Source: an uncultured Spirochaetia bacterium (GTDB taxonomy: Bacteria > Spirochaetota > Spirochaetia > CAKZLE01). Taken from it: a stretch of 64,000 bases of DNA. Location of the stretch: contig CAKZLE010000023.1 of assembly GCA_937125225.1 (NCBI GenBank), positions 1-64,000 on the forward strand, in the 5' to 3' direction. Below, in pieces: positions 1 through 64,000 of the stretch. The translations under genes and the position numbers were made by a program. Below the pieces are notes generated by a model, which worked only from the letters and a program-made list of their open reading frames with translations, was not told where the DNA came from and did not search any database. Positions within the stretch are counted from its first letter, which is position 1. Every line of letters starts with the position of its first letter.

Positions 1-431
1 CTTGTTTTTCCCCTGTCTCCTCGCTGACTCATTCTTTCGAATTCATCTTTAAATTGACTTAAGGACCCTTACGGTTCTATATTTGTCTCTTTTCCTTCTC
101 TATGCTTTCAAATATCTAGAGCATCTCTGCTCACAAACTCATTCATGGTTTCCCATAAACGTGCTCGATTGTTATACCAAATTAATGGTATGCATGTCAA
201 CTACTGTGTTTCTTTTTTGTGAATTTTTTTCACATCGTGAACATCTTGCAATAAGCTGTTCAAGTAAGAAAAACGTTGTCGTTAGCAGGCTTCACCTAAC
301 TTATAGAAAACTAGTAATACGGTCAACCCATTTTATAAATAAAACTAATTTCTTTATTAACTTTTAGGGATTCACTCAACACAAAACTAATTTCATGATA
401 TAAGTAACAACAAAACAGATAAGGAGTTGTT
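1..431. other. Left edge, no supported gene
   Basis: This stretch is A+T rich and precedes adk. A 94-codon open frame covers 83-367 on the plus strand but it has no recognisable motif, a composition typical of non-coding DNA and no convincing ribosome binding site. The adk promoter must lie here; a TATAAG-like -10 near 400-405 is visible but no good -35 partner, so I do not call it. Confidence 0.5.
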
Positions 432-1058
432 ATGAAACTTGTATTTTTAGGCCCTCCAGGGGCTGGAAAAGGGACAATAGCTCAACAGGCTAAAGAAATC
501 TATCATATTCCACATATCTCTACTGGGGATCTATTCCGAGCTGCAATAAATAATGAGACAGCTCTAGGAAAGAAGGTAAAAGCTATCCTCGCTTCTGGAG
601 ATCTTGTTCCTGACGAAGTAACCATTGAGATGGTAAAAGAGAGACTTGCAGAGGCTGATGCTACCAATGGATTTATTCTAGACGGTTTCCCAAGAACCAT
701 TCCACAGGCAGAAGCTCTAGCAAAGATCATTGAATTAGATAATGTTATCAATTTCACCATTTCTCAGGAGCAGGTGATTAGGAGATTATCAGGTAGAAGG
801 ATCGCAAAGCAATCCGGCAAGGTCTATCATCTCGTATGGAATCCTCCAAAGGTAGAGGGAATTTGTGATGAGAGCGGCGAACCTCTCATTCAGAGAGATG
901 ATGATAAAGAGGGAGCGATCCTCAATAGATTAGAAGTCTATGAAGCTCAGACAGCTCCCCTGATCGATTATTATGATAAACTGGGAAAACTTAAGAATAT
1001 AGATGCAAGTAAGTCAGTCTCAGATGTACTGGCAGAGACGAAAAAGGTTCTCGGTTAG
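432..1058 (+). CDS. adk: Adenylate kinase
   Basis: Adenylate kinase interconverts ATP + AMP and 2 ADP in the cytoplasm. The 208-residue product has the P-loop GPPGAGKG at residues 7-14, the AMP-binding STGDLFR segment near 31, the LDGFPRT motif near 84 and the LID domain with QRDDD. Length fits the long (LID-containing) family. The four LID positions that hold a zinc ion in many relatives are mostly not cysteine here: only the Cys of GICDESG remains, so the LID is probably held by hydrogen bonds as in enterobacterial enzymes. An AAGGAG ribosome binding site sits 6 nt before the ATG. It stands alone and ends in a strong terminator. Confidence 0.97.
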   Translation: MKLVFLGPPGAGKGTIAQQAKEIYHIPHISTGDLFRAAINNETALGKKVKAILASGDLVPDEVTIEMVKERLAEADATNGFILDGFPRTIPQAEALAKIIELDNVINFTISQEQVIRRLSGRRIAKQSGKVYHLVWNPPKVEGICDESGEPLIQRDDDKEGAILNRLEVYEAQTAPLIDYYDKLGKLKNIDASKSVSDVLAETKKVLG

Positions 1059-1080
1059 TACTATAAAACTCTTACAAACG

Positions 1081-1108
1081 AAAAACTCCATAGCAATATG
1101 GAGTTTTT
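1081..1108. terminator. Bidirectional intrinsic terminator after adk
   Basis: A perfect 12-bp stem (AAAAACTCCATA / TATGGAGTTTTT) with a GCAA tetraloop. It has a T-run on both strands, so it can end both adk and the convergent lipoprotein gene that stops at 1116. Confidence 0.9.
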
Positions 1109-1115
1109 CTATGTA

Positions 1116-2066
1116 TCACTCATTTGCATGATCTTCCTCAAAGGGTGGAGGACTCTTTTCGATGACTCGAATAAGTCCCTTCTCAGATAACAAGATCAAA
1201 AGACTCTCGGAGAGTTCTCCCTCTAGAGAATCATAGATACCAAGCAAATGATCAATATCATCATAACCAAGTTCTATCGCCTCACTGAGATAAGATAGAC
1301 CATCTTCAGAGCCCATTAACAAAGCACGTTCTCCTAGTTCTATAAGAAGTGGTATCTGCCCAGAAGTATTGGTATTACCCTCTTCAAGGATATTGAACAA
1401 CTCCAGGTATTCTGGGGTACCTACTTCTACCCCCTCAAAGGAGTCTAATAGTTTCTGTAAAGATGGAAGATATCCAGGATCCTCCAAGACGGCAATCTTA
1501 TACCACTCCAAACTCTTATCTCCACCAGTCAACTCCTCAAACTGTCCCAGAAGAAATAGCAACTCTCCACTTAAGGAGCCACTCTCGAACAAAGCCAGAA
1601 GATGAGACTGAGCCACATCATACTGTCCAATATTCAGAGCGATCTTCGCTACCTCAAGCCTTTGCTCATCATCAGGCCAGGATTCGAGAATAAGATCGTA
1701 GCTATTAAGAGCCTCATTTGTCTTGCCCAGCTTATAGAGAAGATGAGCTTCTAGAAGCCTCCACTGCTTATCCTCCTGATTATCACCGATAAAGTGACTC
1801 ACGATCTCAGCAGAATCCAGATAGTCTTCAGTATCGACATATAGGAGTGCTAGCGAATATGCAGCCTCGGTATAGGCGGGATACTCTTGTAAGGCATACA
1901 GGAAAGCCTTCTCAGCCTCAGAGCTATTACTTATCTGCATATTTGCGATTCCAAGATTATAGGATTGTACCGCGAGATCCGTCAGAGGATCGATCGTGGT
2001 ACAGGAGCTGAAGAGTACAATAATTCCTATAAGCATGAGATAGAGATACCCCTTAGGTCTATCCAA
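1116..2066 (-). CDS. TPR-repeat lipoprotein
   Basis: A 316-residue predicted lipoprotein: hydrophobic signal peptide followed by the lipobox LFSSC near residue 22, then helical tetratricopeptide-like repeats (SLALLYVDTEDYLDSAEI, LLEAHLLYKLGKTNEAL and similar) over most of the length. It is probably anchored on the periplasmic face of a membrane and acts as a protein-interaction scaffold; the partner is unknown. The start codon is TTG at 2066, supported by AGGAG 7 nt upstream. It overlaps the end of the uracil phosphoribosyltransferase gene by 8 bp, so the two are probably co-translated. Confidence 0.85.
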   Translation of the reverse strand: MDRPKGYLYLMLIGIIVLFSSCTTIDPLTDLAVQSYNLGIANMQISNSSEAEKAFLYALQEYPAYTEAAYSLALLYVDTEDYLDSAEIVSHFIGDNQEDKQWRLLEAHLLYKLGKTNEALNSYDLILESWPDDEQRLEVAKIALNIGQYDVAQSHLLALFESGSLSGELLFLLGQFEELTGGDKSLEWYKIAVLEDPGYLPSLQKLLDSFEGVEVGTPEYLELFNILEEGNTNTSGQIPLLIELGERALLMGSEDGLSYLSEAIELGYDDIDHLLGIYDSLEGELSESLLILLSEKGLIRVIEKSPPPFEEDHANE

Positions 2067-3117
2067 GGACTGTCTCCTCTAGTTTACGCACCTGAGATCT
2101 GTAGAGTGACGAGATATTCGCACCATAGTCTGCGATAAGTTGGATCATATTCCTTGGATTATCATCGCTATCCACCCCGTTGAGTCTGTCTCCCGCATCT
2201 CCAAGTCCAGGGAGGATATAGGCATTCTCATTGAGAACAGGGTCCATCCATAAGGTATAGACATCTACATTCTCGATTGCTCGAACAATCCGAATAGCAC
2301 CCTTGAGCGCAGATACCACGTTTATGAACTTGATTGATTTAGGCTTGATCCCTTCATCATTAAGATACTGTATGATAGTGACTAAAGAACCTCCTGTTGC
2401 ATTCATTGGATCAGCGAATACAAGATCCTTTCCATTGAGAGATTCCAGATCGAAGAAGGACTTGTTCAAGTCCAAGACATATTCCATATTGTGTTCTTTC
2501 TTCGAATCATCTCGCTTTATCTTGAACAGTGCGAAAGGTGGTACGAAGTTCGTAGATGAATACTCCTGAATCTCTTTACTCAAGATCATCGAAGGAAGTA
2601 AGGCACCCCTGAGCATGACACACATGACAGTATTGTTGATCATCTCATCCACATCAGGGATCTTATGGACTGAGAAGTTCTTCACCGGGATAGTCACAGG
2701 AGTCTCTCCGATCAGATAGTTCTTATTAGCCAGCGCATTGTCAGCGAAAGCTAGGTTGAACAGAAGTTCATAGGCTCTCTGAACATAATAGACGAACTCA
2801 TCATGCTGAGTATTGGGGTTTCGTAATTTTGCGATCAATCTTGAAGCCTCACCATGAGCCTCTTTTGGAGTATCAAACGAATATACATGGATATTCTCAT
2901 GCTTCACAATCTCCTGCATCTCCTTACCCATCTTCTCATAACAAGTGATCAAAGACTCTTTGGCCTCCTTCAACCGTTTCTCATGTGATCCACTGTTGAT
3001 CACTTCAAACTCATTTATCGCCTCACTATAGAGGGTGTTCATCAATTCGATCTTTTCCTTGTCACTATCGGTCAGGTACCCATCAAGATCTGATGCTTTC
3101 AGTATGATCTTATCCAT
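2059..3117 (-). CDS. upp: Uracil phosphoribosyltransferase with N-terminal extension
   Basis: The C-terminal two thirds matches uracil phosphoribosyltransferase (uracil + PRPP to UMP): the PRPP loop DPMNATGGS is near residue 236 and the uracil-binding segment YILPGLGDAGDR near 300. The protein has 352 residues against about 208 for ordinary Upp, because roughly 100 extra residues, rich in charged helix (KEKIELMNTLYSEAINEFEV), precede the catalytic domain. I do not recognise that part. The ATG at 3117 is preferred over a TTG 12 nt upstream because GGAG lies 7 nt before it. It is first in an operon with the TPR lipoprotein. Confidence 0.85.
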   Translation of the reverse strand: MDKIILKASDLDGYLTDSDKEKIELMNTLYSEAINEFEVINSGSHEKRLKEAKESLITCYEKMGKEMQEIVKHENIHVYSFDTPKEAHGEASRLIAKLRNPNTQHDEFVYYVQRAYELLFNLAFADNALANKNYLIGETPVTIPVKNFSVHKIPDVDEMINNTVMCVMLRGALLPSMILSKEIQEYSSTNFVPPFALFKIKRDDSKKEHNMEYVLDLNKSFFDLESLNGKDLVFADPMNATGGSLVTIIQYLNDEGIKPKSIKFINVVSALKGAIRIVRAIENVDVYTLWMDPVLNENAYILPGLGDAGDRLNGVDSDDNPRNMIQLIADYGANISSLYRSQVRKLEETVLG

Positions 3118-3456
3118 ATATTTCTCCAAACATGTTGATTATAAATTTACTTTTACTAGTATAATCTATCCCCAAAAAAAAGAAAACCAAAGAAATATAA
3201 AAGTATTCTTAGAGACAAATACTACCTGAGGGGCTCTAAGCGTTTTTTCGATAAAAATATTATCACCAGACACAAAGAATAAAGAGTACCATAAAGAGCA
3301 TGAGGAACCTGATACAAACGAGCAAACATATGAACAATCTTATTATCCCTATGAGGTTCATAATCAATGAGAGATTCGAATTGTACCTGAAAGTCTTTTT
3401 TTCTATTTTTTCCTATAGTAGAATAAGTTATAGGTTGATAACGATCCGAGGAAAAT
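3118..3456. other. Divergent intergenic region
   Basis: The 339 bp between the divergent upp and lipoprotein genes must hold both promoters. TATAAT-like hexamers are visible (around 3135-3165 for the minus strand and TATAGT near 3413 for the plus strand) but without properly spaced -35 boxes. I see no RNA gene or repeat. Confidence 0.4.
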
Positions 3457-4341
3457 ATGAAAGTATCTATCCGACTACTCACCATTTCGCTCCTTCTCTT
3501 AAGTTTGCTCTTCAGCTCCTGTGAGCTCTTAAACGGGCTCTTAGGCGTTGATGAAGGCGCAGATCCTGAGTCAGTAGAGCGTCCTGATACAAAGCTCTCA
3601 GAACAATCTGGGAATCGGGTCACAATAGAATTCAATAACCCCTTAGATCTTGATTGGTTCTTCATGTTCAACTATCCCGATGAAGGAGAATTCCCTGAGT
3701 GGATCTCAGTCACAGATGCTGCAGAGACACCTGATCCGACCTATCTCAAACCAGACCGAGATAATAGTCCTGAGGAAAATGAGAATGCCTTCGGAACTCC
3801 TGTTGATCGTGCAGATTTGACATGGATGATTGATCTAGGAGAGGACTTTGATTTCATGTATACCTTCAAATCACCAGCAAATACTACCAATTATTTCGGT
3901 CCATTTCTCTCTTTAAGATATAGCTTTGATGAGAACTCATCCCATCCCGAAGAGGGGGTTGTATCTGTCATTATCAGAAAAAGACCCTATGAGGTCTCCA
4001 ATGGTGAGAAGCTTTATGAGTTCTTTGTTGATAACTATGACCCGGAGCATAGTGGTGAAAATGAAGGTTTTGTTGGGGATTATGCTCAGATCGATGCTTT
4101 AGAATCAAGTACTTGGTATAAGATCACTGTTGAAATACGAAAGGGGAATACCGTTACTGCTAGACTTTATAAAGCACAAGATACACTCATGTATACGGTC
4201 ACCTATCCCTTCTTCAATGGAAAGAAGGAATCTTTTTATAATCCGAGTTTCTTCGCATATGGGAATCCAGAACTGACAGACCCCTTTACAAACAGATATA
4301 TCATTGGGAAGATGGAGGCGAGCATACCGGCAATTCCCTGA
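3457..4341 (+). CDS. Predicted lipoprotein, function unknown
   Basis: A 294-residue lipoprotein: signal peptide of about 20 residues with lipobox LLFSSC, then an acidic stretch (GVDEGADPES) and a probable beta-sandwich region rich in aromatic and glycine residues. The pattern of the body (strands separated by D/N/E-rich loops, phrases such as YKITVEIRKGNTVTARLY) resembles concanavalin-like or carbohydrate-binding folds, but this is only an impression of composition. ATG is preceded by CCGAGG. It is a single-gene unit facing away from upp. Confidence 0.75.
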   Translation: MKVSIRLLTISLLLLSLLFSSCELLNGLLGVDEGADPESVERPDTKLSEQSGNRVTIEFNNPLDLDWFFMFNYPDEGEFPEWISVTDAAETPDPTYLKPDRDNSPEENENAFGTPVDRADLTWMIDLGEDFDFMYTFKSPANTTNYFGPFLSLRYSFDENSSHPEEGVVSVIIRKRPYEVSNGEKLYEFFVDNYDPEHSGENEGFVGDYAQIDALESSTWYKITVEIRKGNTVTARLYKAQDTLMYTVTYPFFNGKKESFYNPSFFAYGNPELTDPFTNRYIIGKMEASIPAIP

Positions 4342-4374
4342 AATAAGAATAGAAAAGTTCCTTTGGGAGATTAG

Positions 4375-4409
4375 ACAGGGGGCTGTGAACCAGTTCAGAG
4401 CCCCCCTGT
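4375..4409. terminator. Hairpin between convergent genes
   Basis: A strong G+C-rich inverted repeat (ACAGGGGGCT / AGCCCCCCTGT with one bulge, 14-nt loop) between the convergent lipoprotein (ends 4341) and barrel gene (ends 4449). No T-run follows on either strand, so termination is likely but not typical. Confidence 0.5.
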
Positions 4410-4448
4410 TCTGAAAGATATCGTTGAATCTACCGTGTATTCTTCCTA

Positions 4449-5735
4449 TCAATAGGCATATTTCACACGAACATAGTAATTATCATCAAGGTTACCCCGG
4501 GCAAGATCCGCACTCGTTGGAACTCCTGTCTTGATATCTGCACCTGCCTCCAATCTCAGACCATCTGTGATAGCAAAAGAGACTCTAGGAGCAAGATAAA
4601 CTGCAGGATGGAGGTATCCTGCATTGATACTAACAGCTAATCTATCGTGAAAGAGACTGTTCTGCAAATGCAGTATCGCAAATGCAACATGTTGCAGTGG
4701 CTGATTGAAATATCCATTGAGCTCCCTTCTCAGTATATCTTCGATCTCTGGCGAATAATCTGTAGACCCCTTATCAAAATTGAAGATGTACTGGTATACG
4801 ATATTCAACTGTGCCATTGTCCCACCCCAAAGAGTACCTAGAATCTGTGTATCGAGAGTAATATCGGAATTACGTATTCCAATATCAGTTCCGGCAAAGT
4901 CCTCAGTGATATTCAATGCCAGTTCCTCAGTCCAGGCGATCTCACCGATATTCATACTATAGGCTCCCCCAATAGTATGGTTTCTCGTATAGATCGTCTC
5001 TATCAGGCCCTTCAAATCAGCTCCATCCATCGTAAGTCCTGAAAGGTCAAAACCCGGTGTCTGATCGGTATAATAGGCATAACTGAGTTGTAGATCATAT
5101 TCCAAACCATAATGATAATAAGAGAGAAAGAGAGAATGTGGGGATGAGAACATATAGGGTTCGTTATCGAAATCAACATCAATGTCAACGTATGTATCTT
5201 CGATAGAGACCATCCCTGAGGGTTCATAATCAGGTCTTGGGAATGGAACATAGATCAATTCGATCGAATCGTCATAATTGGGATAGTATGCAACTTGAAG
5301 CATAACATCCCCTCTTCTACTCTCATAGGGGTCGTCTAGACTGAGTTTTGTCACGTACTCCCCATTCACACAGTTCAAGGGACTGAAGATATCGGCCAAC
5401 CCCGGGGAGACCGTCTTCTGCCCAAGCGTGAGATCGAAATTCTCTAACGGTACAGAGACATAGGCCTCCCTGATGATATTCTCCCAAGGTATGAGATTCA
5501 GGTCGCTGTACATATCATAGTAGAAGTTCGCAGAAATTTCGTAATCTAGAGCATAATCGAACATCGAGCCGGCAAACGTCGGTTGATAGTATACTCGAGC
5601 TCTCATATGATCAAAACTCGTTGAAGGTTCGATATTCCCATAATAGTCAGCGAAGGCGAGGCCTTCGAAATCAATGGCGAAAAGAGAACTGCAAAGACAC
5701 AAGGTCAAGATGATACAAAATGATATTCTTCTCAT
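4449..5735 (-). CDS. Outer-membrane beta-barrel of RND export module
   Basis: A 428-residue protein with a signal peptide (MRRISFCIILTLCLCSSLFA) followed by alternating, tyrosine- and aspartate-rich strands and a C-terminal strand ending in YVRVKYAY, the aromatic terminus expected of a barrel recognised by the Bam machinery. It resembles DUF1302-like or porin-like proteins that sit next to MMPL/RND permeases. It lies 6 bp after the LolA-like gene, in the order permease, periplasmic protein, barrel, which suggests a three-layer export path for a lipid or lipoprotein. AGAGG precedes the ATG at about 9 nt. Confidence 0.75.
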   Translation of the reverse strand: MRRISFCIILTLCLCSSLFAIDFEGLAFADYYGNIEPSTSFDHMRARVYYQPTFAGSMFDYALDYEISANFYYDMYSDLNLIPWENIIREAYVSVPLENFDLTLGQKTVSPGLADIFSPLNCVNGEYVTKLSLDDPYESRRGDVMLQVAYYPNYDDSIELIYVPFPRPDYEPSGMVSIEDTYVDIDVDFDNEPYMFSSPHSLFLSYYHYGLEYDLQLSYAYYTDQTPGFDLSGLTMDGADLKGLIETIYTRNHTIGGAYSMNIGEIAWTEELALNITEDFAGTDIGIRNSDITLDTQILGTLWGGTMAQLNIVYQYIFNFDKGSTDYSPEIEDILRRELNGYFNQPLQHVAFAILHLQNSLFHDRLAVSINAGYLHPAVYLAPRVSFAITDGLRLEAGADIKTGVPTSADLARGNLDDNYYVRVKYAY

Positions 5736-5741
5736 ATGTTA

Positions 5742-6527
5742 TTACCTCTTCTCAAGGAAGCGCTTCGTAAAATAGCTGTCTGGAATGGTTTCGAGACTGA
5801 TATCAGACATCTCAAGGACCGATCTATGGCCATTTTGAATATTCTTCATCTCTATGATCGTAGGATACATATACCTACCTCCTAAGAGAATAGCCTCTTT
5901 GACCCGATACTCTTTCACAAGTTCTCCTGCTAGGTCATAATAGTCTCTTCCATACATGACATAGTCATCGACACGATAGTAGTTCATCATATAGCTGAGT
6001 TTTAGATTCTGTCGCTGCTCTTGTGTCTTCGCACTCTCTTTGACCTTATAACAGGCCTCTCCATCTAGGATGACTTCCCCAAGATATTCTTGATTGAAAT
6101 CATCCCTGGATTTAGGTATGAAATCACTATAGGAGAAATCGCTTCCCATGAAGTAACCTCCTCCCGAGGTTGCAAGAGCGATACGCTTCACCCGTTTCAC
6201 AGCTGGGAGATACATCCACATGGTATTCTTATCACTATCCGTGTAGGAGTTTATGAGGATACCGGTATCTCTGACTGAGGGAGGATACTCAAAGAGAAAC
6301 AGCCTGCTTGCATCAGTCTCACTCTTGGCCTTTTGATAAGCTCTAGCCTGGATCTCCCTGACCTCCCCTTTTGCAGAGATCAATTGAACGGTCAATGTCG
6401 TAGTTATATTGGGGATGACCACGGAGGCCTTATAGTTCTCGAAGAGTTCGTCTAAGGAGATATCATCAGCACTGATGCTCATGGTCATGAAGAGGAGACA
6501 GGTTAACAACGGAAATATTCTTTTCAT
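5742..6527 (-). CDS. LolA-like outer-membrane lipoprotein-sorting protein
   Basis: A 261-residue periplasmic protein with signal peptide ending at MTMSISA. The body looks like the LolA-like family that accompanies RND permeases (outer membrane lipoprotein-sorting protein): recurring phrases such as MWMYLPAVKRVKRIA, GSDFSYSDF and YKVKESAK are characteristic. Such proteins are thought to bind acyl chains in an open half-barrel and shuttle a hydrophobic cargo. The start overlaps the permease stop codon by 4 nt (ATGA), with AAAGGA as ribosome binding site, so translation is coupled. Confidence 0.8.
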   Translation of the reverse strand: MKRIFPLLTCLLFMTMSISADDISLDELFENYKASVVIPNITTTLTVQLISAKGEVREIQARAYQKAKSETDASRLFLFEYPPSVRDTGILINSYTDSDKNTMWMYLPAVKRVKRIALATSGGGYFMGSDFSYSDFIPKSRDDFNQEYLGEVILDGEACYKVKESAKTQEQRQNLKLSYMMNYYRVDDYVMYGRDYYDLAGELVKEYRVKEAILLGGRYMYPTIIEMKNIQNGHRSVLEMSDISLETIPDSYFTKRFLEKR

Positions 6528-8722
6528 TTTTGATCCTTTGCTTCAGAATTTTCTCTTTTTAGTCTATTAGGCAGAATGATGATCGGTAGCAGATAGACAC
6601 TCAAAAAGAATGATATCAACAGTGAGGATACGAGCAGGAGCCCAAGAGTCCTCGCCCCCCTGAAGGAGGAGAGAAATAGTACGGAGAATGAGAACACCGA
6701 GGTGAGAAAACTCAGAAAGATCGGTTTCCCGCTGTATTCTATGATATAGGAGAATCCCTCCTCTAGAGAATTCACCATCTCGAGGGATTCGATGGCTCCA
6801 AGAGTATGTATACTGTAATCGATGACAAGTCCTATAATGATCGCAACGAATATGATACTGAAGGCATCTATATTGATTCCAGCAAGACTGATGATACCAA
6901 AGGAGCATATCATACTCAAGATCCCAGGTATAAGACTCATGAGGGCCATCTTCGATTTTCTATAGAAGATCAATACCATAATGAAGATCATGAAAGAACC
7001 GATAGCAAAGGAGAATATCCAGTTCCTCTTTAGGGTTCGTTCTTCAAGCTGCAGATCGTTCGTCATCCCATGAACGGTCAGAGTCCAACTCTCTGGGATC
7101 ATCGTACGGATCTCCTCTATCACCCCATAGAAGTCTCGCAGGGAGTCGACATCATGATAATAGAGAAGCCCCTTGATGGAGAAGACCCGGTAATCTGCAT
7201 TGATGAGTGACTCATATTCTAAAGGGTCGACACTAGAGGAATAATAGAGTAGATACTGTTCGATGATGAAAGATCCCAAGAGATCATCCTGCTGAAGGAT
7301 CATCTCTTGATCACCCTCAAAATAGTGACTCAATCGTTTCAATACTGTAAGTAGTGAGTAGGAGTAACCGATGACTTCCCGACTCTCAAGATATTCGTGT
7401 ACCTTATCAAGGGAATGTAGTCCTTCGAGGGAGATGATTCCACCCTCCTCTCCAGTATCAATCTCCAGGAAGTAGGGAATAGAACCATAGAAGTCCTTAT
7501 TGATCACGGTATCAGCCTTCCTGATCGTATTATCCTCAGGAAGTTGTTGTAGAGGATAGGGCTCAATCTTCAATTGAGGTATCAGATATAGGCCACCGAT
7601 GAAAACCAAGATCAGGCCAAAATAGATATATCTCCGTCCCCGTACGATAAAGGAGAAGAATCGTACCTGAAGAACATGAAATCTCGGAAGTATCGTCGAT
7701 TGCGGTGGGATAAGATTCTGGTAGGGGTACCAGAAGAAAACTCCAAGATAGGTCAGAACAACACTGACAGAAATAATGGAGCCGAGAAGAAGATGCCCAG
7801 ATCCGTTTATGAACAAAAGTGACAAGAATCCTGTCAGGGTCGAAATAGCAGTCATAGAAAGGGGGAATAGCAACCTTCTTCGCACATAGAAGGGGTCATG
7901 AGATCCTGGAGCATAGAATAGATGGTAATAGTAGTGGATGATATAATCACTGAGCAAACCTAGACTAAAGACAGGGACCAACAGAAGCATGGGAGATATC
8001 TCTACCCCGAAAAATCTGACAAAACTATAAGAGGCAAAGACTGAGAGCAGGATGAGGACCCAGGAAGAAGCGATCGCTCTGACATTTCTCAGACTGAGGA
8101 AGACCATCATAACAAGAATCACAAGCAACGGCAGGAATATGAGGATATCATCGGTCAGCAATTTCTCTGTTTGAGCCACGATCGGAGATTTTCCCGTATA
8201 TTCCAAAGAGAGTTGTTGATACTTCGTCTGGATTCCCGCAAGAGCCTTATCGATATCTGCAGGAATCACTTTATACCCGAAATAGATATAGAACAACAAA
8301 GAATCCTGAGATGGACTTATATAGGGTTTGAGTTCTGGGTATTTCCCGAGCTCTTGAGGCAGATCTCTATAGAAAGCATCTGATCGGCCACTCTTCACAG
8401 GGATGATGGGACTTACGAAGATCTCATATTCATCACTTCGGACGGTACTTGCATTGAGGATCGAATCGACCTGAGTCACTCCCTTGATCCCTATCAGATC
8501 ATCATTGAGATCCTCAAGCATCCTTATTGTCTCTTCGGAGAAAAAGGAGCGATCGTTCTCAGCAAGGTCAATCGTAGCAATCACTACATTGCGCTGGGGG
8601 ATGAGGAGTTGACTGTCAGAATCATGGTAGGGTTGAACCCCCTCCTCCCCACTATCAGGGGCAAGGAAGAATGCCGACAGTCCAAGTAATAAAACGAAAA
8701 AGACAAAGACAACCTTTTTCAT
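6524..8722 (-). CDS. MMPL/RND-family export permease
   Basis: A 732-residue inner-membrane protein with the RND superfamily layout duplicated: an N-terminal helix, a periplasmic domain (residues about 30-180), five or six transmembrane helices, a second periplasmic domain (about 390-570) and a second helix bundle. Segments such as SDYIIHYYYHLFY and VIDYSIHTLGAIES are the TM4-type sequences with acidic and histidine residues typical of the sterol-sensing/MMPL branch that takes up protons. The start is set at 8722 because AGGTGG lies 8 nt upstream; the frame is open for 15 more codons. Probably drives the LolA-like protein and barrel downstream. Confidence 0.85.
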   Translation of the reverse strand: MKKVVFVFFVLLLGLSAFFLAPDSGEEGVQPYHDSDSQLLIPQRNVVIATIDLAENDRSFFSEETIRMLEDLNDDLIGIKGVTQVDSILNASTVRSDEYEIFVSPIIPVKSGRSDAFYRDLPQELGKYPELKPYISPSQDSLLFYIYFGYKVIPADIDKALAGIQTKYQQLSLEYTGKSPIVAQTEKLLTDDILIFLPLLVILVMMVFLSLRNVRAIASSWVLILLSVFASYSFVRFFGVEISPMLLLVPVFSLGLLSDYIIHYYYHLFYAPGSHDPFYVRRRLLFPLSMTAISTLTGFLSLLFINGSGHLLLGSIISVSVVLTYLGVFFWYPYQNLIPPQSTILPRFHVLQVRFFSFIVRGRRYIYFGLILVFIGGLYLIPQLKIEPYPLQQLPEDNTIRKADTVINKDFYGSIPYFLEIDTGEEGGIISLEGLHSLDKVHEYLESREVIGYSYSLLTVLKRLSHYFEGDQEMILQQDDLLGSFIIEQYLLYYSSSVDPLEYESLINADYRVFSIKGLLYYHDVDSLRDFYGVIEEIRTMIPESWTLTVHGMTNDLQLEERTLKRNWIFSFAIGSFMIFIMVLIFYRKSKMALMSLIPGILSMICSFGIISLAGINIDAFSIIFVAIIIGLVIDYSIHTLGAIESLEMVNSLEEGFSYIIEYSGKPIFLSFLTSVFSFSVLFLSSFRGARTLGLLLVSSLLISFFLSVYLLPIIILPNRLKRENSEAKDQK

Positions 8723-8880
8723 GAGACCACCTATACCATGTATATGCTCAACCAAATACCATATCATTATAGCCTTATAGGCAGTAAAAAGTACAACGCA
8801 GATTCAGGGTCATACAGAAATAAATAGAATAAAGTCCCAAGAATGTATTTCATGGCCTTCTTATTACTTTAGGGTTCTAT

Positions 8881-11439
8881 TCAGACACCATGACCTTTGT
8901 CTTTCTTCTTTTGTATATACATCTCTTGATCTGCTCGATCGACAAAGTCGAAGATCGTCGAATACTCTTCAGGTTGATATTCAGCAAATCCGACACTGGC
9001 ACTTATAGAAAACTGGAACTCATGAGTGTCGTTGACTTTCTCTATCTGTGCATCGATTCTTTTCCAGATCTCCTCAATATCGTCTTTACGAACACCAGGA
9101 AAGGTAATCAAGAATTCATCCCCTCCGATCCTACTGATAAAATCATTACTCCGAATTCCTTCTGAGACTATCTTACTGAAAGTCTTGATCAGATCATCAC
9201 CAAAATTATGGCCAAAGGTATCATTGATATACTTTAAATTGTTCATATCAGCAAAACAGATCGTGACAGGTGTCTCTGTATCTTTGAACTCAAGCACTAC
9301 CCTCTCAAGATGTTCAAAGCCTGCCCTTCGATTTGGTATACCGGTGAGGGGATCAGTCAATGCAAATTGCTTCTCTTTCTTCTCAGAGAATTTTGTCAGT
9401 CTCATATTCTGATACAAGAGAATACTGATAAGAGAAAGTGAGAAGACCAAGATGAGGAACAATCGGTTCTCATTCCAAAAATCTAAGAAGGAAAATGATC
9501 TATTAATGATCAGAGAGCCTTTGGGAAGATCATGCTCATTGATATGATACTTATCCAATTGTAATTTATCGAACATATAGGAATTCGGGCTCTCTTTCAC
9601 AATCGGAATCTCTGCTAACGGAGTTCCCATAAGATATTGGAAGACCATGCTCCCAACGAGTTCTCCCTGATTATAGCCCCGTATCAGCATCCCACCGAGC
9701 AAGCCCTTTCCAAGATAGAAGTCCCATAAACCATAGATGGGAACTGGAGACCTTTCTGAGATCAGTAATATCGATTCATCATAGGAAAAATCATTATAGG
9801 ACCTATCTCTGTTGAAACTTAATAACAAAACCAGATCATCTGTCCCTAAGTCTGGTAATCGCTCTTGGATATCAGCCATATTCAGATCATCCCAAAATTC
9901 AAAATCGACCCTCCCTGCGTAATCGGGAATCAACTTCTCAAGATTCTTTCTATTTCCAAGACCTGTTATTGTCTTATCATTAATGACGACAAATCGCTTG
10001 GTATCCGGGTGGACCTGTAAAGCGATCTCGATGGTCTCTTTCATATTATAGGCCTCAAGCACACCCGTGATATTTTCGATCTGCCCGATCATTTTCTCAT
10101 CATAATAGTTGACTCCACAAAAGAACACAGGAATCTCTGTATTAGAAAAATGGCGAAATCCTGAAATGAACTTAAAGGCATCATCATCTGTGGTGATGAT
10201 CACATCAAACTCTCTTTTATCATATTTTACCTGAAGGAAGTCATAAAGAGATTGGAAATAGGTAGGTTCAGGATTGTTCTTGACATCCATATAATCAAAT
10301 GTGAACTCTACATCCTGTAACAGGGGTGCTAGAGAGTCCATGATTCCCTTCTCTATGTCATCAGTCCACTTCAAACCCTTATTGTAGGAATTCAGAATGA
10401 GTATCTGGTGTTTGTCCCCTTGACCGGTCATATTGATGATCCGGCTATTCTCGGGAAGATCCTCGACTAAGATATCATATTCATTCAGAATCGTATGATC
10501 AAACGCATATTGGGTCATATTCTCTGTGATAACCGGTAGGTTCTCTGGGGATTCACCGTGAAGTATCTCCACCGCTAGTCGTGCAGCCATCTCTCCTTGA
10601 AAGTAGCCACTGATAAGCTTTCCTCCTACTATCCCATAATCGAGATGAAAGTCCCAAACACCGAAGATTGGCACATTACTATTACTACTGATTCTTGAGA
10701 TTGCCTCACTATATGAAAAATAGTTTTTCTGTTTATCTTGAAAATAGATGAGGTAGAGAATCAGACTGTCTTGGGGAAGTGTTCTCACCTTCAACTCGAT
10801 ATCTTCTAGGTTATCGCCATCCAAAGCAACGAAATCCACCTCAGCAGAGAACTCTGGAACCACTTTCAGGAACTCTTTCATGATAGCCTTACCGGTAAGA
10901 CTGTCATCATCGATGAAATAGATCGTCTCAGTTTGAGGTCTAAGATCTAAAGCATTTCTAATCGTATTGGAGATATCATAGCGTTCCACTACTCCAGTAT
11001 AATGATCATACCCAGCTAATATGCTTTCTTCGAAATAGTTCACACCACAGAAAACAGTCGGTGTATCCCCGAATATCTCCTCACCGTAAACTAGAAGAAA
11101 GTTGAAAGCGGCATCGTCTGAAGTGATGATCACATCAAATTGTTGATTTTCGAATTTATCCTGGTAGAGCCTTTGCAGATTTGTGATATAGGACGGGGAA
11201 AGGACTCTTTGCGTATCCATATACTCGACTTGTAACTCAAATGGAGTATCAAGCACTGATAATCCGATCTTGAGGCCCTTCTCAATATCATCACTCCACT
11301 TATATCCTTCATGATATGAGTTGATATAAAGAATATGATCAGACTCCTCCCCCATCAAGGAAAGGCTCGAAAGAAGAAATAGGATTATGAGGAGGATATA
11401 AAGAAAGCTAACATGTTTTATGAAAAATCTGATTTGCAT
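8881..11439 (-). CDS. Membrane GGDEF protein with duplicated periplasmic sensor
   Basis: An 852-residue likely diguanylate cyclase. After a signal-anchor helix the periplasmic part consists of two tandem copies of an ABC substrate-binding-like sensor (about residues 35-340 and 355-660). The copies begin with similar words, ILYINSYHEGYKWSDDIEKG and ILILNSYNKGLKWTDDIEKG, and share TTDDDAF/TSDDAAF and later FCGVNY. A transmembrane helix near 680 leads to a GGDEF domain with the intact signature near residue 772 (RIGGDEFLITF). The start at 11439 has AAGGAG 10 nt upstream. No EAL domain. It probably couples a small periplasmic ligand to c-di-GMP synthesis. Confidence 0.9.
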   Translation of the reverse strand: MQIRFFIKHVSFLYILLIILFLLSSLSLMGEESDHILYINSYHEGYKWSDDIEKGLKIGLSVLDTPFELQVEYMDTQRVLSPSYITNLQRLYQDKFENQQFDVIITSDDAAFNFLLVYGEEIFGDTPTVFCGVNYFEESILAGYDHYTGVVERYDISNTIRNALDLRPQTETIYFIDDDSLTGKAIMKEFLKVVPEFSAEVDFVALDGDNLEDIELKVRTLPQDSLILYLIYFQDKQKNYFSYSEAISRISSNSNVPIFGVWDFHLDYGIVGGKLISGYFQGEMAARLAVEILHGESPENLPVITENMTQYAFDHTILNEYDILVEDLPENSRIINMTGQGDKHQILILNSYNKGLKWTDDIEKGIMDSLAPLLQDVEFTFDYMDVKNNPEPTYFQSLYDFLQVKYDKREFDVIITTDDDAFKFISGFRHFSNTEIPVFFCGVNYYDEKMIGQIENITGVLEAYNMKETIEIALQVHPDTKRFVVINDKTITGLGNRKNLEKLIPDYAGRVDFEFWDDLNMADIQERLPDLGTDDLVLLLSFNRDRSYNDFSYDESILLISERSPVPIYGLWDFYLGKGLLGGMLIRGYNQGELVGSMVFQYLMGTPLAEIPIVKESPNSYMFDKLQLDKYHINEHDLPKGSLIINRSFSFLDFWNENRLFLILVFSLSLISILLYQNMRLTKFSEKKEKQFALTDPLTGIPNRRAGFEHLERVVLEFKDTETPVTICFADMNNLKYINDTFGHNFGDDLIKTFSKIVSEGIRSNDFISRIGGDEFLITFPGVRKDDIEEIWKRIDAQIEKVNDTHEFQFSISASVGFAEYQPEEYSTIFDFVDRADQEMYIQKKKDKGHGV

Positions 11440-11566
11440 GCAATCAGTTCTCCTTTTTTTTGAAAGATAGATTTGTTCGATTTTATAATACCTCGTCGCT
11501 ACTCTAGCAAGACCCGATTCATACAAGTAATCCATGATCTAGAAAAATGAATCTATGGCCCTAGAA

Positions 11567-13501
11567 TCAGTCATCTAAAGCACGCCGGATTGCATATGCT
11601 AATTCAGATTGTAATAGAGGCTTATGGCAATATTCCCTGATATTGGGGGTTCGCTGTTCACTTGATAGATTATTATAACCCGTACATATAATGACCGGTA
11701 AATCCTCTCTAATCTCATATACCCTTTTTGCCAACTCATCCCCAGAGAGCGCAGGCATAGTTAGATCGCTTATGATAATATCAAAAGAATTAGGGTCTCT
11801 CATAAACAGATCGATAGCCTCTAAACTATCTGTCGTATATGTTACCGTATAACCAAGTTTCACCAACATGTGTTTTTCGATCTCACAGATCGCTTTCTCA
11901 TCATCAACGAAGAGTACGTGTTCAGATCCTTGATTCGATCGCTTCGCAACCTCAGGAGTCTCAGGTAAATCCTCATTCTCCAAAGCAGGTAGATAGACTT
12001 TGAATTCAGTACCTTTCCCGATCTCGCTTGAGACATGGATCTCTCCACCATAGCTTGTCACGATTCCATGGACAACAGCCAATCCCATACCAGTACCTTT
12101 GTGTTTTTCCTTCGTAGTGAAGTAAGGTTCAAAGATCAGAGCAAGATGTTCTTTGTCGATTCCCTCTCCTGTATCAGTGATAGTCAGCTCGATATATCTT
12201 CCAGGTGGTAATGTTCCTACCACTGATGAATCGACCTCAATATCTAAAAGACCTACACCTATCACCCCGCCGCCTTCACCGAGTGCAGCGGCTGCATTGG
12301 TAAGCAGATTCAAGATGACCTGATATATCTGAGTCGAGTTACCAGATATGAAAGAACTACTTCTCAGATCTTTTTTGATCTGTATCGAAGAGGGTATAGA
12401 TGATCTGATAAAGGATATGACCTCAATGGCTACAGGTAATATATCAACAGGGCTGACCTCTACATCAGATTTTCTTGCGAAAGTAAGGATCTGTTGTGTG
12501 AGTTCTCTTGCACGTACTCCTGATGTCTCAATCTCATCGAGATACTCACAAAGTTGCCTGTTCTCTGGATTCTCGATCTTACAGATCTCAGTATAACCTA
12601 ATATTGCAGCCAGGATATTATTGAAATCATGTGCGATCCCACCCGCTAGATTACCTATTGACTCCATCTTCTGAGATTGTAAGAGTCTTTTTTCTAATAT
12701 CTGTTTCTGTATCTCCATCTCATTTCTTACAGAGATCTCCTCCGATAAGGATGCATTCACCTCAAGCAGCTTCTCAGTCCGTTTATAAACGGTCTCTTCT
12801 AGGTTCCTGTTGAGCGTGTACACTTTCTCTCGTTCAACATTCAGCATCCTTGACATGAAGAAGGTCTTCCGTGCATAGATCTCCACAATATAACTCGATA
12901 GCATCCCTATGATATTAGCACTGATGAAAAAGAAATTATTATTGATCAGAATCTCGGGTTGCGTGTCAAGGATGAGGACCGCTACGACCTCGTATGCGAG
13001 AACATTGAGCCAACCTGCAAGTGTAGCCCATATGAATCTGACTTTAGAATTACCATACCCAAGCATGAAGACCAAGATCACACCGGTATAATAGGCGTAT
13101 GTCGACTCATGAGGGGTGATCGCGATCATGATACAGATCCCAGCTCCAGCGATGAGGAGAATGAGAGAGACGATGAACTGCATATATTTTCTACAGCTTT
13201 CTCTATAGGAAAGAAGTATCGCAATGATGATCGCAGGGGATACTATCGCATATCGAATGATCCAGAGGGCTTCTTTACTCATAGGGGCCATTTTACCATC
13301 GAGAAAGCCGAAGACCATATAGAGTATCAGACCGGTTATAAGTCCAATCCTATTGAACCATAAGGAGCTATCCGCATAATCTATCAAGAACTCTTTTTCG
13401 ATTCCCTTCTCATTCTCAAAGGCTAAGGTATAAGGATTGAGATTCACCTCATCTGAGATTTGGAGGGGTGTAGCAAATAACTGTCTCATGAAACTCTTCA
13501 T
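11567..13501 (-). CDS. Hybrid sensor histidine kinase with receiver domain
   Basis: A 644-residue signalling protein. Residues 1-210 contain about six transmembrane helices (7TM/MASE-like sensor), followed by a coiled coil, an H-box GGIAHDFNN with the phospho-accepting His near residue 291, and an ATPase domain with N-box NLLTNAAAAL, DTGEG and GTGMGLAVVHG. The C-terminus is a receiver domain with acidic pair VDDE, phospho-acceptor Asp in ISDLTMP (near 578) and conserved Lys in CHKPL. No output domain or separate response regulator is adjacent. ATG at 13501 with AGGTGG 10 nt upstream is preferred over a TTG three codons earlier. Confidence 0.92.
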   Translation of the reverse strand: MKSFMRQLFATPLQISDEVNLNPYTLAFENEKGIEKEFLIDYADSSLWFNRIGLITGLILYMVFGFLDGKMAPMSKEALWIIRYAIVSPAIIIAILLSYRESCRKYMQFIVSLILLIAGAGICIMIAITPHESTYAYYTGVILVFMLGYGNSKVRFIWATLAGWLNVLAYEVVAVLILDTQPEILINNNFFFISANIIGMLSSYIVEIYARKTFFMSRMLNVEREKVYTLNRNLEETVYKRTEKLLEVNASLSEEISVRNEMEIQKQILEKRLLQSQKMESIGNLAGGIAHDFNNILAAILGYTEICKIENPENRQLCEYLDEIETSGVRARELTQQILTFARKSDVEVSPVDILPVAIEVISFIRSSIPSSIQIKKDLRSSSFISGNSTQIYQVILNLLTNAAAALGEGGGVIGVGLLDIEVDSSVVGTLPPGRYIELTITDTGEGIDKEHLALIFEPYFTTKEKHKGTGMGLAVVHGIVTSYGGEIHVSSEIGKGTEFKVYLPALENEDLPETPEVAKRSNQGSEHVLFVDDEKAICEIEKHMLVKLGYTVTYTTDSLEAIDLFMRDPNSFDIIISDLTMPALSGDELAKRVYEIREDLPVIICTGYNNLSSEQRTPNIREYCHKPLLQSELAYAIRRALDD

Positions 13502-13683
13502 AGCTGCCAAGCCACCTTTTCTAATTTCACTTAAAACACCTAGTATCTAGGTATAGGATACCATGAAAATTAGAATGAATGTATCTTTTTAAAAACCTCT
13601 GCTACTCTAACCACCTGTTTTCCTAGAGAAACTCATGTTATAATCAGTCTTATACATCAGATATTCATGAAGGGGCCATAAGT

Positions 13684-14682
13684 ATGAGAAAAATCAACGT
13701 TGCAATCATTGGATGCGGGATCATAACAAGAGAGATGCATCTCCCACAGATCAAACGATTAGATGATATCCTCACCGTAAAGGCAGTATGTAACAGGAGT
13801 ATCGGTAAAGCTTTAGATATTGCGAAGGAGTTAGGACTTCCAGAATCGGCAGTGTGGACTGATTGGGAGAGTATGATAGTAGAGCTCACTGATCTTGATG
13901 CGGTCTTTATCGCCCTCCCCATCCCTCTCAACCATCCAGTCAGCAAAGCCTGTTGTGAGGCAGGGCTTTCTGTTCTCTGCGAGAAGCCTGCTGGGATGAG
14001 TACTGAAGAGGCTGAAGATACAAAGACCTTCTCTAAGACCTTTGGTGTCACCTATATGACTGCAGAGAACTACCAATATGAACCGATGCTTCAGAAGGCT
14101 GCAGAACTCATTGAAGCAGGTCTCATCGGAAAGCTCCACAGTACGAGTTGGAACTGTCTTCAGTTCATGGCTATAGATAATAAATATAACAAGACTCAAT
14201 GGAGAGCTAATAATGCATATCCCGGAGGATATGTGATGGATGGAGGTGTCCATTTCGTTCATGCACTTCAGATGCTATCAGGACCTATCACTAGAGTCTA
14301 TGCACAAACAGACTCGATAGAACAGGCTCTCGGGACGATGGATATGGCCCTCACTTTGTTGACTCATGAGAATGGAGTCACCAGCTCCCTGAACATGGGG
14401 TGGAGAAATGCCAATGATGATAGCAATTTAAGACTCTTTGGTGAAAAATCATCCCTTATCATCACCTCTGATGAGATCATTGAGCTCTTACCAGATAATG
14501 AAAAGATCTCCCATCCTTTTGAGAAGGAGAGCAGTTTCTATCTGATGTGGAAAGATTTCATCACATCTCTACAGAATGGAAAAACGGTGCAGATGCCAGC
14601 AGAGGCACCAGCAAGAGATGTCAAAGTGATCATGGGAATCATTGAGTCAGGAAAGAGTGGACTACCTATCACCATCGAATGA
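13684..14682 (+). CDS. Gfo/Idh/MocA-family oxidoreductase
   Basis: A 332-residue NAD(P)-dependent dehydrogenase. The Rossmann fold starts at residue 3 (VAIIGCGIITREMHLP) and the family motif EKPAG is near residue 101 (CEKPAGMSTEEAE), with a C-terminal alpha/beta domain containing GGYVMDGGVHFVHAL. Such enzymes oxidise or reduce sugars, inositols or related hydroxy compounds; the substrate cannot be read from sequence. It is monocistronic and an AAGGGG precedes the ATG. Convergent with the following minus-strand gene, only 7 bp away. Confidence 0.88.
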   Translation: MRKINVAIIGCGIITREMHLPQIKRLDDILTVKAVCNRSIGKALDIAKELGLPESAVWTDWESMIVELTDLDAVFIALPIPLNHPVSKACCEAGLSVLCEKPAGMSTEEAEDTKTFSKTFGVTYMTAENYQYEPMLQKAAELIEAGLIGKLHSTSWNCLQFMAIDNKYNKTQWRANNAYPGGYVMDGGVHFVHALQMLSGPITRVYAQTDSIEQALGTMDMALTLLTHENGVTSSLNMGWRNANDDSNLRLFGEKSSLIITSDEIIELLPDNEKISHPFEKESSFYLMWKDFITSLQNGKTVQMPAEAPARDVKVIMGIIESGKSGLPITIE

Positions 14683-14689
14683 TGGATAA

Positions 14690-15277
14690 TCAGCTAATAA
14701 AAGAACGCCCCTCCATTTGTCCAGAAACACAAGGGATAATGTGGTATTCGCTGTATTCCAAGAGGGGCGGATAGAGTTTTGTAGAGACACTCCCATCTGG
14801 TTCAATAAAAATACTTTTCAGCCCACTATAGGTGATTGAACACCTTCGTCGAGTCTCTCTACAGTATACTAATAAATACGAGACAGCATCTTTCTCTGAT
14901 TTACATGCAGGAGGTAATTTCAGAGTCCTATACACAGTCGCCATAAGTCTTTCCGTTGCAAATCGAGGTTTAAGATCATCTTTTTTTAATGCAGTCTTGA
15001 ACTCTTCAAGATCCTCTGCTACTAACTCTTGTATCCTCTTGATATCTGCATCGATGATGGTGAGAAAACTCTTTGGGATCTCTCGCTCTAAAGCTATGAG
15101 TTCTTCAAGTATCTGAGAAGGGTCGCCCTTCTCAGGTAGATAGAGAGTCCTTAGAAAAGAATCCATTGGTCCTGCAGATAGCACCTTATCTCTTAGGTAG
15201 AATGAGGTTCTCCTGAATCTCTGATAACCGGGTACTTGATTGTGTATTGATGAACTGAACTGTTTTGGTGATGACAT
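14690..15277 (-). CDS. Conserved-looking protein of unknown function
   Basis: A 195-residue soluble protein that I do not recognise. The middle (ILEELIALEREIPKSF, IQELVAEDLEEFKTALKK) is helical and highly charged; the C-terminal part (ITYSGLKSIFIEPDGSVS, LEYSEYHIIPC) looks like beta structure and includes four scattered cysteines. No signal peptide or transmembrane segment. The start is the ATG at 15277 because GGAGG lies 5-6 nt upstream, which makes a genuine gene likely. Neighbours give no hint of function. Confidence 0.65.
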   Translation of the reverse strand: MSSPKQFSSSIHNQVPGYQRFRRTSFYLRDKVLSAGPMDSFLRTLYLPEKGDPSQILEELIALEREIPKSFLTIIDADIKRIQELVAEDLEEFKTALKKDDLKPRFATERLMATVYRTLKLPPACKSEKDAVSYLLVYCRETRRRCSITYSGLKSIFIEPDGSVSTKLYPPLLEYSEYHIIPCVSGQMEGRSFIS

Positions 15278-15585
15278 GCGATCCTCCGTTTTAGCAAAAT
15301 TGTTTAATGACGCTTGCAAGTAGGGGAATTCCCCATAAATCAACGTCTATATCTATAATAACAGTAACGAGCACACATTTTCAAGGGTAGGATACTCGCT
15401 ATGCTTCTCACAGAAAGAACAGATTCAACAACCTCCTCAGGTAGTTCAAAAAGATGAATGAGCAAGAACCTTTGCTTTCACTTCATGCTTGATAAGATAG
15501 TTATGTCATATTTCGAGAATTGAGTACTGTCACAGAGATATCGCCTATACCTAGAAACACCACGGCTATCAACAACCATACTGAT
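15278..15585. other. Intergenic, nothing recognised
   Basis: About 300 bp upstream of the preceding minus-strand gene and downstream of the broken membrane gene. It has no long reading frame, no RNA gene and no repeat that I can see. Confidence 0.4.
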
Positions 15586-15963
15586 TCAAGCAGAATCGAG
15601 GCTCAAAAAAAAGTAGATCACCGGCATGATCACCATCGGAAATGGAATACCGATCAATGAACAATAGAACGGTCTTTCAGAACGTCCCTGAATAACGTAT
15701 CGTAACCAGCCTGCAAAGTAGATCAATAACGATAAGATCATCACTAAGAGCACCACGGTAGAATTTGACTTCAGTCGATAGAAGAACGGTAGAGTAAACA
15801 CTCCGGCCTGACCGAGCCTTTCGATCAGGGTCAGAATTCTTAGGCCTCGATGACCAAGGTCTGAGTTATTCAAGAGTTTATCGGTTAGAGGACAAAACAC
15901 CATCAGTAAGTTAGGTAATAGTATGATAAGGGGTATGATTCAACCAAGTGGGAATTTAATCAT
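15586..15963 (-). pseudogene. Small membrane protein gene interrupted by TGA at codon 8
   Basis: Reading from ATG 15963 gives MIKFPLG, then a TGA (15942-15940), then an uninterrupted frame IIPLIILLPNLLMVFCPL and on to the stop at 15586 (125 codons in all). An AGAGG sits 7 nt before that ATG, whereas the first ATG after the TGA (15903) has no ribosome binding site and would begin inside the first hydrophobic helix. The rest shows two or three more membrane helices and a basic loop (YRLKSN, RYVIQGRSER). One G-to-A change would convert a tryptophan codon (TGG) to this TGA, so a recent nonsense mutation is the simplest reading. Family not recognised. Confidence 0.6.
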
Positions 15964-16333
15964 GACAGACCTCTCGATATAGGTTGGAAATACCATGTTC
16001 ATATTACCATCATTATTCAATACTCTACAATGAAGTGAATTCGGAAATTAACTGAAAAAAGATATGAGACCTAAAACTGCAAACATGCTTTAAGGTGCGT
16101 AAGAAGATCTTAACTGAACTTACGATGATTCAAGGGATACGTTTATTCCTTGTTTGGTTTGTTCTTATTTGAAACTTAGAATATTTGGCGTCCCTTTTCT
16201 ATATCTTTTTGTTATTAATATATTCTATCCCACAAGTTTTTGTTCTGAACCCAGATCCAGAAAGTCCTAGAGGCCAGTCCTACCAGTGAGTTTCATAAGT
16301 GATGTCTATGTATCAGGTGCTACTTTTGGACTC
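15964..16333. other. Intergenic, nothing recognised
   Basis: A+T-rich non-coding stretch between the broken membrane gene and the tRNA terminator. No reading frame, repeat or RNA structure stands out. Any promoter of the broken gene would lie in the first 100 bp, where TTGAAT (15 to 20 nt ahead of a poor -10) is the best candidate. Confidence 0.35.
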
Positions 16334-16365
16334 AAAAAAAGGTCACAATACGATGTATTGTGACC
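16334..16365 (-). terminator. Terminator of the tRNA-Lys/tRNA-Glu unit
   Basis: A perfect 11-bp stem GGTCACAATAC / GTATTGTGACC with a 3-nt loop, followed on the minus strand by seven T. It lies 6 nt downstream of tRNA-Glu. Confidence 0.92.
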
Positions 16366-16370
16366 TTAAG

Positions 16371-16442
<72 letters not shown>

Positions 16443-16448
16443 ATTATT

Positions 16449-16521
16449 TGAGCCGCACAGGGTTCGAACCTGTGACCCACGCCTTAAAAGGGCGTTGCTC
16501 TACCAGCTGAGCTAGCGGCCC
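16449..16521 (-). tRNA. tRNA-Lys (anticodon TTT)
   Basis: 73 nt cloverleaf: acceptor GGGCCGC/GCGGCTC, D-arm GCTC...GAGC, anticodon stem ACGCC/GGCGT with loop CTTTTAA (anticodon TTT), T-arm ACAGG-TTCGAAC-CCTGT, discriminator A. CCA is not encoded. First gene of the two-tRNA unit. Confidence 0.96.
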
Positions 16522-16535
16522 AAGCAACGAATAGG

Positions 16536-16564
16536 AATATACCAATTAGACTATTTCCTGTCAA
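16536..16564 (-). promoter_or_regulatory. Sigma-70-type promoter of the tRNA unit
   Basis: On the minus strand TTGACA (16564-16559), a 17-nt spacer and TATATT (16541-16536). Transcription would start near 16529, a few nucleotides before tRNA-Lys. Confidence 0.85.
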
Positions 16565-16609
16565 CAGTTTTCCTGATGAAAACAGAAATAATTGTATTCC
16601 ATTATAACA

Positions 16610-17065
16610 TTAGTTCTTTGCAACAGCTATCTGTTCCTGAACTAAAGAATCACATAATTCATTGAGTTCCACCCCAGCATGACCTTTTACCCAATGCCAC
16701 TGAACAGGAAGTTGATCAGATATTGCTTTCAAGTCGATCCAGAGTTCTTTATTCTTCACCGGTTTCTTTGCTGCTGTCTTCCAGCCGTTCCTGATCCAGC
16801 CATGAATCCAGGTGGTGATACCATTCTTCACATACTGAGAATCAGTATGGATATGAACGGCTCTCAATCCATTAGGATGAGTAGCTTTGATATAGTGCAG
16901 TGACTCTATGACTGCTGTGAGTTCCATCTTGTTGTTTGTCGTCTGCACATCGTGTCCAGAACCAGTGATCTGCTCGTTCTCACCGGCAGCTACCACATAA
17001 GCCCATCCACCTGGACCAGGATTACCAGAGCAGCCACCATCTGTATATATTATTATGTCATTCAT
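16610..17065 (-). CDS. rnhA: Ribonuclease HI
   Basis: RNase HI cleaves the RNA strand of RNA-DNA hybrids. The 151-residue product has the four catalytic acids in their usual context: Asp in IIYTDGGCSGNPGPGGW, Glu in NKMELTAVIESL, Asp in IHTDSQYVKNGI and the final Asp in LNELCDSLV, plus the basic handle region GWIRNGWKTAAKKPVKN. Length is that of a normal bacterial type 1 enzyme. It is 32 bp downstream of the large surface-protein gene and may share its transcript; the ribosome binding site is weak. Confidence 0.96.
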   Translation of the reverse strand: MNDIIIYTDGGCSGNPGPGGWAYVVAAGENEQITGSGHDVQTTNNKMELTAVIESLHYIKATHPNGLRAVHIHTDSQYVKNGITTWIHGWIRNGWKTAAKKPVKNKELWIDLKAISDQLPVQWHWVKGHAGVELNELCDSLVQEQIAVAKN

Positions 17066-17097
17066 AATGCGATAGTACCTGTTAGGCGGCTACCCCG

Positions 17098-19821
17098 TCA
17101 AGGAGTTAGCATGATCGGGATATCGAGTAGTATCAGCTCTATTGCAGGTTGGTTATCAGTGAAACGATAACTTATACGTAATCCAGATGAGAACTGATAA
17201 TCCTTTTGATTGAACAGGGTCATATCAACAAGGATCTCGATTCCTGCTGATTGGAGGACCCCAACTCCCCCATAGCTGATATCATAGAACATCGAGCCCC
17301 GTACCCTTTTGATGAAAGCACTTGAGAGCATCGAGAAGTCCGGATAGAGTATCGGCAGTTCATAGGTGACCCCTGATGTACCCAGAAATCCATCAGTACC
17401 GACAAGAAGAGCCACTTCGTTTCGTTCATATCCCCTAGCCGGCACCATGGTAGTTGAAATGAGACTCGTATTCCTCCATTCGATACTGCTTGAGAACTGT
17501 AGCAAGTGATCTGTGAAGATCGATGGAAGATAGCCGTTTAATGAATATTTAGCTATCATCGGAAAATCGTTACCCAAAGGGAATTCAGGAAGTATCATAT
17601 AACTGAGTTCGTGATCGAAGCCTGGAATCTGATCATTCAAGGCCCTGTAGGGGGCATCCTTACCATAAGAGAACCTATCAAAGAAGCCTAACCTCAGGGG
17701 ATGGCTTGGTGCATCCGCTGAACCGAATACTCCATATACCCCGATCTGATGGGTAGAGGATCGTCCATACTTCGCCCCATACATAGTAGAGGATAATACC
17801 CCCGTCAGATCATATTCCCACAAGTCAGAGAAATCGGTCTCAACGGCCCCAGTCAATGACTGCAGCAGGACATCACCAGAGTGTGTTACCCCGAGACTCC
17901 CGGTAAATCTTCCACTCTCTGGAATATAACCCACTGAGGCTGAACTCACCCATTCGATATAAGGATCTGCACTCTTCACCCCGAGAATGATTTCATCGAA
18001 TTGATCAGGGATCTGCACTCCCAAGGCATAGGGATTCAAAGCCCAGGACAATTCATTATAAGTACGCTTCTCATAGGTCCTCCCATGAAGAATCTCAGAG
18101 TCGTTGAACAAGTTCGGTTCATAGAAATCTGATACATAACCTGTATGATAATCAATCATATCCTTCTTTTCAGGGATCAATACCATCAAAGACTCCTTAT
18201 CGAAGGAGGTTGTCTCAACGGCATATAAGATTCCATCCACCACTTCAGGATCGAACACCCCATAGGGAGATGTGGTAAGCTGTAACAACTCCCTGGTATC
18301 CAGGTCAAGGGAGTATATCTCCTGAATTCCGGTGATATCTGATGAGAAGTAGAGCTTGTTACCGTCCACTGAAAGCCCATAGAGATAATGATGCCCAAGT
18401 TCATAGAGGACTTCTGAGGAACCATCTAGTGAGAATGCTCGAAGCTCTCGACCTGTCTTACCTTCTACTACCACATAGTAGGTATCACCATCATGGATGA
18501 CACTTGAGAGATAGACAGGATCCTTTGGGGGTATCTTTGCGGTCAGCAGTTTCTTCTCAATATCAAAGGAGAGGATCATCCCCTTCTCTATCGGATCATA
18601 AGAGATGATCGAAATACTATTATCGTCCTCATCAATATAGGGAAGACCGATGAATCTCCCCTCACCTATATCTATAGTCGTTCTCTTATTTCTGTCATAT
18701 AGGACAAGGACCGCAACGGTCTTATCCTTCTCGAATAGCTGTGGTCTGTGTTCGATCCAGGTGACATAGTTCTCAGATATATCAACAGCTGAACCTGAGA
18801 TCGAGAGGATATCCTCTACCCTATTATCTGTAACCTCTTTAAGCCGAAGGCCCTGAGATCTATCGTAATCGATGATAGAGACCTTCTTCTCCTCGATCAG
18901 ATAATCAGAAATATAGGAATACCCTTTACCTGAAGGAGTATAGATCTCCTCTCTTGGAGTCATTTCTCTCAGATTCTCTACCCTCTCCCATTTCGGAATC
19001 AGATCAGACTTCACGAGTTCGAAAAGCCTCTCAGGTGACAGATACCTGCCACCTACTCCGGACAAAGCTATCGTCGGTGAAATGAAGGGGATGGGATATC
19101 TTCCCAGACTCTGGAACAATTCACCAGCTGCTGTAGGGCCCTCTTCGTTCAGCAGGTATCCGAGCATATAGTAGCCATAGACATATTGATTGGGCATATT
19201 ATGGATATAGGAGCCATTAGTGAGCTCCTCCCATGAGATCTCTGGTTTCTCAAGCAGAAGAGCTTTGAATCTACGCTCAAAATCTGCCGATCGACCTCTG
19301 CCCTCTTCTGAATAGATTGTCTCAGATACCACTGCATCACCTTCAAAGATCCAGCTAGGGATCAGGGCATGGGCAAAACTCGTCATCAGCTGATTGCCAC
19401 CTAGATACCTGACAATATTCGTCACACCCGTGTTGATTGTCTCATACTGGATCATATGACGCCCCTCATGTAGGGCGAGAAGATGGAGCCAGGAATCACC
19501 AGAGAAGAAGCTGTCATAAGGAGATAACTCCCACACCGTCCTCGCAACGGGGAGGGAGACATACCCCGAAGGAGATGAGGATTCACCTTCGAGGAGGACA
19601 GGCCATGAAAAGATATTCTTCGTACCCATGAAATCTCTGTAGGTGGTGAGGATTGTATCAAGATCTGCTAAAGACTCTACGGCTATTGCTTCATAGGGTT
19701 CATCATAGATGTAGGTCAATCCATTCATAGATATTTCATACAGTTGTTCTTCGGCGAACGCTGAAGAGGCCATAAGGAGGATCACCATGATGAGAATTCC
19801 TAGAATCGATGAGTTTCGCAT
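17098..19821 (-). CDS. Secreted protein: zinc-protease motif, beta-propeller and outer-membrane barrel
   Basis: A 907-residue exported protein (signal peptide ending SSAFA near residue 23). Residues 118-122 are HEGRH, an HExxH zinc motif, and 38 residues on comes WIFEGDA with Glu160, the gluzincin-type third ligand as in peptidase MA-like proteins. Residues about 300-560 carry TolB/WD40-like propeller blades (SVDGNKLYFSSDITGIQEIY, DPEVVDGILYAVE). The last 300 residues alternate as barrel strands (GVYGVFGSADAP, GSMFYDISYGGVGVLQSAGIEI) like surface-antigen/BamA-type barrels. Start ATG 19821 has AGGAG 7 nt upstream. It probably places a periplasmic or surface protease on an outer-membrane anchor; cleavage activity is inferred. 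Confidence 0.75.
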   Translation of the reverse strand: MRNSSILGILIMVILLMASSAFAEEQLYEISMNGLTYIYDEPYEAIAVESLADLDTILTTYRDFMGTKNIFSWPVLLEGESSSPSGYVSLPVARTVWELSPYDSFFSGDSWLHLLALHEGRHMIQYETINTGVTNIVRYLGGNQLMTSFAHALIPSWIFEGDAVVSETIYSEEGRGRSADFERRFKALLLEKPEISWEELTNGSYIHNMPNQYVYGYYMLGYLLNEEGPTAAGELFQSLGRYPIPFISPTIALSGVGGRYLSPERLFELVKSDLIPKWERVENLREMTPREEIYTPSGKGYSYISDYLIEEKKVSIIDYDRSQGLRLKEVTDNRVEDILSISGSAVDISENYVTWIEHRPQLFEKDKTVAVLVLYDRNKRTTIDIGEGRFIGLPYIDEDDNSISIISYDPIEKGMILSFDIEKKLLTAKIPPKDPVYLSSVIHDGDTYYVVVEGKTGRELRAFSLDGSSEVLYELGHHYLYGLSVDGNKLYFSSDITGIQEIYSLDLDTRELLQLTTSPYGVFDPEVVDGILYAVETTSFDKESLMVLIPEKKDMIDYHTGYVSDFYEPNLFNDSEILHGRTYEKRTYNELSWALNPYALGVQIPDQFDEIILGVKSADPYIEWVSSASVGYIPESGRFTGSLGVTHSGDVLLQSLTGAVETDFSDLWEYDLTGVLSSTMYGAKYGRSSTHQIGVYGVFGSADAPSHPLRLGFFDRFSYGKDAPYRALNDQIPGFDHELSYMILPEFPLGNDFPMIAKYSLNGYLPSIFTDHLLQFSSSIEWRNTSLISTTMVPARGYERNEVALLVGTDGFLGTSGVTYELPILYPDFSMLSSAFIKRVRGSMFYDISYGGVGVLQSAGIEILVDMTLFNQKDYQFSSGLRISYRFTDNQPAIELILLDIPIMLTP

Positions 19822-19883
19822 GCCCAATCTCCTAGTAGTGGTTAAGTAGTTTGTTTTCCTATTATAACTAAGATATCACGGTA

Positions 19884-19912
19884 TTGACAGATAGAACCCT
19901 ATGAATTAGGTT
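19884..19912 (+). promoter_or_regulatory. Promoter of the cobalamin riboswitch transcript
   Basis: TTGACA (19884-19889), 17-nt spacer, TAGGTT (19907-19912). The -10 is weak but the spacing and the position just before the riboswitch fit; the start point would be near 19919. A TATAAT on the minus strand (19866-19861) may serve the divergent gene, so the two promoters would overlap. Confidence 0.65.
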
Positions 19913-19918
19913 AAAGCT

Positions 19919-20150
19919 AAGTTTTAGTCGGCTTACCGCCGCTAAGAGGGAAACGAGTGAGATTCTCGTACGGTCCCGCCACTGAAATTGGAATGCGAAC
20001 TTGAACCATCTCAAGAGATTGAGAACCACTGTTCTTGTAGAAGAATGGGAAGGTAATGGTTTTTAGGATGTCCATAGTCAGGAGACCTGCTGAAACTTGC
20101 CAGGACTGACCTGTGTGCAGTCTTAAACTCACGGAGCATGAGTTACGAGG
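19919..20150 (+). ncRNA. Cobalamin riboswitch
   Basis: The region carries the conserved core of the adenosylcobalamin riboswitch: GAGGGAAACGAGTGAGATTC (19946 on), CGGTCCCGCCACTG (19971-19984), and the B12 box AGTCAGGAGACCTGC (20076-20090). Downstream comes a hairpin (AACTCA/TGAGTT, 20126-20144) and a short GAGG/CCTC stem. No T-run follows, so control of translation initiation is more likely than attenuation. It lies about 100 nt before the substrate-binding protein gene and implies that the following importer carries B12 or a corrinoid. Confidence 0.92.
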
Positions 20151-20192
20151 CAATCCTCTACTTGTGTTCTCTATCTAACCATGGAGACATAC

Positions 20193-21104
20193 ATGAAAAA
20201 GAAACTGTTACTGATCTTACTTCTCATTATGATGGTCGCATTACCACTTTTTGCAAACGGTGTGAGTGAAAGTACCCCTATCGAACATGATAGTGATACC
20301 CTCTATACCGACTCCTTCTCGAGGATCGTACGAGTACCTGCAGACATCTCAAGAATCGTCTCTCTCGGACCTAATATCACAGAGGCAGTCTTTGCACTAG
20401 GACTTGGGGAGAACCTCGTTGGAAGAACAGACTATTGTGACTTCCCCGTAGAGGTGTTCGAACTCACGAGTGTAGGATCCATCAGTGACCCCAATGTAGA
20501 GACGATCATCGAACTTGATCCCGATCTCGTCATCGGATCTACCCATACCAAGAAAGAGACCCTCGACAGACTCGAGGATGCAGGTATCACCACGGTAGGA
20601 ATCTATTCAGATAACTCTATGAATGGGGTCTACAAGACCATCGCAGACCTAGGGATGATCCTACGAGTAGAGGATACCGCAACTGCGACCATCACAGAGA
20701 TGAAAGATACCATCAATATGATCACAGAGAAGATCGAAGGAGCTGATACCCCCTCAGTCTACTATGTGGTTGGGTTCGGCGAATGGGGAGACTTCACCGC
20801 AGGAGGAGATACCTTCATCCATGATATCATCACCCTCGCAGGAGGGGCTAATATCGCAGCCGATGTGAAGGGCTGGTCCTACAGTCTTGAGAGGATCATT
20901 GAGAATGATCCCGATATCATCATCTGTTCCCAATATTGGGGGACTCCGGAGATGTTCGTCTCAACTCCAGCTTATGAGGATCTGAGAGCGGTAAAAGAGG
21001 GACATCTCTATGCAATCGATAACAACATGCTCGATAGACAGGGTGTGAGGAACGCTCAGGGTGCATTGACCCTGGCAAAGATATTCCACCCGGAACTCTT
21101 CTAG
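20193..21104 (+). CDS. btuF: Cobalamin-type ABC transporter substrate-binding protein
   Basis: A 303-residue periplasmic binding protein of the helical-backbone class (BtuF/FhuD/FecB). Signal peptide MKKKLLLILLLIMMVALPLFA, then the TroA-like fold: RIVSLGPNITEAVFALGLGENLVGRTDYCDFP near residue 50 and ETIIELDPDLVIGSTHT near 100. The siderophore relatives share this fold, so substrate is assigned from the cobalamin riboswitch just upstream. The ATG at 20193 (GGAG 6 nt upstream) is preferred over the ATG four codons earlier. First gene of a three-gene operon. Confidence 0.85.
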   Translation: MKKKLLLILLLIMMVALPLFANGVSESTPIEHDSDTLYTDSFSRIVRVPADISRIVSLGPNITEAVFALGLGENLVGRTDYCDFPVEVFELTSVGSISDPNVETIIELDPDLVIGSTHTKKETLDRLEDAGITTVGIYSDNSMNGVYKTIADLGMILRVEDTATATITEMKDTINMITEKIEGADTPSVYYVVGFGEWGDFTAGGDTFIHDIITLAGGANIAADVKGWSYSLERIIENDPDIIICSQYWGTPEMFVSTPAYEDLRAVKEGHLYAIDNNMLDRQGVRNAQGALTLAKIFHPELF

Positions 21105-21111
21105 GGAACAT

Positions 21112-22149
21112 ATGAGATACACACACGGAGCAATGAAGACAAGACCAGCCTCATTCACGATCCTCTTAGGGTCAATCATACTCATTCTAGCTGCTCTAGT
21201 ATCTATATCCTTCGGTACAGCGAACATCTCGTTCACCGATACGATCAAAGTCCTAGTCTTCGGTGAACAGGCGCCAGATGTGAGTCGGTCCTATATCTAC
21301 ATCATCCAGGCAATCAGGATACCCCGAGTCATAACAGCTATCATCGTCGGTATGGCTCTCGCAGCATCCGGGGTGGTCTTCCAGGCACTCTTTAGAAATC
21401 CCATGGCTGAACCATTCATCCTCGGAGTCTCCTCAGGAGCTGCCTTTGGAGTCGCTTTCGGCGCACTTATCGGTGCCTTCACGCTCCTGCCTGGTTCCTG
21501 GGGAATCCCCCTGTTCGCTTTCATCGGCGGTATAGGGGCTTCTTCAACGATCTACCTCCTTTCAGGAGGGATGCGTTCCACATCAGTGACGTTACTGTTA
21601 TCTGGTGTGGCGATGAACTTCCTACTATCTGCGATGATGTCCTTGAGTATGTACTTTAATCGTGAACAGCTAGAGGATATCATCTTCTGGACTATGGGTT
21701 CCTTCTCTTCAGCTAGCTGGGAGAAACTGATGATCATAGCACCTGTGATGATAATAGGTATCATCATCCTGCTCTTCTATCACCGGGAGATGGATCTTCT
21801 CCTACTCGGTGATGAGGCTGCTCGATCTATGGGATTATCGATCAAGAAGACTCGGATCCTTCTCCTGGTCCTCTCTACACTACTTACAGCAAGTGCTGTA
21901 GCTATCAGTGGGGTTATCGGTTTTGTTGGCCTGGTGACTCCTCATATCGTACGGATCATCGTAGGCCCCACTCATAAGCGACTCCTTCCACTAGCGGTGA
22001 TCCTTGGAGGGTTATTCACCCTCCTCGCTGATACCATCGCACGAGGTGTCCTTCAGAATTCTGAGATACCGGTAGGTATCATCACCTCCATGACCGGGGC
22101 CCCATTCTTCATCTATCTCCTGAGAAACCAGAAGAAAGAGGTATTCTAG
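21112..22149 (+). CDS. btuC: Cobalamin-type ABC transporter permease (FecCD family)
   Basis: A 345-residue inner-membrane permease with about ten helices and family landmarks: IRIPRVITAIIVGMALAASG near residue 65, FRNPMAEPFILGVSSGAAFG near 90, and the ATPase-contacting GDEAARSMG near 235 with GFVGLVTPHIVRIIVG near 270. It starts 7 bp after btuF with AGGGA as ribosome binding site and abuts the ATPase gene directly. Confidence 0.9.
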   Translation: MRYTHGAMKTRPASFTILLGSIILILAALVSISFGTANISFTDTIKVLVFGEQAPDVSRSYIYIIQAIRIPRVITAIIVGMALAASGVVFQALFRNPMAEPFILGVSSGAAFGVAFGALIGAFTLLPGSWGIPLFAFIGGIGASSTIYLLSGGMRSTSVTLLLSGVAMNFLLSAMMSLSMYFNREQLEDIIFWTMGSFSSASWEKLMIIAPVMIIGIIILLFYHREMDLLLLGDEAARSMGLSIKKTRILLLVLSTLLTASAVAISGVIGFVGLVTPHIVRIIVGPTHKRLLPLAVILGGLFTLLADTIARGVLQNSEIPVGIITSMTGAPFFIYLLRNQKKEVF

Positions 22150-22944
22150 ATGGGTAAAGATTCAATGATCAATATAGAGAAACTCTCATGGGCCTACCAT
22201 GACGGTAAACCTATCCTGACGGATGTGGCAGCTTCGATAGAGAAGAACACCTTCACGACTATTCTAGGACCTAATGGTTCTGGAAAGACGACTCTCCTAA
22301 AACAGATACTTCGTGTCCTTCCGGTAGCGAAGAAGACGATATATCTCAATAAAGAGGATATAACGTTGTTGAACCGACAGGAACTCTCTCAAGAGATCGG
22401 TATGGTTCCCCAGAATGAACGCAACCCTTATCAGTTCACTGTAGAGGATATGATCAGGCTCGGGAGATATACCCATAGGAAACAGGATTCTGCTGATCTT
22501 GAGGGATCTATGAAGATCATCGCTGATGTGATGAGCCTCACATCCATCACCCATCTCAAGGACCATCTGATAACAGAACTCTCAGGGGGTGAGTATCAGC
22601 GAGTCATCATTGCCCGGGCCTTGGCTCAGGAGCCTAAAATACTGGCCCTCGACGAACCTACGACCTATCTTGACCCCAAACACCAGCTAGATATCCTGAA
22701 ACTGCTTAGAGAACTGATTCAGACTGAGGATCTTACGGTGATTTGTATACTCCATGATCTCAATTCAGCCCTCACCTTCAGTGATCATGTCATCCTACTC
22801 CATGAGGGAGAGGTATATCGACACGGCTCCCCAAATCAGATGCTGACTACTGAGAATCTCAAAGCTGTCTACGGAATAGATACTGCGAGGATCATCAACC
22901 CCTTTACTGGTGGCCCTTTTATCATCTCTGATACCAGATCATAA
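22150..22944 (+). CDS. btuD: Cobalamin-type ABC transporter ATPase
   Basis: A 264-residue nucleotide-binding protein with Walker A GPNGSGKTTL near residue 38, Q-loop VPQNERNPYQF, signature LSGGEYQRV near 143, Walker B ILALDEPT near 163 and the switch His in CILHDLNSAL. Its ATG directly follows the permease stop codon (TAGATG), with AGAGG inside the end of the permease gene, indicating coupled translation. Completes the riboswitch-controlled importer. Confidence 0.9.
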   Translation: MGKDSMINIEKLSWAYHDGKPILTDVAASIEKNTFTTILGPNGSGKTTLLKQILRVLPVAKKTIYLNKEDITLLNRQELSQEIGMVPQNERNPYQFTVEDMIRLGRYTHRKQDSADLEGSMKIIADVMSLTSITHLKDHLITELSGGEYQRVIIARALAQEPKILALDEPTTYLDPKHQLDILKLLRELIQTEDLTVICILHDLNSALTFSDHVILLHEGEVYRHGSPNQMLTTENLKAVYGIDTARIINPFTGGPFIISDTRS

Positions 22945-22974
22945 GCAATCGAGTCAGTTTTTAACTTAACAACC

Positions 22975-23886
22975 TCAACCCCTGTCTCTTAAACGAAAGA
23001 GTATACGTCCATCGATGAAGATCAACCCCACTCCTATGATCAAGATACCCATTATCTGCGATATTGAGATATACTCACCGAGAAAGATAGCCCCCAATAG
23101 CAGAGCACTCACTGGATTAAGAAAGGTGACAAGAAGAACATTAGTTGCTCCTGAAGAGGCAAGGATCCTGAAATAGATGATATAGGCTACTGCAGTAGTC
23201 AGGATTGACATAAGGATGAGAGAAGTACATGAGATTGCCGTGGGCATCGGAAGATCCCAAGGTCTATCAATAAGGATTATAACAGGTATCATCGCCAATG
23301 CTGCAAACGTGATCTGCCCGGTAGCGGTCGTTAGAGGATCAAGTTCATATTTTTTGAGAGTCCTTGCATATACCCCACCACATCCATACAGGATTGCAGT
23401 CACAATCACTGCAAGTTTTCCAATGAGCTGATTATCTGCATCCTGAACACCCATGATCATAGCAACACCCCCAAGACCAATGAGAATCCCTAAGAATTTG
23501 ATCAGTGTCACCTTCTCATCGGAAGTGAATGAATGAGCAATGATGATCGTGAAGAAGGGGGTTGAGGCGATCAATAGAGAGGCCATCCCTCCAGTAACAA
23601 AGGTCTGACCCCAAATGAGCAGGCTGAAGGGTATCGCATTATTCAATAGTCCCAATATGAGGAACCTCAACAGGATCTTTGGATCTCTCGGGAATGATCT
23701 TCTCGCTATGAGACGAAAGGCATGGAGACAGATTGCAGCTAGTATAAGCCTTCCTCCTGCGATACTGATTGGAGGCATGGATTGGAGACATACCTCGATG
23801 AAAAAGAATGAACCTCCCCAGAGGATCGATAAGGTGAGCAGGTACGCCCACTCTTTCAAGCCCATCTGTTTTATCGAATCATTCAT
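22975..23886 (-). CDS. EamA/DMT-family transporter
   Basis: A 303-residue protein with ten predicted transmembrane helices in two EamA repeats, typical of drug/metabolite exporters (ILWGGSFFFIEVCLQSMPP at the start; GAIFLGEYISISQIMGILIIGVGLIF at the end). Substrate unknown. AGGATGAT precedes the ATG. It converges with the B12 importer operon, with no obvious terminator in the 30-bp gap. Confidence 0.88.
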   Translation of the reverse strand: MNDSIKQMGLKEWAYLLTLSILWGGSFFFIEVCLQSMPPISIAGGRLILAAICLHAFRLIARRSFPRDPKILLRFLILGLLNNAIPFSLLIWGQTFVTGGMASLLIASTPFFTIIIAHSFTSDEKVTLIKFLGILIGLGGVAMIMGVQDADNQLIGKLAVIVTAILYGCGGVYARTLKKYELDPLTTATGQITFAALAMIPVIILIDRPWDLPMPTAISCTSLILMSILTTAVAYIIYFRILASSGATNVLLVTFLNPVSALLLGAIFLGEYISISQIMGILIIGVGLIFIDGRILFRLRDRG

Positions 23887-24076
23887 ATCATCCTACCTCA
23901 TCTATCTAGAATCTCTATACTTTACTCTTAGTAGAAAGGAGTAGCAAGAACTCATTCTTACATTCTGAAATATTCCCTATTATTCCTCTTTTATAGAATT
24001 ATACATAAATTTACTTGACTTTATCAACTATACATTCCATATTATTACATATCTAAACCATTTTAAGGAATATATC

Positions 24077-24511
24077 ATGAATGAAAGATTCTATTCAGTC
24101 GAGGAGATAGCACAGATGCTCTCCCTTCACCCGAAGACCGTAAGACGATTCATACGTGAAGGGAAGATCGCTGGTAAGAAGATTGGTAGAGAATGGAAGG
24201 TCACACATAAGGATTTCGTGACCTATACTCATGGGGAGTTCTCTGAGAGCGAAGGAGAACCACGGGTCTATGAGACTCGTGAGAATCGGATCACCGTATC
24301 TGCAGTAGTTGAATTATATGAAAGGGAATCAGAAGAGGCTTCACGCATATCAAACAGTCTTATAGCCATGCTTAATACCAAAGACCCCTCATGGGGAAAT
24401 GCAAGATATGACCTGATCTATCATCCAGAAGAGGGTAAGGCTCGGTTCATCCTCTATGGGACACCACTATTCATATCTGAGATCTTGAAGATGTTCACCT
24501 ATATCGAGTAA
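24077..24511 (+). CDS. Excisionase-type helix-turn-helix protein
   Basis: A 144-residue protein. Residues 5-50 form the MerR-like HTH_17 domain (YSVEEIAQMLSLHPKTVRRFIREGKIAG, KKIGREWKV) used for DNA binding; the remaining 90 residues (ITVSAVVELYERESEEASRISNSLIAML) are unfamiliar and may sense or dimerise. AAGGA precedes the ATG at 7 nt. It sits 13 bp before the alpha/beta-hydrolase gene, so the two probably form an operon and this protein may control it. No phage genes are near, so a role in excision is unlikely. Confidence 0.8.
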   Translation: MNERFYSVEEIAQMLSLHPKTVRRFIREGKIAGKKIGREWKVTHKDFVTYTHGEFSESEGEPRVYETRENRITVSAVVELYERESEEASRISNSLIAMLNTKDPSWGNARYDLIYHPEEGKARFILYGTPLFISEILKMFTYIE

Positions 24512-24524
24512 CGAGGAGATATCG

Positions 24525-25367
24525 ATGAAAGAGATCTATAAAAGCGATCAGGGAAAGCAAATAATCAGGGACACTCTAGAAGATCTTTATCAGAACTGGC
24601 CCTATCCCTGCAAAAGAAGCTATATCGAGTCTGAGTCATATGGTAAGAGCCATGTACTAGAGACTGGCAATACAGAAGGAGCCGATCTTATCCTTCTTCA
24701 TGGTTCATCGAGTAACAGTGCATCATGGCTTGGATATCTGGAAGAATGGGTAGATGATTTTCATATCTACCTCGTAGATATCCCCGGACAACCAGGCTTG
24801 AGTAGTACCCTTCGCCCTACCCTTGCAAATGAAGAGACCCTACAATGGTTTGAAGGGCTCATCGATTCACTAGGACTCCTTGAGTTCTCTCTATGTGGTA
24901 TGTCATTGGGCAGCTGGATCGCTAGTGAGTATACCTTCTCAAACCCTCAGAGAGTGAATCACCTGTGCCTGATCACATCTGGGGGATTTGCCCCACAACG
25001 GTTGAGTTTCATGTTCAGAGTCCTTCCTTTGATGCTCTTAGGTAAGGCAGGATTCAGAAGGATCAACCAAATCATCTCCGGAGATGTTGAAGTCTCAGAG
25101 GAGTATGAGAGGTTCTCGTGGCTTGTAGCCAAGTATATGATCCCTCTTACAGAGAGACTCCCGATCTTCTCCGACAGACAGATTATGAGCGTCTCCTCTC
25201 CCTTGATGTTTATTGGAGGGTCAAAGGATGCGATCCTAGATACACGAGGTACGGCTAAGAGAATCAGTTCACTTCTTCCAGAGGCAAAGAGCATAATCCT
25301 CCAGGATGCTCCTCATGTGATTCTTGATCAGGGCAAGAGGATCAGGGAATTCTTCCTTACGAGATAA
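24525..25367 (+). CDS. Alpha/beta-hydrolase
   Basis: A 280-residue cytoplasmic hydrolase. The oxyanion loop LLHGSSSNSASW is near residue 55, the nucleophile elbow CGMSLGS near 127 (Ser), the acid probably the Asp of GGSKDAILD near 236 and the base His in APHVILD near 265. Ester, lactone or amide substrates are all possible. GGAG lies before the ATG. It follows the HTH gene by 13 bp and its 3' end overlaps the convergent LysE-type gene by 11 bp. Confidence 0.85.
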   Translation: MKEIYKSDQGKQIIRDTLEDLYQNWPYPCKRSYIESESYGKSHVLETGNTEGADLILLHGSSSNSASWLGYLEEWVDDFHIYLVDIPGQPGLSSTLRPTLANEETLQWFEGLIDSLGLLEFSLCGMSLGSWIASEYTFSNPQRVNHLCLITSGGFAPQRLSFMFRVLPLMLLGKAGFRRINQIISGDVEVSEEYERFSWLVAKYMIPLTERLPIFSDRQIMSVSSPLMFIGGSKDAILDTRGTAKRISSLLPEAKSIILQDAPHVILDQGKRIREFFLTR

Positions 25368-25977
25368 TCCCTGATATACTCACTGCAGTATAGACCAACA
25401 ATAATGAGAGTATGATATTTATCGTCAATCTTAGTGCTGGATGCTTCATGAACCTACTGATCAAAGAACCGAAGAGGGTCCAGACCGATATGGCACTGAG
25501 GCTCAAGGTTGCGAATATGAGGGCAGATAGGAAGAGGAATCTAATAGTATAATCAACCTCATTGAGAAAAGTCGAATAGATAGTGATTCCATACACGAGG
25601 GCTTTGGGGTTCAATAATTGTAGCAGATACCCGTTGACGAACCCCAAAGGAGCTACCCTCTCTTCATCGAACTGATAGTTCGCCTTGAAGGTATGATAGG
25701 CAAGCCAGATGATATAGAGAGCCCCTACAATCTGTAAGACGATCTTAACCTGAGGCAATACCTGCAGGATAGTCTTTGATATGAAGGCACAGATAAGCAT
25801 CAGAGTGAAGAAGCCACTAAAGATACCGAGGAGATATCTCAAGGTCTTTGAATATCCGTAGTTCAACCCCATAGATGCACTACTTATGTTATTTGGCCCC
25901 GGTGTGTAGGTAGTGATCAAAGCGAAGGATATGAGCGATATAAGATCGAATTGAGATAAGAGTGAAGTCCCTTGCAT
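25357..25977 (-). CDS. LysE/RhtB-family exporter
   Basis: A 206-residue membrane protein with six predicted helices and the family signature TYTPGPNNISSASMGLNYGY near residue 23, plus LNPKALVYGITIYSTF near 112. Members export amino acids or related small molecules. AAGGA precedes the ATG. It is divergent from the adjacent EamA gene, only 36 bp away. Confidence 0.9.
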   Translation of the reverse strand: MQGTSLLSQFDLISLISFALITTYTPGPNNISSASMGLNYGYSKTLRYLLGIFSGFFTLMLICAFISKTILQVLPQVKIVLQIVGALYIIWLAYHTFKANYQFDEERVAPLGFVNGYLLQLLNPKALVYGITIYSTFLNEVDYTIRFLFLSALIFATLSLSAISVWTLFGSLISRFMKHPALRLTINIILSLLLVYTAVSISGIIS

Positions 25978-26012
25978 AGTTTCTGATCCTTTTATAGAGT
26001 ATACAGGTTCAA

Positions 26013-26975
26013 GTGAGTATACTCATGAATCTATCTTTTACCAACAGGTTATGTGAAACTATGATACAGAAGACTAAAGGCATCATATGGACTCTCATCT
26101 GTGTAGCGCTCTGGGCCTTGATCCCAGTCGTCTCTAAGACGGGTCAATCATCCCTCGATAATCACCAGTTTCTCTTCTATTCGAGTCTCATCTCAGGTGT
26201 CACCCTTTTCACTATCAGTTGTGTAAGAGGCAAGCTATCACTGTTCATTCGTTTGAATCTAAAACAGCTCCTCTCTTATTTCGTACTGGGACTGCTCGGA
26301 ACCTATATCTACTATCTCTTTCTCTATTTCGGCTATGCAGAAGGAAATGGGATCGATGTACTGGTCATCCAGTATACCTGGCCTCTGTTCATCGTGATCC
26401 TTTCGATCATCTTCCTTGGAGAACAGGTGCACCTCCAGCAATTCATCTCGATCATCTGCGGTTTCGCAGGGATGTTGATCGTATTGACTAAGGGGAACTT
26501 CAGTGACCTATCCACTCTTTCAGACCCGGTTATGCTGCTTGTTGCTCTAGGAGCCATATCCTTTGCCCTATTCTCGGTATTGAGTAAGAAGGTAACAGGT
26601 GACCCGATGGTAATCACTACGATCTATTTCTTTGCAGCGACAATCGCCTCATTCATATCCATGTTCATCTTCTCAAACTTCTCATTACCGGGAACACAAG
26701 AGTTCCTACCGATCGCAGTGAATGGTATTCTCGTTAATGGACTATCATATGTATTCTGGATCTTTGCCTTGCGATCCACTTCAGCATCCTTTCTCGCACC
26801 ATTCATCTACCTCACACCGATCATATCCATGATATATCTCGTCCTGTTCTTCTCAGAACCCTTCGGTCTCGCATCTGCTATCGGGTTGATTCTGGTACTA
26901 GTCGGAGGATTGGTCAATACGGTTGGGTTGAGAAAATACCATAGATCAAGCCCTAAAGAAGATCCAGTACCATGA
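26013..26975 (+). CDS. EamA/DMT-family transporter
   Basis: A 320-residue protein with ten predicted helices in two EamA repeats (IIWTLICVALWALIPVVSK first; FFSEPFGLASAIGLILVLVGG last). Substrate unknown. The start is uncertain: the longest frame uses GTG, followed by ATG at codon 5 and ATG at codon 17 (26061, just before the first helix); none has a strong ribosome binding site. Not closely similar by eye to the other EamA protein at 22975-23886. Confidence 0.85.
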   Translation: MSILMNLSFTNRLCETMIQKTKGIIWTLICVALWALIPVVSKTGQSSLDNHQFLFYSSLISGVTLFTISCVRGKLSLFIRLNLKQLLSYFVLGLLGTYIYYLFLYFGYAEGNGIDVLVIQYTWPLFIVILSIIFLGEQVHLQQFISIICGFAGMLIVLTKGNFSDLSTLSDPVMLLVALGAISFALFSVLSKKVTGDPMVITTIYFFAATIASFISMFIFSNFSLPGTQEFLPIAVNGILVNGLSYVFWIFALRSTSASFLAPFIYLTPIISMIYLVLFFSEPFGLASAIGLILVLVGGLVNTVGLRKYHRSSPKEDPVP

Positions 26976-27006
26976 GATGCTTATATATTCTAGAAAATTG
27001 AACTGA

Positions 27007-27282
27007 CTAACGTTTACCGGTTACCTTGATGATATGATACCCGAATTGAGTTCGCACCAATCCACTGGTTCTACCCACCGCTAACTTTCTGCAGGCCTGT
27101 TCGAAGGCTGGGACCATCTTCCCTGGTCCGAACCATCCAAGGTCCCCACCTTTTGAACTGCTTGGACAGGTAGAGAAATCTCTTGCGAGAACTTCGAATC
27201 TTGCACCGCTCTTTATCTTTGTGAGCAGACGTGTTGCCAGGGACTTATCCTTGACCAATATATGACTTGCTTTCCATTCCAT
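27007..27282 (-). CDS. Parvulin-type peptidyl-prolyl isomerase
   Basis: A 91-residue stand-alone rotamase domain with the family pattern from end to end: ASHILVKD at residue 5, FEVLARDFSTCPSSSKGGDLGWF near 29-50, MVPAFEQA near 56 and TQFGYHIIKV at the C-terminus. Length matches single-domain PpiC. No signal peptide, so cytoplasmic. It catalyses cis-trans isomerisation of proline peptide bonds. Monocistronic; ribosome binding site weak. Confidence 0.93.
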   Translation of the reverse strand: MEWKASHILVKDKSLATRLLTKIKSGARFEVLARDFSTCPSSSKGGDLGWFGPGKMVPAFEQACRKLAVGRTSGLVRTQFGYHIIKVTGKR

Positions 27283-27323
27283 AGGCAGAATCTAACAAAT
27301 AAGAGTACTCTTGTCACTAGTTA

Positions 27324-27352
27324 TTGACCGACTGTGATGAAAACCATAATAT
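27324..27352 (+). promoter_or_regulatory. Promoter of galM, predicts a leaderless mRNA
   Basis: TTGACC (27324-27329), a 17-nt spacer and TAATAT (27347-27352). The ATG of galM begins only 7 nt after the -10 box, so transcription would start at or next to the start codon. Confidence 0.6.
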
Positions 27353-27359
27353 ACTCAGT

Positions 27360-28382
27360 ATGAAAATAGCAAGAGAACCATACGGAACGACAAAAACGGG
27401 TAAAGCCGTCGATATCATCACCATAGAGAACTCCAATGGGTATTCACTGCAAGTGATCACCTACGGTGCATATCTCGTATCTTTCAAGGCCCCTGATAAA
27501 AATGGGAGGGTTGAAGAACTCACAAGAGGTTATGATAATCTCGAGGCATATATGGATCAGCCTGATTACCATGGTGCGACCGTTGGACGGTATGCCAACA
27601 GGATCAGACAGAGCAAATTTTCCATCGATGGAGAGGATTATCAACTTGAACCTACCAATGATCAATTCCAGCTACATGGAGGACCTCAAGGGTTCAACAC
27701 GAAGATCTGGGAGGCCTTCCCCATTCGTTATGACAAGAGAGCGTCAGTAAAACTGACTATGACAAGTCCAGATGGTGATCAGGGATATCCTGGGACTCTA
27801 GATGTAGCCTTGACGATCACACTGACTGAAGAGAATGAACTGTTCTTCCTCTATGAGGCAGCTTCGGATAAGAAGACCTATGTGAGTCTCACCAATCACA
27901 CCTACTGGAACTTGGGGGGAAGACCTGGTGAGAAGAAGATCTATGAACAACTCCTCCAGATCAATTCTGAGAAGACGGTTGCCGTAGATAAGGATCAAGT
28001 ACCCACAGGTGAGTTCGCACCGGTTGCAGGAACGGTCTTCGACTTCTCGAAACCTAAAAAGATCGGTGAGGGTATCACCTCGATCGATGCAGATCCTGTA
28101 GGGTATGATCATAATTTTGTCATGTCATCAAAGAAAGGAGTTCAGGAAGCTGCATCTCTTTGGGATCCTGAATCGGGAAGATTCATGAAAGTCCTCACTG
28201 ATGCTCCGGGACTACAATTCTACTCTGATAACCATGATCAGGAGAACCCTCATACTTCACTTTGCCTGGAGGCAGGAGAGCTTCCTGATGCGATGAATCA
28301 TAAGAATTTCTACTCCCCATTGCTTGAACCCGGACAGCTCTACCGACAGGTGACTATCCACAGCTTCTCCATTGAGGGTTAG
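27360..28382 (+). CDS. galM: Aldose 1-epimerase
   Basis: A 340-residue galactose mutarotase that interconverts alpha and beta anomers of aldoses. Key segments: the substrate-binding Arg in GRYANRIR near residue 76, LHGG near 101, the catalytic His in SLTNHTYWNL near 176, and the catalytic Glu in LCLEAGELPDA near 303. The start is set at ATG 27360; a TTG at 27324 is in frame but coincides with the predicted -35 box. No Shine-Dalgarno sequence is visible before the ATG. Stands alone. Confidence 0.93.
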   Translation: MKIAREPYGTTKTGKAVDIITIENSNGYSLQVITYGAYLVSFKAPDKNGRVEELTRGYDNLEAYMDQPDYHGATVGRYANRIRQSKFSIDGEDYQLEPTNDQFQLHGGPQGFNTKIWEAFPIRYDKRASVKLTMTSPDGDQGYPGTLDVALTITLTEENELFFLYEAASDKKTYVSLTNHTYWNLGGRPGEKKIYEQLLQINSEKTVAVDKDQVPTGEFAPVAGTVFDFSKPKKIGEGITSIDADPVGYDHNFVMSSKKGVQEAASLWDPESGRFMKVLTDAPGLQFYSDNHDQENPHTSLCLEAGELPDAMNHKNFYSPLLEPGQLYRQVTIHSFSIEG

Positions 28383-28395
28383 TGACTAATACCTT

Positions 28396-28443
28396 GAACA
28401 GACCCTCTACCATAGTTTAATACCAAAGATAGGGGGCCTGTTC
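28396..28443. terminator. Imperfect hairpin between convergent galM and CYTH genes
   Basis: GAACAG at 28396 pairs with CTGTTC at 28438, extended inward through CCC/GGG with mismatches. No T-run, so only a weak terminator candidate. Confidence 0.35.
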
Positions 28444-28461
28444 ACCGTGCAAAGTCGCTTT

Positions 28462-28995
28462 TCACTCCTCCAATAACATCTCCATGTAATAACGCGACTC
28501 ATGTGCTTCAGATGGGATTTGTAATCTCTCCAACAGCTCGAAGATAAGCCTTTTAGCCTCTTCTACGAGAACAGCATCAACGCTCTCGACAAGGACCTCG
28601 ACCTCTATGAACCAACCTAGGGGAGAGACCTCCCAGAGTCCGACCGAAAGGACACCCAATCGATACAGATATCCATGCTTGGCTTTCTTCACATAGATCT
28701 CGTTCCCAAGAGAGAACGCATACTCTATGAAGGCATCTGGATCAGAGACCTCGTATTCGATCTCGTCATTGACCTCCATCGCACCTTCAAGTCTACGAGT
28801 CTTCCTCGTGACTATACCTTTCCCTTCCGAAAGACGTAGTCTGAAAAGCGTATCGTCTACCAAGACGCCTGGTCGATAGAAGTAGGTATCACTCATATCG
28901 ATAGCTATCCCTGACGAGATCCCATCTAGATGTTCGATCTTAGATCGTAGTTGTAGAGGATCTTCTACATGAGCCTTCAGTTCTACCTCTATCAT
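28462..28995 (-). CDS. CYTH-domain protein (class IV adenylate cyclase-like)
   Basis: A 177-residue CYTH/triphosphate-tunnel protein. The N-terminus has the metal-binding ExExK motif (IEVELKA, residues 2-8), followed by alternating charged strands with conserved Arg and Lys (LFRLRLSEGKG, VTRKTRR) and a Glu-rich strand (FIEVEVLVES). Relatives include CyaB adenylate cyclase, thiamine triphosphatase and tripolyphosphatase; which applies here cannot be told. Its ATG overlaps the stop codon of the upstream membrane gene by 1 bp (TGATG). Confidence 0.85.
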   Translation of the reverse strand: MIEVELKAHVEDPLQLRSKIEHLDGISSGIAIDMSDTYFYRPGVLVDDTLFRLRLSEGKGIVTRKTRRLEGAMEVNDEIEYEVSDPDAFIEYAFSLGNEIYVKKAKHGYLYRLGVLSVGLWEVSPLGWFIEVEVLVESVDAVLVEEAKRLIFELLERLQIPSEAHESRYYMEMLLEE

Positions 28996-29768
28996 CAGTC
29001 TTTCCAGGGGAAGATCATTCCCTTAAGAGTACGGTGTCCTACCTTATCTCTCTCATCAAACAGTAACCCGCCCCAAGGGAGGTGTTTTCTATCAGCTTCA
29101 GGATTCTCTTCTAGGTAATCATACTTGAACATGAGAAGCTTAAGAGCTATCTCATGAGACAAGAGGATACCTGCCCCACTTGGGACAAGAAGAGCAGTGA
29201 AGATCGAGATGACGAACAGGATGATCGTATAGAGAAACAGGAATATTGAGAAGCCGGTATTATCAAGGAAGATCAGATAGGACTTCTTCATCGCCTTCAG
29301 GGGGCGATCACCTAGTTGTGCACTGATAGGGAGGAAATATATCATGCTGATCATCGTGACGATGACGATCCAGAAGAGGATCGCCACGATGGCTATCCCA
29401 AGCACTGAATCAAGACCCATATAGAAAGGCATCACTAGAACGAACATCATGAGGACCACCGCATTCACCGCAGCCAATAACAGGGCAGATCTCCAAGAAG
29501 ACTTGATTCCCTGCCAGAACTCTGCAAAGCCTGGTCTCTGGTAGAAGGCATGCTCTTTCGTAAAATAGGAGGCCCCTCCAAAAGCTAGATGTAATGCAGC
29601 GAACCAAGCTAAGAGAAGAATCCCCCCTAATAATACGTTCACTCCCAAAAGTGAGAAGGCACCATATCCTGCAGCAAGTAATGCAACGAAGAGGAGATTG
29701 ACGAGAACTAGAGAGATGAGATTATCCCATCCATCAAAAAATGCCTTTTTGATAAAAAACCCTAACAT
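28995..29768 (-). CDS. Multipass membrane protein, function unknown
   Basis: A 257-residue protein with about six transmembrane helices and a hydrophilic C-terminal tail (YLEENPEADRKHLPWGGLLFDERD). The layout resembles DUF624-like membrane proteins but I cannot assign it. AAGGA lies before the ATG. It overlaps the CYTH gene by 1 bp, so the two are expressed together; this pairing may be the best clue to function. Confidence 0.75.
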   Translation of the reverse strand: MLGFFIKKAFFDGWDNLISLVLVNLLFVALLAAGYGAFSLLGVNVLLGGILLLAWFAALHLAFGGASYFTKEHAFYQRPGFAEFWQGIKSSWRSALLLAAVNAVVLMMFVLVMPFYMGLDSVLGIAIVAILFWIVIVTMISMIYFLPISAQLGDRPLKAMKKSYLIFLDNTGFSIFLFLYTIILFVISIFTALLVPSGAGILLSHEIALKLLMFKYDYLEENPEADRKHLPWGGLLFDERDKVGHRTLKGMIFPWKD

Positions 29769-29832
29769 ATCTTATTTCCTTTTTTCAAACTATAGTAAAT
29801 CTAACTAAAAAACCAGAAAAATACCAGCATTA

Positions 29833-30507
29833 TTATCGATCGAGATGCATCCCGAAAACAAGGACAGAGGCCTCTTCATGCCCCACCCATCGTGCATCGA
29901 ACGATTGTTCACTCAATACTTTGAATCCCCTCTTCTTGTAGAAGGGGACCGCTTTACTGTTGATCGAGGTGGTGATGAGATGGATCCCTCGTGCATCTGC
30001 TACGCTCATTGTTTCTATGAACCTGTCCATTAGAGCATGACCTATCCCAAGCCTCTGATATCCAGGTAACACATTTATGTGAAGATGAGCAGGATACTCT
30101 TCGATCATTGCTGGCAATTGCTCTTGGTAGCTCAAGATCTCATCATGAAGAGTACCACTTAACCAATCTTTAGCTTTCTGATCATAGAGGATTCCATATT
30201 TCTGTAGTTTGAGAACCCTCTTATTGATCTTTGGGATGATAGAAGCCTGGAATCGCCTTCTCTGAATTCTTGTATCTGAAGTACCGATAAGATAACCAGC
30301 GACCTCTCCATCTACCACTGCGACAAAACAGTTCTCAGGTTCATAGGTGATATAATACCAGGAGTAGAGGTAGCTGAACAGCAACTTATCAGGGACAATA
30401 TGTCTTCCGGTAAGATCTTCACCGAATAACCCAGTCTTCCATGTGATCGAGATGACCTTCCCTCGCTCTTGGGCCTTCATTCTCCTAATAACTACTTCAC
30501 GTGACAT
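29833..30507 (-). CDS. GNAT-family N-acetyltransferase
   Basis: A 224-residue acetyltransferase. The acetyl-CoA pyrophosphate loop is in VLPGYQRLGIGHALMDRF (near residue 155), preceded by the beta-4 strand LHINV, and followed by NSKAVPFYKKRGFK, the usual C-terminal motif. Acceptor unknown. The ATG at 30507 is chosen because AAGGAG lies 8 nt upstream; the longer frame would place that site inside its own first codons. It follows the MFS gene by 15 bp and is probably in the same operon. Confidence 0.88.
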   Translation of the reverse strand: MSREVVIRRMKAQERGKVISITWKTGLFGEDLTGRHIVPDKLLFSYLYSWYYITYEPENCFVAVVDGEVAGYLIGTSDTRIQRRRFQASIIPKINKRVLKLQKYGILYDQKAKDWLSGTLHDEILSYQEQLPAMIEEYPAHLHINVLPGYQRLGIGHALMDRFIETMSVADARGIHLITTSINSKAVPFYKKRGFKVLSEQSFDARWVGHEEASVLVFGMHLDR

Positions 30508-30522
30508 AAAATACTCCTTCAA

Positions 30523-31761
30523 TCATATTTTAATCCTTACCACTGATAAAAGCAGTAGTGCTGATAGCCCAAAGACCAAGAGAGAGAATCCTATCCCTCT
30601 CCCATCAGTCAATATACCGAAGACTGGGGCAAGGACTCCAGTTATAAGCGTCCTCACCTGAGACTCCCCTGACAAACCGGTGGCCATGGAAGAGTTCTCT
30701 ATCCTATCACTAAGATAATCGACGGTAAGGGGCTTCCTCAGGTTCTCGATCATATAGAGACAGATAAACAAAAGGACCACAGCTCCATAATGTCCAAGTA
30801 TCAAAAGAATCCCAGAGGTTACCATACATATCGCTCCTGAAAAATAGAGGATATTCAAAGATCTTGGTAATCCATCAAGGCGCCTTTTGAACACACCAGC
30901 ACTCCTTGAGGCGAATGAGGAGAGTCCAAAGAGGAGAAAATATACAAGACCGATGATCATCGAGGATCTCTCATGTTCATTGAAGAATAACAGAATCGGT
31001 AATGCAACAGCGAATTGATAAAGAATCGGTTGCAGATAGTCTTTACTCGTTTTGAACATCGACTCAAAAAGTCCAAAATTCAAAACACTCCTTCTCATAG
31101 TCGGATCGGTGATGATCGTCCCAAGGGTCTTCATACTGTTTTTAAAAAGAGGTTCTCTATTCTTCTCAACAGTAGAGGTATCAGTGAAATCAAGCTCCTT
31201 GGGGTAGGATATCATAAGGAGAAGCCCTACAACATAGGGGATGATCGTGAAGAGGAATACCATTCGGTACCCTCCAAAGAAGAGAACGATCACTACAGCG
31301 ATCAAAGAGGATACCGCTGACCCTCGTTGAGACCAGCTTCTTGTATGTCCATAATAATCTGCTTTTAGATGGAGTAGATCATGAATCCTAAGATGTTCTA
31401 GGATCATAGCCTTATGAGTACCCGTCCTGAACGCCTCCCCTATCGAGAAGAAGAGCATTGCAATTGTGAACAACCAGTATTGTGAGGATAGGAATAGCAT
31501 CAGGAAGGCTATGATATAACCGGTAAAACAGATGACCATACTCTTTCTACGTCCGATAGTATCAGCAAAGAGCCCGGAGGGGATCTCCAGAAGATGAGTA
31601 GAGAATTCTCTTATCGAGAACAGGATTCCGATGAGGGTAAAACTGATCCCTGTCTCTCTGAAGAAGAGAAGTAAGTAGGGATCGAAGAATCGAAGATTCT
31701 TCAGGAATCCGTACATAGAGAATTTCCAATACTGTTTATCACGTATAAAAGTTGCTTTCAT
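30523..31761 (-). CDS. Major facilitator superfamily transporter
   Basis: A 412-residue transporter with twelve predicted helices. The loop between helices 2 and 3 carries the MFS motif GLFADTIGRRKSM near residue 60. The N-terminus (YGFLKNLRFFDPYLLLFFRETG) resembles MFS proteins often annotated as drug or unknown efflux carriers. AGGG precedes the ATG. Upstream of the GNAT gene. Confidence 0.87.
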   Translation of the reverse strand: MKATFIRDKQYWKFSMYGFLKNLRFFDPYLLLFFRETGISFTLIGILFSIREFSTHLLEIPSGLFADTIGRRKSMVICFTGYIIAFLMLFLSSQYWLFTIAMLFFSIGEAFRTGTHKAMILEHLRIHDLLHLKADYYGHTRSWSQRGSAVSSLIAVVIVLFFGGYRMVFLFTIIPYVVGLLLMISYPKELDFTDTSTVEKNREPLFKNSMKTLGTIITDPTMRRSVLNFGLFESMFKTSKDYLQPILYQFAVALPILLFFNEHERSSMIIGLVYFLLFGLSSFASRSAGVFKRRLDGLPRSLNILYFSGAICMVTSGILLILGHYGAVVLLFICLYMIENLRKPLTVDYLSDRIENSSMATGLSGESQVRTLITGVLAPVFGILTDGRGIGFSLLVFGLSALLLLSVVRIKI

Positions 31762-31830
31762 TGCAACCCTGATAATAGCCTATTTTTAGGAGTTTGAGGA
31801 ATTATTCTTATGATTTGGACATAAAAAAAG

Positions 31831-31903
31831 TAGTGGAGAAGGGACTTGAACCCCTGACCGAACGGATATGAGCCGTTTGCTCTACCAACTGAGCTACTCC
31901 ACC
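31831..31903 (-). tRNA. tRNA with anticodon CAT (Met or Ile2)
   Basis: 73 nt cloverleaf: acceptor GGTGGAG/CTCCACT, D-arm GCTC...GAGC, anticodon stem AACGG/CCGTT with loop CTCATAT (anticodon CAT), T-arm AGGGG-TTCAAGT-CCCTT, discriminator A. It lacks the GGG/CCC anticodon stem of initiator tRNA. Elongator Met and lysidine-modified Ile2 cannot be separated by anticodon. A T-run follows on the minus strand. Confidence 0.92.
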
Positions 31904-31967
31904 ACGATTTATAAAAAAGTGTTTGTTCTGAATCACATGATTTGACTCTTGCTATCAGACCTTCCGT

Positions 31968-31996
31968 ACTATAGCAATGAAGCGTAAACGTGTCAA
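31968..31996 (-). promoter_or_regulatory. Promoter of the CAT-anticodon tRNA
   Basis: On the minus strand TTGACA (31996-31991), 17-nt spacer, TATAGT (31973-31968). Transcription would start near 31961, giving a 5' leader of about 58 nt before the tRNA. Confidence 0.82.
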
Positions 31997-32005
31997 TAAT
32001 CCTAG

Positions 32006-32467
32006 TCAAGAAATATTTATTTCTATATGAGCGATCTTCCAACCATTCTCTGCTTCGATGAGAAAGACCATCCCAGTCATACTTTCTGATTCACTGAATT
32101 CATCCAAGAATAGTCTGAAAGGGATCCTCATTCCCTCCGTATTTACAGCTATCCCGAGACGAAGGTCCTTTGCTGGTAGTAATGAAAAGAGTTCTTGTCC
32201 ATAGAGAACCTTGACCATAAGACGTGTATCTTCGTGAAGATAGAGAGAACGCTCCTCTTCTGTGAAATCTTTGAGAAAAAAATCTTCCAATAATTGCCCG
32301 ATCTCTTCAGAGGGATCCTGCTGTTGGGGAATCCTCCCGATCTCAGTATCATAAGCAAAGATTTCTTCAGTCTTCTTCATCGATAGCAGACTTAGCTGTG
32401 TATCACTCAAAGCAAAGAGTTCACTACAGATGAATAGAGTCAGGATCAATATCAGTGGTCGCTTCAC
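32006..32467 (-). CDS. Small secreted protein, function unknown
   Basis: A 153-residue exported protein: signal peptide RPLILILTLFICSELFA then a helical, acidic body (SEEIGQLLEDFFLKDFTEEE) and a C-terminal region with beta character (MTGMVFLIEAENGWKIAHIEI). No family recognised. The start is taken as GTG at 32467 because GGAGG lies 10 nt upstream and the signal peptide begins there; the open frame runs 34 codons further without support. Divergent from the HD-domain gene. Confidence 0.6.
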   Translation of the reverse strand: MKRPLILILTLFICSELFALSDTQLSLLSMKKTEEIFAYDTEIGRIPQQQDPSEEIGQLLEDFFLKDFTEEERSLYLHEDTRLMVKVLYGQELFSLLPAKDLRLGIAVNTEGMRIPFRLFLDEFSESESMTGMVFLIEAENGWKIAHIEINIS

Positions 32468-32629
32468 TTGATGATAGCCTCCGCTTTTCGAGTTTAGTAT
32501 GATTATACTATACCTTGTAGCAGAGAAAATGCCTATAATCGTCACTAAGATTTTATCCCTGAAAATCACCGAAAAGATTCCTGATACTCATACTAGACAC
32601 TGCTAGTACCTTAGGCTACTATCAAGGGT

Positions 32630-33910
32630 ATGACTGCAGAAACACATCAGAAATACCAATATCTAACTACCTCCTGTACTGAACCGGTTAGAGATCCCGT
32701 ATGGGGGACCGTTCTTTTTCCTCCGGCCTTCATGAGACTCTTCGATCTCCCCGATGTACAGAAACTTTCCCGAATAAGACAGTTAGGTCCGACCTACCTC
32801 GTCTATCCAGGTGCTGTGCATACAAGACTCAACCATAGTATTGGAGTCTTTGAGATATCGAAGAGGATGATGCTAGTACTGCTTCAGCAAAGAGATTCTG
32901 ATGATCTATCCTTCTCTATTGAAGGCATTAGAGCTTTCCTTACGGCAGCTCTACTCCACGATATTGGGCACTTTCCCTATACTCATTCCCTGAAGGACCT
33001 CCCATTGGCAAGCCATGAGGCGTTAGCCGCAGATATGATCCTGAACTCCAGAGATCTTCAGTCAGTGATACAAGAGGTTATAGGGGCAGCTCCATTGGAT
33101 GTTGCTGCAATCATAGATGATTCAATAGTACACCCGTCAAAAGAGATTGGTATCTATCGCTCTCTTCTATCAGGAACTCTAGATCCCGATAAACTCGACT
33201 ATCTTAATCGTGATGCATTCTTTTGCGGAGTCCCCTACGGGTTACAGGATGTAGATTTCATCCTTACGAAGATACGACTCACGAACGAGGGAAGACTCGG
33301 AGTGCTACAGCAAGGAATAGGTTCTATAGAACACCTTCTCTTCTCAAAATATCTGATGTATCGGAACATCTATTGGAATAAGTCGGTACGCTCTGCTACA
33401 GCAATGATAAGAAAAGCCCTGTGTCTAGCGCTAGAAGAATCGGTGATAGAACCAAAAGACCTCTATGGTCTTGATGATGCAGGATTCATCGCATTACTCA
33501 GATCGAAGTCCTACGAGCCATTCAAAGTCATTGATATGGTTAATGACAATAAACTCTTCTCCCCCGCTCTCACTATCACAGCTGATCAGGTCAGCGGGTC
33601 TATTGCCCATTTGAGAGATCATGATTCTCGTTTTGAACGTGAAGAGGTCTTACGAAGAAGGATAGAAAAGAGAACAGGTAAGAACCTATCTCCTTGGCAG
33701 GTCATCATCGATATTCCAGAACCGATTTCCTTGGAGACAGAAGTTCAAGTGATCTCACCAGACGGAATCCCACAACCATTCTTAGAATCTGGTCCAGTCT
33801 TCACCAAGTCGGTCATCGAACGATTTACTAAAAGCCTGACAAATATTAGAATATTTATTCCCGAAGATATTTCTATCGATCAGGCCGATATCTGCGACCT
33901 CTTCGATTAG
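32630..33910 (+). CDS. HD-domain phosphohydrolase
   Basis: A 426-residue member of the dNTP triphosphohydrolase-like HD family. The metal centre is read as His in HTRLNHSIGVFEI (near residue 65), HD in LLHDIGHFPYTHS (near 103) and a later Asp in SGTLDPDKLDYLNRDAF (near 190). SAMHD1-like and Dgt-like relatives hydrolyse dNTPs, others cyclic or oligo-nucleotides. It precedes ttcA by 14 bp, probably in one operon. Confidence 0.87.
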   Translation: MTAETHQKYQYLTTSCTEPVRDPVWGTVLFPPAFMRLFDLPDVQKLSRIRQLGPTYLVYPGAVHTRLNHSIGVFEISKRMMLVLLQQRDSDDLSFSIEGIRAFLTAALLHDIGHFPYTHSLKDLPLASHEALAADMILNSRDLQSVIQEVIGAAPLDVAAIIDDSIVHPSKEIGIYRSLLSGTLDPDKLDYLNRDAFFCGVPYGLQDVDFILTKIRLTNEGRLGVLQQGIGSIEHLLFSKYLMYRNIYWNKSVRSATAMIRKALCLALEESVIEPKDLYGLDDAGFIALLRSKSYEPFKVIDMVNDNKLFSPALTITADQVSGSIAHLRDHDSRFEREEVLRRRIEKRTGKNLSPWQVIIDIPEPISLETEVQVISPDGIPQPFLESGPVFTKSVIERFTKSLTNIRIFIPEDISIDQADICDLFD

Positions 33911-33924
33911 CATAAGGATGTTAC

Positions 33925-34734
33925 ATGGACAAACTGCCCTATTCAAAACTCATTGAAGGAGATATTCCTCCATGGGTTCATAGATTCATCAAGAAGACTG
34001 GTAAGGGAATCAATGACTTCTCGATGATAGCTGACGGAGATACGGTCCTTCTTGGAATCTCAGGAGGAAAGGACTCGTTAGCTTTAGCTCTTGCTTTATC
34101 TTTAAGACGAAAATGGCTACCCATCGATTATACATTAGAGGCTCTCCACATCAACTGGAGAGAATATCCTGTATCTGAACAAAAGGTCGCAGAACTGCAA
34201 CAGTTCTTTGATGCTTTGAACATATCCTTCACTTCTGTGGATTCTCATATGTTCCATGAATCCTACCATAAGGATTTCAACTGTTATCATTGTTCCCGTA
34301 ATAGAAGGCGCATACTCTTTGAAGAGGCTTCTAGGAGAGGATCTAGGATTGTAGCGCTAGGTCACCATCTTGATGACCTTGTAGAGACAAGTCTGATCAA
34401 TCTCTGTTTTAGAGGGGACTTCTCGACGATGCTCCCTGTTCAGGAGTTCTTCGATGGAAAACTCTATGTGGTCAGACCTATGATTCAGGTACGGGAACAT
34501 GTGATGAGAAGACTAGAAGAGGCCTATGACCTTCCTGTGGTAAAACCAGTATGTCCCTATGATCAATCTAACATCCGTTCCAAGATCAAACCAATCATAA
34601 AGGATCTATCTCAGATAGACAGACTCACAAGAGAGCATATCTACAAAGCCCATAAGCTCAGTTGCCGAATTCCTCGAGAGGAAGCTCAACAGCAACCAGT
34701 AAACAGAGAATCAGATTCTCATGAACAGGAATGA
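33925..34734 (+). CDS. ttcA: tRNA 2-thiocytidine biosynthesis protein TtcA
   Basis: A 269-residue PP-loop ATPase that installs 2-thiocytidine at position 32 of tRNAs. The PP-loop SGGKDS is near residue 47; the CxxC pair is in NCYHCSRNRR near 120 and a third cysteine in VVKPVCPYDQ near 208, matching the Fe-S cluster ligands of TtcA. GHHLDD is near 146. AAGGATG precedes the ATG. Confidence 0.9.
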   Translation: MDKLPYSKLIEGDIPPWVHRFIKKTGKGINDFSMIADGDTVLLGISGGKDSLALALALSLRRKWLPIDYTLEALHINWREYPVSEQKVAELQQFFDALNISFTSVDSHMFHESYHKDFNCYHCSRNRRRILFEEASRRGSRIVALGHHLDDLVETSLINLCFRGDFSTMLPVQEFFDGKLYVVRPMIQVREHVMRRLEEAYDLPVVKPVCPYDQSNIRSKIKPIIKDLSQIDRLTREHIYKAHKLSCRIPREEAQQQPVNRESDSHEQE

Positions 34735-35039
34735 TCTTCTGCAGTAATCTACTCGAATGCATCGGATCATTCGTGACTCATGACACTCCTAATCGAGATA
34801 ATTGCAGTGATTTGAGAAGGTCTACCTCTGCAGCGGAGACCGTAAACTAGTTCTGTTGCTAATGTTTCACTGAATTAACCACCTATATCTTATCTTTTTC
34901 GAGGTAATACCATCTAATTGTGTTATTACTTGTAACATACTGACTATCATGTCTGTTATTATATATGAGAGAGATATTTCTATAAAAGGGATTTTTTTAT
35001 ACCATGAGTTATTGTATATTAGAGACAGGGAGAAAAAAT
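34735..35039. other. Intergenic, probable promoter of the barrel gene
   Basis: About 300 A+T-rich bp between ttcA and the barrel gene. TATTAT/TATATA hexamers near 34958-34966 could be a -10, but no -35 with normal spacing is present. No RNA gene or repeat seen. Confidence 0.4.
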
Positions 35040-36395
35040 ATGAAAAAAAGATTGTTTTTGACAAGTCTGGTTGTACTGTTACTTTTTACAGCTACAACTG
35101 TTACTGCACAGAATTTCAGTATGGATCTGGATATTGGTGTAGATTATAATATGTTAGATGGAGCGGATGTGGTTGGTGTCAGCATCAATCCAGATATCGC
35201 AGTGGGTAATTTTGGATTTGGTATGAGTGCTATTATTAGATATAGCGTTACAGAATCCAGAATCATATCAGAAGATTGGATTCCCGATTTCACAGGTGAT
35301 ACAAATATTTGGGAAAAGACCCAGACAGCTGCAGCCCTGTATATTCCGCTTTTCAGATATGTACGATACGGGTATAAGGGAGATCCTCTCTATGCCAAGA
35401 TCGGAGACCTCGATAATGTTACAATCGGAACAGGTATCTTCGTTGATGCATATTCAAATACAGAACTTCAGCCAGACCTCAGGATCGCAGGTCTAGAGGT
35501 AGACGTTGATGGAGAGCTCATAGGTTTCCCATATATAGGATTTGAATCCTTTACCAATGATCTTGCTAATTTTGATATAATTGGTGGTCGTGCCTATATA
35601 AGACCTCTTGCATTCGTGGAATTCCCACTCCTTCATAACCTCCAGTTCGGTGGATCGATGATTGTTGATAGAGACCCTGATATTCATGCAGAACTCGGGG
35701 ACTTCACTGCCACTCCTGACATGGTACAGATGTATGGAGCTGATGTGATGATGCCTATCCTGAATATGGGACTGTTAAGCCTTACCGCTTATGGTGACTA
35801 TGCATTTCAGCAGATACCTGATCAGGAGATGAGTTCAGCGATCAGAGCCGGTGCTAAGGGAAAGATCCTTGGATTCGTAACCTATGGTGCCGATATCACC
35901 ATGCCACAGACAGATGCTGTTGGTTATATCCCCTCCTATTTTAATGAGGATTATGATCTAGACCGATCAGTCTCTTATGAATCAGAAGGAATTACTAGTG
36001 GAAACACCTACCTCAATGCAAATGCAGGTTTTGAACTTCTCAACGAGATGTTGGTCTTCAATCTGAATATCTTAGGAGAACTCGAATCATCAGGAAGTGC
36101 TCTCAGCATAACAGATCCTGAGATGAAAGCCTCCTTCAGCCTGGGACAGGGTGTCATCCCATTCGGTTATTTTGATCTAGCATATGAAAAGAGGAACCTT
36201 AATGGTGATTCTCTAGATCTCTTCTTCGATGGTGTCTTAAACCCAACGATCGATTCAACTATCGCGGTAAATGCCACAGTAGTATATAACATGATCGAAC
36301 TACAGATTGGGGGAAGCTTTGACTTTGATGATACCGGTGAGATGACACCGAATATTACCATTGGAGGAGATCTCCAGCTTCCATGGTTTAATTAA
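35040..36395 (+). CDS. Outer-membrane beta-barrel, single-barrel member of a local family
   Basis: A 451-residue exported protein (signal peptide MKKRLFLTSLVVLLLFTATTVTA-like, cut before QNFS) made of alternating strands and ending in LQLPWF. It shares a recognisable core with each of the two barrels in the next gene: GDPLYAKIGDLDNVTIGTG here, against EDTITFGNG and ENISMGTG there, and GADVMMPILN against GIDLIMPIL and GVDLSLPIL. No database family is recognised. The ATG at 35040 is used because GGGAG lies 8 nt upstream. Separate from the next gene, which has its own promoter. Confidence 0.75.
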   Translation: MKKRLFLTSLVVLLLFTATTVTAQNFSMDLDIGVDYNMLDGADVVGVSINPDIAVGNFGFGMSAIIRYSVTESRIISEDWIPDFTGDTNIWEKTQTAAALYIPLFRYVRYGYKGDPLYAKIGDLDNVTIGTGIFVDAYSNTELQPDLRIAGLEVDVDGELIGFPYIGFESFTNDLANFDIIGGRAYIRPLAFVEFPLLHNLQFGGSMIVDRDPDIHAELGDFTATPDMVQMYGADVMMPILNMGLLSLTAYGDYAFQQIPDQEMSSAIRAGAKGKILGFVTYGADITMPQTDAVGYIPSYFNEDYDLDRSVSYESEGITSGNTYLNANAGFELLNEMLVFNLNILGELESSGSALSITDPEMKASFSLGQGVIPFGYFDLAYEKRNLNGDSLDLFFDGVLNPTIDSTIAVNATVVYNMIELQIGGSFDFDDTGEMTPNITIGGDLQLPWFN

Positions 36396-36404
36396 TTAAT
36401 TCAC

Positions 36405-36434
36405 TTGTTTTTACCTGTTAATTAAGGCTATAAT
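36405..36434 (+). promoter_or_regulatory. Promoter of the FecR/double-barrel gene
   Basis: TTGTTT (36405-36410), an 18-nt spacer, and a perfect TATAAT (36429-36434). It starts inside the 117-bp gap after the single-barrel gene. Confidence 0.65.
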
Positions 36435-36449
36435 TGAGCAATGAAATCT

Positions 36450-36485
36450 ATAGGGTTCTTTCAAAATATATTGAGAGGACCCTAT
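36450..36485 (+). promoter_or_regulatory. Stem-loop in the 5' leader of the double-barrel gene
   Basis: ATAGGGTTC (36450-36458) pairs with GGACCCTAT (36477-36485), nine pairs with one G-U, about 30 nt before the start codon. Could stabilise the mRNA or affect translation. Confidence 0.4.
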
Positions 36486-36512
36486 ATCCATATGGAATAA
36501 AGAGAGAACTCA

Positions 36513-39500
36513 ATGAAAAGAACAAGATTGACACTCATAAAAACACTTCTACTTGCCCTGCTGCTACTATCTCTGACTACCCCATTATATGCAGAGGATA
36601 CTCCTTTGGAGTTTCTCACTCATATCAATGGGGATGAAGACGTCAAGTTCTTCAATCCTACAGGTCTATATCAGAAAATACCAGAACAGGTTACTGTCTT
36701 GCAAAAAGATTGGATCATACAGACAGGAGAAGATTCTATTGAGCTCACACTCATAGAAGGTGCCCTAAGAATCGGCTCCGATACATTACTTGCAATTGAT
36801 GCGTTATCGGTAGAAAGAATCGATATATTCGTCATGAAAGGCTCAGTGAGAGCAGTATCTGATAGTGATGTCCCAATCAATCTTCTTACAAAGAGTAACC
36901 AATACTCCTTCGCTACAGGAGATTTTACACTTATCAAAGATGGTCTCGATGAAAGATTCTTCACTAATGAGGGAGCCGCTGAAGCGAGTACGCTCACAGA
37001 TGCAGAGAAGATCGAGTTAGATACACATTCCACTATCACAGGCGGTGTTGTCGCTACAGTTGAGGAAGAGACTATAAGAAATGTAAACGAAAGTCTTCCC
37101 ATAACGTTCTATAAGAGAGCTGAGAACTTACTAAGTATTGAGGTCTCACCTACCCCAGTCGACTCAGAACCTGAGATCGTACTAGCTGAAGCCCCCCCAG
37201 TAGATACCGAGGAGTCCCTCATACTTGATACACCAGAACCAGTCACTGAGATTGCGGCAATCGAACCTGAAGTGGTAGAACCGGAACTAGTTGCTGAACT
37301 ACCCGTCGAGGATGATATCCTTATCATGGTAGAGCCTGAAGAGGAAATCCCCGTCGAAATTCCTGAACCGGTGACTGAGATTGCATCAGTAGAGGATATC
37401 CCAGCAAAAGATACAGAACATAGAGCTCCGATAGTTCAGGATATTGAGTTGATCTTAGATGATGAGACCAATGAATCCACAAAGGAAGGTTCTAATACTC
37501 CTTCAGAAAACTCTTCAGTCGCAACTTCTACAAATACTAAAAAAACAGAGTCAATAGACGACACAACGAACAGTGTGGATAATAATGAAGAAGCAACAAC
37601 AGTCGTAGCGAAAGCAGACTTACAGGATGAGGCCATTAACACTTCTGAAGATGCTGATTCTGCTGCTCTCATTGATGAAAAAAAGAAGATCGAAGAAAGC
37701 TCACTCGATATAGATGCAACAATCACAACCGGTTTAGGGTATATGCATCAGTTAGGAACCAGTTCACCAGAAGAACCCTATATATCGACTGCTCTCTATC
37801 CTGAGATAAGCATTGGAAAACTTGACCTTGGTTTCAGATTATATATAGCTTTCAACGGTAACCCAATCAATGTAAGTTCCTGGTATTCACCAAGAGGTGA
37901 TAATCTGTGGAATTATGGTGGTGGCACCTCGGGCTTTGTACAGATTGAAGATATAGCAACAGATGCCTTATCACTGATCGACCACGTCTATTATGGTGAT
38001 CCCGAAGATACTTTTTATATCAATCTCGATCGAGAGGATACTATCACCTTCGGTAACGGTTCACTATTATCAGACCTTCAAACCTCTATTGATTCTCCAT
38101 ATCTTGAGAGAGCGGGTCTCTATTCAAGTATCAACTCTCCCTATTATCAACAGGAATTGCTCGTAGATGATATCTATCATTCGAGTGTTTATGGTGCACG
38201 ATTTGCAGTCACACCACTTCCAGTGAGCTTCCCCTTTTCAATCGGAATCTTCACTTTGGCAGATATCTCCACATCTCCCACTAAGATCCTGATGACTCCA
38301 GGAATCGATCTAATCATGCCGATTCTCAAAACTGAAAACAGCTCTATGAATCTTATTGCAGATGCTGCTGGTATGATGGTATTTGATTTTGAGAATGATA
38401 TTCTAGCTTATGATGCATCATTCTCAGGTGGGGTGATCCAGAATATTCTTGCCTCAGCAGGTATCTCAGGAACAGCAGGTAATCTCTCATATGAATTGAT
38501 TGGTGCTTATGATAGAGGTAATCTATCCTATAACATGTTCGGAGAGGATTATCAGTGGAGAAGATCTGAGATCATCTCTTTGATTGATGACTATACCACA
38601 GATGCTACTGAGACTAGTTACACAGCATTTGCAAGTCTTGGTTATGATTCTAGGGCCTTTGGGACATCTCTGTCCTATCGACTTCCATTTTCTGCTTCCT
38701 TCGCTCCAGACTTGAGTTCTGATCGACTCAATCTTTCAGTGAATGCTCATATTGATAATCTCACAGCAGAGATCGGCTATTCATCTGATGGTTTGATAGA
38801 TTCCCTTATGAATGGGCCTTTCGATCTATTCTCAACAGATAATAGACTCTATGGTTCGCTTGCATATGACCTTGATGATATCAATCTTAAAGTCACCTAT
38901 TCACATATAGCTGAATATGACACGACAGACTACTTGGTCGCCAATCCTACTACCATTCCAACACTTTCAATCGAATCGAATATTCGATTATTCACTACTG
39001 AGAAGAGCGAGGTCATCTCCTCGGACTCAAAACAGACTAAGGTCAAGAAGAGCGAGTCTCTCTTCACTCTAGGTCTTGGTACAGCATTCATGGACTCTGC
39101 CATAGATACCTATGACTTAGGTCCCTATACAGCTCTAGAGATCTACCCGGGTCTAAGGACTAAGAACTTTGAACTTACATTAGGGTTTGGTGTAGTAACA
39201 AATGGAAACCCATTCTTATCAACAGACTGGTATTATGAGGGGGGAAATAATCCACTCTGGTTATTCTCAGACCCTATCACCGCCGATATGTATTCAATCA
39301 GATCTACCGCTCTACAGATTCTTTCCTTTATCGATCATATGGAAATTAATTCTGCTGATGACCCCTATCATCTTCTGATCTCTGATCAAGAGAATATCAG
39401 TATGGGAACAGGTACTATGATCTCAGATCTACTCACGGCAATTGATTATCCATTTGTCACAAGAACGGCTCTCTACAGCCACTTAGATACTGACTTTTTT

Positions 39501-40397
39501 GAATCTGAGATCTTTGTTAATGATTTGAACAATACACAATTGATGGGACTCCGATTCGGAATCACTCCTGTTCCTAATGTCTATGCTGCAGAGATTGGAT
39601 TATCTGCAATAACCGATATAACTCTTCAGTCATCTGCATTGGCTGATACCTCTGCGACTCAGATGATCATGGTTCCCGGAGTCGATCTTAGCCTCCCAAT
39701 CCTCGATCGTACAAATACGAACCTCTCTCTTTTCACAGATTTCTATATGCTCATGGTACTAGATGAGGGATTTAAAACAGAGGCTTTAACGAACTACCTC
39801 GCATCAGTTGGTCTCAATTTCTCCCAAGGAGTCTTCTCAACAGAGCTATCCTTAGCTTATGATCATGGTCTACTTGATCCGAACATGTTCGGTCGAGACT
39901 ATTCATGGAGACGGAAAGCAGTCTGTGATGCCCTCATTAACAACTTAAATGACCCACTAGAGGTTGATCTAGATGCACTTCTTTCTTTCGGAATACAAAC
40001 AGAAGTATTCTCTTTCAATGGCTTTGTAAATATGCAGATGACTACCTCTTTTGCGTTAGACTTCAGTGATAATACATCGAATATGACTGCACCAGATATC
40101 TTCGGATTCGATACGGCAGTGACTCTAGATAATTTCCAGTTCGCTCTTGGGTATGCTAAAAGAGGTATTTCTTATGATCTGAGAAATGGAAGTTTTGATT
40201 TCTTTGATAACTCTTCTCAGTTCTATGCTGACATGAGTTATGCGACCGGAGATATCGAACTATATGGAAGGTTCTCATCTGTCGGTGAATATCAAGACGA
40301 ACGTAATACAGACTATTACCTTGATCATGATGATGATCCAATCTCAGAGACTGTATCACCTGCATATACCATCGGTACAGTCTTACACCTACTCTAA
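36513..40397 (+). CDS. FecR-domain protein with two tandem beta-barrel domains
   Basis: A 1294-residue exported protein. After a signal peptide (to about residue 28) residues 35-110 look like a FecR domain (VTVLQKDWIIQTGEDSIELTLIEGA). Residues about 200-390 are an acidic P/E/T-rich linker with PEPVTEIA repeated. Then come two homologous barrel domains, about 396-835 and 849-1294: matching landmarks are NGNPINVSSWY/NGNPFLSTDWYY, LLSDLQTSIDSPYLERAGLYS/MISDLLTAIDYPFVTRTALYS and YNMFGEDYQWRR/PNMFGRDYSWRR, spaced about 449 residues. The upstream gene is a shorter relative. The likely picture is a periplasmic, perhaps peptidoglycan-facing, FecR head tethered to a double outer-membrane barrel. Function unknown. 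Confidence 0.78.
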   Translation: MKRTRLTLIKTLLLALLLLSLTTPLYAEDTPLEFLTHINGDEDVKFFNPTGLYQKIPEQVTVLQKDWIIQTGEDSIELTLIEGALRIGSDTLLAIDALSVERIDIFVMKGSVRAVSDSDVPINLLTKSNQYSFATGDFTLIKDGLDERFFTNEGAAEASTLTDAEKIELDTHSTITGGVVATVEEETIRNVNESLPITFYKRAENLLSIEVSPTPVDSEPEIVLAEAPPVDTEESLILDTPEPVTEIAAIEPEVVEPELVAELPVEDDILIMVEPEEEIPVEIPEPVTEIASVEDIPAKDTEHRAPIVQDIELILDDETNESTKEGSNTPSENSSVATSTNTKKTESIDDTTNSVDNNEEATTVVAKADLQDEAINTSEDADSAALIDEKKKIEESSLDIDATITTGLGYMHQLGTSSPEEPYISTALYPEISIGKLDLGFRLYIAFNGNPINVSSWYSPRGDNLWNYGGGTSGFVQIEDIATDALSLIDHVYYGDPEDTFYINLDREDTITFGNGSLLSDLQTSIDSPYLERAGLYSSINSPYYQQELLVDDIYHSSVYGARFAVTPLPVSFPFSIGIFTLADISTSPTKILMTPGIDLIMPILKTENSSMNLIADAAGMMVFDFENDILAYDASFSGGVIQNILASAGISGTAGNLSYELIGAYDRGNLSYNMFGEDYQWRRSEIISLIDDYTTDATETSYTAFASLGYDSRAFGTSLSYRLPFSASFAPDLSSDRLNLSVNAHIDNLTAEIGYSSDGLIDSLMNGPFDLFSTDNRLYGSLAYDLDDINLKVTYSHIAEYDTTDYLVANPTTIPTLSIESNIRLFTTEKSEVISSDSKQTKVKKSESLFTLGLGTAFMDSAIDTYDLGPYTALEIYPGLRTKNFELTLGFGVVTNGNPFLSTDWYYEGGNNPLWLFSDPITADMYSIRSTALQILSFIDHMEINSADDPYHLLISDQENISMGTGTMISDLLTAIDYPFVTRTALYSHLDTDFFESEIFVNDLNNTQLMGLRFGITPVPNVYAAEIGLSAITDITLQSSALADTSATQMIMVPGVDLSLPILDRTNTNLSLFTDFYMLMVLDEGFKTEALTNYLASVGLNFSQGVFSTELSLAYDHGLLDPNMFGRDYSWRRKAVCDALINNLNDPLEVDLDALLSFGIQTEVFSFNGFVNMQMTTSFALDFSDNTSNMTAPDIFGFDTAVTLDNFQFALGYAKRGISYDLRNGSFDFFDNSSQFYADMSYATGDIELYGRFSSVGEYQDERNTDYYLDHDDDPISETVSPAYTIGTVLHLL

Positions 40398-40412
40398 GAA
40401 TATTGGACTAAT

Positions 40413-42206
40413 ATGGGAAATAGACCACAAAGGATCAGAGAACTTGATCCCTATGTTGCACAGAGAATAGCCGCAGGCGAGGTAATAGACCGCCCACAGG
40501 CTATCATTCGAGAATTACTTGATAACTCCATAGATGCCGGATCCACTACTATTGATGTTTATCTCGAACAGGGAGGTATCTCATCGATCAAAGTGATAGA
40601 TGATGGGATTGGAATGAGTCAAGATGATATCTCTATCTGTTACAAATCACATACTACATCAAAGATCACCACCATTGATGATCTCTATTCGATTCGTACT
40701 CTTGGATTCAGAGGTGAAGCTCTATCGAGTATTGCAGCTTGTTCTAAACTCAGGATCATTAGTACCTATGAGAAAGAACCAACCTATACTGTCTCTATCC
40801 TAGATGGGAAAGCTGAAGGTCCCTATGAATCAGGTCATGCGAAAGGAACGACGATTGAGATCAATGATCTTTTCTATTCTATCCCAGGTAGAAGAAAGTT
40901 CCTGAAGAGTCCCCAAGCGGAGACAGCAGCCTGTAAGAAGATGTTCATAGAGAAATCACTCATGTACCCTGAAATCCAATTCAGATTCTTCAGTAATGGA
41001 AATCTCAATCTCTTCCTTCCAAAGAATCATCAGGTAGGAAGAATCATTGATGCCTACCCTGCAAGAAAATTCAATTCAGTCTTCCTTCATACTGTAGGAG
41101 AAAGTGCAGGAGATTTCTCCTTACGCCTCATTTGCAGTGATCCATCGATCTACAGGAATGACAGAACCTATATTCAAATATACGTGAATAATCGACGTAT
41201 TGATGATTACTCATTAGTACAGGCAGTACAATACGGGTATACCGAATATCTTCCGGGAGGATGTTTTCCCTACTGCTTTGTCTCGATAAATATTGACCCA
41301 GAACTCGTTGATTTTAATATTCATCCAGCAAAGAGAGAGGTGAAACTTCGAAGAGGAAAAGAGATCCATCATCAAATCGTAGAGACCATAAAACATTTTC
41401 TCTACCAGGATCATAAGAAGGTTATACAGGATTCACAAGCGGTCCAGAAGAGTTGGAACTTCTCGGATACACCGGTAACGAGAGATATTTCGAACAATCA
41501 GCAATCATTTTCAACGAAACCGACTTATCACCCTAGTTCACGAGACTTCTCCTATCAGAGAACATCAATACCTTCACCAAATCATAACTGGATCAATGAA
41601 GCTAAAGAGATCTTTACCCCTCAGGATAAGACCCAAGTCGAAATACCAGAGAGAAGCTCCTATGATTTTTTCTACCATGGACAACTCTTTGGAGTATTCC
41701 TCATTGTCGAAAAAGAGGAATCTTTGTTCCTCATCGATCAGCATGCTGCACATGAAAAGGTAATCTACAAAGAACTCAGTGAACATGTTCACTCACAACC
41801 CCTTCTCGTTCCGATCGAATTCGATGTCACAGAAGATGTAGGACGCCATATTTCAACACATCTTGAATCCTATCAGGCTCTTGGGATCAGATTAGAACCT
41901 GTTAGTGAAAACCTCAGGAATTGGGAACTCATAGCTCTTCCAAACTATGCACGATCTATCGAGCAGGATATCATAACTTTTATACAAGAAGAGGTGGGCT
42001 CCCCCGAGGAGATCACCCGTTCACTTTTTGCTACGATTTCTTGTCGGGCTGCAATCAAAGAAGGTGATGTGATCGATGATCAGACTGCGAATGAGTTAAT
42101 CTCAAAAGTGTTGGAACTAGAACTTCCAAGGTGCCCTCATGGACGCCCTGTCTGGAAAGAGATCACACGAGAAGAACTTTATCGGGCTGTGAGAAGATTA
42201 ATCTGA
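40413..42206 (+). CDS. mutL: DNA mismatch repair protein MutL
   Basis: A 597-residue mismatch-repair ATPase. The GHKL ATP-binding motifs are at the N-terminus: ELLDNSIDAG near residue 30, DDGIGM near 55 and TLGFRGEALSSI near 92. The C-terminal domain carries the endonuclease motif DQHAAHEKVIYKE (near 442), ISCRAAIK and CPHGRP, so this MutL nicks DNA itself, as expected in organisms without MutH. It begins 15 bp after the double-barrel gene; its end overlaps the convergent lipoprotein gene by 9 bp. Confidence 0.97.
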   Translation: MGNRPQRIRELDPYVAQRIAAGEVIDRPQAIIRELLDNSIDAGSTTIDVYLEQGGISSIKVIDDGIGMSQDDISICYKSHTTSKITTIDDLYSIRTLGFRGEALSSIAACSKLRIISTYEKEPTYTVSILDGKAEGPYESGHAKGTTIEINDLFYSIPGRRKFLKSPQAETAACKKMFIEKSLMYPEIQFRFFSNGNLNLFLPKNHQVGRIIDAYPARKFNSVFLHTVGESAGDFSLRLICSDPSIYRNDRTYIQIYVNNRRIDDYSLVQAVQYGYTEYLPGGCFPYCFVSINIDPELVDFNIHPAKREVKLRRGKEIHHQIVETIKHFLYQDHKKVIQDSQAVQKSWNFSDTPVTRDISNNQQSFSTKPTYHPSSRDFSYQRTSIPSPNHNWINEAKEIFTPQDKTQVEIPERSSYDFFYHGQLFGVFLIVEKEESLFLIDQHAAHEKVIYKELSEHVHSQPLLVPIEFDVTEDVGRHISTHLESYQALGIRLEPVSENLRNWELIALPNYARSIEQDIITFIQEEVGSPEEITRSLFATISCRAAIKEGDVIDDQTANELISKVLELELPRCPHGRPVWKEITREELYRAVRRLI

Positions 42207-42917
42207 TTCTTCCATTCTAAAATACCCAGATCTGAACCATTGGTGTAGAACCTCATTATAGATCTCTAGTTCAAAATAGATCATACCTCTACCGATCGAT
42301 CGATCTATGACACTCTTCTGTTCAATCAGAGGAGTTGATATCGGAATCTCAAGAGATCCTAGAGGATTTAATGCATCATCATAGGCTCTCAGTAGAACGA
42401 CCTCGATCGACGGGTTATTTGATAGGATCATACCAGTACTGTTATCATAGTTGGAAAACAGTTCAGAAGTTCGTTCTGAATAGGTCACTGAATCTCTTAT
42501 TTGGAATTCGATCGAATCTTCATATCCATTCTCGAATATGATCGTAGCCTGATAGGTCCCTTGTGGAAATCGTCTCAAGAGAAGTCTCGAAGTAGGTGCT
42601 GAAATGGTATTTGAACCTATCCAGATTTCCTGATCAATACTCTCTGTAAAAAGATAATCAACATCTATAGTCCATGTTAGCTGATATTTTTCAGGAGCCG
42701 TGATCAAAAGGCTCCTGATTCCAGGATCCTCATCTGTTGAATCGAGATGCAGATAGATTTCCATTTGCTTATTTAGAGTCCCCTCATCAACAGAGGAGAC
42801 ATTGACGATTCGAGTCTCGATCCCGAGTATCTGGGGTGTGTTCTGGGTGCAAGAGCAAAAAAACAGTCCGATAATCAGGACTAACGAACTGAGTACCCTC
42901 ATCTTTTTTATTGACAT
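42198..42917 (-). CDS. Predicted lipoprotein, function unknown
   Basis: A 239-residue lipoprotein: hydrophobic N-terminus then lipobox FFCSC near residue 22 and a body of probable beta-sandwich type (YQLTWTIDVDYLFTE, GTYQATIIFENGYEDSIEFQI). The start is uncertain between ATG 42917, which overlaps the preceding acyltransferase gene by 10 bp, and ATG 42902; an AAGGGG sits just before the first. No family recognised. Confidence 0.7.
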   Translation of the reverse strand: MSIKKMRVLSSLVLIIGLFFCSCTQNTPQILGIETRIVNVSSVDEGTLNKQMEIYLHLDSTDEDPGIRSLLITAPEKYQLTWTIDVDYLFTESIDQEIWIGSNTISAPTSRLLLRRFPQGTYQATIIFENGYEDSIEFQIRDSVTYSERTSELFSNYDNSTGMILSNNPSIEVVLLRAYDDALNPLGSLEIPISTPLIEQKSVIDRSIGRGMIYFELEIYNEVLHQWFRSGYFRMEESD

Positions 42918-44053
42918 TCCCCTTGAGCCTTCAACTGCATCTTCACAGGATTCGCATAAGTTTCCATGACCTGAGATTTTAAATCAGGAGTGAAATCGTC
43001 ATACCTACTCAGAAATTTCTCTTTCTGCTCATCGGTGTATTTCGAGATGAATCTATCGCTTTTCGTAATGATATCATAAGCAATATAATTCGAGTCCCAC
43101 AGTTTATAACCTAAGTGAATCTGACGATCGATCTCAGCAGCGACAGCAAGATGATCTGGGAGATTAGGATCTATCGGAGTACCTACATGCAGATGGACAT
43201 TGCCCTTATACTTCTTGATACCTTTGAGTACCTGGATCATATCCTCATATTTCTTCTTCTCATAATAACCGGTGAGTTTCTTAGAGAGTACCTCTCGTCC
43301 TTTATTGATATCACAAGGATCATACTGGTATGAGACAGAGACAGGAACGATTGAACAATCAGCCAAGAGTTGTTTGAACGTCATTCCAGAATCTTTTTGA
43401 GCCATATAGAGCATCTTGATAATAGAAGGACTCGTTAGATCGAGTCCATCTTTCGCCCTACCACTCTTCTGAGCTACCCACATTGATTTATTATGTTTAG
43501 CTATCCCCTCATAAAAATAAGAAGAGAGTCTCTTTGATTCAAAGAACTTCTCTCGAATAGGGAGTGTTCTTTTCACAGTCACACCACCATTGAGTTTAAA
43601 GAGGTCCTTTGAGAGTTGTGAAGTGAGTAGATTATCACCGATGGCAATCTCTGTGAAGCCATGTCCCTCTTTACCCAATACATCATTGAGAAGTGCACAA
43701 TCAAGAACTATATCACGGTGGTTACTGAAGAAAAAATAGGCGTGGCCCTTCTCTAGATTCTCGATACCCTCATAGGTGAATTCATCCATGGTATTTTTGA
43801 TAACAGCCGAGATCAATATCTTGGAGGTAACATTCCCTTGAAAATCATCAACAGAGTGCACTGTATCGAGCGCTTCATGCAACTTATGCTGTAGAGCCAT
43901 CTTCTTTACGGTAGACATCAGGTTGAACTTAGTCAGAAATACCATCTCACTAGCACTCTTGATGAATCCTTTATTTTCTCGGAGACGATCTAGTGCTTCA
44001 TCTAGTTCCTCTCCATAATAGGGTGCAATATCCCTATATGCTTCATTTTCCAT
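42908..44053 (-). CDS. Glycerolipid acyltransferase (PlsC/PlsB-like)
   Basis: A 381-residue phospholipid acyltransferase-type protein. The acceptor motif reads SNHRDIVLD near residue 111, followed by GGVTVKRT near 155 (G-V-x-x-x-x-R block) and IVPVSVSYQYDP near 240. Catalytic His and Asp are separated by five residues here instead of the usual four (NHxxxxD), a variant I associate with a branch found in Bacteroidetes and spirochaetes. Predicted role: acylation of (lyso)phosphatidate or a related lipid at the inner membrane. GAGG lies 6 nt before the ATG. Confidence 0.8.
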   Translation of the reverse strand: MENEAYRDIAPYYGEELDEALDRLRENKGFIKSASEMVFLTKFNLMSTVKKMALQHKLHEALDTVHSVDDFQGNVTSKILISAVIKNTMDEFTYEGIENLEKGHAYFFFSNHRDIVLDCALLNDVLGKEGHGFTEIAIGDNLLTSQLSKDLFKLNGGVTVKRTLPIREKFFESKRLSSYFYEGIAKHNKSMWVAQKSGRAKDGLDLTSPSIIKMLYMAQKDSGMTFKQLLADCSIVPVSVSYQYDPCDINKGREVLSKKLTGYYEKKKYEDMIQVLKGIKKYKGNVHLHVGTPIDPNLPDHLAVAAEIDRQIHLGYKLWDSNYIAYDIITKSDRFISKYTDEQKEKFLSRYDDFTPDLKSQVMETYANPVKMQLKAQGECQ

Positions 44054-44063
44054 CTATACCTCG

Positions 44064-45047
44064 TTAAGAAATACCACAGACTGCTTTGATATATTGAGAT
44101 CTTTCCCATATCTCAGGCTCATTGGATCTTTCCTGACAGAGTTTCCCCTTAAAATCTGCTATTGAGGCATAGCCCTTACGGTCCATCCATGATTCAAGGG
44201 TATCTCTCATATTACCGATCACCCCATGACCCTCTTTTATCAATGCAGAGCAGATCCCTACAGATGAAGCGCCGGCAAGAAGCATCTTGATGACAGTCTC
44301 ACCGTCATGGACTCCAGTATTCGCACAAATGTCACAATCAAGTTCTCCAGACATGAGTCCAGTCCACTGAAGTGACGTAGCATATTCCTCAGGAGAGCTC
44401 ACTACTTTTCCAGGAACAGTAGATTCATCCTCTATGTTAATATCTGTCCTATAGAATCTGTTGAACAGCACCAGTCCATCAGCACCCATCTCATCGAAAC
44501 TTCGCATCCTATGAGCTAGTCCAGAGAAGTTCTGTCCCATCTTAAAAGCGATAGGTATGGATACTCTTTTGCGAATCTCTTTGAAGAGGAGATCATATTC
44601 CTGTTCGATCTCTAAAGCAGTCTTAGAAGCAACAGAGGGGATGATATAGGCATTGATCTCCAATGCATCAGCGCCAACCTCTTCGAATCTATGAGCATAA
44701 TCTAGCCAGGATCCAGCTGAGACACAGTTCAGACTTGCAATAACGGGAATCTGCACACTTTTCTTCGCCTTCTCGACAAGGTCGAGATAGGTATCTATAA
44801 AATAGTCTTTACTTGAATTGGCAAAGAAATCAAATGCATCTGCATGTATAGAATAATCAGCCCCTTCCATCATACTGGAAGCGTCAGCTGTGATCTGTTC
44901 TTCGAACAATGATTTTAATACGACTGCTCCTGCTCCAGATTCTTCACATCTTTTCACCCCTGCTAGGGTAGATGTCAAACGTGAGCTGGCAACCAAAATC
45001 GGATTAGGTAATGTAAGTCCCAAATATCGAGTTGTTAAATCAGCCAT
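44064..45047 (-). CDS. Dihydroorotate dehydrogenase-like protein
   Basis: A 327-residue flavoprotein with a TIM barrel of the dihydroorotate dehydrogenase superfamily: YLGLTLPNPILVASS at the start, SLFEEQI near 47, VIASLNCVSAG near 110, IAFKMGQNFSG near 170 and LAGASSVGICSAL near 258. The usual DHOD active-site surroundings are only partly kept, and such DHOD-like proteins are often not in pyrimidine synthesis, so the substrate is open. AGGAGG 6 nt before ATG 45047 fixes the start. It lies 10 bp upstream of the acyltransferase gene. Confidence 0.8.
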   Translation of the reverse strand: MADLTTRYLGLTLPNPILVASSRLTSTLAGVKRCEESGAGAVVLKSLFEEQITADASSMMEGADYSIHADAFDFFANSSKDYFIDTYLDLVEKAKKSVQIPVIASLNCVSAGSWLDYAHRFEEVGADALEINAYIIPSVASKTALEIEQEYDLLFKEIRKRVSIPIAFKMGQNFSGLAHRMRSFDEMGADGLVLFNRFYRTDINIEDESTVPGKVVSSPEEYATSLQWTGLMSGELDCDICANTGVHDGETVIKMLLAGASSVGICSALIKEGHGVIGNMRDTLESWMDRKGYASIADFKGKLCQERSNEPEIWERSQYIKAVCGIS

Positions 45048-45225
45048 TGATAACCTCCTATGGCACAATTATATGTCATTGTACAGGTCTTTTTCCTGAT
45101 TAACAAGAGGGTTCTATACCATTTACTTATTGGCTATGGCCTAATGCATCAAACGAAAATCAGCTTTACTACCAACCTGAAATGAACTGTGCTATGATAA
45201 TTCATAATAGGATGGAGGGAAGAAT

Positions 45226-46374
45226 ATGGTATATAGGGAAATTGGAAGAACAGGAGTTATAGTATCCCCTCTAGGCCTTGGCTGTATGAGACTTCCCCTC
45301 GTAGATGGGAAATATGATGCAATAGATGAAAGACGAGCGATAGAGATGATTCGCTATGCCGTCGATCATGGAATAAACTATTTTGATACGGCTTGGCCCT
45401 ATCACGGGAGTGGACATATTGCAGGGGGTAAAAGCGAACCTCTTTTGGGAAAAGCTCTTCGAGATGGGTATCGTGAAAAAGTGAATATAGCTACAAAGCT
45501 TCCCTCCTGGCTCATCAAAGATCGTGATGATATGGATAGGTTCCTTAACACTCAACTAGAACGGTTGGAGACTGATAGCATAGACTTCTATCTTCTGCAT
45601 GCACTAAATACCGATAACTGGAATAACCTGATCGATCATGGGATATATGATTTCATGACCGACGCAAAAGCTTCAGGGAAGATCAAATATATGGGATTCT
45701 CCTTTCATGATGAACTTGAACTCTTCATGAAGATCATAGATGCCTATGATTGGGACTTCACTCAGATCCAATATAACTATATGGATCAAGATTTCCAAGC
45801 GGGTCTTGAAGGTCTAAGATATGCAGCAGGGAAAGGTCTTGGTGTGATCGCAATGGAACCTCTGAGAGGAGGGAACCTTGCGACACTACCTGAAGAAGCT
45901 CGTTCGGAAATACATAAAAGACATTCGGGTTGGGGATGTGTGGATCTAGCTTTCAATTGGTTGTGGAATCAGGAGGAGGTCTCTGTAGTTCTCAGTGGGA
46001 TGTCTGATAAGGAACAATTGACTGAGAACATCAAGATTGCAGAGAAGGCCTCGAGATGCTCATTTAATGAAAATGAAGATGCCCTATTAGATTCAGTGAT
46101 GACTATTCTGAAGAACAAACCTCAGATCGGTTGCACCGATTGTAAATATTGTATGCCCTGCCCAGTCGGTGTGGAGATTCCACGAAATTTTTCTCTGTAT
46201 AACAGTCACCTAATCTATAGTAACCCAAATGCCCAATTCTTCTATAACGTTCACCTGTCTGAAAAGGAACGTGCAGACAACTGTATAGAATGTGGCAGGT
46301 GCGAAGGACTCTGCCCACAACATCTGAAGATCAGGGATCTTCTCAAACAGGTTCATAGGCGAATGGCTCTCTAA
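45226..46374 (+). CDS. Aldo/keto reductase with C-terminal iron-sulfur domain
   Basis: A 382-residue oxidoreductase. The aldo/keto reductase barrel has its catalytic tetrad in GINYFDTAWPYHGS (Asp, Tyr near residues 49-55), NIATKLPSW (Lys) and DFYLLHAL (His). Residues about 305-370 carry two cysteine clusters, CTDCKYCMPCP and CIECGRCEGLCP, expected to hold 4Fe-4S clusters as in ferredoxin-linked reductases of anaerobes. GGAGGG precedes the ATG. Monocistronic, divergent from the DHOD-like gene. Confidence 0.92.
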   Translation: MVYREIGRTGVIVSPLGLGCMRLPLVDGKYDAIDERRAIEMIRYAVDHGINYFDTAWPYHGSGHIAGGKSEPLLGKALRDGYREKVNIATKLPSWLIKDRDDMDRFLNTQLERLETDSIDFYLLHALNTDNWNNLIDHGIYDFMTDAKASGKIKYMGFSFHDELELFMKIIDAYDWDFTQIQYNYMDQDFQAGLEGLRYAAGKGLGVIAMEPLRGGNLATLPEEARSEIHKRHSGWGCVDLAFNWLWNQEEVSVVLSGMSDKEQLTENIKIAEKASRCSFNENEDALLDSVMTILKNKPQIGCTDCKYCMPCPVGVEIPRNFSLYNSHLIYSNPNAQFFYNVHLSEKERADNCIECGRCEGLCPQHLKIRDLLKQVHRRMAL

Positions 46375-46405
46375 AAATAACAAAAGCCGTCTTCTTACGA
46401 AGACG
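46375..46405 (-). terminator. Terminator of the gcv operon
   Basis: Minus-strand hairpin CGTCTTC-GTAA-GAAGACG followed by GGCTTTTGTTATTTTT, 28 bp after the gcvPB stop. It also separates the convergent aldo/keto reductase gene. Confidence 0.82.
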
Positions 46406-46432
46406 ACCTCTGATTCAAAGACTTAACGTTCA

Positions 46433-47896
46433 CTAGTTCTCTTGAGGACACCAACGTACTTTAGGTTTTCTAGCTGCGAGCACCTCATCAACACGCCCAA
46501 TAGGAGTGTTAATTGGTGCTTCATGGAGAGATTGAGGATCATCAGCCGCTTTCTTCGCTAGCGCTTTCATCACTTCAATGAAATGATCGAGCTCAGCCAA
46601 GGATTCAGTCTCTGTCGGCTCTATCATCAGTGCCTCTGGTACTATCAGAGGGAAATACATCGTTGGAGGATGAATACCTTCATCAAGAAGTCCTTTAGCT
46701 ATATCCATCGCAGAGATACCGTATTTCTCTTTGATCTCTGAAGCGGATATGACGAATTCATGTTTACAGATAGTATCATAGGGGAGAAGATAGTCCTCTT
46801 TGAGGGCCACTCTCAAATAATTTGCAAATAGCACTGCATGCTCTGAAGCCTCCTGCAGTCCATTACAACCCATGACAATCACATAGGTGTAGGCTCGAAT
46901 CAGTACTCCAATATTACCAAAGAACCCGGAGACTCTTCCCATGGAATCAGGATTATCATAGGAAAGATCATAGCTTACCCCATCGAAGGTTATATCGGGT
47001 TGTGGAATGAAAGGTACAAGTCTTTCAGCGACCAATACCGGACCTGCTCCAGGTCCACCACCACCATGAGGAGTTGCAAAAGTCTTATGAAGGTTGAGGT
47101 GTATCACATCAAAACCCATATCTCCAGGTCTTGTCTTTCCCATGATTGCATTGAAGTTGGCCCCATCATAATAGAGGAGCCCCCCTGCATCATGGATTTT
47201 ATGAGATACTTGCAGGATATCTTCTTCGAAGATTCCCAAAGTGTTGGGGTTCGTCAGCATGATACCGGCTAGTTCATCATCAAGATACTGTTCAAGATCA
47301 GCTAGAGAGACCTGACCATTTTCGTTAGCCGCAACCTCAACAACATCGAATCCTGCCATATGGGCGGAGGCGGGGTTAGTTCCATGAGAAGCTGTTGGTA
47401 CGAGGATTCTCTTTCTCTTTGTATCACCCATCTTATCAAAATAGGATTTAAAGAACTTCATTCCCGTATACTCACCATGAGCACCTGCGAATGGTTGAAG
47501 AGTACCCCATTTCATCCCAGTCATCTTTGAGAGTCTATCTATTAGCTCATATTGCAGTTTCAGAATACCCTGTATCGTATCAACACTCTGAAGCGGATGA
47601 AGTTCTGTGAACCCCGGTAAAGCCGCAGCATCCTCGTTGATCTTAGGGTTATATTTCATAGTACAGGACCCTAGAGGGTAGCTTCCAGTATCAACAGAAA
47701 AGCATTTGAGACTCAGATTTGAGTAGTGTCTAACGACCTCGACCTCTGAGACCTCCGGAAGGATCGGTGTACTGGTACGCTGAAGTGATTTAGGAAGGAT
47801 CTGATTGATATCGAGAGCCTCAACATCGAGTCTAGGAAATTGATATCCTTGACGTTCTGGAGAACTCTTTTCAAATATAAGGCTTGTGTAGGTCAT
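46433..47896 (-). CDS. gcvPB: Glycine decarboxylase subunit 2
   Basis: A 487-residue C-terminal half of the PLP-dependent P-protein of the glycine cleavage system. The PLP lysine is in NLHKTFATPHGGGGPGAGP (near residue 272), and SCTMKYNPKINE (near 78) is typical of the B subunit. Together with GcvPA it decarboxylates glycine and passes the aminomethyl group to GcvH. Its ATG overlaps the gcvPA stop by 4 nt. Split P-protein is usual in Gram-positive and many anaerobic lineages. Confidence 0.96.
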   Translation of the reverse strand: MTYTSLIFEKSSPERQGYQFPRLDVEALDINQILPKSLQRTSTPILPEVSEVEVVRHYSNLSLKCFSVDTGSYPLGSCTMKYNPKINEDAAALPGFTELHPLQSVDTIQGILKLQYELIDRLSKMTGMKWGTLQPFAGAHGEYTGMKFFKSYFDKMGDTKRKRILVPTASHGTNPASAHMAGFDVVEVAANENGQVSLADLEQYLDDELAGIMLTNPNTLGIFEEDILQVSHKIHDAGGLLYYDGANFNAIMGKTRPGDMGFDVIHLNLHKTFATPHGGGGPGAGPVLVAERLVPFIPQPDITFDGVSYDLSYDNPDSMGRVSGFFGNIGVLIRAYTYVIVMGCNGLQEASEHAVLFANYLRVALKEDYLLPYDTICKHEFVISASEIKEKYGISAMDIAKGLLDEGIHPPTMYFPLIVPEALMIEPTETESLAELDHFIEVMKALAKKAADDPQSLHEAPINTPIGRVDEVLAARKPKVRWCPQEN

Positions 47897-49239
47897 ACTA
47901 ATACCTCTTTTGCTGCAGTTATATACTCTTCAAGTTGTCTCTTTTTACGCTTCTCAGTGACCGCAACAGTCACTAGGGTCGAGAACTGTTCATGAAGTTC
48001 ACCAAGATGTATACCAGCGAAGATTCCTTTTGCTTTCATACCATTTAGGAACTTCATCACGAGTTCAGTATTACTGAACTTGAGAGTGAATTCCCCTAGA
48101 AACGGAGCTGAACCATACAGAGAGAGGCCAGGAATATCCTTGAGTGCTGAAGAAAGAAAATGTGCCTTCTGTGCCGATTGTAATGCAACCTGTCTGATCC
48201 CTGCATTACCTACTAAAGAGATATAGATCGAGGCGGTAAGCGCTACATGTGCCTGGTTCGAACAAATATTAGAGGTCGCCCTCTCTCGTTTGATATGCTG
48301 TTCTCGGGCCTGGAGAGTCAATACAAAAGCTCTGTTACCACGAGTATCAACAGTCTCACCGACGATTCGTCCCGGAAGTTTTCTCATCATCTTGTCTTTC
48401 ACGGCGATATATCCAGCCGAAGGGCCACCAAAACTCCTAGAGATACCAAAAGGTTGAATATCACCGATGGCAATATCAGCGCCCCAGTCTCCCTGTGAGG
48501 GGATGAGCCCCAAATCGATCGGATCACTTGAGATGATGAACTTAGCTTTATGGGAATGGATACAATCTGCGAATCCGGTGTAGTCTTCGATATACCCGAA
48601 GATGTTCGGAGTTTGAACGAGGACTCCGATGACCTCTTCGTCCATCATAGATTCCAAAGTCTCAAGTCTCAGGACCCCATCAGTCTCCGGCAGTATTTTG
48701 ACTACGATGTCAGAACTCGAAATATGAGTACGTAAAACCGCTAGTGTATTCGGGTGTATAGTTTCTGAAACGAGGATCACATTGCCCTTTCGTTTTGCAC
48801 CTCTAGCCATAACCACGGCCTCAGAAGCTGCGGTATGACCATCATAGAGGGACGCATTAGACACATCCATCCCAGTCAACTCACAGATCATTGTCTGATA
48901 CTCGAAGATGGCCTGCAGAGATCCCTGTGAGATCTCTGGCTGGTAGGGTGTATATGAGGTCAGGAACGCAGGAAGAGAAGCAAGATGCTTAACAGCAGAG
49001 GGAATGATCCGGTCATAGGAACCACAGCCAAGATATGATGTTCCAACCATATTCATATTTGCAAGTTCCTGAAGCTTCAGAATCGCCTCATGTTCGGTGA
49101 TCCCCTCAGGGATGTGATCACAACTCTCAAGGTAGAGATGTGAAGGGATATCTTTGAAGAGGTCGTGAATACTATCGACGCCTATGGCCTTGAGCATTAT
49201 TTCCTTTTCGCTCTTTGTTGGGACACTATATGGATTCAT
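47893..49239 (-). CDS. gcvPA: Glycine decarboxylase subunit 1
   Basis: A 448-residue N-terminal half of the P-protein. Landmarks: FLGCGSYDRIIP-like SYLGCGSYDR near residue 70, YTPYQPEISQGSLQAIFEYQT near 95 and ISRSFGGPSAGYIA near 255. Forms the P-protein with GcvPB, encoded directly downstream with a 4-nt overlap. AGGAG lies about 12 nt before the ATG. 19 bp after gcvH. Confidence 0.96.
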   Translation of the reverse strand: MNPYSVPTKSEKEIMLKAIGVDSIHDLFKDIPSHLYLESCDHIPEGITEHEAILKLQELANMNMVGTSYLGCGSYDRIIPSAVKHLASLPAFLTSYTPYQPEISQGSLQAIFEYQTMICELTGMDVSNASLYDGHTAASEAVVMARGAKRKGNVILVSETIHPNTLAVLRTHISSSDIVVKILPETDGVLRLETLESMMDEEVIGVLVQTPNIFGYIEDYTGFADCIHSHKAKFIISSDPIDLGLIPSQGDWGADIAIGDIQPFGISRSFGGPSAGYIAVKDKMMRKLPGRIVGETVDTRGNRAFVLTLQAREQHIKRERATSNICSNQAHVALTASIYISLVGNAGIRQVALQSAQKAHFLSSALKDIPGLSLYGSAPFLGEFTLKFSNTELVMKFLNGMKAKGIFAGIHLGELHEQFSTLVTVAVTEKRKKRQLEEYITAAKEVLV

Positions 49240-49258
49240 TTGATTTAGTCGCTCCTAT

Positions 49259-49642
49259 TTAGAGAGTCTTGATGAACTCTTCATAAGCTGCAGCATCCAT
49301 GAGACCTTCTAACTCACTCTCATCAGAGAGTTCGATGACAAAGATAGGATTCTCATAGGGTGCACCATTCACACTCTCTGGTGTATCTTCAAGATCTTCA
49401 TTTACCCCAACGATCGTTCCACTCAATGGGGTAATGATCGCTGAAGCAGCCTTGACGGATTCGATACTGGAGACTTCGTCGTCTTTAGAGAAATCATCAT
49501 CGACTTCAGGGAGCTCTACATAGACGACCTCACCTAATTGAGCCTGTGCGAAATCGGTGATTCCGACTGAAGCTTTATTTCCATCAACTCTGACCCACTC
49601 ATGATCTTCACTGTACAATAATCCTTTTACAACTTCGCTCAT
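49259..49642 (-). CDS. gcvH: Glycine cleavage system H protein
   Basis: A 127-residue lipoyl carrier that moves the aminomethyl group between P, T and L proteins. The lipoylated Lys is in SIESVKAAS near residue 63, preceded by VGITDFAQAQLGEVVYVELP. Its ATG overlaps the gcvT stop by 4 nt. No dihydrolipoamide dehydrogenase or lipoate ligase gene is in the window. Confidence 0.97.
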   Translation of the reverse strand: MSEVVKGLLYSEDHEWVRVDGNKASVGITDFAQAQLGEVVYVELPEVDDDFSKDDEVSSIESVKAASAIITPLSGTIVGVNEDLEDTPESVNGAPYENPIFVIELSDESELEGLMDAAAYEEFIKTL

Positions 49643-50763
49643 TTCTTCCTCCCAGTATTCTTATAAAATGGTGTCTTAACCAATTTTGCTTTTTTCCGTT
49701 TTCCACGAATATCGATTTCTATGATATTCCCCAATTTCAATCCAGCTCCTCGTTTGACCATGACTAGTCCAACGAACTCTTCTAGCATAGGTGATTTAGC
49801 GCCGCTCGTAACATGTCCAAGAAGCTCATCTCCTCGATATACATCATAGCCGGCTCTAGGTACTCCCTTATCCTCCATGATGATGCCTCTTAAAGATCTT
49901 GGGATCCCATCGGCCTTCTGCTGTAGAAGTGCAGCCTTACCACAGAAATCACCACTCTCCAACGATACAAAGACAGAAAGGTTAGCTTCTAATGGGGTAA
50001 TATCTTTGGTAAGCTCATGACCATACAGAGGTAGTTTTGACTCAAGTCGCAGGGTATCTCTTGCACCAAGTCCACAGGGAATCAAACCTGCGTCCTTTCC
50101 CGCTTCCATCAGAGTATTCCAAACAGTAACCCCTGATTCACTAGGCAAATAGAGTTCGAATCCATCTTCACCGGTATAGCCGGTCCTAGAGACGAGACAT
50201 TCTATCCCTCCGATAACTACAGACTCATTGAACCTGAAGAATTCAAGTTCCTTAGCTCCGCTCCAGAGAGATTCCATGACACCCTGTGCTTTCGGACCCT
50301 GAAGAGCGATCTGCACATAGGCTTCTGATTTGTTGATTATGGTTGGCATTACCTTCGAATCATCTGTGACCCAGGGATTCTCACATGTAACCCAGGCAAG
50401 ATCCTTTTCGATGTTTGCAGCGTTCACTACAAGAAGATAAGAATCTGTTGCTCGTTTATAGATGATCAGATCATCGACGACACCACCTGAAGGGTAACAC
50501 ATTAAAGCATACATGACCTGTCCATTGGACATAGAAGCCACATTATTTGAGACCAGATAGTCAACGAAGTCATCGCTTCCTGGTCCATCTACGAGAAACT
50601 CTCCCATGTGAGAGACGTCAAACAGTCCTGCATCATTTCTTACAGCCATATGTTCAGCTATGATACCTGTCTTAAAATTCACTGGTAGTTCCCAACCTCC
50701 GAAGTCAATCAATTTGACTCCTGGGTAGGTACTGTACACATCATACAATGGTGTTCTGTTCAT
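49639..50763 (-). CDS. gcvT: Glycine cleavage system T protein (aminomethyltransferase)
   Basis: A 374-residue tetrahydrofolate-dependent enzyme that releases ammonia and forms methylene-THF from the H-protein intermediate. Landmarks: FGGWELPVNF near residue 21, DVSHMGEF near 50, the catalytic Asp region and SRTGYTGEDGFELY near 190, and GARDTLRLE near 230. AGAGG precedes the ATG. First gene of gcvT-gcvH-gcvPA-gcvPB and 85 bp after the Lrp-type regulator gene, with a terminator between. Confidence 0.96.
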   Translation of the reverse strand: MNRTPLYDVYSTYPGVKLIDFGGWELPVNFKTGIIAEHMAVRNDAGLFDVSHMGEFLVDGPGSDDFVDYLVSNNVASMSNGQVMYALMCYPSGGVVDDLIIYKRATDSYLLVVNAANIEKDLAWVTCENPWVTDDSKVMPTIINKSEAYVQIALQGPKAQGVMESLWSGAKELEFFRFNESVVIGGIECLVSRTGYTGEDGFELYLPSESGVTVWNTLMEAGKDAGLIPCGLGARDTLRLESKLPLYGHELTKDITPLEANLSVFVSLESGDFCGKAALLQQKADGIPRSLRGIIMEDKGVPRAGYDVYRGDELLGHVTSGAKSPMLEEFVGLVMVKRGAGLKLGNIIEIDIRGKRKKAKLVKTPFYKNTGRKK

Positions 50764-50791
50764 TTACCAAACCTCTTATACATACATGTAT

Positions 50792-50826
50792 AAAAAGCAG
50801 TACCTCTACAAGTAGAGGACCGCTTT
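50792..50826 (-). terminator. Terminator between the Lrp-type regulator and gcvT
   Basis: Minus-strand hairpin AAGCGGTCCTCTAC / GTAGAGGTACTGCTT (one small internal mismatch region) followed by TTTTTAT. It lies 23 nt after the regulator stop and 29 nt before gcvT, so it could end the serA transcript or act as an attenuator of the gcv genes. Confidence 0.78.
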
Positions 50827-50848
50827 ATATCTTATAGGATTGAAGACC

Positions 50849-51298
50849 CTAAAGGATGTATGGAACCCGAAGATCGTATGATTCATAGACCACGAAGGTC
50901 TCAACGTCCTGAATCTCTGAGACTTTGACGAGCTCCTTATTGAAGAAATCCAATAAGGTATACCCATTACTCTCATTGATCAGAACCTGTACGATCAGAT
51001 CATATCGTCCGGTGACTACCGTAGCAAACACAACTCCCCGCAGACGTGTGAACTCGTTAGCCTTTCTTCCAAGATCCAAGGTCTTCAATTTGATCCCCAT
51101 CATCACAATCTTATGGTTAGGCAGTGATGAGGGGTCGACGAGACCGGCAATATCCAGCACGTGTTCTTCAAGAAGCTTATTCACTCTAGCTCTTACCGTG
51201 TTCTCAGTGATTGAGAGCTCCTCAGCAATAGCACTATAAGATTTTCTTCCATCTCTGAGCTGTTTAATGATTGCTTTGTTAGTATCGTCGATTTTCAT
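50849..51298 (-). CDS. Lrp/AsnC-family transcriptional regulator
   Basis: A 149-residue regulator with an N-terminal helix-turn-helix (SYSAIAEELSITENTVRARVNKLLEE, residues about 20-45) and a RAM ligand-binding domain (VVFATVVTGRYDLIVQVLI). Position between serC and gcvT suggests it senses an amino acid such as glycine or serine and controls the block. ATG 51298 (4 nt after the serC stop, GGA 8 nt upstream) is preferred over a TTG eight codons earlier. No operator was identified with confidence. Confidence 0.9.
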   Translation of the reverse strand: MKIDDTNKAIIKQLRDGRKSYSAIAEELSITENTVRARVNKLLEEHVLDIAGLVDPSSLPNHKIVMMGIKLKTLDLGRKANEFTRLRGVVFATVVTGRYDLIVQVLINESNGYTLLDFFNKELVKVSEIQDVETFVVYESYDLRVPYIL

Positions 51299-51302
51299 AT
51301 GA

Positions 51303-52391
51303 TTATCCGTTTTTCCTTGCAAATTCAGTCATAAAGTCAACAAGAGATGCTACATCTTCTTCAGGTAGTGAGTTATAGATTGATGCTCGACATCCACCTA
51401 CACTTCTGTGACCCTTGAGACCGAGCATGCCCTGTTCTCCAGCTTCCTTGAGGAATTGTTTCTCTAGTGATTCTTCCTTCAATCTGAATACTACATTCAT
51501 CTTAGATCGATAGTTCGCATCAACTGGTGAATAGAACATATCGCTGAGACCATCGATAGCACCATAGAGAAGGCCTGCTTTTCGAGAAGCTCTAGCGGCC
51601 ATTCCAGCAGCTCCACCATTAGCCTTGATCCATTCAAGAACGAGCTTCACACCCCAGATAGAGAAAACTGGAGGAGTATTATAAAGGCCATCTTTTGGTG
51701 CATGAGTGTTGTAGTTAAGGTAAGCCGTAAGATTCTTTGGAGATCTCTCGAGCATATCATCTCTGAGAATGACGAAAGTCGCACCAGCTGGTCCGAGGTT
51801 CTTCTGTACACCACCATAGATCATTGCGAACTTATCAACAGGAACCGGTCGGGAGAGAATATCACTAGACATGTCAGCGATAAGAGGTGTATCTCCAGTC
51901 TCTGGCCAATCCTGCCACTCGATGCCTCCGATAGTCTCATTAGAACAGAGATACAGATATGCAGAATCATCACTGGGTTTCACCGTCTTAGGATCAGGAA
52001 GTGTAGAATAGTTGGATTCTTTCCCATCAAAGTAAAGATTCACCTTACCTAGTTTCTGAGCATCTTCAGTCGCTTTGTTCGACCAGGTACCACTCATACA
52101 GTAATCAGCGACCTGTCCAGCACCCAAGAAGTTCATAGGAATCATGGAGAACTGTAATGTAGCTCCTCCACCTAAGAAGAATACAGAGTAATTCTCAGGA
52201 ATTCCAAGAAGTTCTCTGAAGAGATCAAGACATTCATGATACATAGTGTCGAAGGCAGGTCCTCTATGACTTGCTTCGATCATTGAGAAACCATTATCTT
52301 TGTAATCGCCGATCTGGTTCTCTAATTCAGCTAGGACATCCATAGGAAGTACCGATGGTCCTGCAAAAAAATTCAATTTTCTATTACTCAT
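51303..52391 (-). CDS. serC: Phosphoserine aminotransferase
   Basis: A 362-residue class V PLP aminotransferase that converts 3-phosphohydroxypyruvate and glutamate to phosphoserine. N-terminal NFFAGPSVLP, phosphate-binding FLGGGATLQFSM near residue 70, PLP Lys in YGGVQKNLGPAG near 195 and C-terminal GHRSVGGCRASIYN near 330 are diagnostic. GGAGG precedes the ATG, which overlaps the serA stop by 4 nt. Confidence 0.97.
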   Translation of the reverse strand: MSNRKLNFFAGPSVLPMDVLAELENQIGDYKDNGFSMIEASHRGPAFDTMYHECLDLFRELLGIPENYSVFFLGGGATLQFSMIPMNFLGAGQVADYCMSGTWSNKATEDAQKLGKVNLYFDGKESNYSTLPDPKTVKPSDDSAYLYLCSNETIGGIEWQDWPETGDTPLIADMSSDILSRPVPVDKFAMIYGGVQKNLGPAGATFVILRDDMLERSPKNLTAYLNYNTHAPKDGLYNTPPVFSIWGVKLVLEWIKANGGAAGMAARASRKAGLLYGAIDGLSDMFYSPVDANYRSKMNVVFRLKEESLEKQFLKEAGEQGMLGLKGHRSVGGCRASIYNSLPEEDVASLVDFMTEFARKNG

Positions 52392-53275
52392 AGTTTTCCT
52401 CCATCCACAGCGCCTTTGATGATACCGAAAGCCTCATCACCGATTCGCAGTAGGTTCTCATTGCTGCTTGCCCCGATATGTGGGGTCATTGTCACATTTG
52501 GTGCATTAAGGATAGGATAATCCTCTGATGGTGGGTCTGAAGGCCATACGTCAGTCGCATACCAACTGATCCTTCCATCTTTCAAGGCTGCTACCATCGC
52601 CTCTGCATCGACACAAGGACCACGTCCAGTATTGATGACAACAGGGTTCTTCTTACAGACATTGATCATATCTTCTCCGAACACACCCTTAGTCTCTGGT
52701 GTCAGCGGTAGGTGTAAAGAGATATAGTCAGCATCTGCGACAGCCTCTGCAAGAGATGGTTTCATCTCAGCTACAGGACTTTCTGAAACATATTTATCAT
52801 AGGCAACGACTTTCATACCGAAAGCTGCTGCTCTTTCTGCTACTTTAGAAGCAATATTACCTATTCCACCAAGACAGAGTGTCTTACCGTATAGTTCAGT
52901 CCTTTTCAATGATTTCTTCAACCATTTTCCCTCAGCCATACCGTTATGACCTGCAATAACATGGTTAGGGACAGAAATCATCAATGCGAATGCTAATTCA
53001 GCAACGGCAATCGATGAGGCTTTAGGAGTATTATGGACAAGAATACCCATGCTCTCAGCATAGGCTTTATCGATATTATCGATTCCTACACCACCTCTGA
53101 TGATCAATTTAAGATTCTCTGCAGAATCTATATATTCCTTAGTACATTTTGTCTTACTTCGAACTAGTACGACATCCGCTTGTGCTAGTCGTGAAGTGTC
53201 AGTAGTCACTTCACCAAACAACTGTAATTTTTCTGGTAAGGACGCGTCAAAAGCGTCAGAAATTAGGATTAGCAT
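52388..53275 (-). CDS. serA: D-3-phosphoglycerate dehydrogenase, short form
   Basis: A 295-residue D-isomer-specific 2-hydroxyacid dehydrogenase, first step of serine synthesis. NAD-binding LGGIGNIASKVAERAAAFG is near residue 135, catalytic Arg in VINTGRGPCVD near 220 and His in MTPHIGASSNEN near 270. The C-terminal ACT regulatory domain of long SerA is absent, so feedback by serine through ACT is not expected. Function as SerA is supported by the directly coupled serC. First gene after a strong promoter. Confidence 0.9.
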   Translation of the reverse strand: MLILISDAFDASLPEKLQLFGEVTTDTSRLAQADVVLVRSKTKCTKEYIDSAENLKLIIRGGVGIDNIDKAYAESMGILVHNTPKASSIAVAELAFALMISVPNHVIAGHNGMAEGKWLKKSLKRTELYGKTLCLGGIGNIASKVAERAAAFGMKVVAYDKYVSESPVAEMKPSLAEAVADADYISLHLPLTPETKGVFGEDMINVCKKNPVVINTGRGPCVDAEAMVAALKDGRISWYATDVWPSDPPSEDYPILNAPNVTMTPHIGASSNENLLRIGDEAFGIIKGAVDGGKL

Positions 53276-53310
53276 CTATTTGGCTCCTCTAAACTGTTAG
53301 AATCTACCAT

Positions 53311-53339
53311 ATTGTATAGCCTAACTGAGTTAATGTCAA
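53311..53339 (-). promoter_or_regulatory. Promoter of serA-serC-regulator operon
   Basis: On the minus strand TTGACA (53339-53334), 17-nt spacer, TACAAT (53316-53311). Five of six consensus bases in the -10 and six of six in the -35. The leader to the serA ATG is about 30 nt and holds GAGGAG. Confidence 0.85.
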
Positions 53340-53395
53340 ATATTTATAGGCTAAATTACTGTAAAACTCATGACTACCTAGTCAGCGAAGAGCGT

Positions 53396-53427
53396 AAAAA
53401 AAGGATGAAATCGTAATGATCTCATCC
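53396..53427 (-). terminator. Terminator of rpsU
   Basis: Minus-strand stem GGATGA ... TCATCC (nested GATC/ATC pairing inside) followed by seven T. It lies about 50 nt after the rpsU stop and isolates rpsU from the serA promoter. Confidence 0.75.
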
Positions 53428-53477
53428 TCTCTATCGGTTAGCCAGTAACCGTAAAGCAACAAGCCAGACTAAATAAC

Positions 53478-53696
53478 TTAGTAGCTCTTCATTGCTTTGA
53501 GTTTTCTCAGCTTCTTCATCTGTTTTCTCTGAAGAGCTTTTTTCTTTCTATTATTGATCGTTGAAGGTTTCTCGAAATATTCTCGTTTCTTCCACTCTCT
53601 AATAATGCCCTCTTTCTCAACCATTCTCTTGAATCGTTTTAGAGACTTCTCTAGAGGTTCGTTTTCGTCAACTTTTACGAAAGCTATAGTAATCAC
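53478..53696 (-). CDS. rpsU: Ribosomal protein bS21
   Basis: A 72-residue basic protein of the small ribosomal subunit: [30 protein letters not shown] and a lysine/arginine-rich tail ([17 protein letters not shown]) are those of bS21. The start is a GTG (53696) closely preceded by GGGAAAGGGGG. It lies 46 bp after recJ on the same strand. Confidence 0.95.
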
Positions 53697-53742
53697 CCCC
53701 TTTCCCTTATGGGAAATACTACTGAAGTACTATCACTGAAAA

Positions 53743-55875
53743 TCAGATGTTTGTCAACAGCTCTGTAGCATCTCGGGAGATATCAAGTACAGTTAATTGC
53801 AGAGACTCCATATTCTTATAATAATTCCTACCGAAACGGAAGATGATATCAACCTGATCTCCTAAAGAGAAATCTGTATTGACTCTTTCACCGGCTCGCC
53901 AGAAGATCGCCGGCCATTTATGTTTTCCATAACTGATGAGCATCTTAACATGTTTCTGTTCACCATTCCCAAGTAGACTCATCTCTTCGATCTTAGCCTT
54001 TCGCAACATGAATTGCAGGGGAGAATGATCAACACCATACGGTTCGAACCGTTCCACCACCTTTATGAGGTCCGGGGTCATATATTTGACTGGTAATTCT
54101 GCATCAATATAATAGGAGCCCTCATCGATCGTTGAATCGAGTTCACTAGCAGCCTCATCCACTCTGATCATATACTCATCAAGATTACTTTCAATGAGAC
54201 TGAACCCACCTGCACACTGGTGACCACCGTGATCGAGGAGTATATCATCGAAAAGATTCAAGAAGTTCTTGATATGCATCGATTTATCACTACGCATAGA
54301 ACCTACGAGATTACCCTCTAGCTGTGCAATGACCATTGCAGGAACTTTAAAGAGATTCATCAGTCTAGCGGCCATGATACCGGTGATCCCTCTACTCATC
54401 TTCTTATCATAGACGATGACGATCTTATGCTCATGCTCTTCAAAGCTCTTCTTAGCTTTAGGAAGTATTCTGTTCCAGGACTCATCCCCCATTTTCTTTC
54501 TTCGTTTATTCAGTTGAACGAGCTCTGTAGAGAGTCGTTCTTGCTCTTCTCTTTCACTACTGACTAACATCTTCACCGCAATATCAGGAACACCGAGTCT
54601 TCCTGCTGCATTGAAGATTGGTGATATCTGCCAGCCGATATTGACTGTAGAGATTCTCTTGCCTGCCAGATTGAGCATATAAAGGAAGGTGTTGAGAGAT
54701 TTTCGCTTTCCTCGAGCTATAGCTTCGAGGCCTCTTTTCACAAGAATACGATTCTCACCTTTCATAGGCATAAGATCTGCGACCGTCCCTATAGCGACGA
54801 GATCGAGATTATCTTCATATTCCGATGAGATTCCTGGATGCGATTTCAAAACAAAGGAGTTGAACAGTCTCACAAGAGCATCAATCTCTCCTAATCCCTG
54901 CTGGCTATACCGCAGAGCCTTACTTTTCTGTTGCAATCTAACCAGACTCTTACCCCTGATCGCGGGAAATAGATCATAGACTTGTGGAGCAAAATCCATC
55001 AGATGAATATCAGCCTTGCCACCGAAAGCATGTTGGAGCATCCTTTTCTCAAGAGGTTCATCGAACACCAGGATCTGTTTCCCAATGAGAAATTCGAATA
55101 ATCTGGACTGCTCAGGCATGAGTACACCTGCGACGACCTCTTCAGTGATCCTGTCTATCTCGACAAGATTCTCCAATTTAATGGCATCGATGATGGTTGT
55201 CTGGTTTCCAGGGCGGGCATGAAGTAGGATGACCTCCTCTTTATAGAAGTTGGTCTTACTGAATTCAAGGGCCCAGATAAACTTTGCGACTACCCCACAA
55301 CCTGCTAGGTCCGGAAAGGGATAACCACTGCCATCCATCTTTGGATCTATGATAGCTATGGCCCCCGGAAGTCTATCTCCCGGGATATGGTGGTCCATGA
55401 TGATCGAATCAATCGAATTCTGTGTAGCGAAAGCCACCTCTTGCGTTGAGGATATACCACAGTCAACGGTGATCAATAGAGTCACATCATCTTCGATGAG
55501 TCTCTTCACCCCGTCCATAGTCAGGCCGTAGGGTTCGTCTTCCATCGGTAGTTTCCAGTCAACATCGATACCTATCCCCTTGAGAGCCTCGTAAAGAAGG
55601 ACTGTTGAAGTCATACCATCAACATCTCTATCTCCGAATATTCGAACCTTCTCCCCATCAGTCTTTGCCTCGAGTATCCGGTCTACCGCAATCTCCATAT
55701 CCTCGAAGAGAAAGGGATTGTGTAGATATGAGATCTCATCCTCTAGATAGAATCTGTACTGGTCCTGTGAGACCTCTCTCCGTTCGAGGATAGAGGCAGT
55801 GAGTAGATCGATCTGAAATTGATCATGAGTCATTCTGATTTTTTCACCATCGATCGGGCGTTTTTCCCATTTCAT
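53743..55875 (-). CDS. recJ: Single-stranded-DNA exonuclease RecJ
   Basis: A 710-residue DHH-family 5'-3' exonuclease used in recombination and repair. Phosphoesterase motifs: GDRDVDGMTS near residue 67, LLITVDCGIS near 120, IMDHHIPG near 142; the DHHA1 part has DHGGHQCAGGFS near 550. Somewhat longer than the usual 560-600 residues because of extra sequence between the two halves. Its ATG overlaps the thpR stop by 4 nt, giving an operon recO, thpR, recJ. Confidence 0.93.
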   Translation of the reverse strand: MKWEKRPIDGEKIRMTHDQFQIDLLTASILERREVSQDQYRFYLEDEISYLHNPFLFEDMEIAVDRILEAKTDGEKVRIFGDRDVDGMTSTVLLYEALKGIGIDVDWKLPMEDEPYGLTMDGVKRLIEDDVTLLITVDCGISSTQEVAFATQNSIDSIIMDHHIPGDRLPGAIAIIDPKMDGSGYPFPDLAGCGVVAKFIWALEFSKTNFYKEEVILLHARPGNQTTIIDAIKLENLVEIDRITEEVVAGVLMPEQSRLFEFLIGKQILVFDEPLEKRMLQHAFGGKADIHLMDFAPQVYDLFPAIRGKSLVRLQQKSKALRYSQQGLGEIDALVRLFNSFVLKSHPGISSEYEDNLDLVAIGTVADLMPMKGENRILVKRGLEAIARGKRKSLNTFLYMLNLAGKRISTVNIGWQISPIFNAAGRLGVPDIAVKMLVSSEREEQERLSTELVQLNKRRKKMGDESWNRILPKAKKSFEEHEHKIVIVYDKKMSRGITGIMAARLMNLFKVPAMVIAQLEGNLVGSMRSDKSMHIKNFLNLFDDILLDHGGHQCAGGFSLIESNLDEYMIRVDEAASELDSTIDEGSYYIDAELPVKYMTPDLIKVVERFEPYGVDHSPLQFMLRKAKIEEMSLLGNGEQKHVKMLISYGKHKWPAIFWRAGERVNTDFSLGDQVDIIFRFGRNYYKNMESLQLTVLDISRDATELLTNI

Positions 55876-56417
55876 TTGTGCAACCTTATTGATCGTAGCC
55901 TCTCATAACGAGCACCACTGCGTTCCAGATGAGAACGAAATAATACGATTTCTTCTGGAATGAATCTTATATCTATTAAAGGCCCCAAAGATCTGACAAG
56001 CTTGCCGCGATCGATAGAAGTCCCTTTCCTTACCCTAGCTACTGTCAGATGAGGGATGGACTTCCCCATCCTCCCGGTGACCCCAAGACCTGTTCTCAGC
56101 TCTTTGGCAATCCTGATCATCTGTTCTTTTCCCTCAATGACCGGAGTCACGATTGTTCTTGGTGCTGCACCCGAGGGGAAGGTGATCACGCCCTTACAGT
56201 GGACTGAACTCACAAGGTGATCATGCATCACATGATCGAATCGTTCAAACAGTCCTGGTAGTTCCTGCGCCTCTCGCTCTCCGAGAAACGCAAGAGTGAT
56301 ATGATACTGTGTTTGTGGTACACAGAAGATACCATGCCTATCCAAGGAAGGCATGATCTTACCATGGAGAGTCGTACCAAATTCCCTTGGAGCAGGTATC
56401 CCGATGAACAATCTCAT
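55872..56417 (-). CDS. thpR: RNA 2',3'-cyclic phosphodiesterase (2'-5' RNA ligase family)
   Basis: A 181-residue 2H phosphoesterase: MRLFIGIPAP at the start and two HxT/S motifs, QYHITLAFLGE near residue 42 and IPHLTVARVR near 128. Members open 2',3'-cyclic phosphates on RNA ends. Overlaps recO and recJ by 4 nt on each side (ATGA), so it is translationally coupled to two DNA-repair genes. Confidence 0.9.
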   Translation of the reverse strand: MRLFIGIPAPREFGTTLHGKIMPSLDRHGIFCVPQTQYHITLAFLGEREAQELPGLFERFDHVMHDHLVSSVHCKGVITFPSGAAPRTIVTPVIEGKEQMIRIAKELRTGLGVTGRMGKSIPHLTVARVRKGTSIDRGKLVRSLGPLIDIRFIPEEIVLFRSHLERSGARYERLRSIRLHK

Positions 56418-57160
56418 AACATCCCACTTTTCAATGTTTTAAGGTATCCATCAGTAAGACTATCAATATAATGAAGCAGTGTATTCTTCAGCTGTTGAGT
56501 CTGATCACTGTTCAACTTCACCTTTACAGCCCTGTCGACTGACAGTGTCTCAGTATACGATAAATATCGCCTCTGAACAAACCCTATTCTCACAGAATCG
56601 TTCTGTGCAGGATAACAACTACTACACCATAGCCCATGCTCATTGAGATGAATCCAACTCGGCTGTTTCTCGAATGGTGTCCCACAGGATGCACATTCAA
56701 GGAGGTCTGGTTTCAGTCCGAACATATCCAACAAGCGCCAACACCCCTGTATCAGAAGATATTCATGATCGATGTCTTGTTCCAAAAGATCTAGTAGAGT
56801 CGTTATGAGTTCATATAACCTTTGATTATCACCTCCACTGCTAAAACTCTTCAATACGACCTCAGCGAAGAAGGATGCAGTGTAGAGTTTAACAATATCG
56901 GATTGCAGATACTCTCTAAATGCTACTGGACGAACATCCTCTATCTTGTATTGATCCTTTACTGGATTATGATAGAGGAAGAACCTTCCCGATATAAAGG
57001 GACTGACAAGCCCTGTTAGTTTACCACTGCCCTTTCTCGATCCAAAGGCCGCAGCTCTGATGATCCCGAGTTCAGGAGAGAACAGTACGATGATCCGATG
57101 TGTATCTCCCATTCTCGTACTTTTGAGAATGAGGGCATCACTCTGAAGGTGTCTTGTCAT
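56414..57160 (-). CDS. recO: DNA repair protein RecO
   Basis: A 248-residue recombination mediator. N-terminal OB fold (SDALILKSTRMGDTHRIIVLFSPELG) and a C-terminal zinc finger with two CxxC pairs (LECASCGTPF near residue 155 and LWCSSCYP near 178), all four cysteines present. Works with RecR in RecF-pathway gap repair and annealing. No clear Shine-Dalgarno; 7 bp after the preceding gene. Confidence 0.94.
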   Translation of the reverse strand: MTRHLQSDALILKSTRMGDTHRIIVLFSPELGIIRAAAFGSRKGSGKLTGLVSPFISGRFFLYHNPVKDQYKIEDVRPVAFREYLQSDIVKLYTASFFAEVVLKSFSSGGDNQRLYELITTLLDLLEQDIDHEYLLIQGCWRLLDMFGLKPDLLECASCGTPFEKQPSWIHLNEHGLWCSSCYPAQNDSVRIGFVQRRYLSYTETLSVDRAVKVKLNSDQTQQLKNTLLHYIDSLTDGYLKTLKSGML

Positions 57161-57166
57161 AGGGAG

Positions 57167-57604
57167 CTAGGCGTCAATTCTCAGATGTGAATACTCAGTC
57201 ACCACTGATTCAAGGAGTGTAACAGCTTTTTGTACTACAGCTATACACCCATCTTGCTCATCGGCGTAGAGATCTTTCAACACAAGACAGTTCGTCGAGC
57301 TATGGCTCTTCTCAAACTGTTCCATCATAGTAGCGCCTATCACCTTGATGTGCTGTTCTCCCTCGTGGGCACGTTCTTCAACAAAAAGATACCCAAGCGC
57401 CATCATGGCACCTGAGACAGCACCACAGACATTACCTGTTGTCATCCCGCCTCCGAAAGCTGCAGAAAGTTTCAGAGTCGTAGGGTCGATCCCCATACCA
57501 TAGAAATCATTAGCGGCACAGATCACCGATTCTGCACAGTTGTAGTCCTTTTCGCGATAATAATATTCGGCTATCTCAACCATAGTCTTATTTTCTTCAT
57601 TCAT
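57167..57604 (-). CDS. C_GCAxxG_C_C family protein
   Basis: A 145-residue small redox-type protein. YNCAESVICA near residue 20, AAFGGGMTTGNVCGAVSGAMMALG near 45-68 and a later Cys in TNCLVLKDL match the C_GCAxxG_C_C family, whose conserved cysteines are thought to bind metal or form a redox centre; biochemical role unknown. ATG 57604 has AAGGA 7-8 nt upstream; ATG 57610 and a TTG at 57619 are alternatives. Directly upstream of recO. Confidence 0.85.
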   Translation of the reverse strand: MNEENKTMVEIAEYYYREKDYNCAESVICAANDFYGMGIDPTTLKLSAAFGGGMTTGNVCGAVSGAMMALGYLFVEERAHEGEQHIKVIGATMMEQFEKSHSSTNCLVLKDLYADEQDGCIAVVQKAVTLLESVVTEYSHLRIDA

Positions 57605-57647
57605 CTTCATGTCCTTCAAAATAGTTGTTCAATCAGTAATAGTCAAT

Positions 57648-58001
57648 CTACCTCAAAGCAGCATCAACCGCTTTCAGGATCATAAGAGAGCTGTAGGTAG
57701 CACTGGAAATCGTATCAACCTCTAGGGATTGCTTCAACAAAATATCCTCTATGATGAATTCGGCCTCATCGCCCTGACCATTCTTATGTTCTAAAAGATC
57801 GATCCTTGTAATCAGATGATCTGTGACAAAGACATCCACTGTTACTGAGATAGCGATAGTACCCGCTTCACCACGATAGATCCCATCGGCAACCTTTCTC
57901 AGATCACCGACAGAGAACTCTTCGTTCTTCAGAGCCACAAGGTCCCTTTCTATGGACCTGATGACTCGTGGGAGGATGATTACTGAGGCTAATATGATCA
58001 C
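57648..58001 (-). CDS. FMN-binding-domain protein with membrane anchor
   Basis: A small FMN_bind-type protein: GIYRGEAGTIAISVTVDVFV, then VDTISSATYSSLMILKAVDAAL, in which the flavinylation-type motif (S-[GA]-A-T-x-[ST]) appears as SSATYS. The GTG at 58001 gives 117 residues, but the frame remains open upstream through a full membrane helix (RRRHKIILILVSIIIV) to within 3 nt of the preceding stop, with no ATG, GTG or TTG there. The true start may be a rare codon such as ATC at 58055, preceded by GAAGGGG. Confidence 0.72.
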   Translation of the reverse strand: MIILASVIILPRVIRSIERDLVALKNEEFSVGDLRKVADGIYRGEAGTIAISVTVDVFVTDHLITRIDLLEHKNGQGDEAEFIIEDILLKQSLEVDTISSATYSSLMILKAVDAALR

Positions 58002-58057
58002 AATGATGATCGATACTAAGATAAGAATAATCTTATGTCTTCGCCTTAAGTTGATAC

Positions 58058-59068
58058 CTACCCCTTCAAGGAGGCAATACGCCTTCTCAGTCGAATCATC
58101 TTTCGCAGTCTCGTCTTTGTCGACTTCAATCGCTTCGAACTCTTTGGTGATTCTTCTGATTTGAGGCTCCGAAATCGCTCTTTATCTGTATCGATTCGTT
58201 TGATGAGTATCTCATCGAGATTATCGATAGTCTCCAGTCTTTTCTTCAAACTTCTTGCGCTTCCTGCCATCTTTCCCTTAGGATCACTCTTTGTAAGAGA
58301 TCTCACCTTCCTTGATCCAGAATGTTTTCTCCATATAGCGACCTGTACTCTACCCGCTAAAGAGAATCGCCAGAGACAGAATCCAATGAAGATGAGAAAT
58401 AGAGCCAGAACTAACAATATGTTCCTGAGATTCCAGAATTGATCTCTTCCATACAGTCTGTAACCTTTTACGAATAGATCATCAAGAGTTCCCCCCTCAG
58501 CGATCAATACATCAAAAGAGGTTTGAGAGATAATAAAATCCTTGAGCTTACCAGTATCTGTATCCAGTTGGACTATCGTTGCTTCCCCCTCTTTGACCTT
58601 GACTTCCCAGGAGAAGGATCCCGATCTAAGTTCATGAACCCCTTTCGTCAGGGAGATCACCTTCGGGGCGATATCAGCGACAGCATCAATCGAGAATACA
58701 AGACCAGAAGTCTTTCCTGTCACAAGGAGTATTCCAGGTCTTGGAGTAGCGGAGAGTTTTCTGACCTGCGGACTATAGAGAGAGGAGACCTCATTCAAAG
58801 AGAGGAGAACTTCTGCACGCTCTCCCTGTGAGATTCTCACTGGCTGATCGATCTGTTGGTAACCCTCTACATAGGCCTGGAGACGATGTATTCCCTCTGA
58901 GAGCCATACGGTCATACCCTGTTCGAAGGATAAGGACTGCTGATCGATTCTAAGATCCCATTCTACTGTAGAATCCTCACTCATGATTTGTAGCACCCCG
59001 TCTGCAAAGACAGAACAGGTGATAAGAGTGAATAGTAATAGCAATAGTGCCCGTCGTAGAATTCTCAT
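58058..59068 (-). CDS. PEGA-like membrane-anchored protein
   Basis: A 336-residue protein: signal peptide MRILRRALLLLLFTLITCSVFA, two or more PEGA-like beta repeats (VWLSEGIHRLQAYVEGYQQ, ISLTKGVHELRSGSFSWEVKVKEGEA), a transmembrane helix near residue 220 (ILLVLALFLIFIGFCLWRF) and a very basic cytoplasmic tail (KRLKSTKTRLRKMIRLRRR). The topology suggests it links the envelope to a cytoplasmic, possibly nucleic-acid or acidic, partner. PEGA proteins are often surface or periplasmic scaffolds. Ends right before the FMN-binding gene. Confidence 0.75.
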   Translation of the reverse strand: MRILRRALLLLLFTLITCSVFADGVLQIMSEDSTVEWDLRIDQQSLSFEQGMTVWLSEGIHRLQAYVEGYQQIDQPVRISQGERAEVLLSLNEVSSLYSPQVRKLSATPRPGILLVTGKTSGLVFSIDAVADIAPKVISLTKGVHELRSGSFSWEVKVKEGEATIVQLDTDTGKLKDFIISQTSFDVLIAEGGTLDDLFVKGYRLYGRDQFWNLRNILLVLALFLIFIGFCLWRFSLAGRVQVAIWRKHSGSRKVRSLTKSDPKGKMAGSARSLKKRLETIDNLDEILIKRIDTDKERFRSLKSEESPKSSKRLKSTKTRLRKMIRLRRRIASLKG

Positions 59069-59183
59069 GCATCCTATTTTATATCTTACACAGTATGTTC
59101 ACAACTAGTTTTTATGATATTAATATGCAAAACATCTTGACTTCAACTCTAAAAGAACTCATAAAGCTAAGGGGGGGGATATC

Positions 59184-59678
59184 ATGGAAAAGAAAATTCA
59201 TATCATCGCATCAGGCGGTACATTCGATAAACAGTATGACGAACTCAAAGGAGAACTGACCTTCAAGGATTCACATCTTCCGGAAATCATGAAGAGAGTA
59301 CGTTGCACGGTCCCCTATGATCTGACCTTTCTTCCTCTCAAAGATAGCCTGAATATGGATGATCACGATAGGAATTCCCTACTAGAGGCCTGCAAATCAA
59401 GTGATTCTGATCGAATCATCATCATTCATGGTACAGATACCATGGATCTCACAGCTCAAGTGATTGGTACTCAAACTATCGCTAAGACGATCATACTCAC
59501 GGGTGCGATGGTTCCTTACAGCGTTATGGGTTCGGATGCGATCTTCAACCTCGGTACAGCCATCAGTTATGCCCAGACACAGGATACTGGGACCTTCATC
59601 AGCATGAACGGCAGATGCTTTCCCTGGAATAATGTGAAGAAGAATCGAGAAAAAGGACTCTTCGAATATCTCAGATAG
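59184..59678 (+). CDS. Single-domain asparaginase (N-terminal domain only)
   Basis: A 164-residue protein equal to the N-terminal domain of L-asparaginase: IIASGGTFDK at residue 6 (catalytic Thr region), IIIHGTDTMDLTA near 90 (second Thr-Asp pair) and TGAMVPYS, SDAIFNLGTA near 112-130. The C-terminal domain of ordinary 330-residue asparaginases is missing and no matching downstream frame exists, so this is a short family form, not a frameshift. It may release ammonia from asparagine or act on another amide. GGGGGG precedes the ATG. Next to the nitrogen regulon. Confidence 0.85.
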   Translation: MEKKIHIIASGGTFDKQYDELKGELTFKDSHLPEIMKRVRCTVPYDLTFLPLKDSLNMDDHDRNSLLEACKSSDSDRIIIIHGTDTMDLTAQVIGTQTIAKTIILTGAMVPYSVMGSDAIFNLGTAISYAQTQDTGTFISMNGRCFPWNNVKKNREKGLFEYLR

Positions 59679-59699
59679 TATTTCTTAAGGTCTTGAATT

Positions 59700-59723
59700 A
59701 TATCCTACAATTTTGTAGGATAT
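59700..59723 (+). promoter_or_regulatory. Palindromic operator at the start of the NifA-type gene
   Basis: ATATCCTACAA-TT-TTGTAGGATAT, a perfect inverted repeat with 11-bp arms, centred at 59711.5 and ending 3 nt before the ATG, so it covers the ribosome binding site and probably the start point (a TTGAAT with 17-nt spacing to TAGGAT overlaps it). Its core CCTACA-N4-TGTAGG recurs upstream of amtB and glnN. Confidence 0.7.
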
Positions 59724-59726
59724 GGT

Positions 59727-61262
59727 ATGACAAATGCAAATGGACTGCAGGTATTATATGAAATAAGTAAGATTCTTGATGAGACTGAAGACTTCAAGAA
59801 AATATTAACCCCCATTCTCAACTCTCTAGCACAACACTCTCCCGTCATTCGGGGTTCGATCACCCTTCTCAACAGAGATACTGATCAGATCGTCATCGAG
59901 TCAGCTTATGGACTTACCGATGCCCAGAAACGTCGAGGACGATATCAGATTGGTGAGGGAATCACCGGGAGGGTCGTTCAATCAGGACAACCAGTCGTGA
60001 TTCCAGACATAGCAAAGACCGAGACCTATATCAATAAGACTGGTGCAGAGACGAAGGCGATACAGGAAGAGCGACTGGTCTCTTTCATCTGTGTTCCCAT
60101 CATCAGTGACATCGAGACGGTAGGTACGCTGAACATCTCGATCGTTAATCTCTCAAGTGATGATCTTAATGAGTATTTCAAGCTCTTATCAGTAATTGCA
60201 TCGATGATAGCAAGAGCTGCGAAGGTACGTCAGGAACTTAGGGAAGATAAAGAACGGCTCATCGCAGAGAATGACAGATTGAAACGAGAACTCAAGGAAC
60301 GTTATCAACCGGCGAATATCATAGGGAAGTCTCAAAGTATGCAAGAGGTCTTCGACCTGATCTCTCATGTAAGCACTAGTGAAGCCACAGTGCTCATCAG
60401 AGGTGAGAGTGGTACGGGTAAGGAACTCGTTGCTCATGAAATACACTACAACTCTTTGAGAGCAGGAATGCCCTTCATCAAGGTAAACTGTGCAGCCCTT
60501 CCTGAGAGTATCATCGAGAGTGAACTCTTCGGACATGAGAAAGGAGCCTTCACAGGGGCTCATACACTCCGGAAAGGACGATTCGAACTTGCAGATAAGG
60601 GCACGCTCTTCCTTGATGAGATCGGGGAACTCTCTCCACAGATGCAGGTAAAACTGCTGAGAGCCATACAGGAACAGGAATTCGAGCGTGTCGGAGGCAT
60701 CAAGACCCTTCGTGTGAATGTCCGTTTAATTGCAGCTACCAACAGGAATCTAGAAGAGGAGATAGTAAATGGAACCTTTAGAGAGGATCTCTATTATCGA
60801 CTCAATGTCTTCCCCATCCATATACCACCGGTAAGAGAACGAAAGAGCGATATCATGCTCCTATGTGACCATTTCATCGAGAAATACAACAAGAAGAACC
60901 ACCGGAAGATCAAACGTATCACAAGTTCAGCAATAGACTTACTCGTGATGTATCACTGGCCGGGAAATGTACGAGAACTCGAGAACTGTATCGAACGATC
61001 GGTATTAGTCAGTATGGATGATGTCATACATGCCTATCACCTGCCCCCCTCTCTTCAATCTGCAGAATCATCGAACACCCAGTTCGATTCTACTTTGAAA
61101 TCTGCAGTCGAGGAGCTTGAGCGAGAGCTTATAGCAGATTCATTGAAGAATGCGAGAGGAAACAGAGCGAAAGCGGCTAGGAATCTCGGAATCACTGAAA
61201 GGATCATGGGTTTGAGATTAGAAAAATATCACATCGAGGCAGAGCGATACAAAAGACAATAA
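59727..61262 (+). CDS. NifA-type sigma-54-dependent activator
   Basis: A 511-residue enhancer-binding protein. Residues about 5-160 form a GAF sensor domain with [22 protein letters not shown], typical of NifA. The AAA+ domain has Walker A GESGTGKE near residue 226, the sigma-54-contacting GAFTGA near 273, LFLDEIGE, and the arginine-finger region [12 protein letters not shown]. The Fis-type helix-turn-helix is at 475-505 ([23 protein letters not shown]), very NifA-like. Followed by terminator, then amtB-glnB-glnN with two sigma-54 promoters. No nif structural genes are here, so the inferred role is activation of ammonium uptake and assimilation. Likely self-regulated through the operator on its start. 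Confidence 0.92.
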
Positions 61263-61263
61263 T

Positions 61264-61309
61264 CATACATATTTGTAGGCAACAACACTTGTACCTACAA
61301 ATATGTAGC
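61264..61309 (+). promoter_or_regulatory. Paired upstream activating sites for amtB
   Basis: Two copies of the palindrome TACA-N4-TGTA: CATACATATTTGTAGG (centre 61271.5) and CCTACAAATATGTAGC (centre 61301.5), 30 bp apart, about three helical turns. Together they make a larger inverted repeat (ACATATTTGTAGG / CCTACAAATATGT, perfect 13-bp arms). They lie about 125-155 bp before the sigma-54 promoter at 61424, in the range of enhancer sites. Confidence 0.75.
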
Positions 61310-61322
61310 AAATGAAATACAC

Positions 61323-61354
61323 AAAGGTATAGAGAATCATCTATACCTTTTTTT
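61323..61354 (+). terminator. Terminator of the NifA-type gene
   Basis: Perfect 11-bp stem AAAGGTATAGA / TCTATACCTTT with a 6-nt loop followed by TTTT. It lies between the activating sites and the amtB promoter. Confidence 0.93.
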
Positions 61355-61422
61355 AATATTTAATTTATAAACACATACACAACAACATATTAGAAACCTA
61401 CCTGTGACATATATCCTCAAGT

Positions 61423-61437
61423 TGGCACGTTTTCTGC
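61423..61437 (+). promoter_or_regulatory. Sigma-54 promoter of amtB-glnB
   Basis: TTGGCACG-TTTT-CTGC: GG (61424-61425) and GC (61436-61437) separated by exactly 10 nt, close to the consensus TGGCACG-N4-TTGC. Transcription would start near 61449, leaving a leader of about 27 nt to the amtB ATG. Confidence 0.92.
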
Positions 61438-61475
61438 TTTATGAGAGGCAACACACAAACACACAGGAGATGTAT

Positions 61476-62798
61476 ATGAAGTACAAAATCATTCTTATGG
61501 TTACAGCACTACTACTATTGTGCAGTGGTATGCTCTTTGCGGATGAACTCGCAGATACGGTAACGGTTCATCAGGACGCGCTGGACATGATCTGGCTGAT
61601 TCTTGCAGCAGCTCTGGTATTCTTTATGCAGGCAGGGTTCGCGATGGTAGAGATGGGGCTCACAAGAGCTAAGAACGCCGGAAACATCATCATGAAGAAT
61701 CTGATGGATTTCAGTGCCGGTGCAGTCATCTATTGGGCTATCGGTTGGGCATTGATGTATGGATCAGATGTTGGAGGCCTATTCGGTTTCTCACAGTTCT
61801 TCATCAAAGGTGCAGACTACATCCTATTCAGAGATTGGATGTTCCAGGTAGTATTCGCAGCTACAGCAGCTACGATCGTTTCTGGAGCTATGGCTGAAAG
61901 AACCAAGTTCTCAGCATATCTTATCTACAGTGTATTTATTTCTGGACTCATCTATCCTATCTCAGGACATTGGATCTGGGGTGGCGGCTGGTTAGCTGAA
62001 TTAGGTTTCCACGATTTTGCCGGTTCTACTGTAGTACACTCAGTCGGTGGATGGGCCGCTCTTGCAGGAGCTCTCTTCCTAGGACCTCGAATCGGAAAAT
62101 TCGTAAAAGTGAATGGTAAGACCACCTCTAAGGCGATCTTGGGACATAACCTTCCTATAGCAAGTCTGGGTGTATTCATCCTTTGGTTCGGTTGGTACGG
62201 ATTCAACGCAGGATCTACCTTGAGTGGAACTGATATGTCAATTGCTACTGTTGCAGTAACTACTACATTGGCTGCAGCGATGGGTTCTATCGCAGCGATG
62301 GTAATCTCCTGGATCCATTTCGGAAAACCAGATGTTTCCATGTCACTCAATGGTGCATTGGCAGGACTCGTAGGTATTACCGCTCCAACGGCAGTCGTAA
62401 CACCTTTCGGAGCAGTAATCATAGGATTGATCGCAGGAATCCTGGTTGTCTACTCGGTTGAGTTCTTCGACAAGGTCCTACATATAGATGATCCGGTCGG
62501 TGCAATATCAGTACATGGAGTCTGTGGTCTTTGGGGAACACTCGCAGTCGGACTCTTCGCTAACACAGAAGATATCAAGGGACTATTCTACGGTGGAGGA
62601 TTCGGACAGCTAGGAGTTCAGGCCTTAGGTGCTGCAGCAGTCTTCGCATGGGTCTTCTTTACCGCTTCACTCTTGTTCTTCATCATCAAGAAGACCAATG
62701 GCCTACGAGTCACAGAGACTGAGGAATTAGTCGGTCTAGACTTGAGTGAACATGGAACTGAATCATACAGTGGATTCCAGATCTTCACAAACATGTAA
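61476..62798 (+). CDS. amtB: Ammonium transporter
   Basis: A 440-residue Amt/Rh-family channel: signal peptide-like first helix (MKYKIILMVTALLLLCSGMLFA), then eleven transmembrane helices with MEMGLTRAKNAGNIIMKNLMDF-type helix 1-2, FVFxAT-like FQVVFAATAATIVSGAMAERTKF, the first pore His in VHSVGGWAALAGALFLGPR and the second in SVHGVCGLWGTLAVGLF. ATG 61476 is chosen: AGGAG lies 7 nt upstream and the longer frame would contain the promoter. Cotranscribed with glnB 18 bp downstream, its regulator. Confidence 0.96.
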   Translation: MKYKIILMVTALLLLCSGMLFADELADTVTVHQDALDMIWLILAAALVFFMQAGFAMVEMGLTRAKNAGNIIMKNLMDFSAGAVIYWAIGWALMYGSDVGGLFGFSQFFIKGADYILFRDWMFQVVFAATAATIVSGAMAERTKFSAYLIYSVFISGLIYPISGHWIWGGGWLAELGFHDFAGSTVVHSVGGWAALAGALFLGPRIGKFVKVNGKTTSKAILGHNLPIASLGVFILWFGWYGFNAGSTLSGTDMSIATVAVTTTLAAAMGSIAAMVISWIHFGKPDVSMSLNGALAGLVGITAPTAVVTPFGAVIIGLIAGILVVYSVEFFDKVLHIDDPVGAISVHGVCGLWGTLAVGLFANTEDIKGLFYGGGFGQLGVQALGAAAVFAWVFFTASLLFFIIKKTNGLRVTETEELVGLDLSEHGTESYSGFQIFTNM

Positions 62799-62816
62799 TG
62801 AAAAGGAGATACGTAT

Positions 62817-63158
62817 ATGAAAATGATTATTGCCTACATACAGCCTGACAAACTGAATTCAGTCAAACAGGAGCTATATAAGAAGGAGATCTACAAGATC
62901 TCAGTGACGAATGCCATGGGCTGCGGACAGCAGAAAGGTTTCACAGAGACCTATCGTGGTGTAGATAAAGAGGTAAACCTATTAAAGAAACTTCGCATAG
63001 AGATTGCCGTGAACGATCCATTCGTCAAACCTACTATTGATGCAATCATCAGGGGTGCACAGTCAAACACCATTGGTGATGGTAAGATATTCGTGATGCC
63101 TATCGAAGAGTGTATCAGGATCAGAAATAATGATTCTGGAACCAAAGCAATAGGTTAA
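62817..63158 (+). CDS. glnB: P-II nitrogen regulatory protein
   Basis: A 113-residue P-II protein (GlnB/GlnK family) that senses 2-oxoglutarate and ATP/ADP and gates AmtB. Aligned with the E. coli protein, residues 38-48 (QQKGFTETYRG) keep the T-loop base with Tyr46, but position 51 is Lys (DKEV) instead of the uridylylated Tyr, and GDGKIFV near 84-91 is conserved. So it cannot be uridylylated at residue 51. GGAG lies 7 nt upstream of the ATG. Confidence 0.95.
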   Translation: MKMIIAYIQPDKLNSVKQELYKKEIYKISVTNAMGCGQQKGFTETYRGVDKEVNLLKKLRIEIAVNDPFVKPTIDAIIRGAQSNTIGDGKIFVMPIEECIRIRNNDSGTKAIG

Positions 63159-63169
63159 GGGATTCGAAG

Positions 63170-63221
63170 AACCTACATTTATGTAATACCAGCTATACAT
63201 AAATTACATTTATGTAGGTTC
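63170..63221 (+). promoter_or_regulatory. Paired upstream activating sites for glnN
   Basis: CCTACATTTATGTAAT (centre 63179.5) and ATTACATTTATGTAGG (centre 63210.5), both TACA-TTTA-TGTA, 31 bp apart. As a pair they form an inverted repeat (GAACCTACAT...ATGTAGGTTC). They sit about 85-115 bp before the sigma-54 promoter at 63296 and directly after the glnB stop. Confidence 0.75.
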
Positions 63222-63294
63222 TTTCGATAGAACGACGTGATGCAGCAGAATGTAAATACTGCTATCACACTACTGTATATATATTTATTAGACT

Positions 63295-63309
63295 TGGCAT
63301 GTATTTTGC
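63295..63309 (+). promoter_or_regulatory. Sigma-54 promoter of glnN
   Basis: TTGGCATG-TATT-TTGC: GG (63296-63297) and GC (63308-63309) separated by 10 nt, a near-consensus -24/-12 element. Transcription would start near 63320, about 35 nt before the glnN ATG. Confidence 0.93.
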
Positions 63310-63354
63310 TAAATAAAGAGTAATAATAAGAAACCAATATGAAAGGAGTATGTA

Positions 63355-64000
63355 ATGTCAGAGTGTATAGATTTTACTAAAAAAACCCTACCGGAAGTCT
63401 ACGGGGAGAATTGCTTCAGCGATGTAGTGATGCATGAGAGACTTCCTGCAAAAGTCTACCAGGAATTGAAACTCGTCCAGCAGGGAGAGAAAAAACTCTC
63501 AGGTGAAGTCGCAGAAGTAGTAGCGAACGCTATGAAAGACTGGGCCCTTGAAAAGGGAGCGACCCATTACACACACTGGTTCCAGCCACTAACAGGATTG
63601 ACTGCTGAGAAGCATGACTCCTTCATCAACCCGGGACCTGGAGGAACAGTCCTTCTCGAATTCTCAGGAAAAGAGTTGATCCAGGGTGAACCTGATGCAT
63701 CATCCTTCCCTAATGGTGGATTACGTGCGACTTTCGAAGCAAGAGGTTATACTGCATGGGACACCTCCTCTCCAGCTGTGATCAAAGATAATCTAGGGGT
63801 CAAGACTTTGACCATACCTACAGCTTTCATCTCCTATACAGGAGAGGCTTTAGATAAGAAAGTACCATTACTCAGATCGATGGATGCAATAAATAAACAG
63901 GGGCTTCGAGTATTACGAGCTCTTGGTAATGAAAAAAGTAAGAAAATAGTCATCAATGTCGGTCCTGAACAGGAATATTTCTTAGTGGATGAAGAGTTCT
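63355..64000 (+). CDS. glnN: Glutamine synthetase type III, N-terminal part
   Basis: The frame runs off the window after 215 codons. The product matches the N-terminus of type III glutamine synthetase (about 700 residues): [15 protein letters not shown] near 17, [21 protein letters not shown] near 70, [19 protein letters not shown] near 122 and the active-site [13 protein letters not shown] at the end. It makes glutamine from glutamate, ammonia and ATP. AAGGAG lies 6 nt before ATG 63355. Its own sigma-54 promoter places it under the same control as amtB-glnB. Confidence 0.95.

Follow-up and report, generated by a model that had tools for sequence, protein, structure and literature searches.

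Proteins in which a TolB-like β-propeller precedes an Omp85 barrel were described in 2014 by Heinz and Lithgow as the WD40-Omp85 proteins, a non-POTRA architecture whose function is not established in the sections that treat this group (PMC4104836). A fusion of an enzyme to an Omp85 barrel is also known in PlpD, which was once thought to display its enzyme, and the experiments as outlined in PMC11116518 found the enzyme domain in the periplasm. As presented in the relevant part of PMC8423444, BepA, a periplasmic zinc metallopeptidase of family M48, works at the BAM complex, where it acts on an outer-membrane protein. No account of a three-part peptidase-propeller-Omp85 protein was found in the open literature that we searched, a scope outside which preprints and most subscription papers lie. 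To our knowledge BepA is not fused to a propeller or a barrel, and most of what is known of quality control in the envelope comes from proteobacteria. The Pfam family PF00149 is presumably that of the calcineurin-like metallophosphoesterases. A separate Omp85 group labelled 'Metallo' (metalloprotease) was assigned PF00149 in the classification given in PMC4104836, and if that family is indeed one of metallophosphoesterases, the members of this 'metalloprotease' group may not be proteases. The pairing of propeller and Omp85 barrel has been known since 2014, and the locus described here shows it together with a predicted peptidase domain, in a three-part form.

The gene and its surroundings

The window, the whole 64,000-nucleotide stretch of DNA from an uncultured Spirochaetia bacterium analysed here, encodes a protein of 907 amino acids at 17098..19821 (stop codon included). 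The open reading frame had been reported by the first-pass annotation with no strand given; it is a real gene and lies on the minus strand. The ATG at 19821 is preferred as the start over a TTG six bases further upstream that is also in the list of open reading frames, and an AGGAG at 19829..19833 (minus strand), seven bases upstream of the ATG, is the probable ribosome-binding site. Residues 1–23 (19753..19821, minus strand), which end in AFA, were read by eye as a probable signal peptide, and in the structural model a low-confidence helix (residues 2–19) stands at this position before the first domain. A promoter-like site at 19890-19861 was dropped, since 12 such sites were found against 10.3 expected.

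Downstream, 32 bases away and on the same strand, lies an RNase HI gene, followed by two tRNA genes (16371-16521, minus strand) and then a terminator-like hairpin (16367-16339). On the upstream side, divergently oriented genes encode an ABC transporter set (20181-22944; binding protein, FecCD permease and ATPase), probably a B12 importer, and stand behind a cobalamin riboswitch at 19908-20108 on the plus strand (Rfam RF00174, 88.2 bits). Elsewhere in the window, a 217-residue open reading frame at 14690-15343 (minus strand) has no Pfam match at E 0.001, and at 8881-13510 (minus strand) a hybrid histidine kinase adjoins a protein that combines GGDEF and ABC_sub_bind domains. A search of a plasmid collection with the 907-residue protein gave no match, and no defence system was found with the PADLOC models.

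Predicted structure

The structure was predicted with AlphaFold2 from 46 sequences, the window protein and relatives from 45 of the 80 loci described below (alignment A3). The full model has a mean pLDDT of 88.4 and a pTM of 0.90, and it consists of the low-confidence N-terminal helix, a mainly helical domain at residues 25–285 (18967..19749, minus strand), a β-propeller, and a barrel from residue 597. The three domains proposed in the first-pass annotation, a peptidase with a gluzincin motif, a TolB-like propeller and a BamA-like barrel, are all present in this prediction. The peptidase domain is delimited by the model and by profile matches. When the full model was used for fold searches, the VIA alignments covered essentially residues 286–553 and the best 50 Foldseek matches were mostly propeller proteins, so that the lack of an M9 peptidase in those lists is no evidence of absence.

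The propeller (residues 286–553; 18163..18966, minus strand) is of TolB type, aligning with an E. coli TolB model at a Z-score of 19.7 (rmsd 2.9, 230 residues) and with TolB crystal structures at Z-scores up to 19.4; six blades are assigned because of this alignment. Direct library matches are weak and all fall in the propeller: DUF5050 scores 18.9 bits against a cut-off of 27, and two TolB models score 16 and 15.6 bits against cut-offs of 343 and 405.

When modeled alone, the barrel (residues 597–906; 17104..18033, minus strand) has a pLDDT of 84.3 and a pTM of 0.74 and shows 16 main strands, a count that leaves out two short pieces at 275–277 and 347–350 of the barrel-alone model. Its longest loop, of 27 residues, connects strands 11 and 12 and carries the sequence RGY (residues 796–798; 17428..17436, minus strand), in which Gly797 is found in 46/46 sequences of A3, Arg796 in 35/46 and Tyr798 in 36/46. 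In Omp85 proteins the VRG motif of loop 6 is located between strands 11 and 12, and the predicted barrel, with 16 strands and an R-G motif in the corresponding loop, is consistent with an Omp85 fold. The strands are amphipathic, with a mean alternation of 1.75 over 17 pieces compared with 0.43 over 22 propeller strands, on a scale of our own in which Trp and Tyr are raised and on which the first barrel piece reaches only 0.41.

Foldseek comparison of the barrel alone with the PDB returned, as its best 50 matches, entries that by title all belong to the Omp85 superfamily (BamA, TamA, Sam50, FhaC); 32 have E-values no higher than 0.001, the best E is 2.9e-5 and the query TM-scores are 0.31–0.44. 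In the VIA alignment the top rank went to BamA of F. johnsoniae (Z 16.3, rmsd 5.6, 267 residues), although the method discriminates poorly here, with the unrelated barrels MOMP, AlgE and OprC reaching about 14, some 2 Z units below the best Omp85 protein. Support from the primary structure is weak: profile-profile comparison with BamA of the same clade gave a probability of 3.8 at E 0.011, with RGY falling on the VRG/ARG motif of BamA; the barrel profile matched nothing among PDB sequences at E up to 5; and no Pfam peptidase or Omp85 model matched the 907-residue protein at E up to 1. The only PF01103 match in the genome is a separate BamA-like protein, the 907-residue protein not being detected by this model. 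The earlier description of the C-terminal domain as BamA-like is upheld by the strand number, the Foldseek matches and the position of the RGY loop, and that of TolB-like blades by the structural alignment with TolB.

The predicted zinc motif and its conservation

The translation confirms HEGRH at residues 118–122 and WIFEG at 157–161, so that the numbering of Glu160 was correct. In the model HEGRH (19456..19470, minus strand) lies in helix 111–129 and WIFEG (19339..19353, minus strand) in helix 156–169, separated by helix 132–153, and the two motif-bearing helices are distinct but near one another. An HExxH in one helix with a glutamate in a following helix, both conserved, is the arrangement of a gluzincin; His118 and His122 would serve as zinc ligands with Glu119 as the catalytic residue, and Glu160 is the candidate third ligand. 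Helix 156–169 also contains a second invariant glutamate, Glu167 (19321..19323, minus strand; 26/26 in alignment A2 and 46/46 in A3). Tyr213 (19183..19185, minus strand), which aligns with an active-site tyrosine of M9 collagenase, is found in 25/26 and 46/46 sequences of these alignments, respectively, the exception being L022, with Trp in the aligned column.

Among the 56 window frames of at least 150 codons from stop to stop, HExxH occurs three times, and only the frame of the 907-residue gene has HExxH followed within 18–90 residues by EG-x5-E, from which we conclude that the motif is more than chance. Homologues were collected by whole-protein similarity search of 60 genomes with no motif filter, and matches were found in 30 of these, the genome of the window included. 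All 30 loci, again counting our own, keep HExxH-x25-45-EG-x5-E, and none carries a degenerate copy of the catalytic set. Twenty-six of the proteins form alignment A2, from which the near-duplicates L009 and L019 and the fragments L028 and L029 were left out; 13 of the 907 positions are invariant, including His118, Glu119, His122, Glu160 and Glu167. The three residues on which the zinc site had been built at the first reading, His118, His122 and Glu160, are therefore retained across the homologues. Two branches are seen in the family, one with an HELTH-like motif and one, which includes the window protein, with HExRH. One homologue, L015 (G035:C75:10805-13261), is broken by an in-frame TAG.

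Comparison with M9 and MA_2 peptidases

Two profiles of the peptidase domain were built, A4 on 25 domain segments drawn from both branches and A6 on the HExRH branch only. Of the 25 segments, nine match Peptidase_MA_2 and seven match Peptidase_M9 at an E of 0.1 or lower, the window segment matching neither. The Pfam M9 cut-off of 26 is exceeded by two members of the family, L123 with 31.6 bits and L124 with 27.6 bits. A4 matches ColG at E 0.00055, with each aligned stretch weak on its own and the third ligand outside the listed stretches. In this alignment the NG of the family falls on the NGG of ColG (Asn in 44/46 sequences; Ser85-Gly86 in the window protein) and Tyr213 stands in a column opposite a ColG tyrosine that is Tyr607 by our count, with HEYTH anchored to His523. 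According to the active-site descriptions in PMC9304777, the zinc ligands of ColG are His523, His527 and Glu555, and the Y564A variant of Ghcol lost activity on synthetic peptides; in the active site of ColG, contacts of inhibitors with Glu555 and with Tyr607 are depicted in PMC9574867. We infer that Tyr607 of ColG is equivalent to Tyr564 of Ghcol.

Searched against PDB sequences, A6 found no M9 structure, so the M9 link rests on the non-HExRH branch; its only match, a tyrosine aminotransferase at E 0.6, was taken as chance. The 907-residue protein has no match to PF01752 (Peptidase_M9) at E up to 1 and its genome none at E up to 0.001, and PF13485 (Peptidase_MA_2) has no match in the genome at E up to 10. 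The three class proteins that pass the PF13485 cut-off (L112-L114) are other proteins and match A4 only in part. Across 198 genomes from the phylum that includes Pedobacter, the M9 model gave no match at E 1e-8; no control responded in this search, which makes it uninformative. The 907-residue protein has the HExxH, the downstream glutamate and the active-site tyrosine (25/26) of M9 peptidases, and it lacks an M9 activator domain, fewer than 100 residues lying between the signal peptide and HExxH. Taken together, these comparisons point to a gluzincin-type domain distantly resembling M9 and MA_2 peptidases, short of proven membership in M9.

Distribution and gene neighborhoods

In 99 of the 148 class genomes the profile of the 26 aligned proteins has matches with E no higher than 1e-5, some of which cover the propeller only. 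Long matches, defined as a single match from profile position 25 or before to 700 or beyond of 911, were counted by hand in 57 of the 148 genomes, the source genome included; 55 have one long copy and two (G118, G120) have two. Named genomes were scanned as well; of the 91 relatives detected there, 80 were kept, which are assigned by record titles to Spirochaetota, Bacteroidota (including Pedobacter, Sphingobacterium, Aquirufa and Spirosoma), Neomarinimicrobiota, Aminicenantes, Vicinamibacteria and one unclassified bacterium. EG-x5-E is present in 80/80 and is the independent evidence in this set, the HExxH being none since the scan pattern demanded HE[GTL]RH. Seventy-three are complete open reading frames of 907 to 1043 amino acids, with starts chosen by hand, and the other seven run off a contig end. 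When eight of these genomes were searched again, each holding at least one long match by construction, six had one and two had two. The family is widespread and mostly single-copy, and the first-pass remark that similar three-part proteins exist is borne out by full-length relatives that are common, in addition to the propeller-Omp85 group described in 2014. In the L036 genome (Vicinamibacteria; G154:C184:3726-11688), two full-length copies lie about 2.4 kb apart in divergent orientation.

Besides the family itself, the largest clusters of neighboring genes comprise 29 of 81 loci (Pedobacter-type), 12 to 13 (Aquirufa/Spirosoma-type) and 8, and the window locus is absent from all of the 25 largest listed clusters except that of the family. 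Neighbors examined by eye in three loci (L061, L050 and L034) look mostly like housekeeping genes, and with the window locus outside the listed non-family clusters, gene neighborhood was rejected as a clue to function. The 29 mostly Pedobacter loci share three upstream genes; in L061 (2612-8971), inspection by eye suggests tgt, a permease resembling LptF/LptG and a transporter of the EamA type. A small downstream gene (96 amino acids in L061) is shared in 26. The permease two genes upstream in these Pedobacter-type loci is suggestive at most of a role.

Proposed role

The reading that we favor, to which we give an about even chance, is that the protein is a zinc endopeptidase tethered to the outer membrane at its inner face, where it would cut periplasm-side clients in the manner of BepA. 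A signal peptide would direct the export of the putative gluzincin-type endopeptidase, and the C-terminal Omp85-type barrel of the same chain would anchor it to the periplasmic side of the outer membrane, with the TolB-type propeller acting as spacer and docking platform between peptidase and barrel. The likeliest clients would be misassembled or maturing outer-membrane proteins, or lipoproteins, that arrive at or leave the outer membrane, and the mode of action may resemble that of BepA, possibly with contact to the BAM complex. The even number of strands and the Omp85-type loop pattern predict, by analogy, that the N-terminal domains face the periplasm, and the separate BamA-like protein of the genome implies that the 907-residue protein is an accessory one. 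The envelope-protease role is considered likeliest because of that BamA-like protein, the few long copies per genome, the lack of a neighbor that points to a function, and the precedent of PlpD. The conserved catalytic set, the two nearby motif helices, the sequence link to MA_2 and M9, the TolB-type propeller, the amphipathic barrel strands and their Omp85 fold matches also speak for this reading, as does the precedent of BepA; the weak or missing sequence matches to Omp85 and peptidase families, the failure of A6 to find an M9 structure, the poor discrimination of the VIA alignment and gene neighborhoods that lend no support speak against it.

A less probable reading, and in our view an unlikely one, is that the protein is mainly an Omp85-type assembly or translocation factor whose peptidase trims or licenses its own client. 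The pairing of propeller and Omp85 barrel was read, in the discussion of that group in PMC4104836, as reminiscent of a BamA-BamB fusion, and the alignment of RGY with the VRG motif of BamA, with Gly797 in 46/46 sequences, is in keeping with such a function; against it, we see no POTRA-like domain in the secondary structure of the model, and sequence similarity to Omp85 proteins is weak or absent.

We regard as more doubtful still that the barrel displays or translocates the peptidase for the digestion of external or surface proteins, even though the active-site residues recall the secreted M9 collagenases, a signal peptide was read by eye, and translocation of proteins is known for some members of the Omp85/TpsB group, FhaC among them, as stated in the overview of the superfamily in PMC4104836. 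By analogy, a barrel of 16 strands in which the RGY loop joins strands 11 and 12 would have both termini in the periplasm and leave the N-terminal peptidase there, long copies are few per genome, and the enzyme domain of PlpD proved periplasmic in the account given by PMC11116518. The earlier proposal that the protein processes surface or exported proteins accordingly stands in part, proteins in or crossing the periplasm being plausible clients and action at the surface less likely. That the HExxH fold is kept only as an inactive binding scaffold is very improbable, since one would expect a protein that served purely as a scaffold to have lost some catalytic residues, and His118, Glu119, His122 and Glu160 are each found in 26/26 proteins, HExxH-EG-E in 30/30 loci and the tyrosine in 25/26, even if no activity report for any member was found in the open literature searched.

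More speculatively, and we think this unlikely, the Omp85 barrel, the BamB/TolB-like propeller and the BepA-like peptidase could form a one-chain machine that stands beside BamA in several phyla and folds, clips or discards particular outer-membrane clients. If the envelope-protease reading is true, a conserved protease on its own Omp85-type barrel would provide Spirochaetota, Bacteroidota and further diderm phyla with an independent means of envelope quality control, and the family offers defined residues for testing (Glu119, Glu160, Tyr213 and the RGY loop). Should the WD40-Omp85 group of 2014 carry the same peptidase domain, a concrete function would follow for that group as well.

Comparison with known systems

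The M9 collagenases ColG and Ghcol share with the family the HExxH, the downstream glutamate and the active-site tyrosine, and with most relatives the NG motif on a presumed edge strand, where the window protein has Ser-Gly. The collagenases have a large activator domain, which the window protein lacks, and only one branch of the family reveals the similarity, which is weak. The propeller fold is shared with TolB of the Tol-Pal system (best Z 19.7), whereas the propeller of the window protein is fused to other domains and misses the NCBIfam equivalog cut-off for TolB (16 bits against 343). With BepA, named as an M48 peptidase in the description in PMC8423444, the analogy is one of role only. 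PlpD, as characterized in the portion of PMC11116518 that concerns its architecture, resembles the window protein in that an enzyme domain precedes an Omp85 barrel in one chain, and differs in being a homodimer with a patatin-like domain and POTRA where the window protein has a peptidase and a propeller. In the WD40-Omp85 subfamily, as in the window protein, a TolB-like propeller stands directly N-terminal to the Omp85 barrel with no POTRA domain between them, the latter as read from the secondary structure of our model; the description of that group in PMC4104836 mentions, in the sections devoted to it, no peptidase domain of the kind predicted for the window protein.

Follow-up and report, generated by a model that had tools for sequence, protein, structure and literature searches.

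Two adjacent genes of an uncultured spirochaete, the larger of which appeared to join two outer-membrane barrels to a FecR-like domain in one polypeptide, raise the questions of whether their products form a family of their own and of what such proteins might do in the envelope. The window analyzed here is a stretch of 64,000 nucleotides from contig 23 of a 3.4 Mb genome. A check of its open reading frames found both genes intact where the earlier note had placed them. The first, here called SMALL (positions 35040..36395, + strand), encodes a predicted single outer-membrane barrel of 451 aa with an N-terminal signal peptide; position 35040 is most likely its start, judging from the GGGAG ribosome-binding-like site that precedes it. 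The second, BIG (36513..40397, +), encodes a protein of 1294 aa. Behind a signal peptide, BIG comprises a FecR-like head (about residues 32-185, approximate edges; 36606..37067, +), an acidic, proline-containing linker (about residues 186-395; 37068..37697, +) and two barrel domains, D1 (about residues 396-828; 37698..38996, +) and D2 (residues 849-1294; 39057..40394, +), which are separated by a linker of 20 charged residues (38997..39056, +). The PEPVTEIA repeat attributed to the acidic linker can be read directly, in two copies. The mutL gene lies downstream (40413..42206, +; Pfam MutL_C and DNA_mis_repair); it is a kept neighbour, treated here as a synteny marker with no claim of a functional link. 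Scanning the locus for promoters and terminators gave nothing above shuffled sequences.

The proposal that the 1294-residue protein contains two homologous barrels in tandem was borne out by its barrel-like AlphaFold model (see below) and by BLASTP, where D1 (residues 391-848) and D2 (residues 841-1294) share 31% identity over 407 aa (E = 4.7e-66). SMALL itself matches D1 with E = 1e-8 and D2 with E = 2.8e-8. The 451-residue neighbour had been credited with the core motifs of the same barrel; the kinship is real but was understated, since the profile-profile alignment of the SMALL family with the BIG-barrel family extends over 396 columns (Prob 99.9, E = 1.6e-34) and thus makes SMALL a full-length relative, not a motif-sharer only. 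The barrels match no Pfam family and no NCBIfam model above its cut-off, the sole NCBIfam entry being a sub-cut-off match of SMALL to ImpL63. PDB sequences compared with family profiles A2 and A3 gave no match at E≤10, and no credible sequence relative emerged from PDB, so that membership in the AlgE or OprD porins by sequence homology found no support in this search. No experimental work on any close member of SMALL or BIG was found in the literature searched. The barrel family is real and, in these libraries and this literature, undescribed as a family; the earlier impression of novelty holds for Pfam, for NCBIfam above cut-off and for PDB sequences, but has to accommodate a distant catalogued relative in ImpL63. 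A barrel family spread through one phylum, and missed by curated libraries, is hereby named.

The AlphaFold model of SMALL, built with 69 family sequences, has a mean pLDDT of 91 and a pTM of 0.84. Predicting the two barrel domains of BIG together, as the earlier note had proposed, yielded a barrel-like, all-hairpin model of moderate quality (mean pLDDT 75.3, pTM 0.58). D1, where pLDDT is mostly above 75, is modeled better than D2 because single-barrel relatives align to D1; the linker between them falls below 50 (model residues 434-453). Both models are made of beta hairpins throughout, with 16-17 strands of at least 7 residues per domain. All 50 PDB fold matches listed for each model are outer-membrane barrels, among them LptD, TonB-dependent receptors, SlpA, MOMP, AlgE, OprD, Wzi, OmpG and ushers. 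The models and these matches do not support a beta-helix or other non-barrel fold. The best matches of SMALL are the AlgE, MOMP, OprD and Wzi channels, with which it shares about 10% identity, TM-scores below 0.45 and no sequence relation. TM-scores against the best known-barrel matches are low (0.28-0.39 of SMALL), meaning that no known barrel family is close and that function cannot be read from the fold; a BFVD fold search with SMALL returned one weak porin match. In the predicted strands, the in/out alternation of polarity exceeds that of shuffled strands (z 5.3 for SMALL, 3.4 for D1 and 5.1 for D2). A C-terminal Phe or Tyr is common in outer-membrane barrels, and such a residue ends 45 of the 56 complete BIG and 59 of the 74 complete SMALL proteins. 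The barrel nature of SMALL, D1 and D2 is thus well supported by computation; given the low TM-scores, closure and strand number are inferred. Fold matches, strand alternation and C-terminal residues together suggest that SMALL and BIG probably reside in the outer membrane.

The relationship to ImpL63 (NCBIfam NF047543, from Leptospira) bears on this location. ImpL63 is a full-length homologue of SMALL: the SMALL profile aligns over 404 columns with a set of aligned ImpL63-like proteins taken from other families of spirochaetes (hhalign, Prob 99.5, E = 3.7e-22), and NF047543 is matched weakly by 10 of 15 family members (best 2.4e-7). SMALL scores 18.9 bits against the NF047543 model, whose curated cut-off is 1000 bits, and ImpL63 differs from it in being longer (525 model positions) and in being catalogued as a cytoplasmic-membrane protein. 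From these comparisons, the two belong to the same superfamily but not to the same family. Work on Leptospira has relied on ImpL63 to mark the inner membrane (PMC2698987). Several ImpL63-like proteins (L147-L159) terminate in Phe. Either the inner-membrane label of ImpL63 merits a re-check, which would call a Leptospira fractionation marker into question, or the superfamily has members outside the outer membrane.

How exceptional is the tandem? BIG normally consists of a FecR head and one barrel, as in 55 of the 56 complete BIG genes in named loci; the single two-barrel gene, at L058, apparently comes from the same record as genome G001. The notion that covalent tandem barrels are rare holds, but there is a precedent: a class of outer-membrane proteins with several barrels has already been described (Solan et al. 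2021, PNAS, doi 10.1073/pnas.2104059118, as cited in PMC11494523). One of these multibarrel proteins, GfcD, has a 12-strand and a 13-strand barrel, separated by a periplasmic domain (PMC11494523). Like BIG, these proteins, GfcD included, carry two barrels per chain; unlike GfcD, BIG has two homologous barrels of ~430 aa in direct tandem, with a FecR head in front. The length of D1, like that of D2, equals that of an entire barrel in single-barrel homologues; together with their homology and the AlphaFold model, these lengths identify two complete barrel domains on one chain. As far as the class is described in these sources, the window's BIG is a rare two-barrel variant within it.

Tree reconstruction indicates that the tandem has more than one origin. 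The D1 domains of the window's genome (G000) and of G001, its nearest relative, join each other (100/99), as do their D2 domains (99/98), so that the duplication predates the split between these genomes. The tandem of genome G072 instead clusters (100/100) with the single barrels found in its family and therefore arose independently; long branches prevent a firm placement of the G008 tandem. The two-barrel BIG of G072 (L032:888-4529) has an N-terminal region that is not a FecR head. The G008 variant (L033:6929-11641, - strand), which SMALL does not adjoin, has two barrels and a FecR-like head, along with a domain that resembles 5'-nucleotidases (CD73, E about 1e-10) and has apparently lost its metal ligands. 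Two further candidates, the long open frames (1227 aa) of G088 (L034/L111) and L113, were rejected as tandems: they contain one barrel only, the extra length mostly overlapping SMALL in another frame. D1 of the window's BIG terminates in SIESNIRLF, at the point where aligned single-barrel homologues terminate in ITIETRIxF; in D1 the end signal is thus retained at an internal position. Natural one- and two-barrel versions of BIG should be useful for studying how BAM folds two barrels per chain, a question to which the retained signal is relevant.

The two genes form what is, on well-supported sequence evidence, a conserved spirochaete gene pair, widespread in the phylum. Of 80 named loci, 77 of them with sufficient flanking sequence, 69 have BIG next after SMALL, at a median gap of 14 bases, and mutL adjoins BIG in 43 of the 53 named loci where the contig reaches far enough. 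A profile search for further family members, another step that had been proposed, was productive: SMALL was found in 86 of 247 genomes of the phylum, other classes included, and in 55 of 95 relatives. BIG homologues occur in 59 of 98 relatives at E≤1e-3. Adjacent SMALL-BIG pairs are found in other classes of the phylum as well. Scanning genome contigs with BIG alone as query gave no match; an alignment of SMALL did give matches. The SMALL profile matched no apparent Treponema sensu stricto or Borrelia genome, as judged by size and kinship, in either the 247-genome phylum set or the 95 relatives. Hence the locus is unusual for its rare tandem but no one-off, being a variant of a conserved pair in which a one-barrel BIG is normal. 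SMALL directly precedes mutL, without BIG, in 7 named loci and 4 complete BIG proteins have no head, so that any complex of the two cannot be obligate everywhere.

Assignment of the head to the FecR type, already made in the earlier note, was confirmed indirectly. The window's BIG is itself below the Pfam FecR threshold; PF04773 is, however, recognized in 25 of 31 BIG homologues (best 2.1e-13), and an HMM of the head, made without the window protein, gives the window's head 54 bits, compared with 7 for the best of 200 shuffles. By these sequence matches it is of the PF04773 type but, unlike the inner-membrane anti-sigma regulator FecR, it stands behind a signal peptide and is fused to a barrel. 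In genome G033, an ORF of 331 aa (L050:5925-6920, - strand) encodes a head with no barrel, with TtcA on one side and MutL on the other.

A third protein is associated with the pair in many genomes. This giant of ~1600 aa is commonly encoded just upstream of SMALL (e.g., L056:4028-8914, L071:4079-8827 and L041:126-5009), has no Pfam family and no match among PDB sequences, and is unrelated to BIG by sequence (E = 0.28). The giant was found in 59 of 95 relatives; the window's genome and G001 lack it. In raw counts that ignore kinship, 48 of the 95 relatives have both giant and SMALL, 7 SMALL only and 11 the giant only. The SprA model (TIGR04189) gave weak matches (best E = 2e-4), nearly all of them within the giant, mostly N-terminal and colinear. 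In this the giant resembles the SprA/Sov translocon of type IX secretion; it differs in falling below cut-off in all genomes. No SprA above cut-off was found in the 95 relatives and no match at all in the window's genome, so that membership in type IX secretion is not indicated. Type IX secretion is reported to be restricted to Bacteroidetes (PMC4793230). The SprA-like matches are a lead, not evidence of membership; if followed up, they may reveal a secretion component outside Bacteroidota.

What, then, might the pair do? In our preferred reading, to which we give a probability of roughly one half, the side-by-side genes encode two homologous outer-membrane barrels that would be partners in one channel or export complex, with the head of BIG in the periplasm. 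Since a signal peptide stands before the head, and the barrel behind it should have both termini on the periplasmic side, the head would hang into the periplasm on its long acidic linker, where peptidoglycan, a cargo or a periplasmic partner would be its most likely docking site. The complex itself would most likely be a channel or an export/assembly gate. The physical contact, the role of the head and transport are what we infer; the use of ImpL63, a full-length relative, as an inner-membrane marker (PMC2698987) counts against an outer-membrane complex. The SprA-like giant, encoded in most pair-bearing relatives, is a candidate for the main pore; the window's lineage lacks it, and there BIG has acquired a second barrel in cis, for a total of one SMALL and two BIG barrels. 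More specifically, one may picture a spirochaete export machine made of giant, SMALL and BIG, whose pore was rebuilt in giant-less lineages by fusion of a second BIG barrel. All four tandem genomes (G000, G001, G008 and G072) do lack the giant, a small number in which kinship is ignored, and we hold this picture to be speculative and rather improbable.

Instead of an export complex, SMALL, D1 and D2 could be channels, for general diffusion or for particular substrates, in the size class of AlgE, OprD and MOMP, the tandem being a covalently fused oligomer with no export role. The best fold matches of SMALL are indeed monomeric channels or porins of the 18-strand class (AlgE, OprD/Occ, MOMP, Wzi), and three homologous barrels per locus would suit a fused hetero-trimer. 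However, a large N-terminal periplasmic domain is not usual for porins, and porins would explain neither why SMALL so often pairs with BIG nor the link to the giant; a solute-uptake function is therefore possible but on the unlikely side. Doubtful to a greater degree is a tether between outer membrane and cell wall, in which the barrels would be anchors, the head would bind peptidoglycan across the periplasm and the linker would act as spacer. The long acidic linker of the window's BIG would fit this role, and FecR domains are fused to peptidoglycan-binding LysM domains in other bacteria (PMC5192318); yet the literature searched contained no demonstration that a FecR domain itself binds peptidoglycan, the head is lost in some BIG proteins and an anchor needs no two large barrels.

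An envelope sensor of the Fec type, suggested in the earlier note and in keeping with a FecR-type head, would, like FecA-FecR-FecI, relay signals received at the barrel to a regulator in the cytoplasm. We reject it as highly improbable on protein architecture and gene neighbours: the head lies behind the N-terminal signal peptide of BIG and has no cytoplasmic anti-sigma part, FecR and barrel are separate proteins in Fec systems, and no sigma-factor gene adjoins the pair, whose neighbours encode TtcA, MutL and an HD protein. A surface adhesin or scaffold deserves equally little credence: nothing excludes ligand binding by the exposed loops of outer-membrane barrels, but the models predict no large extracellular insertion domain in D1, D2 or SMALL, and the apparent Treponema sensu stricto and Borrelia genomes gave no match to the family.

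Elsewhere in the window, an ORF of 909 aa (17098-19827, - strand) has no Pfam match at E≤1e-4, and another on the same strand (8881-11535) encodes an ABC substrate-binding-like domain fused to a GGDEF domain.
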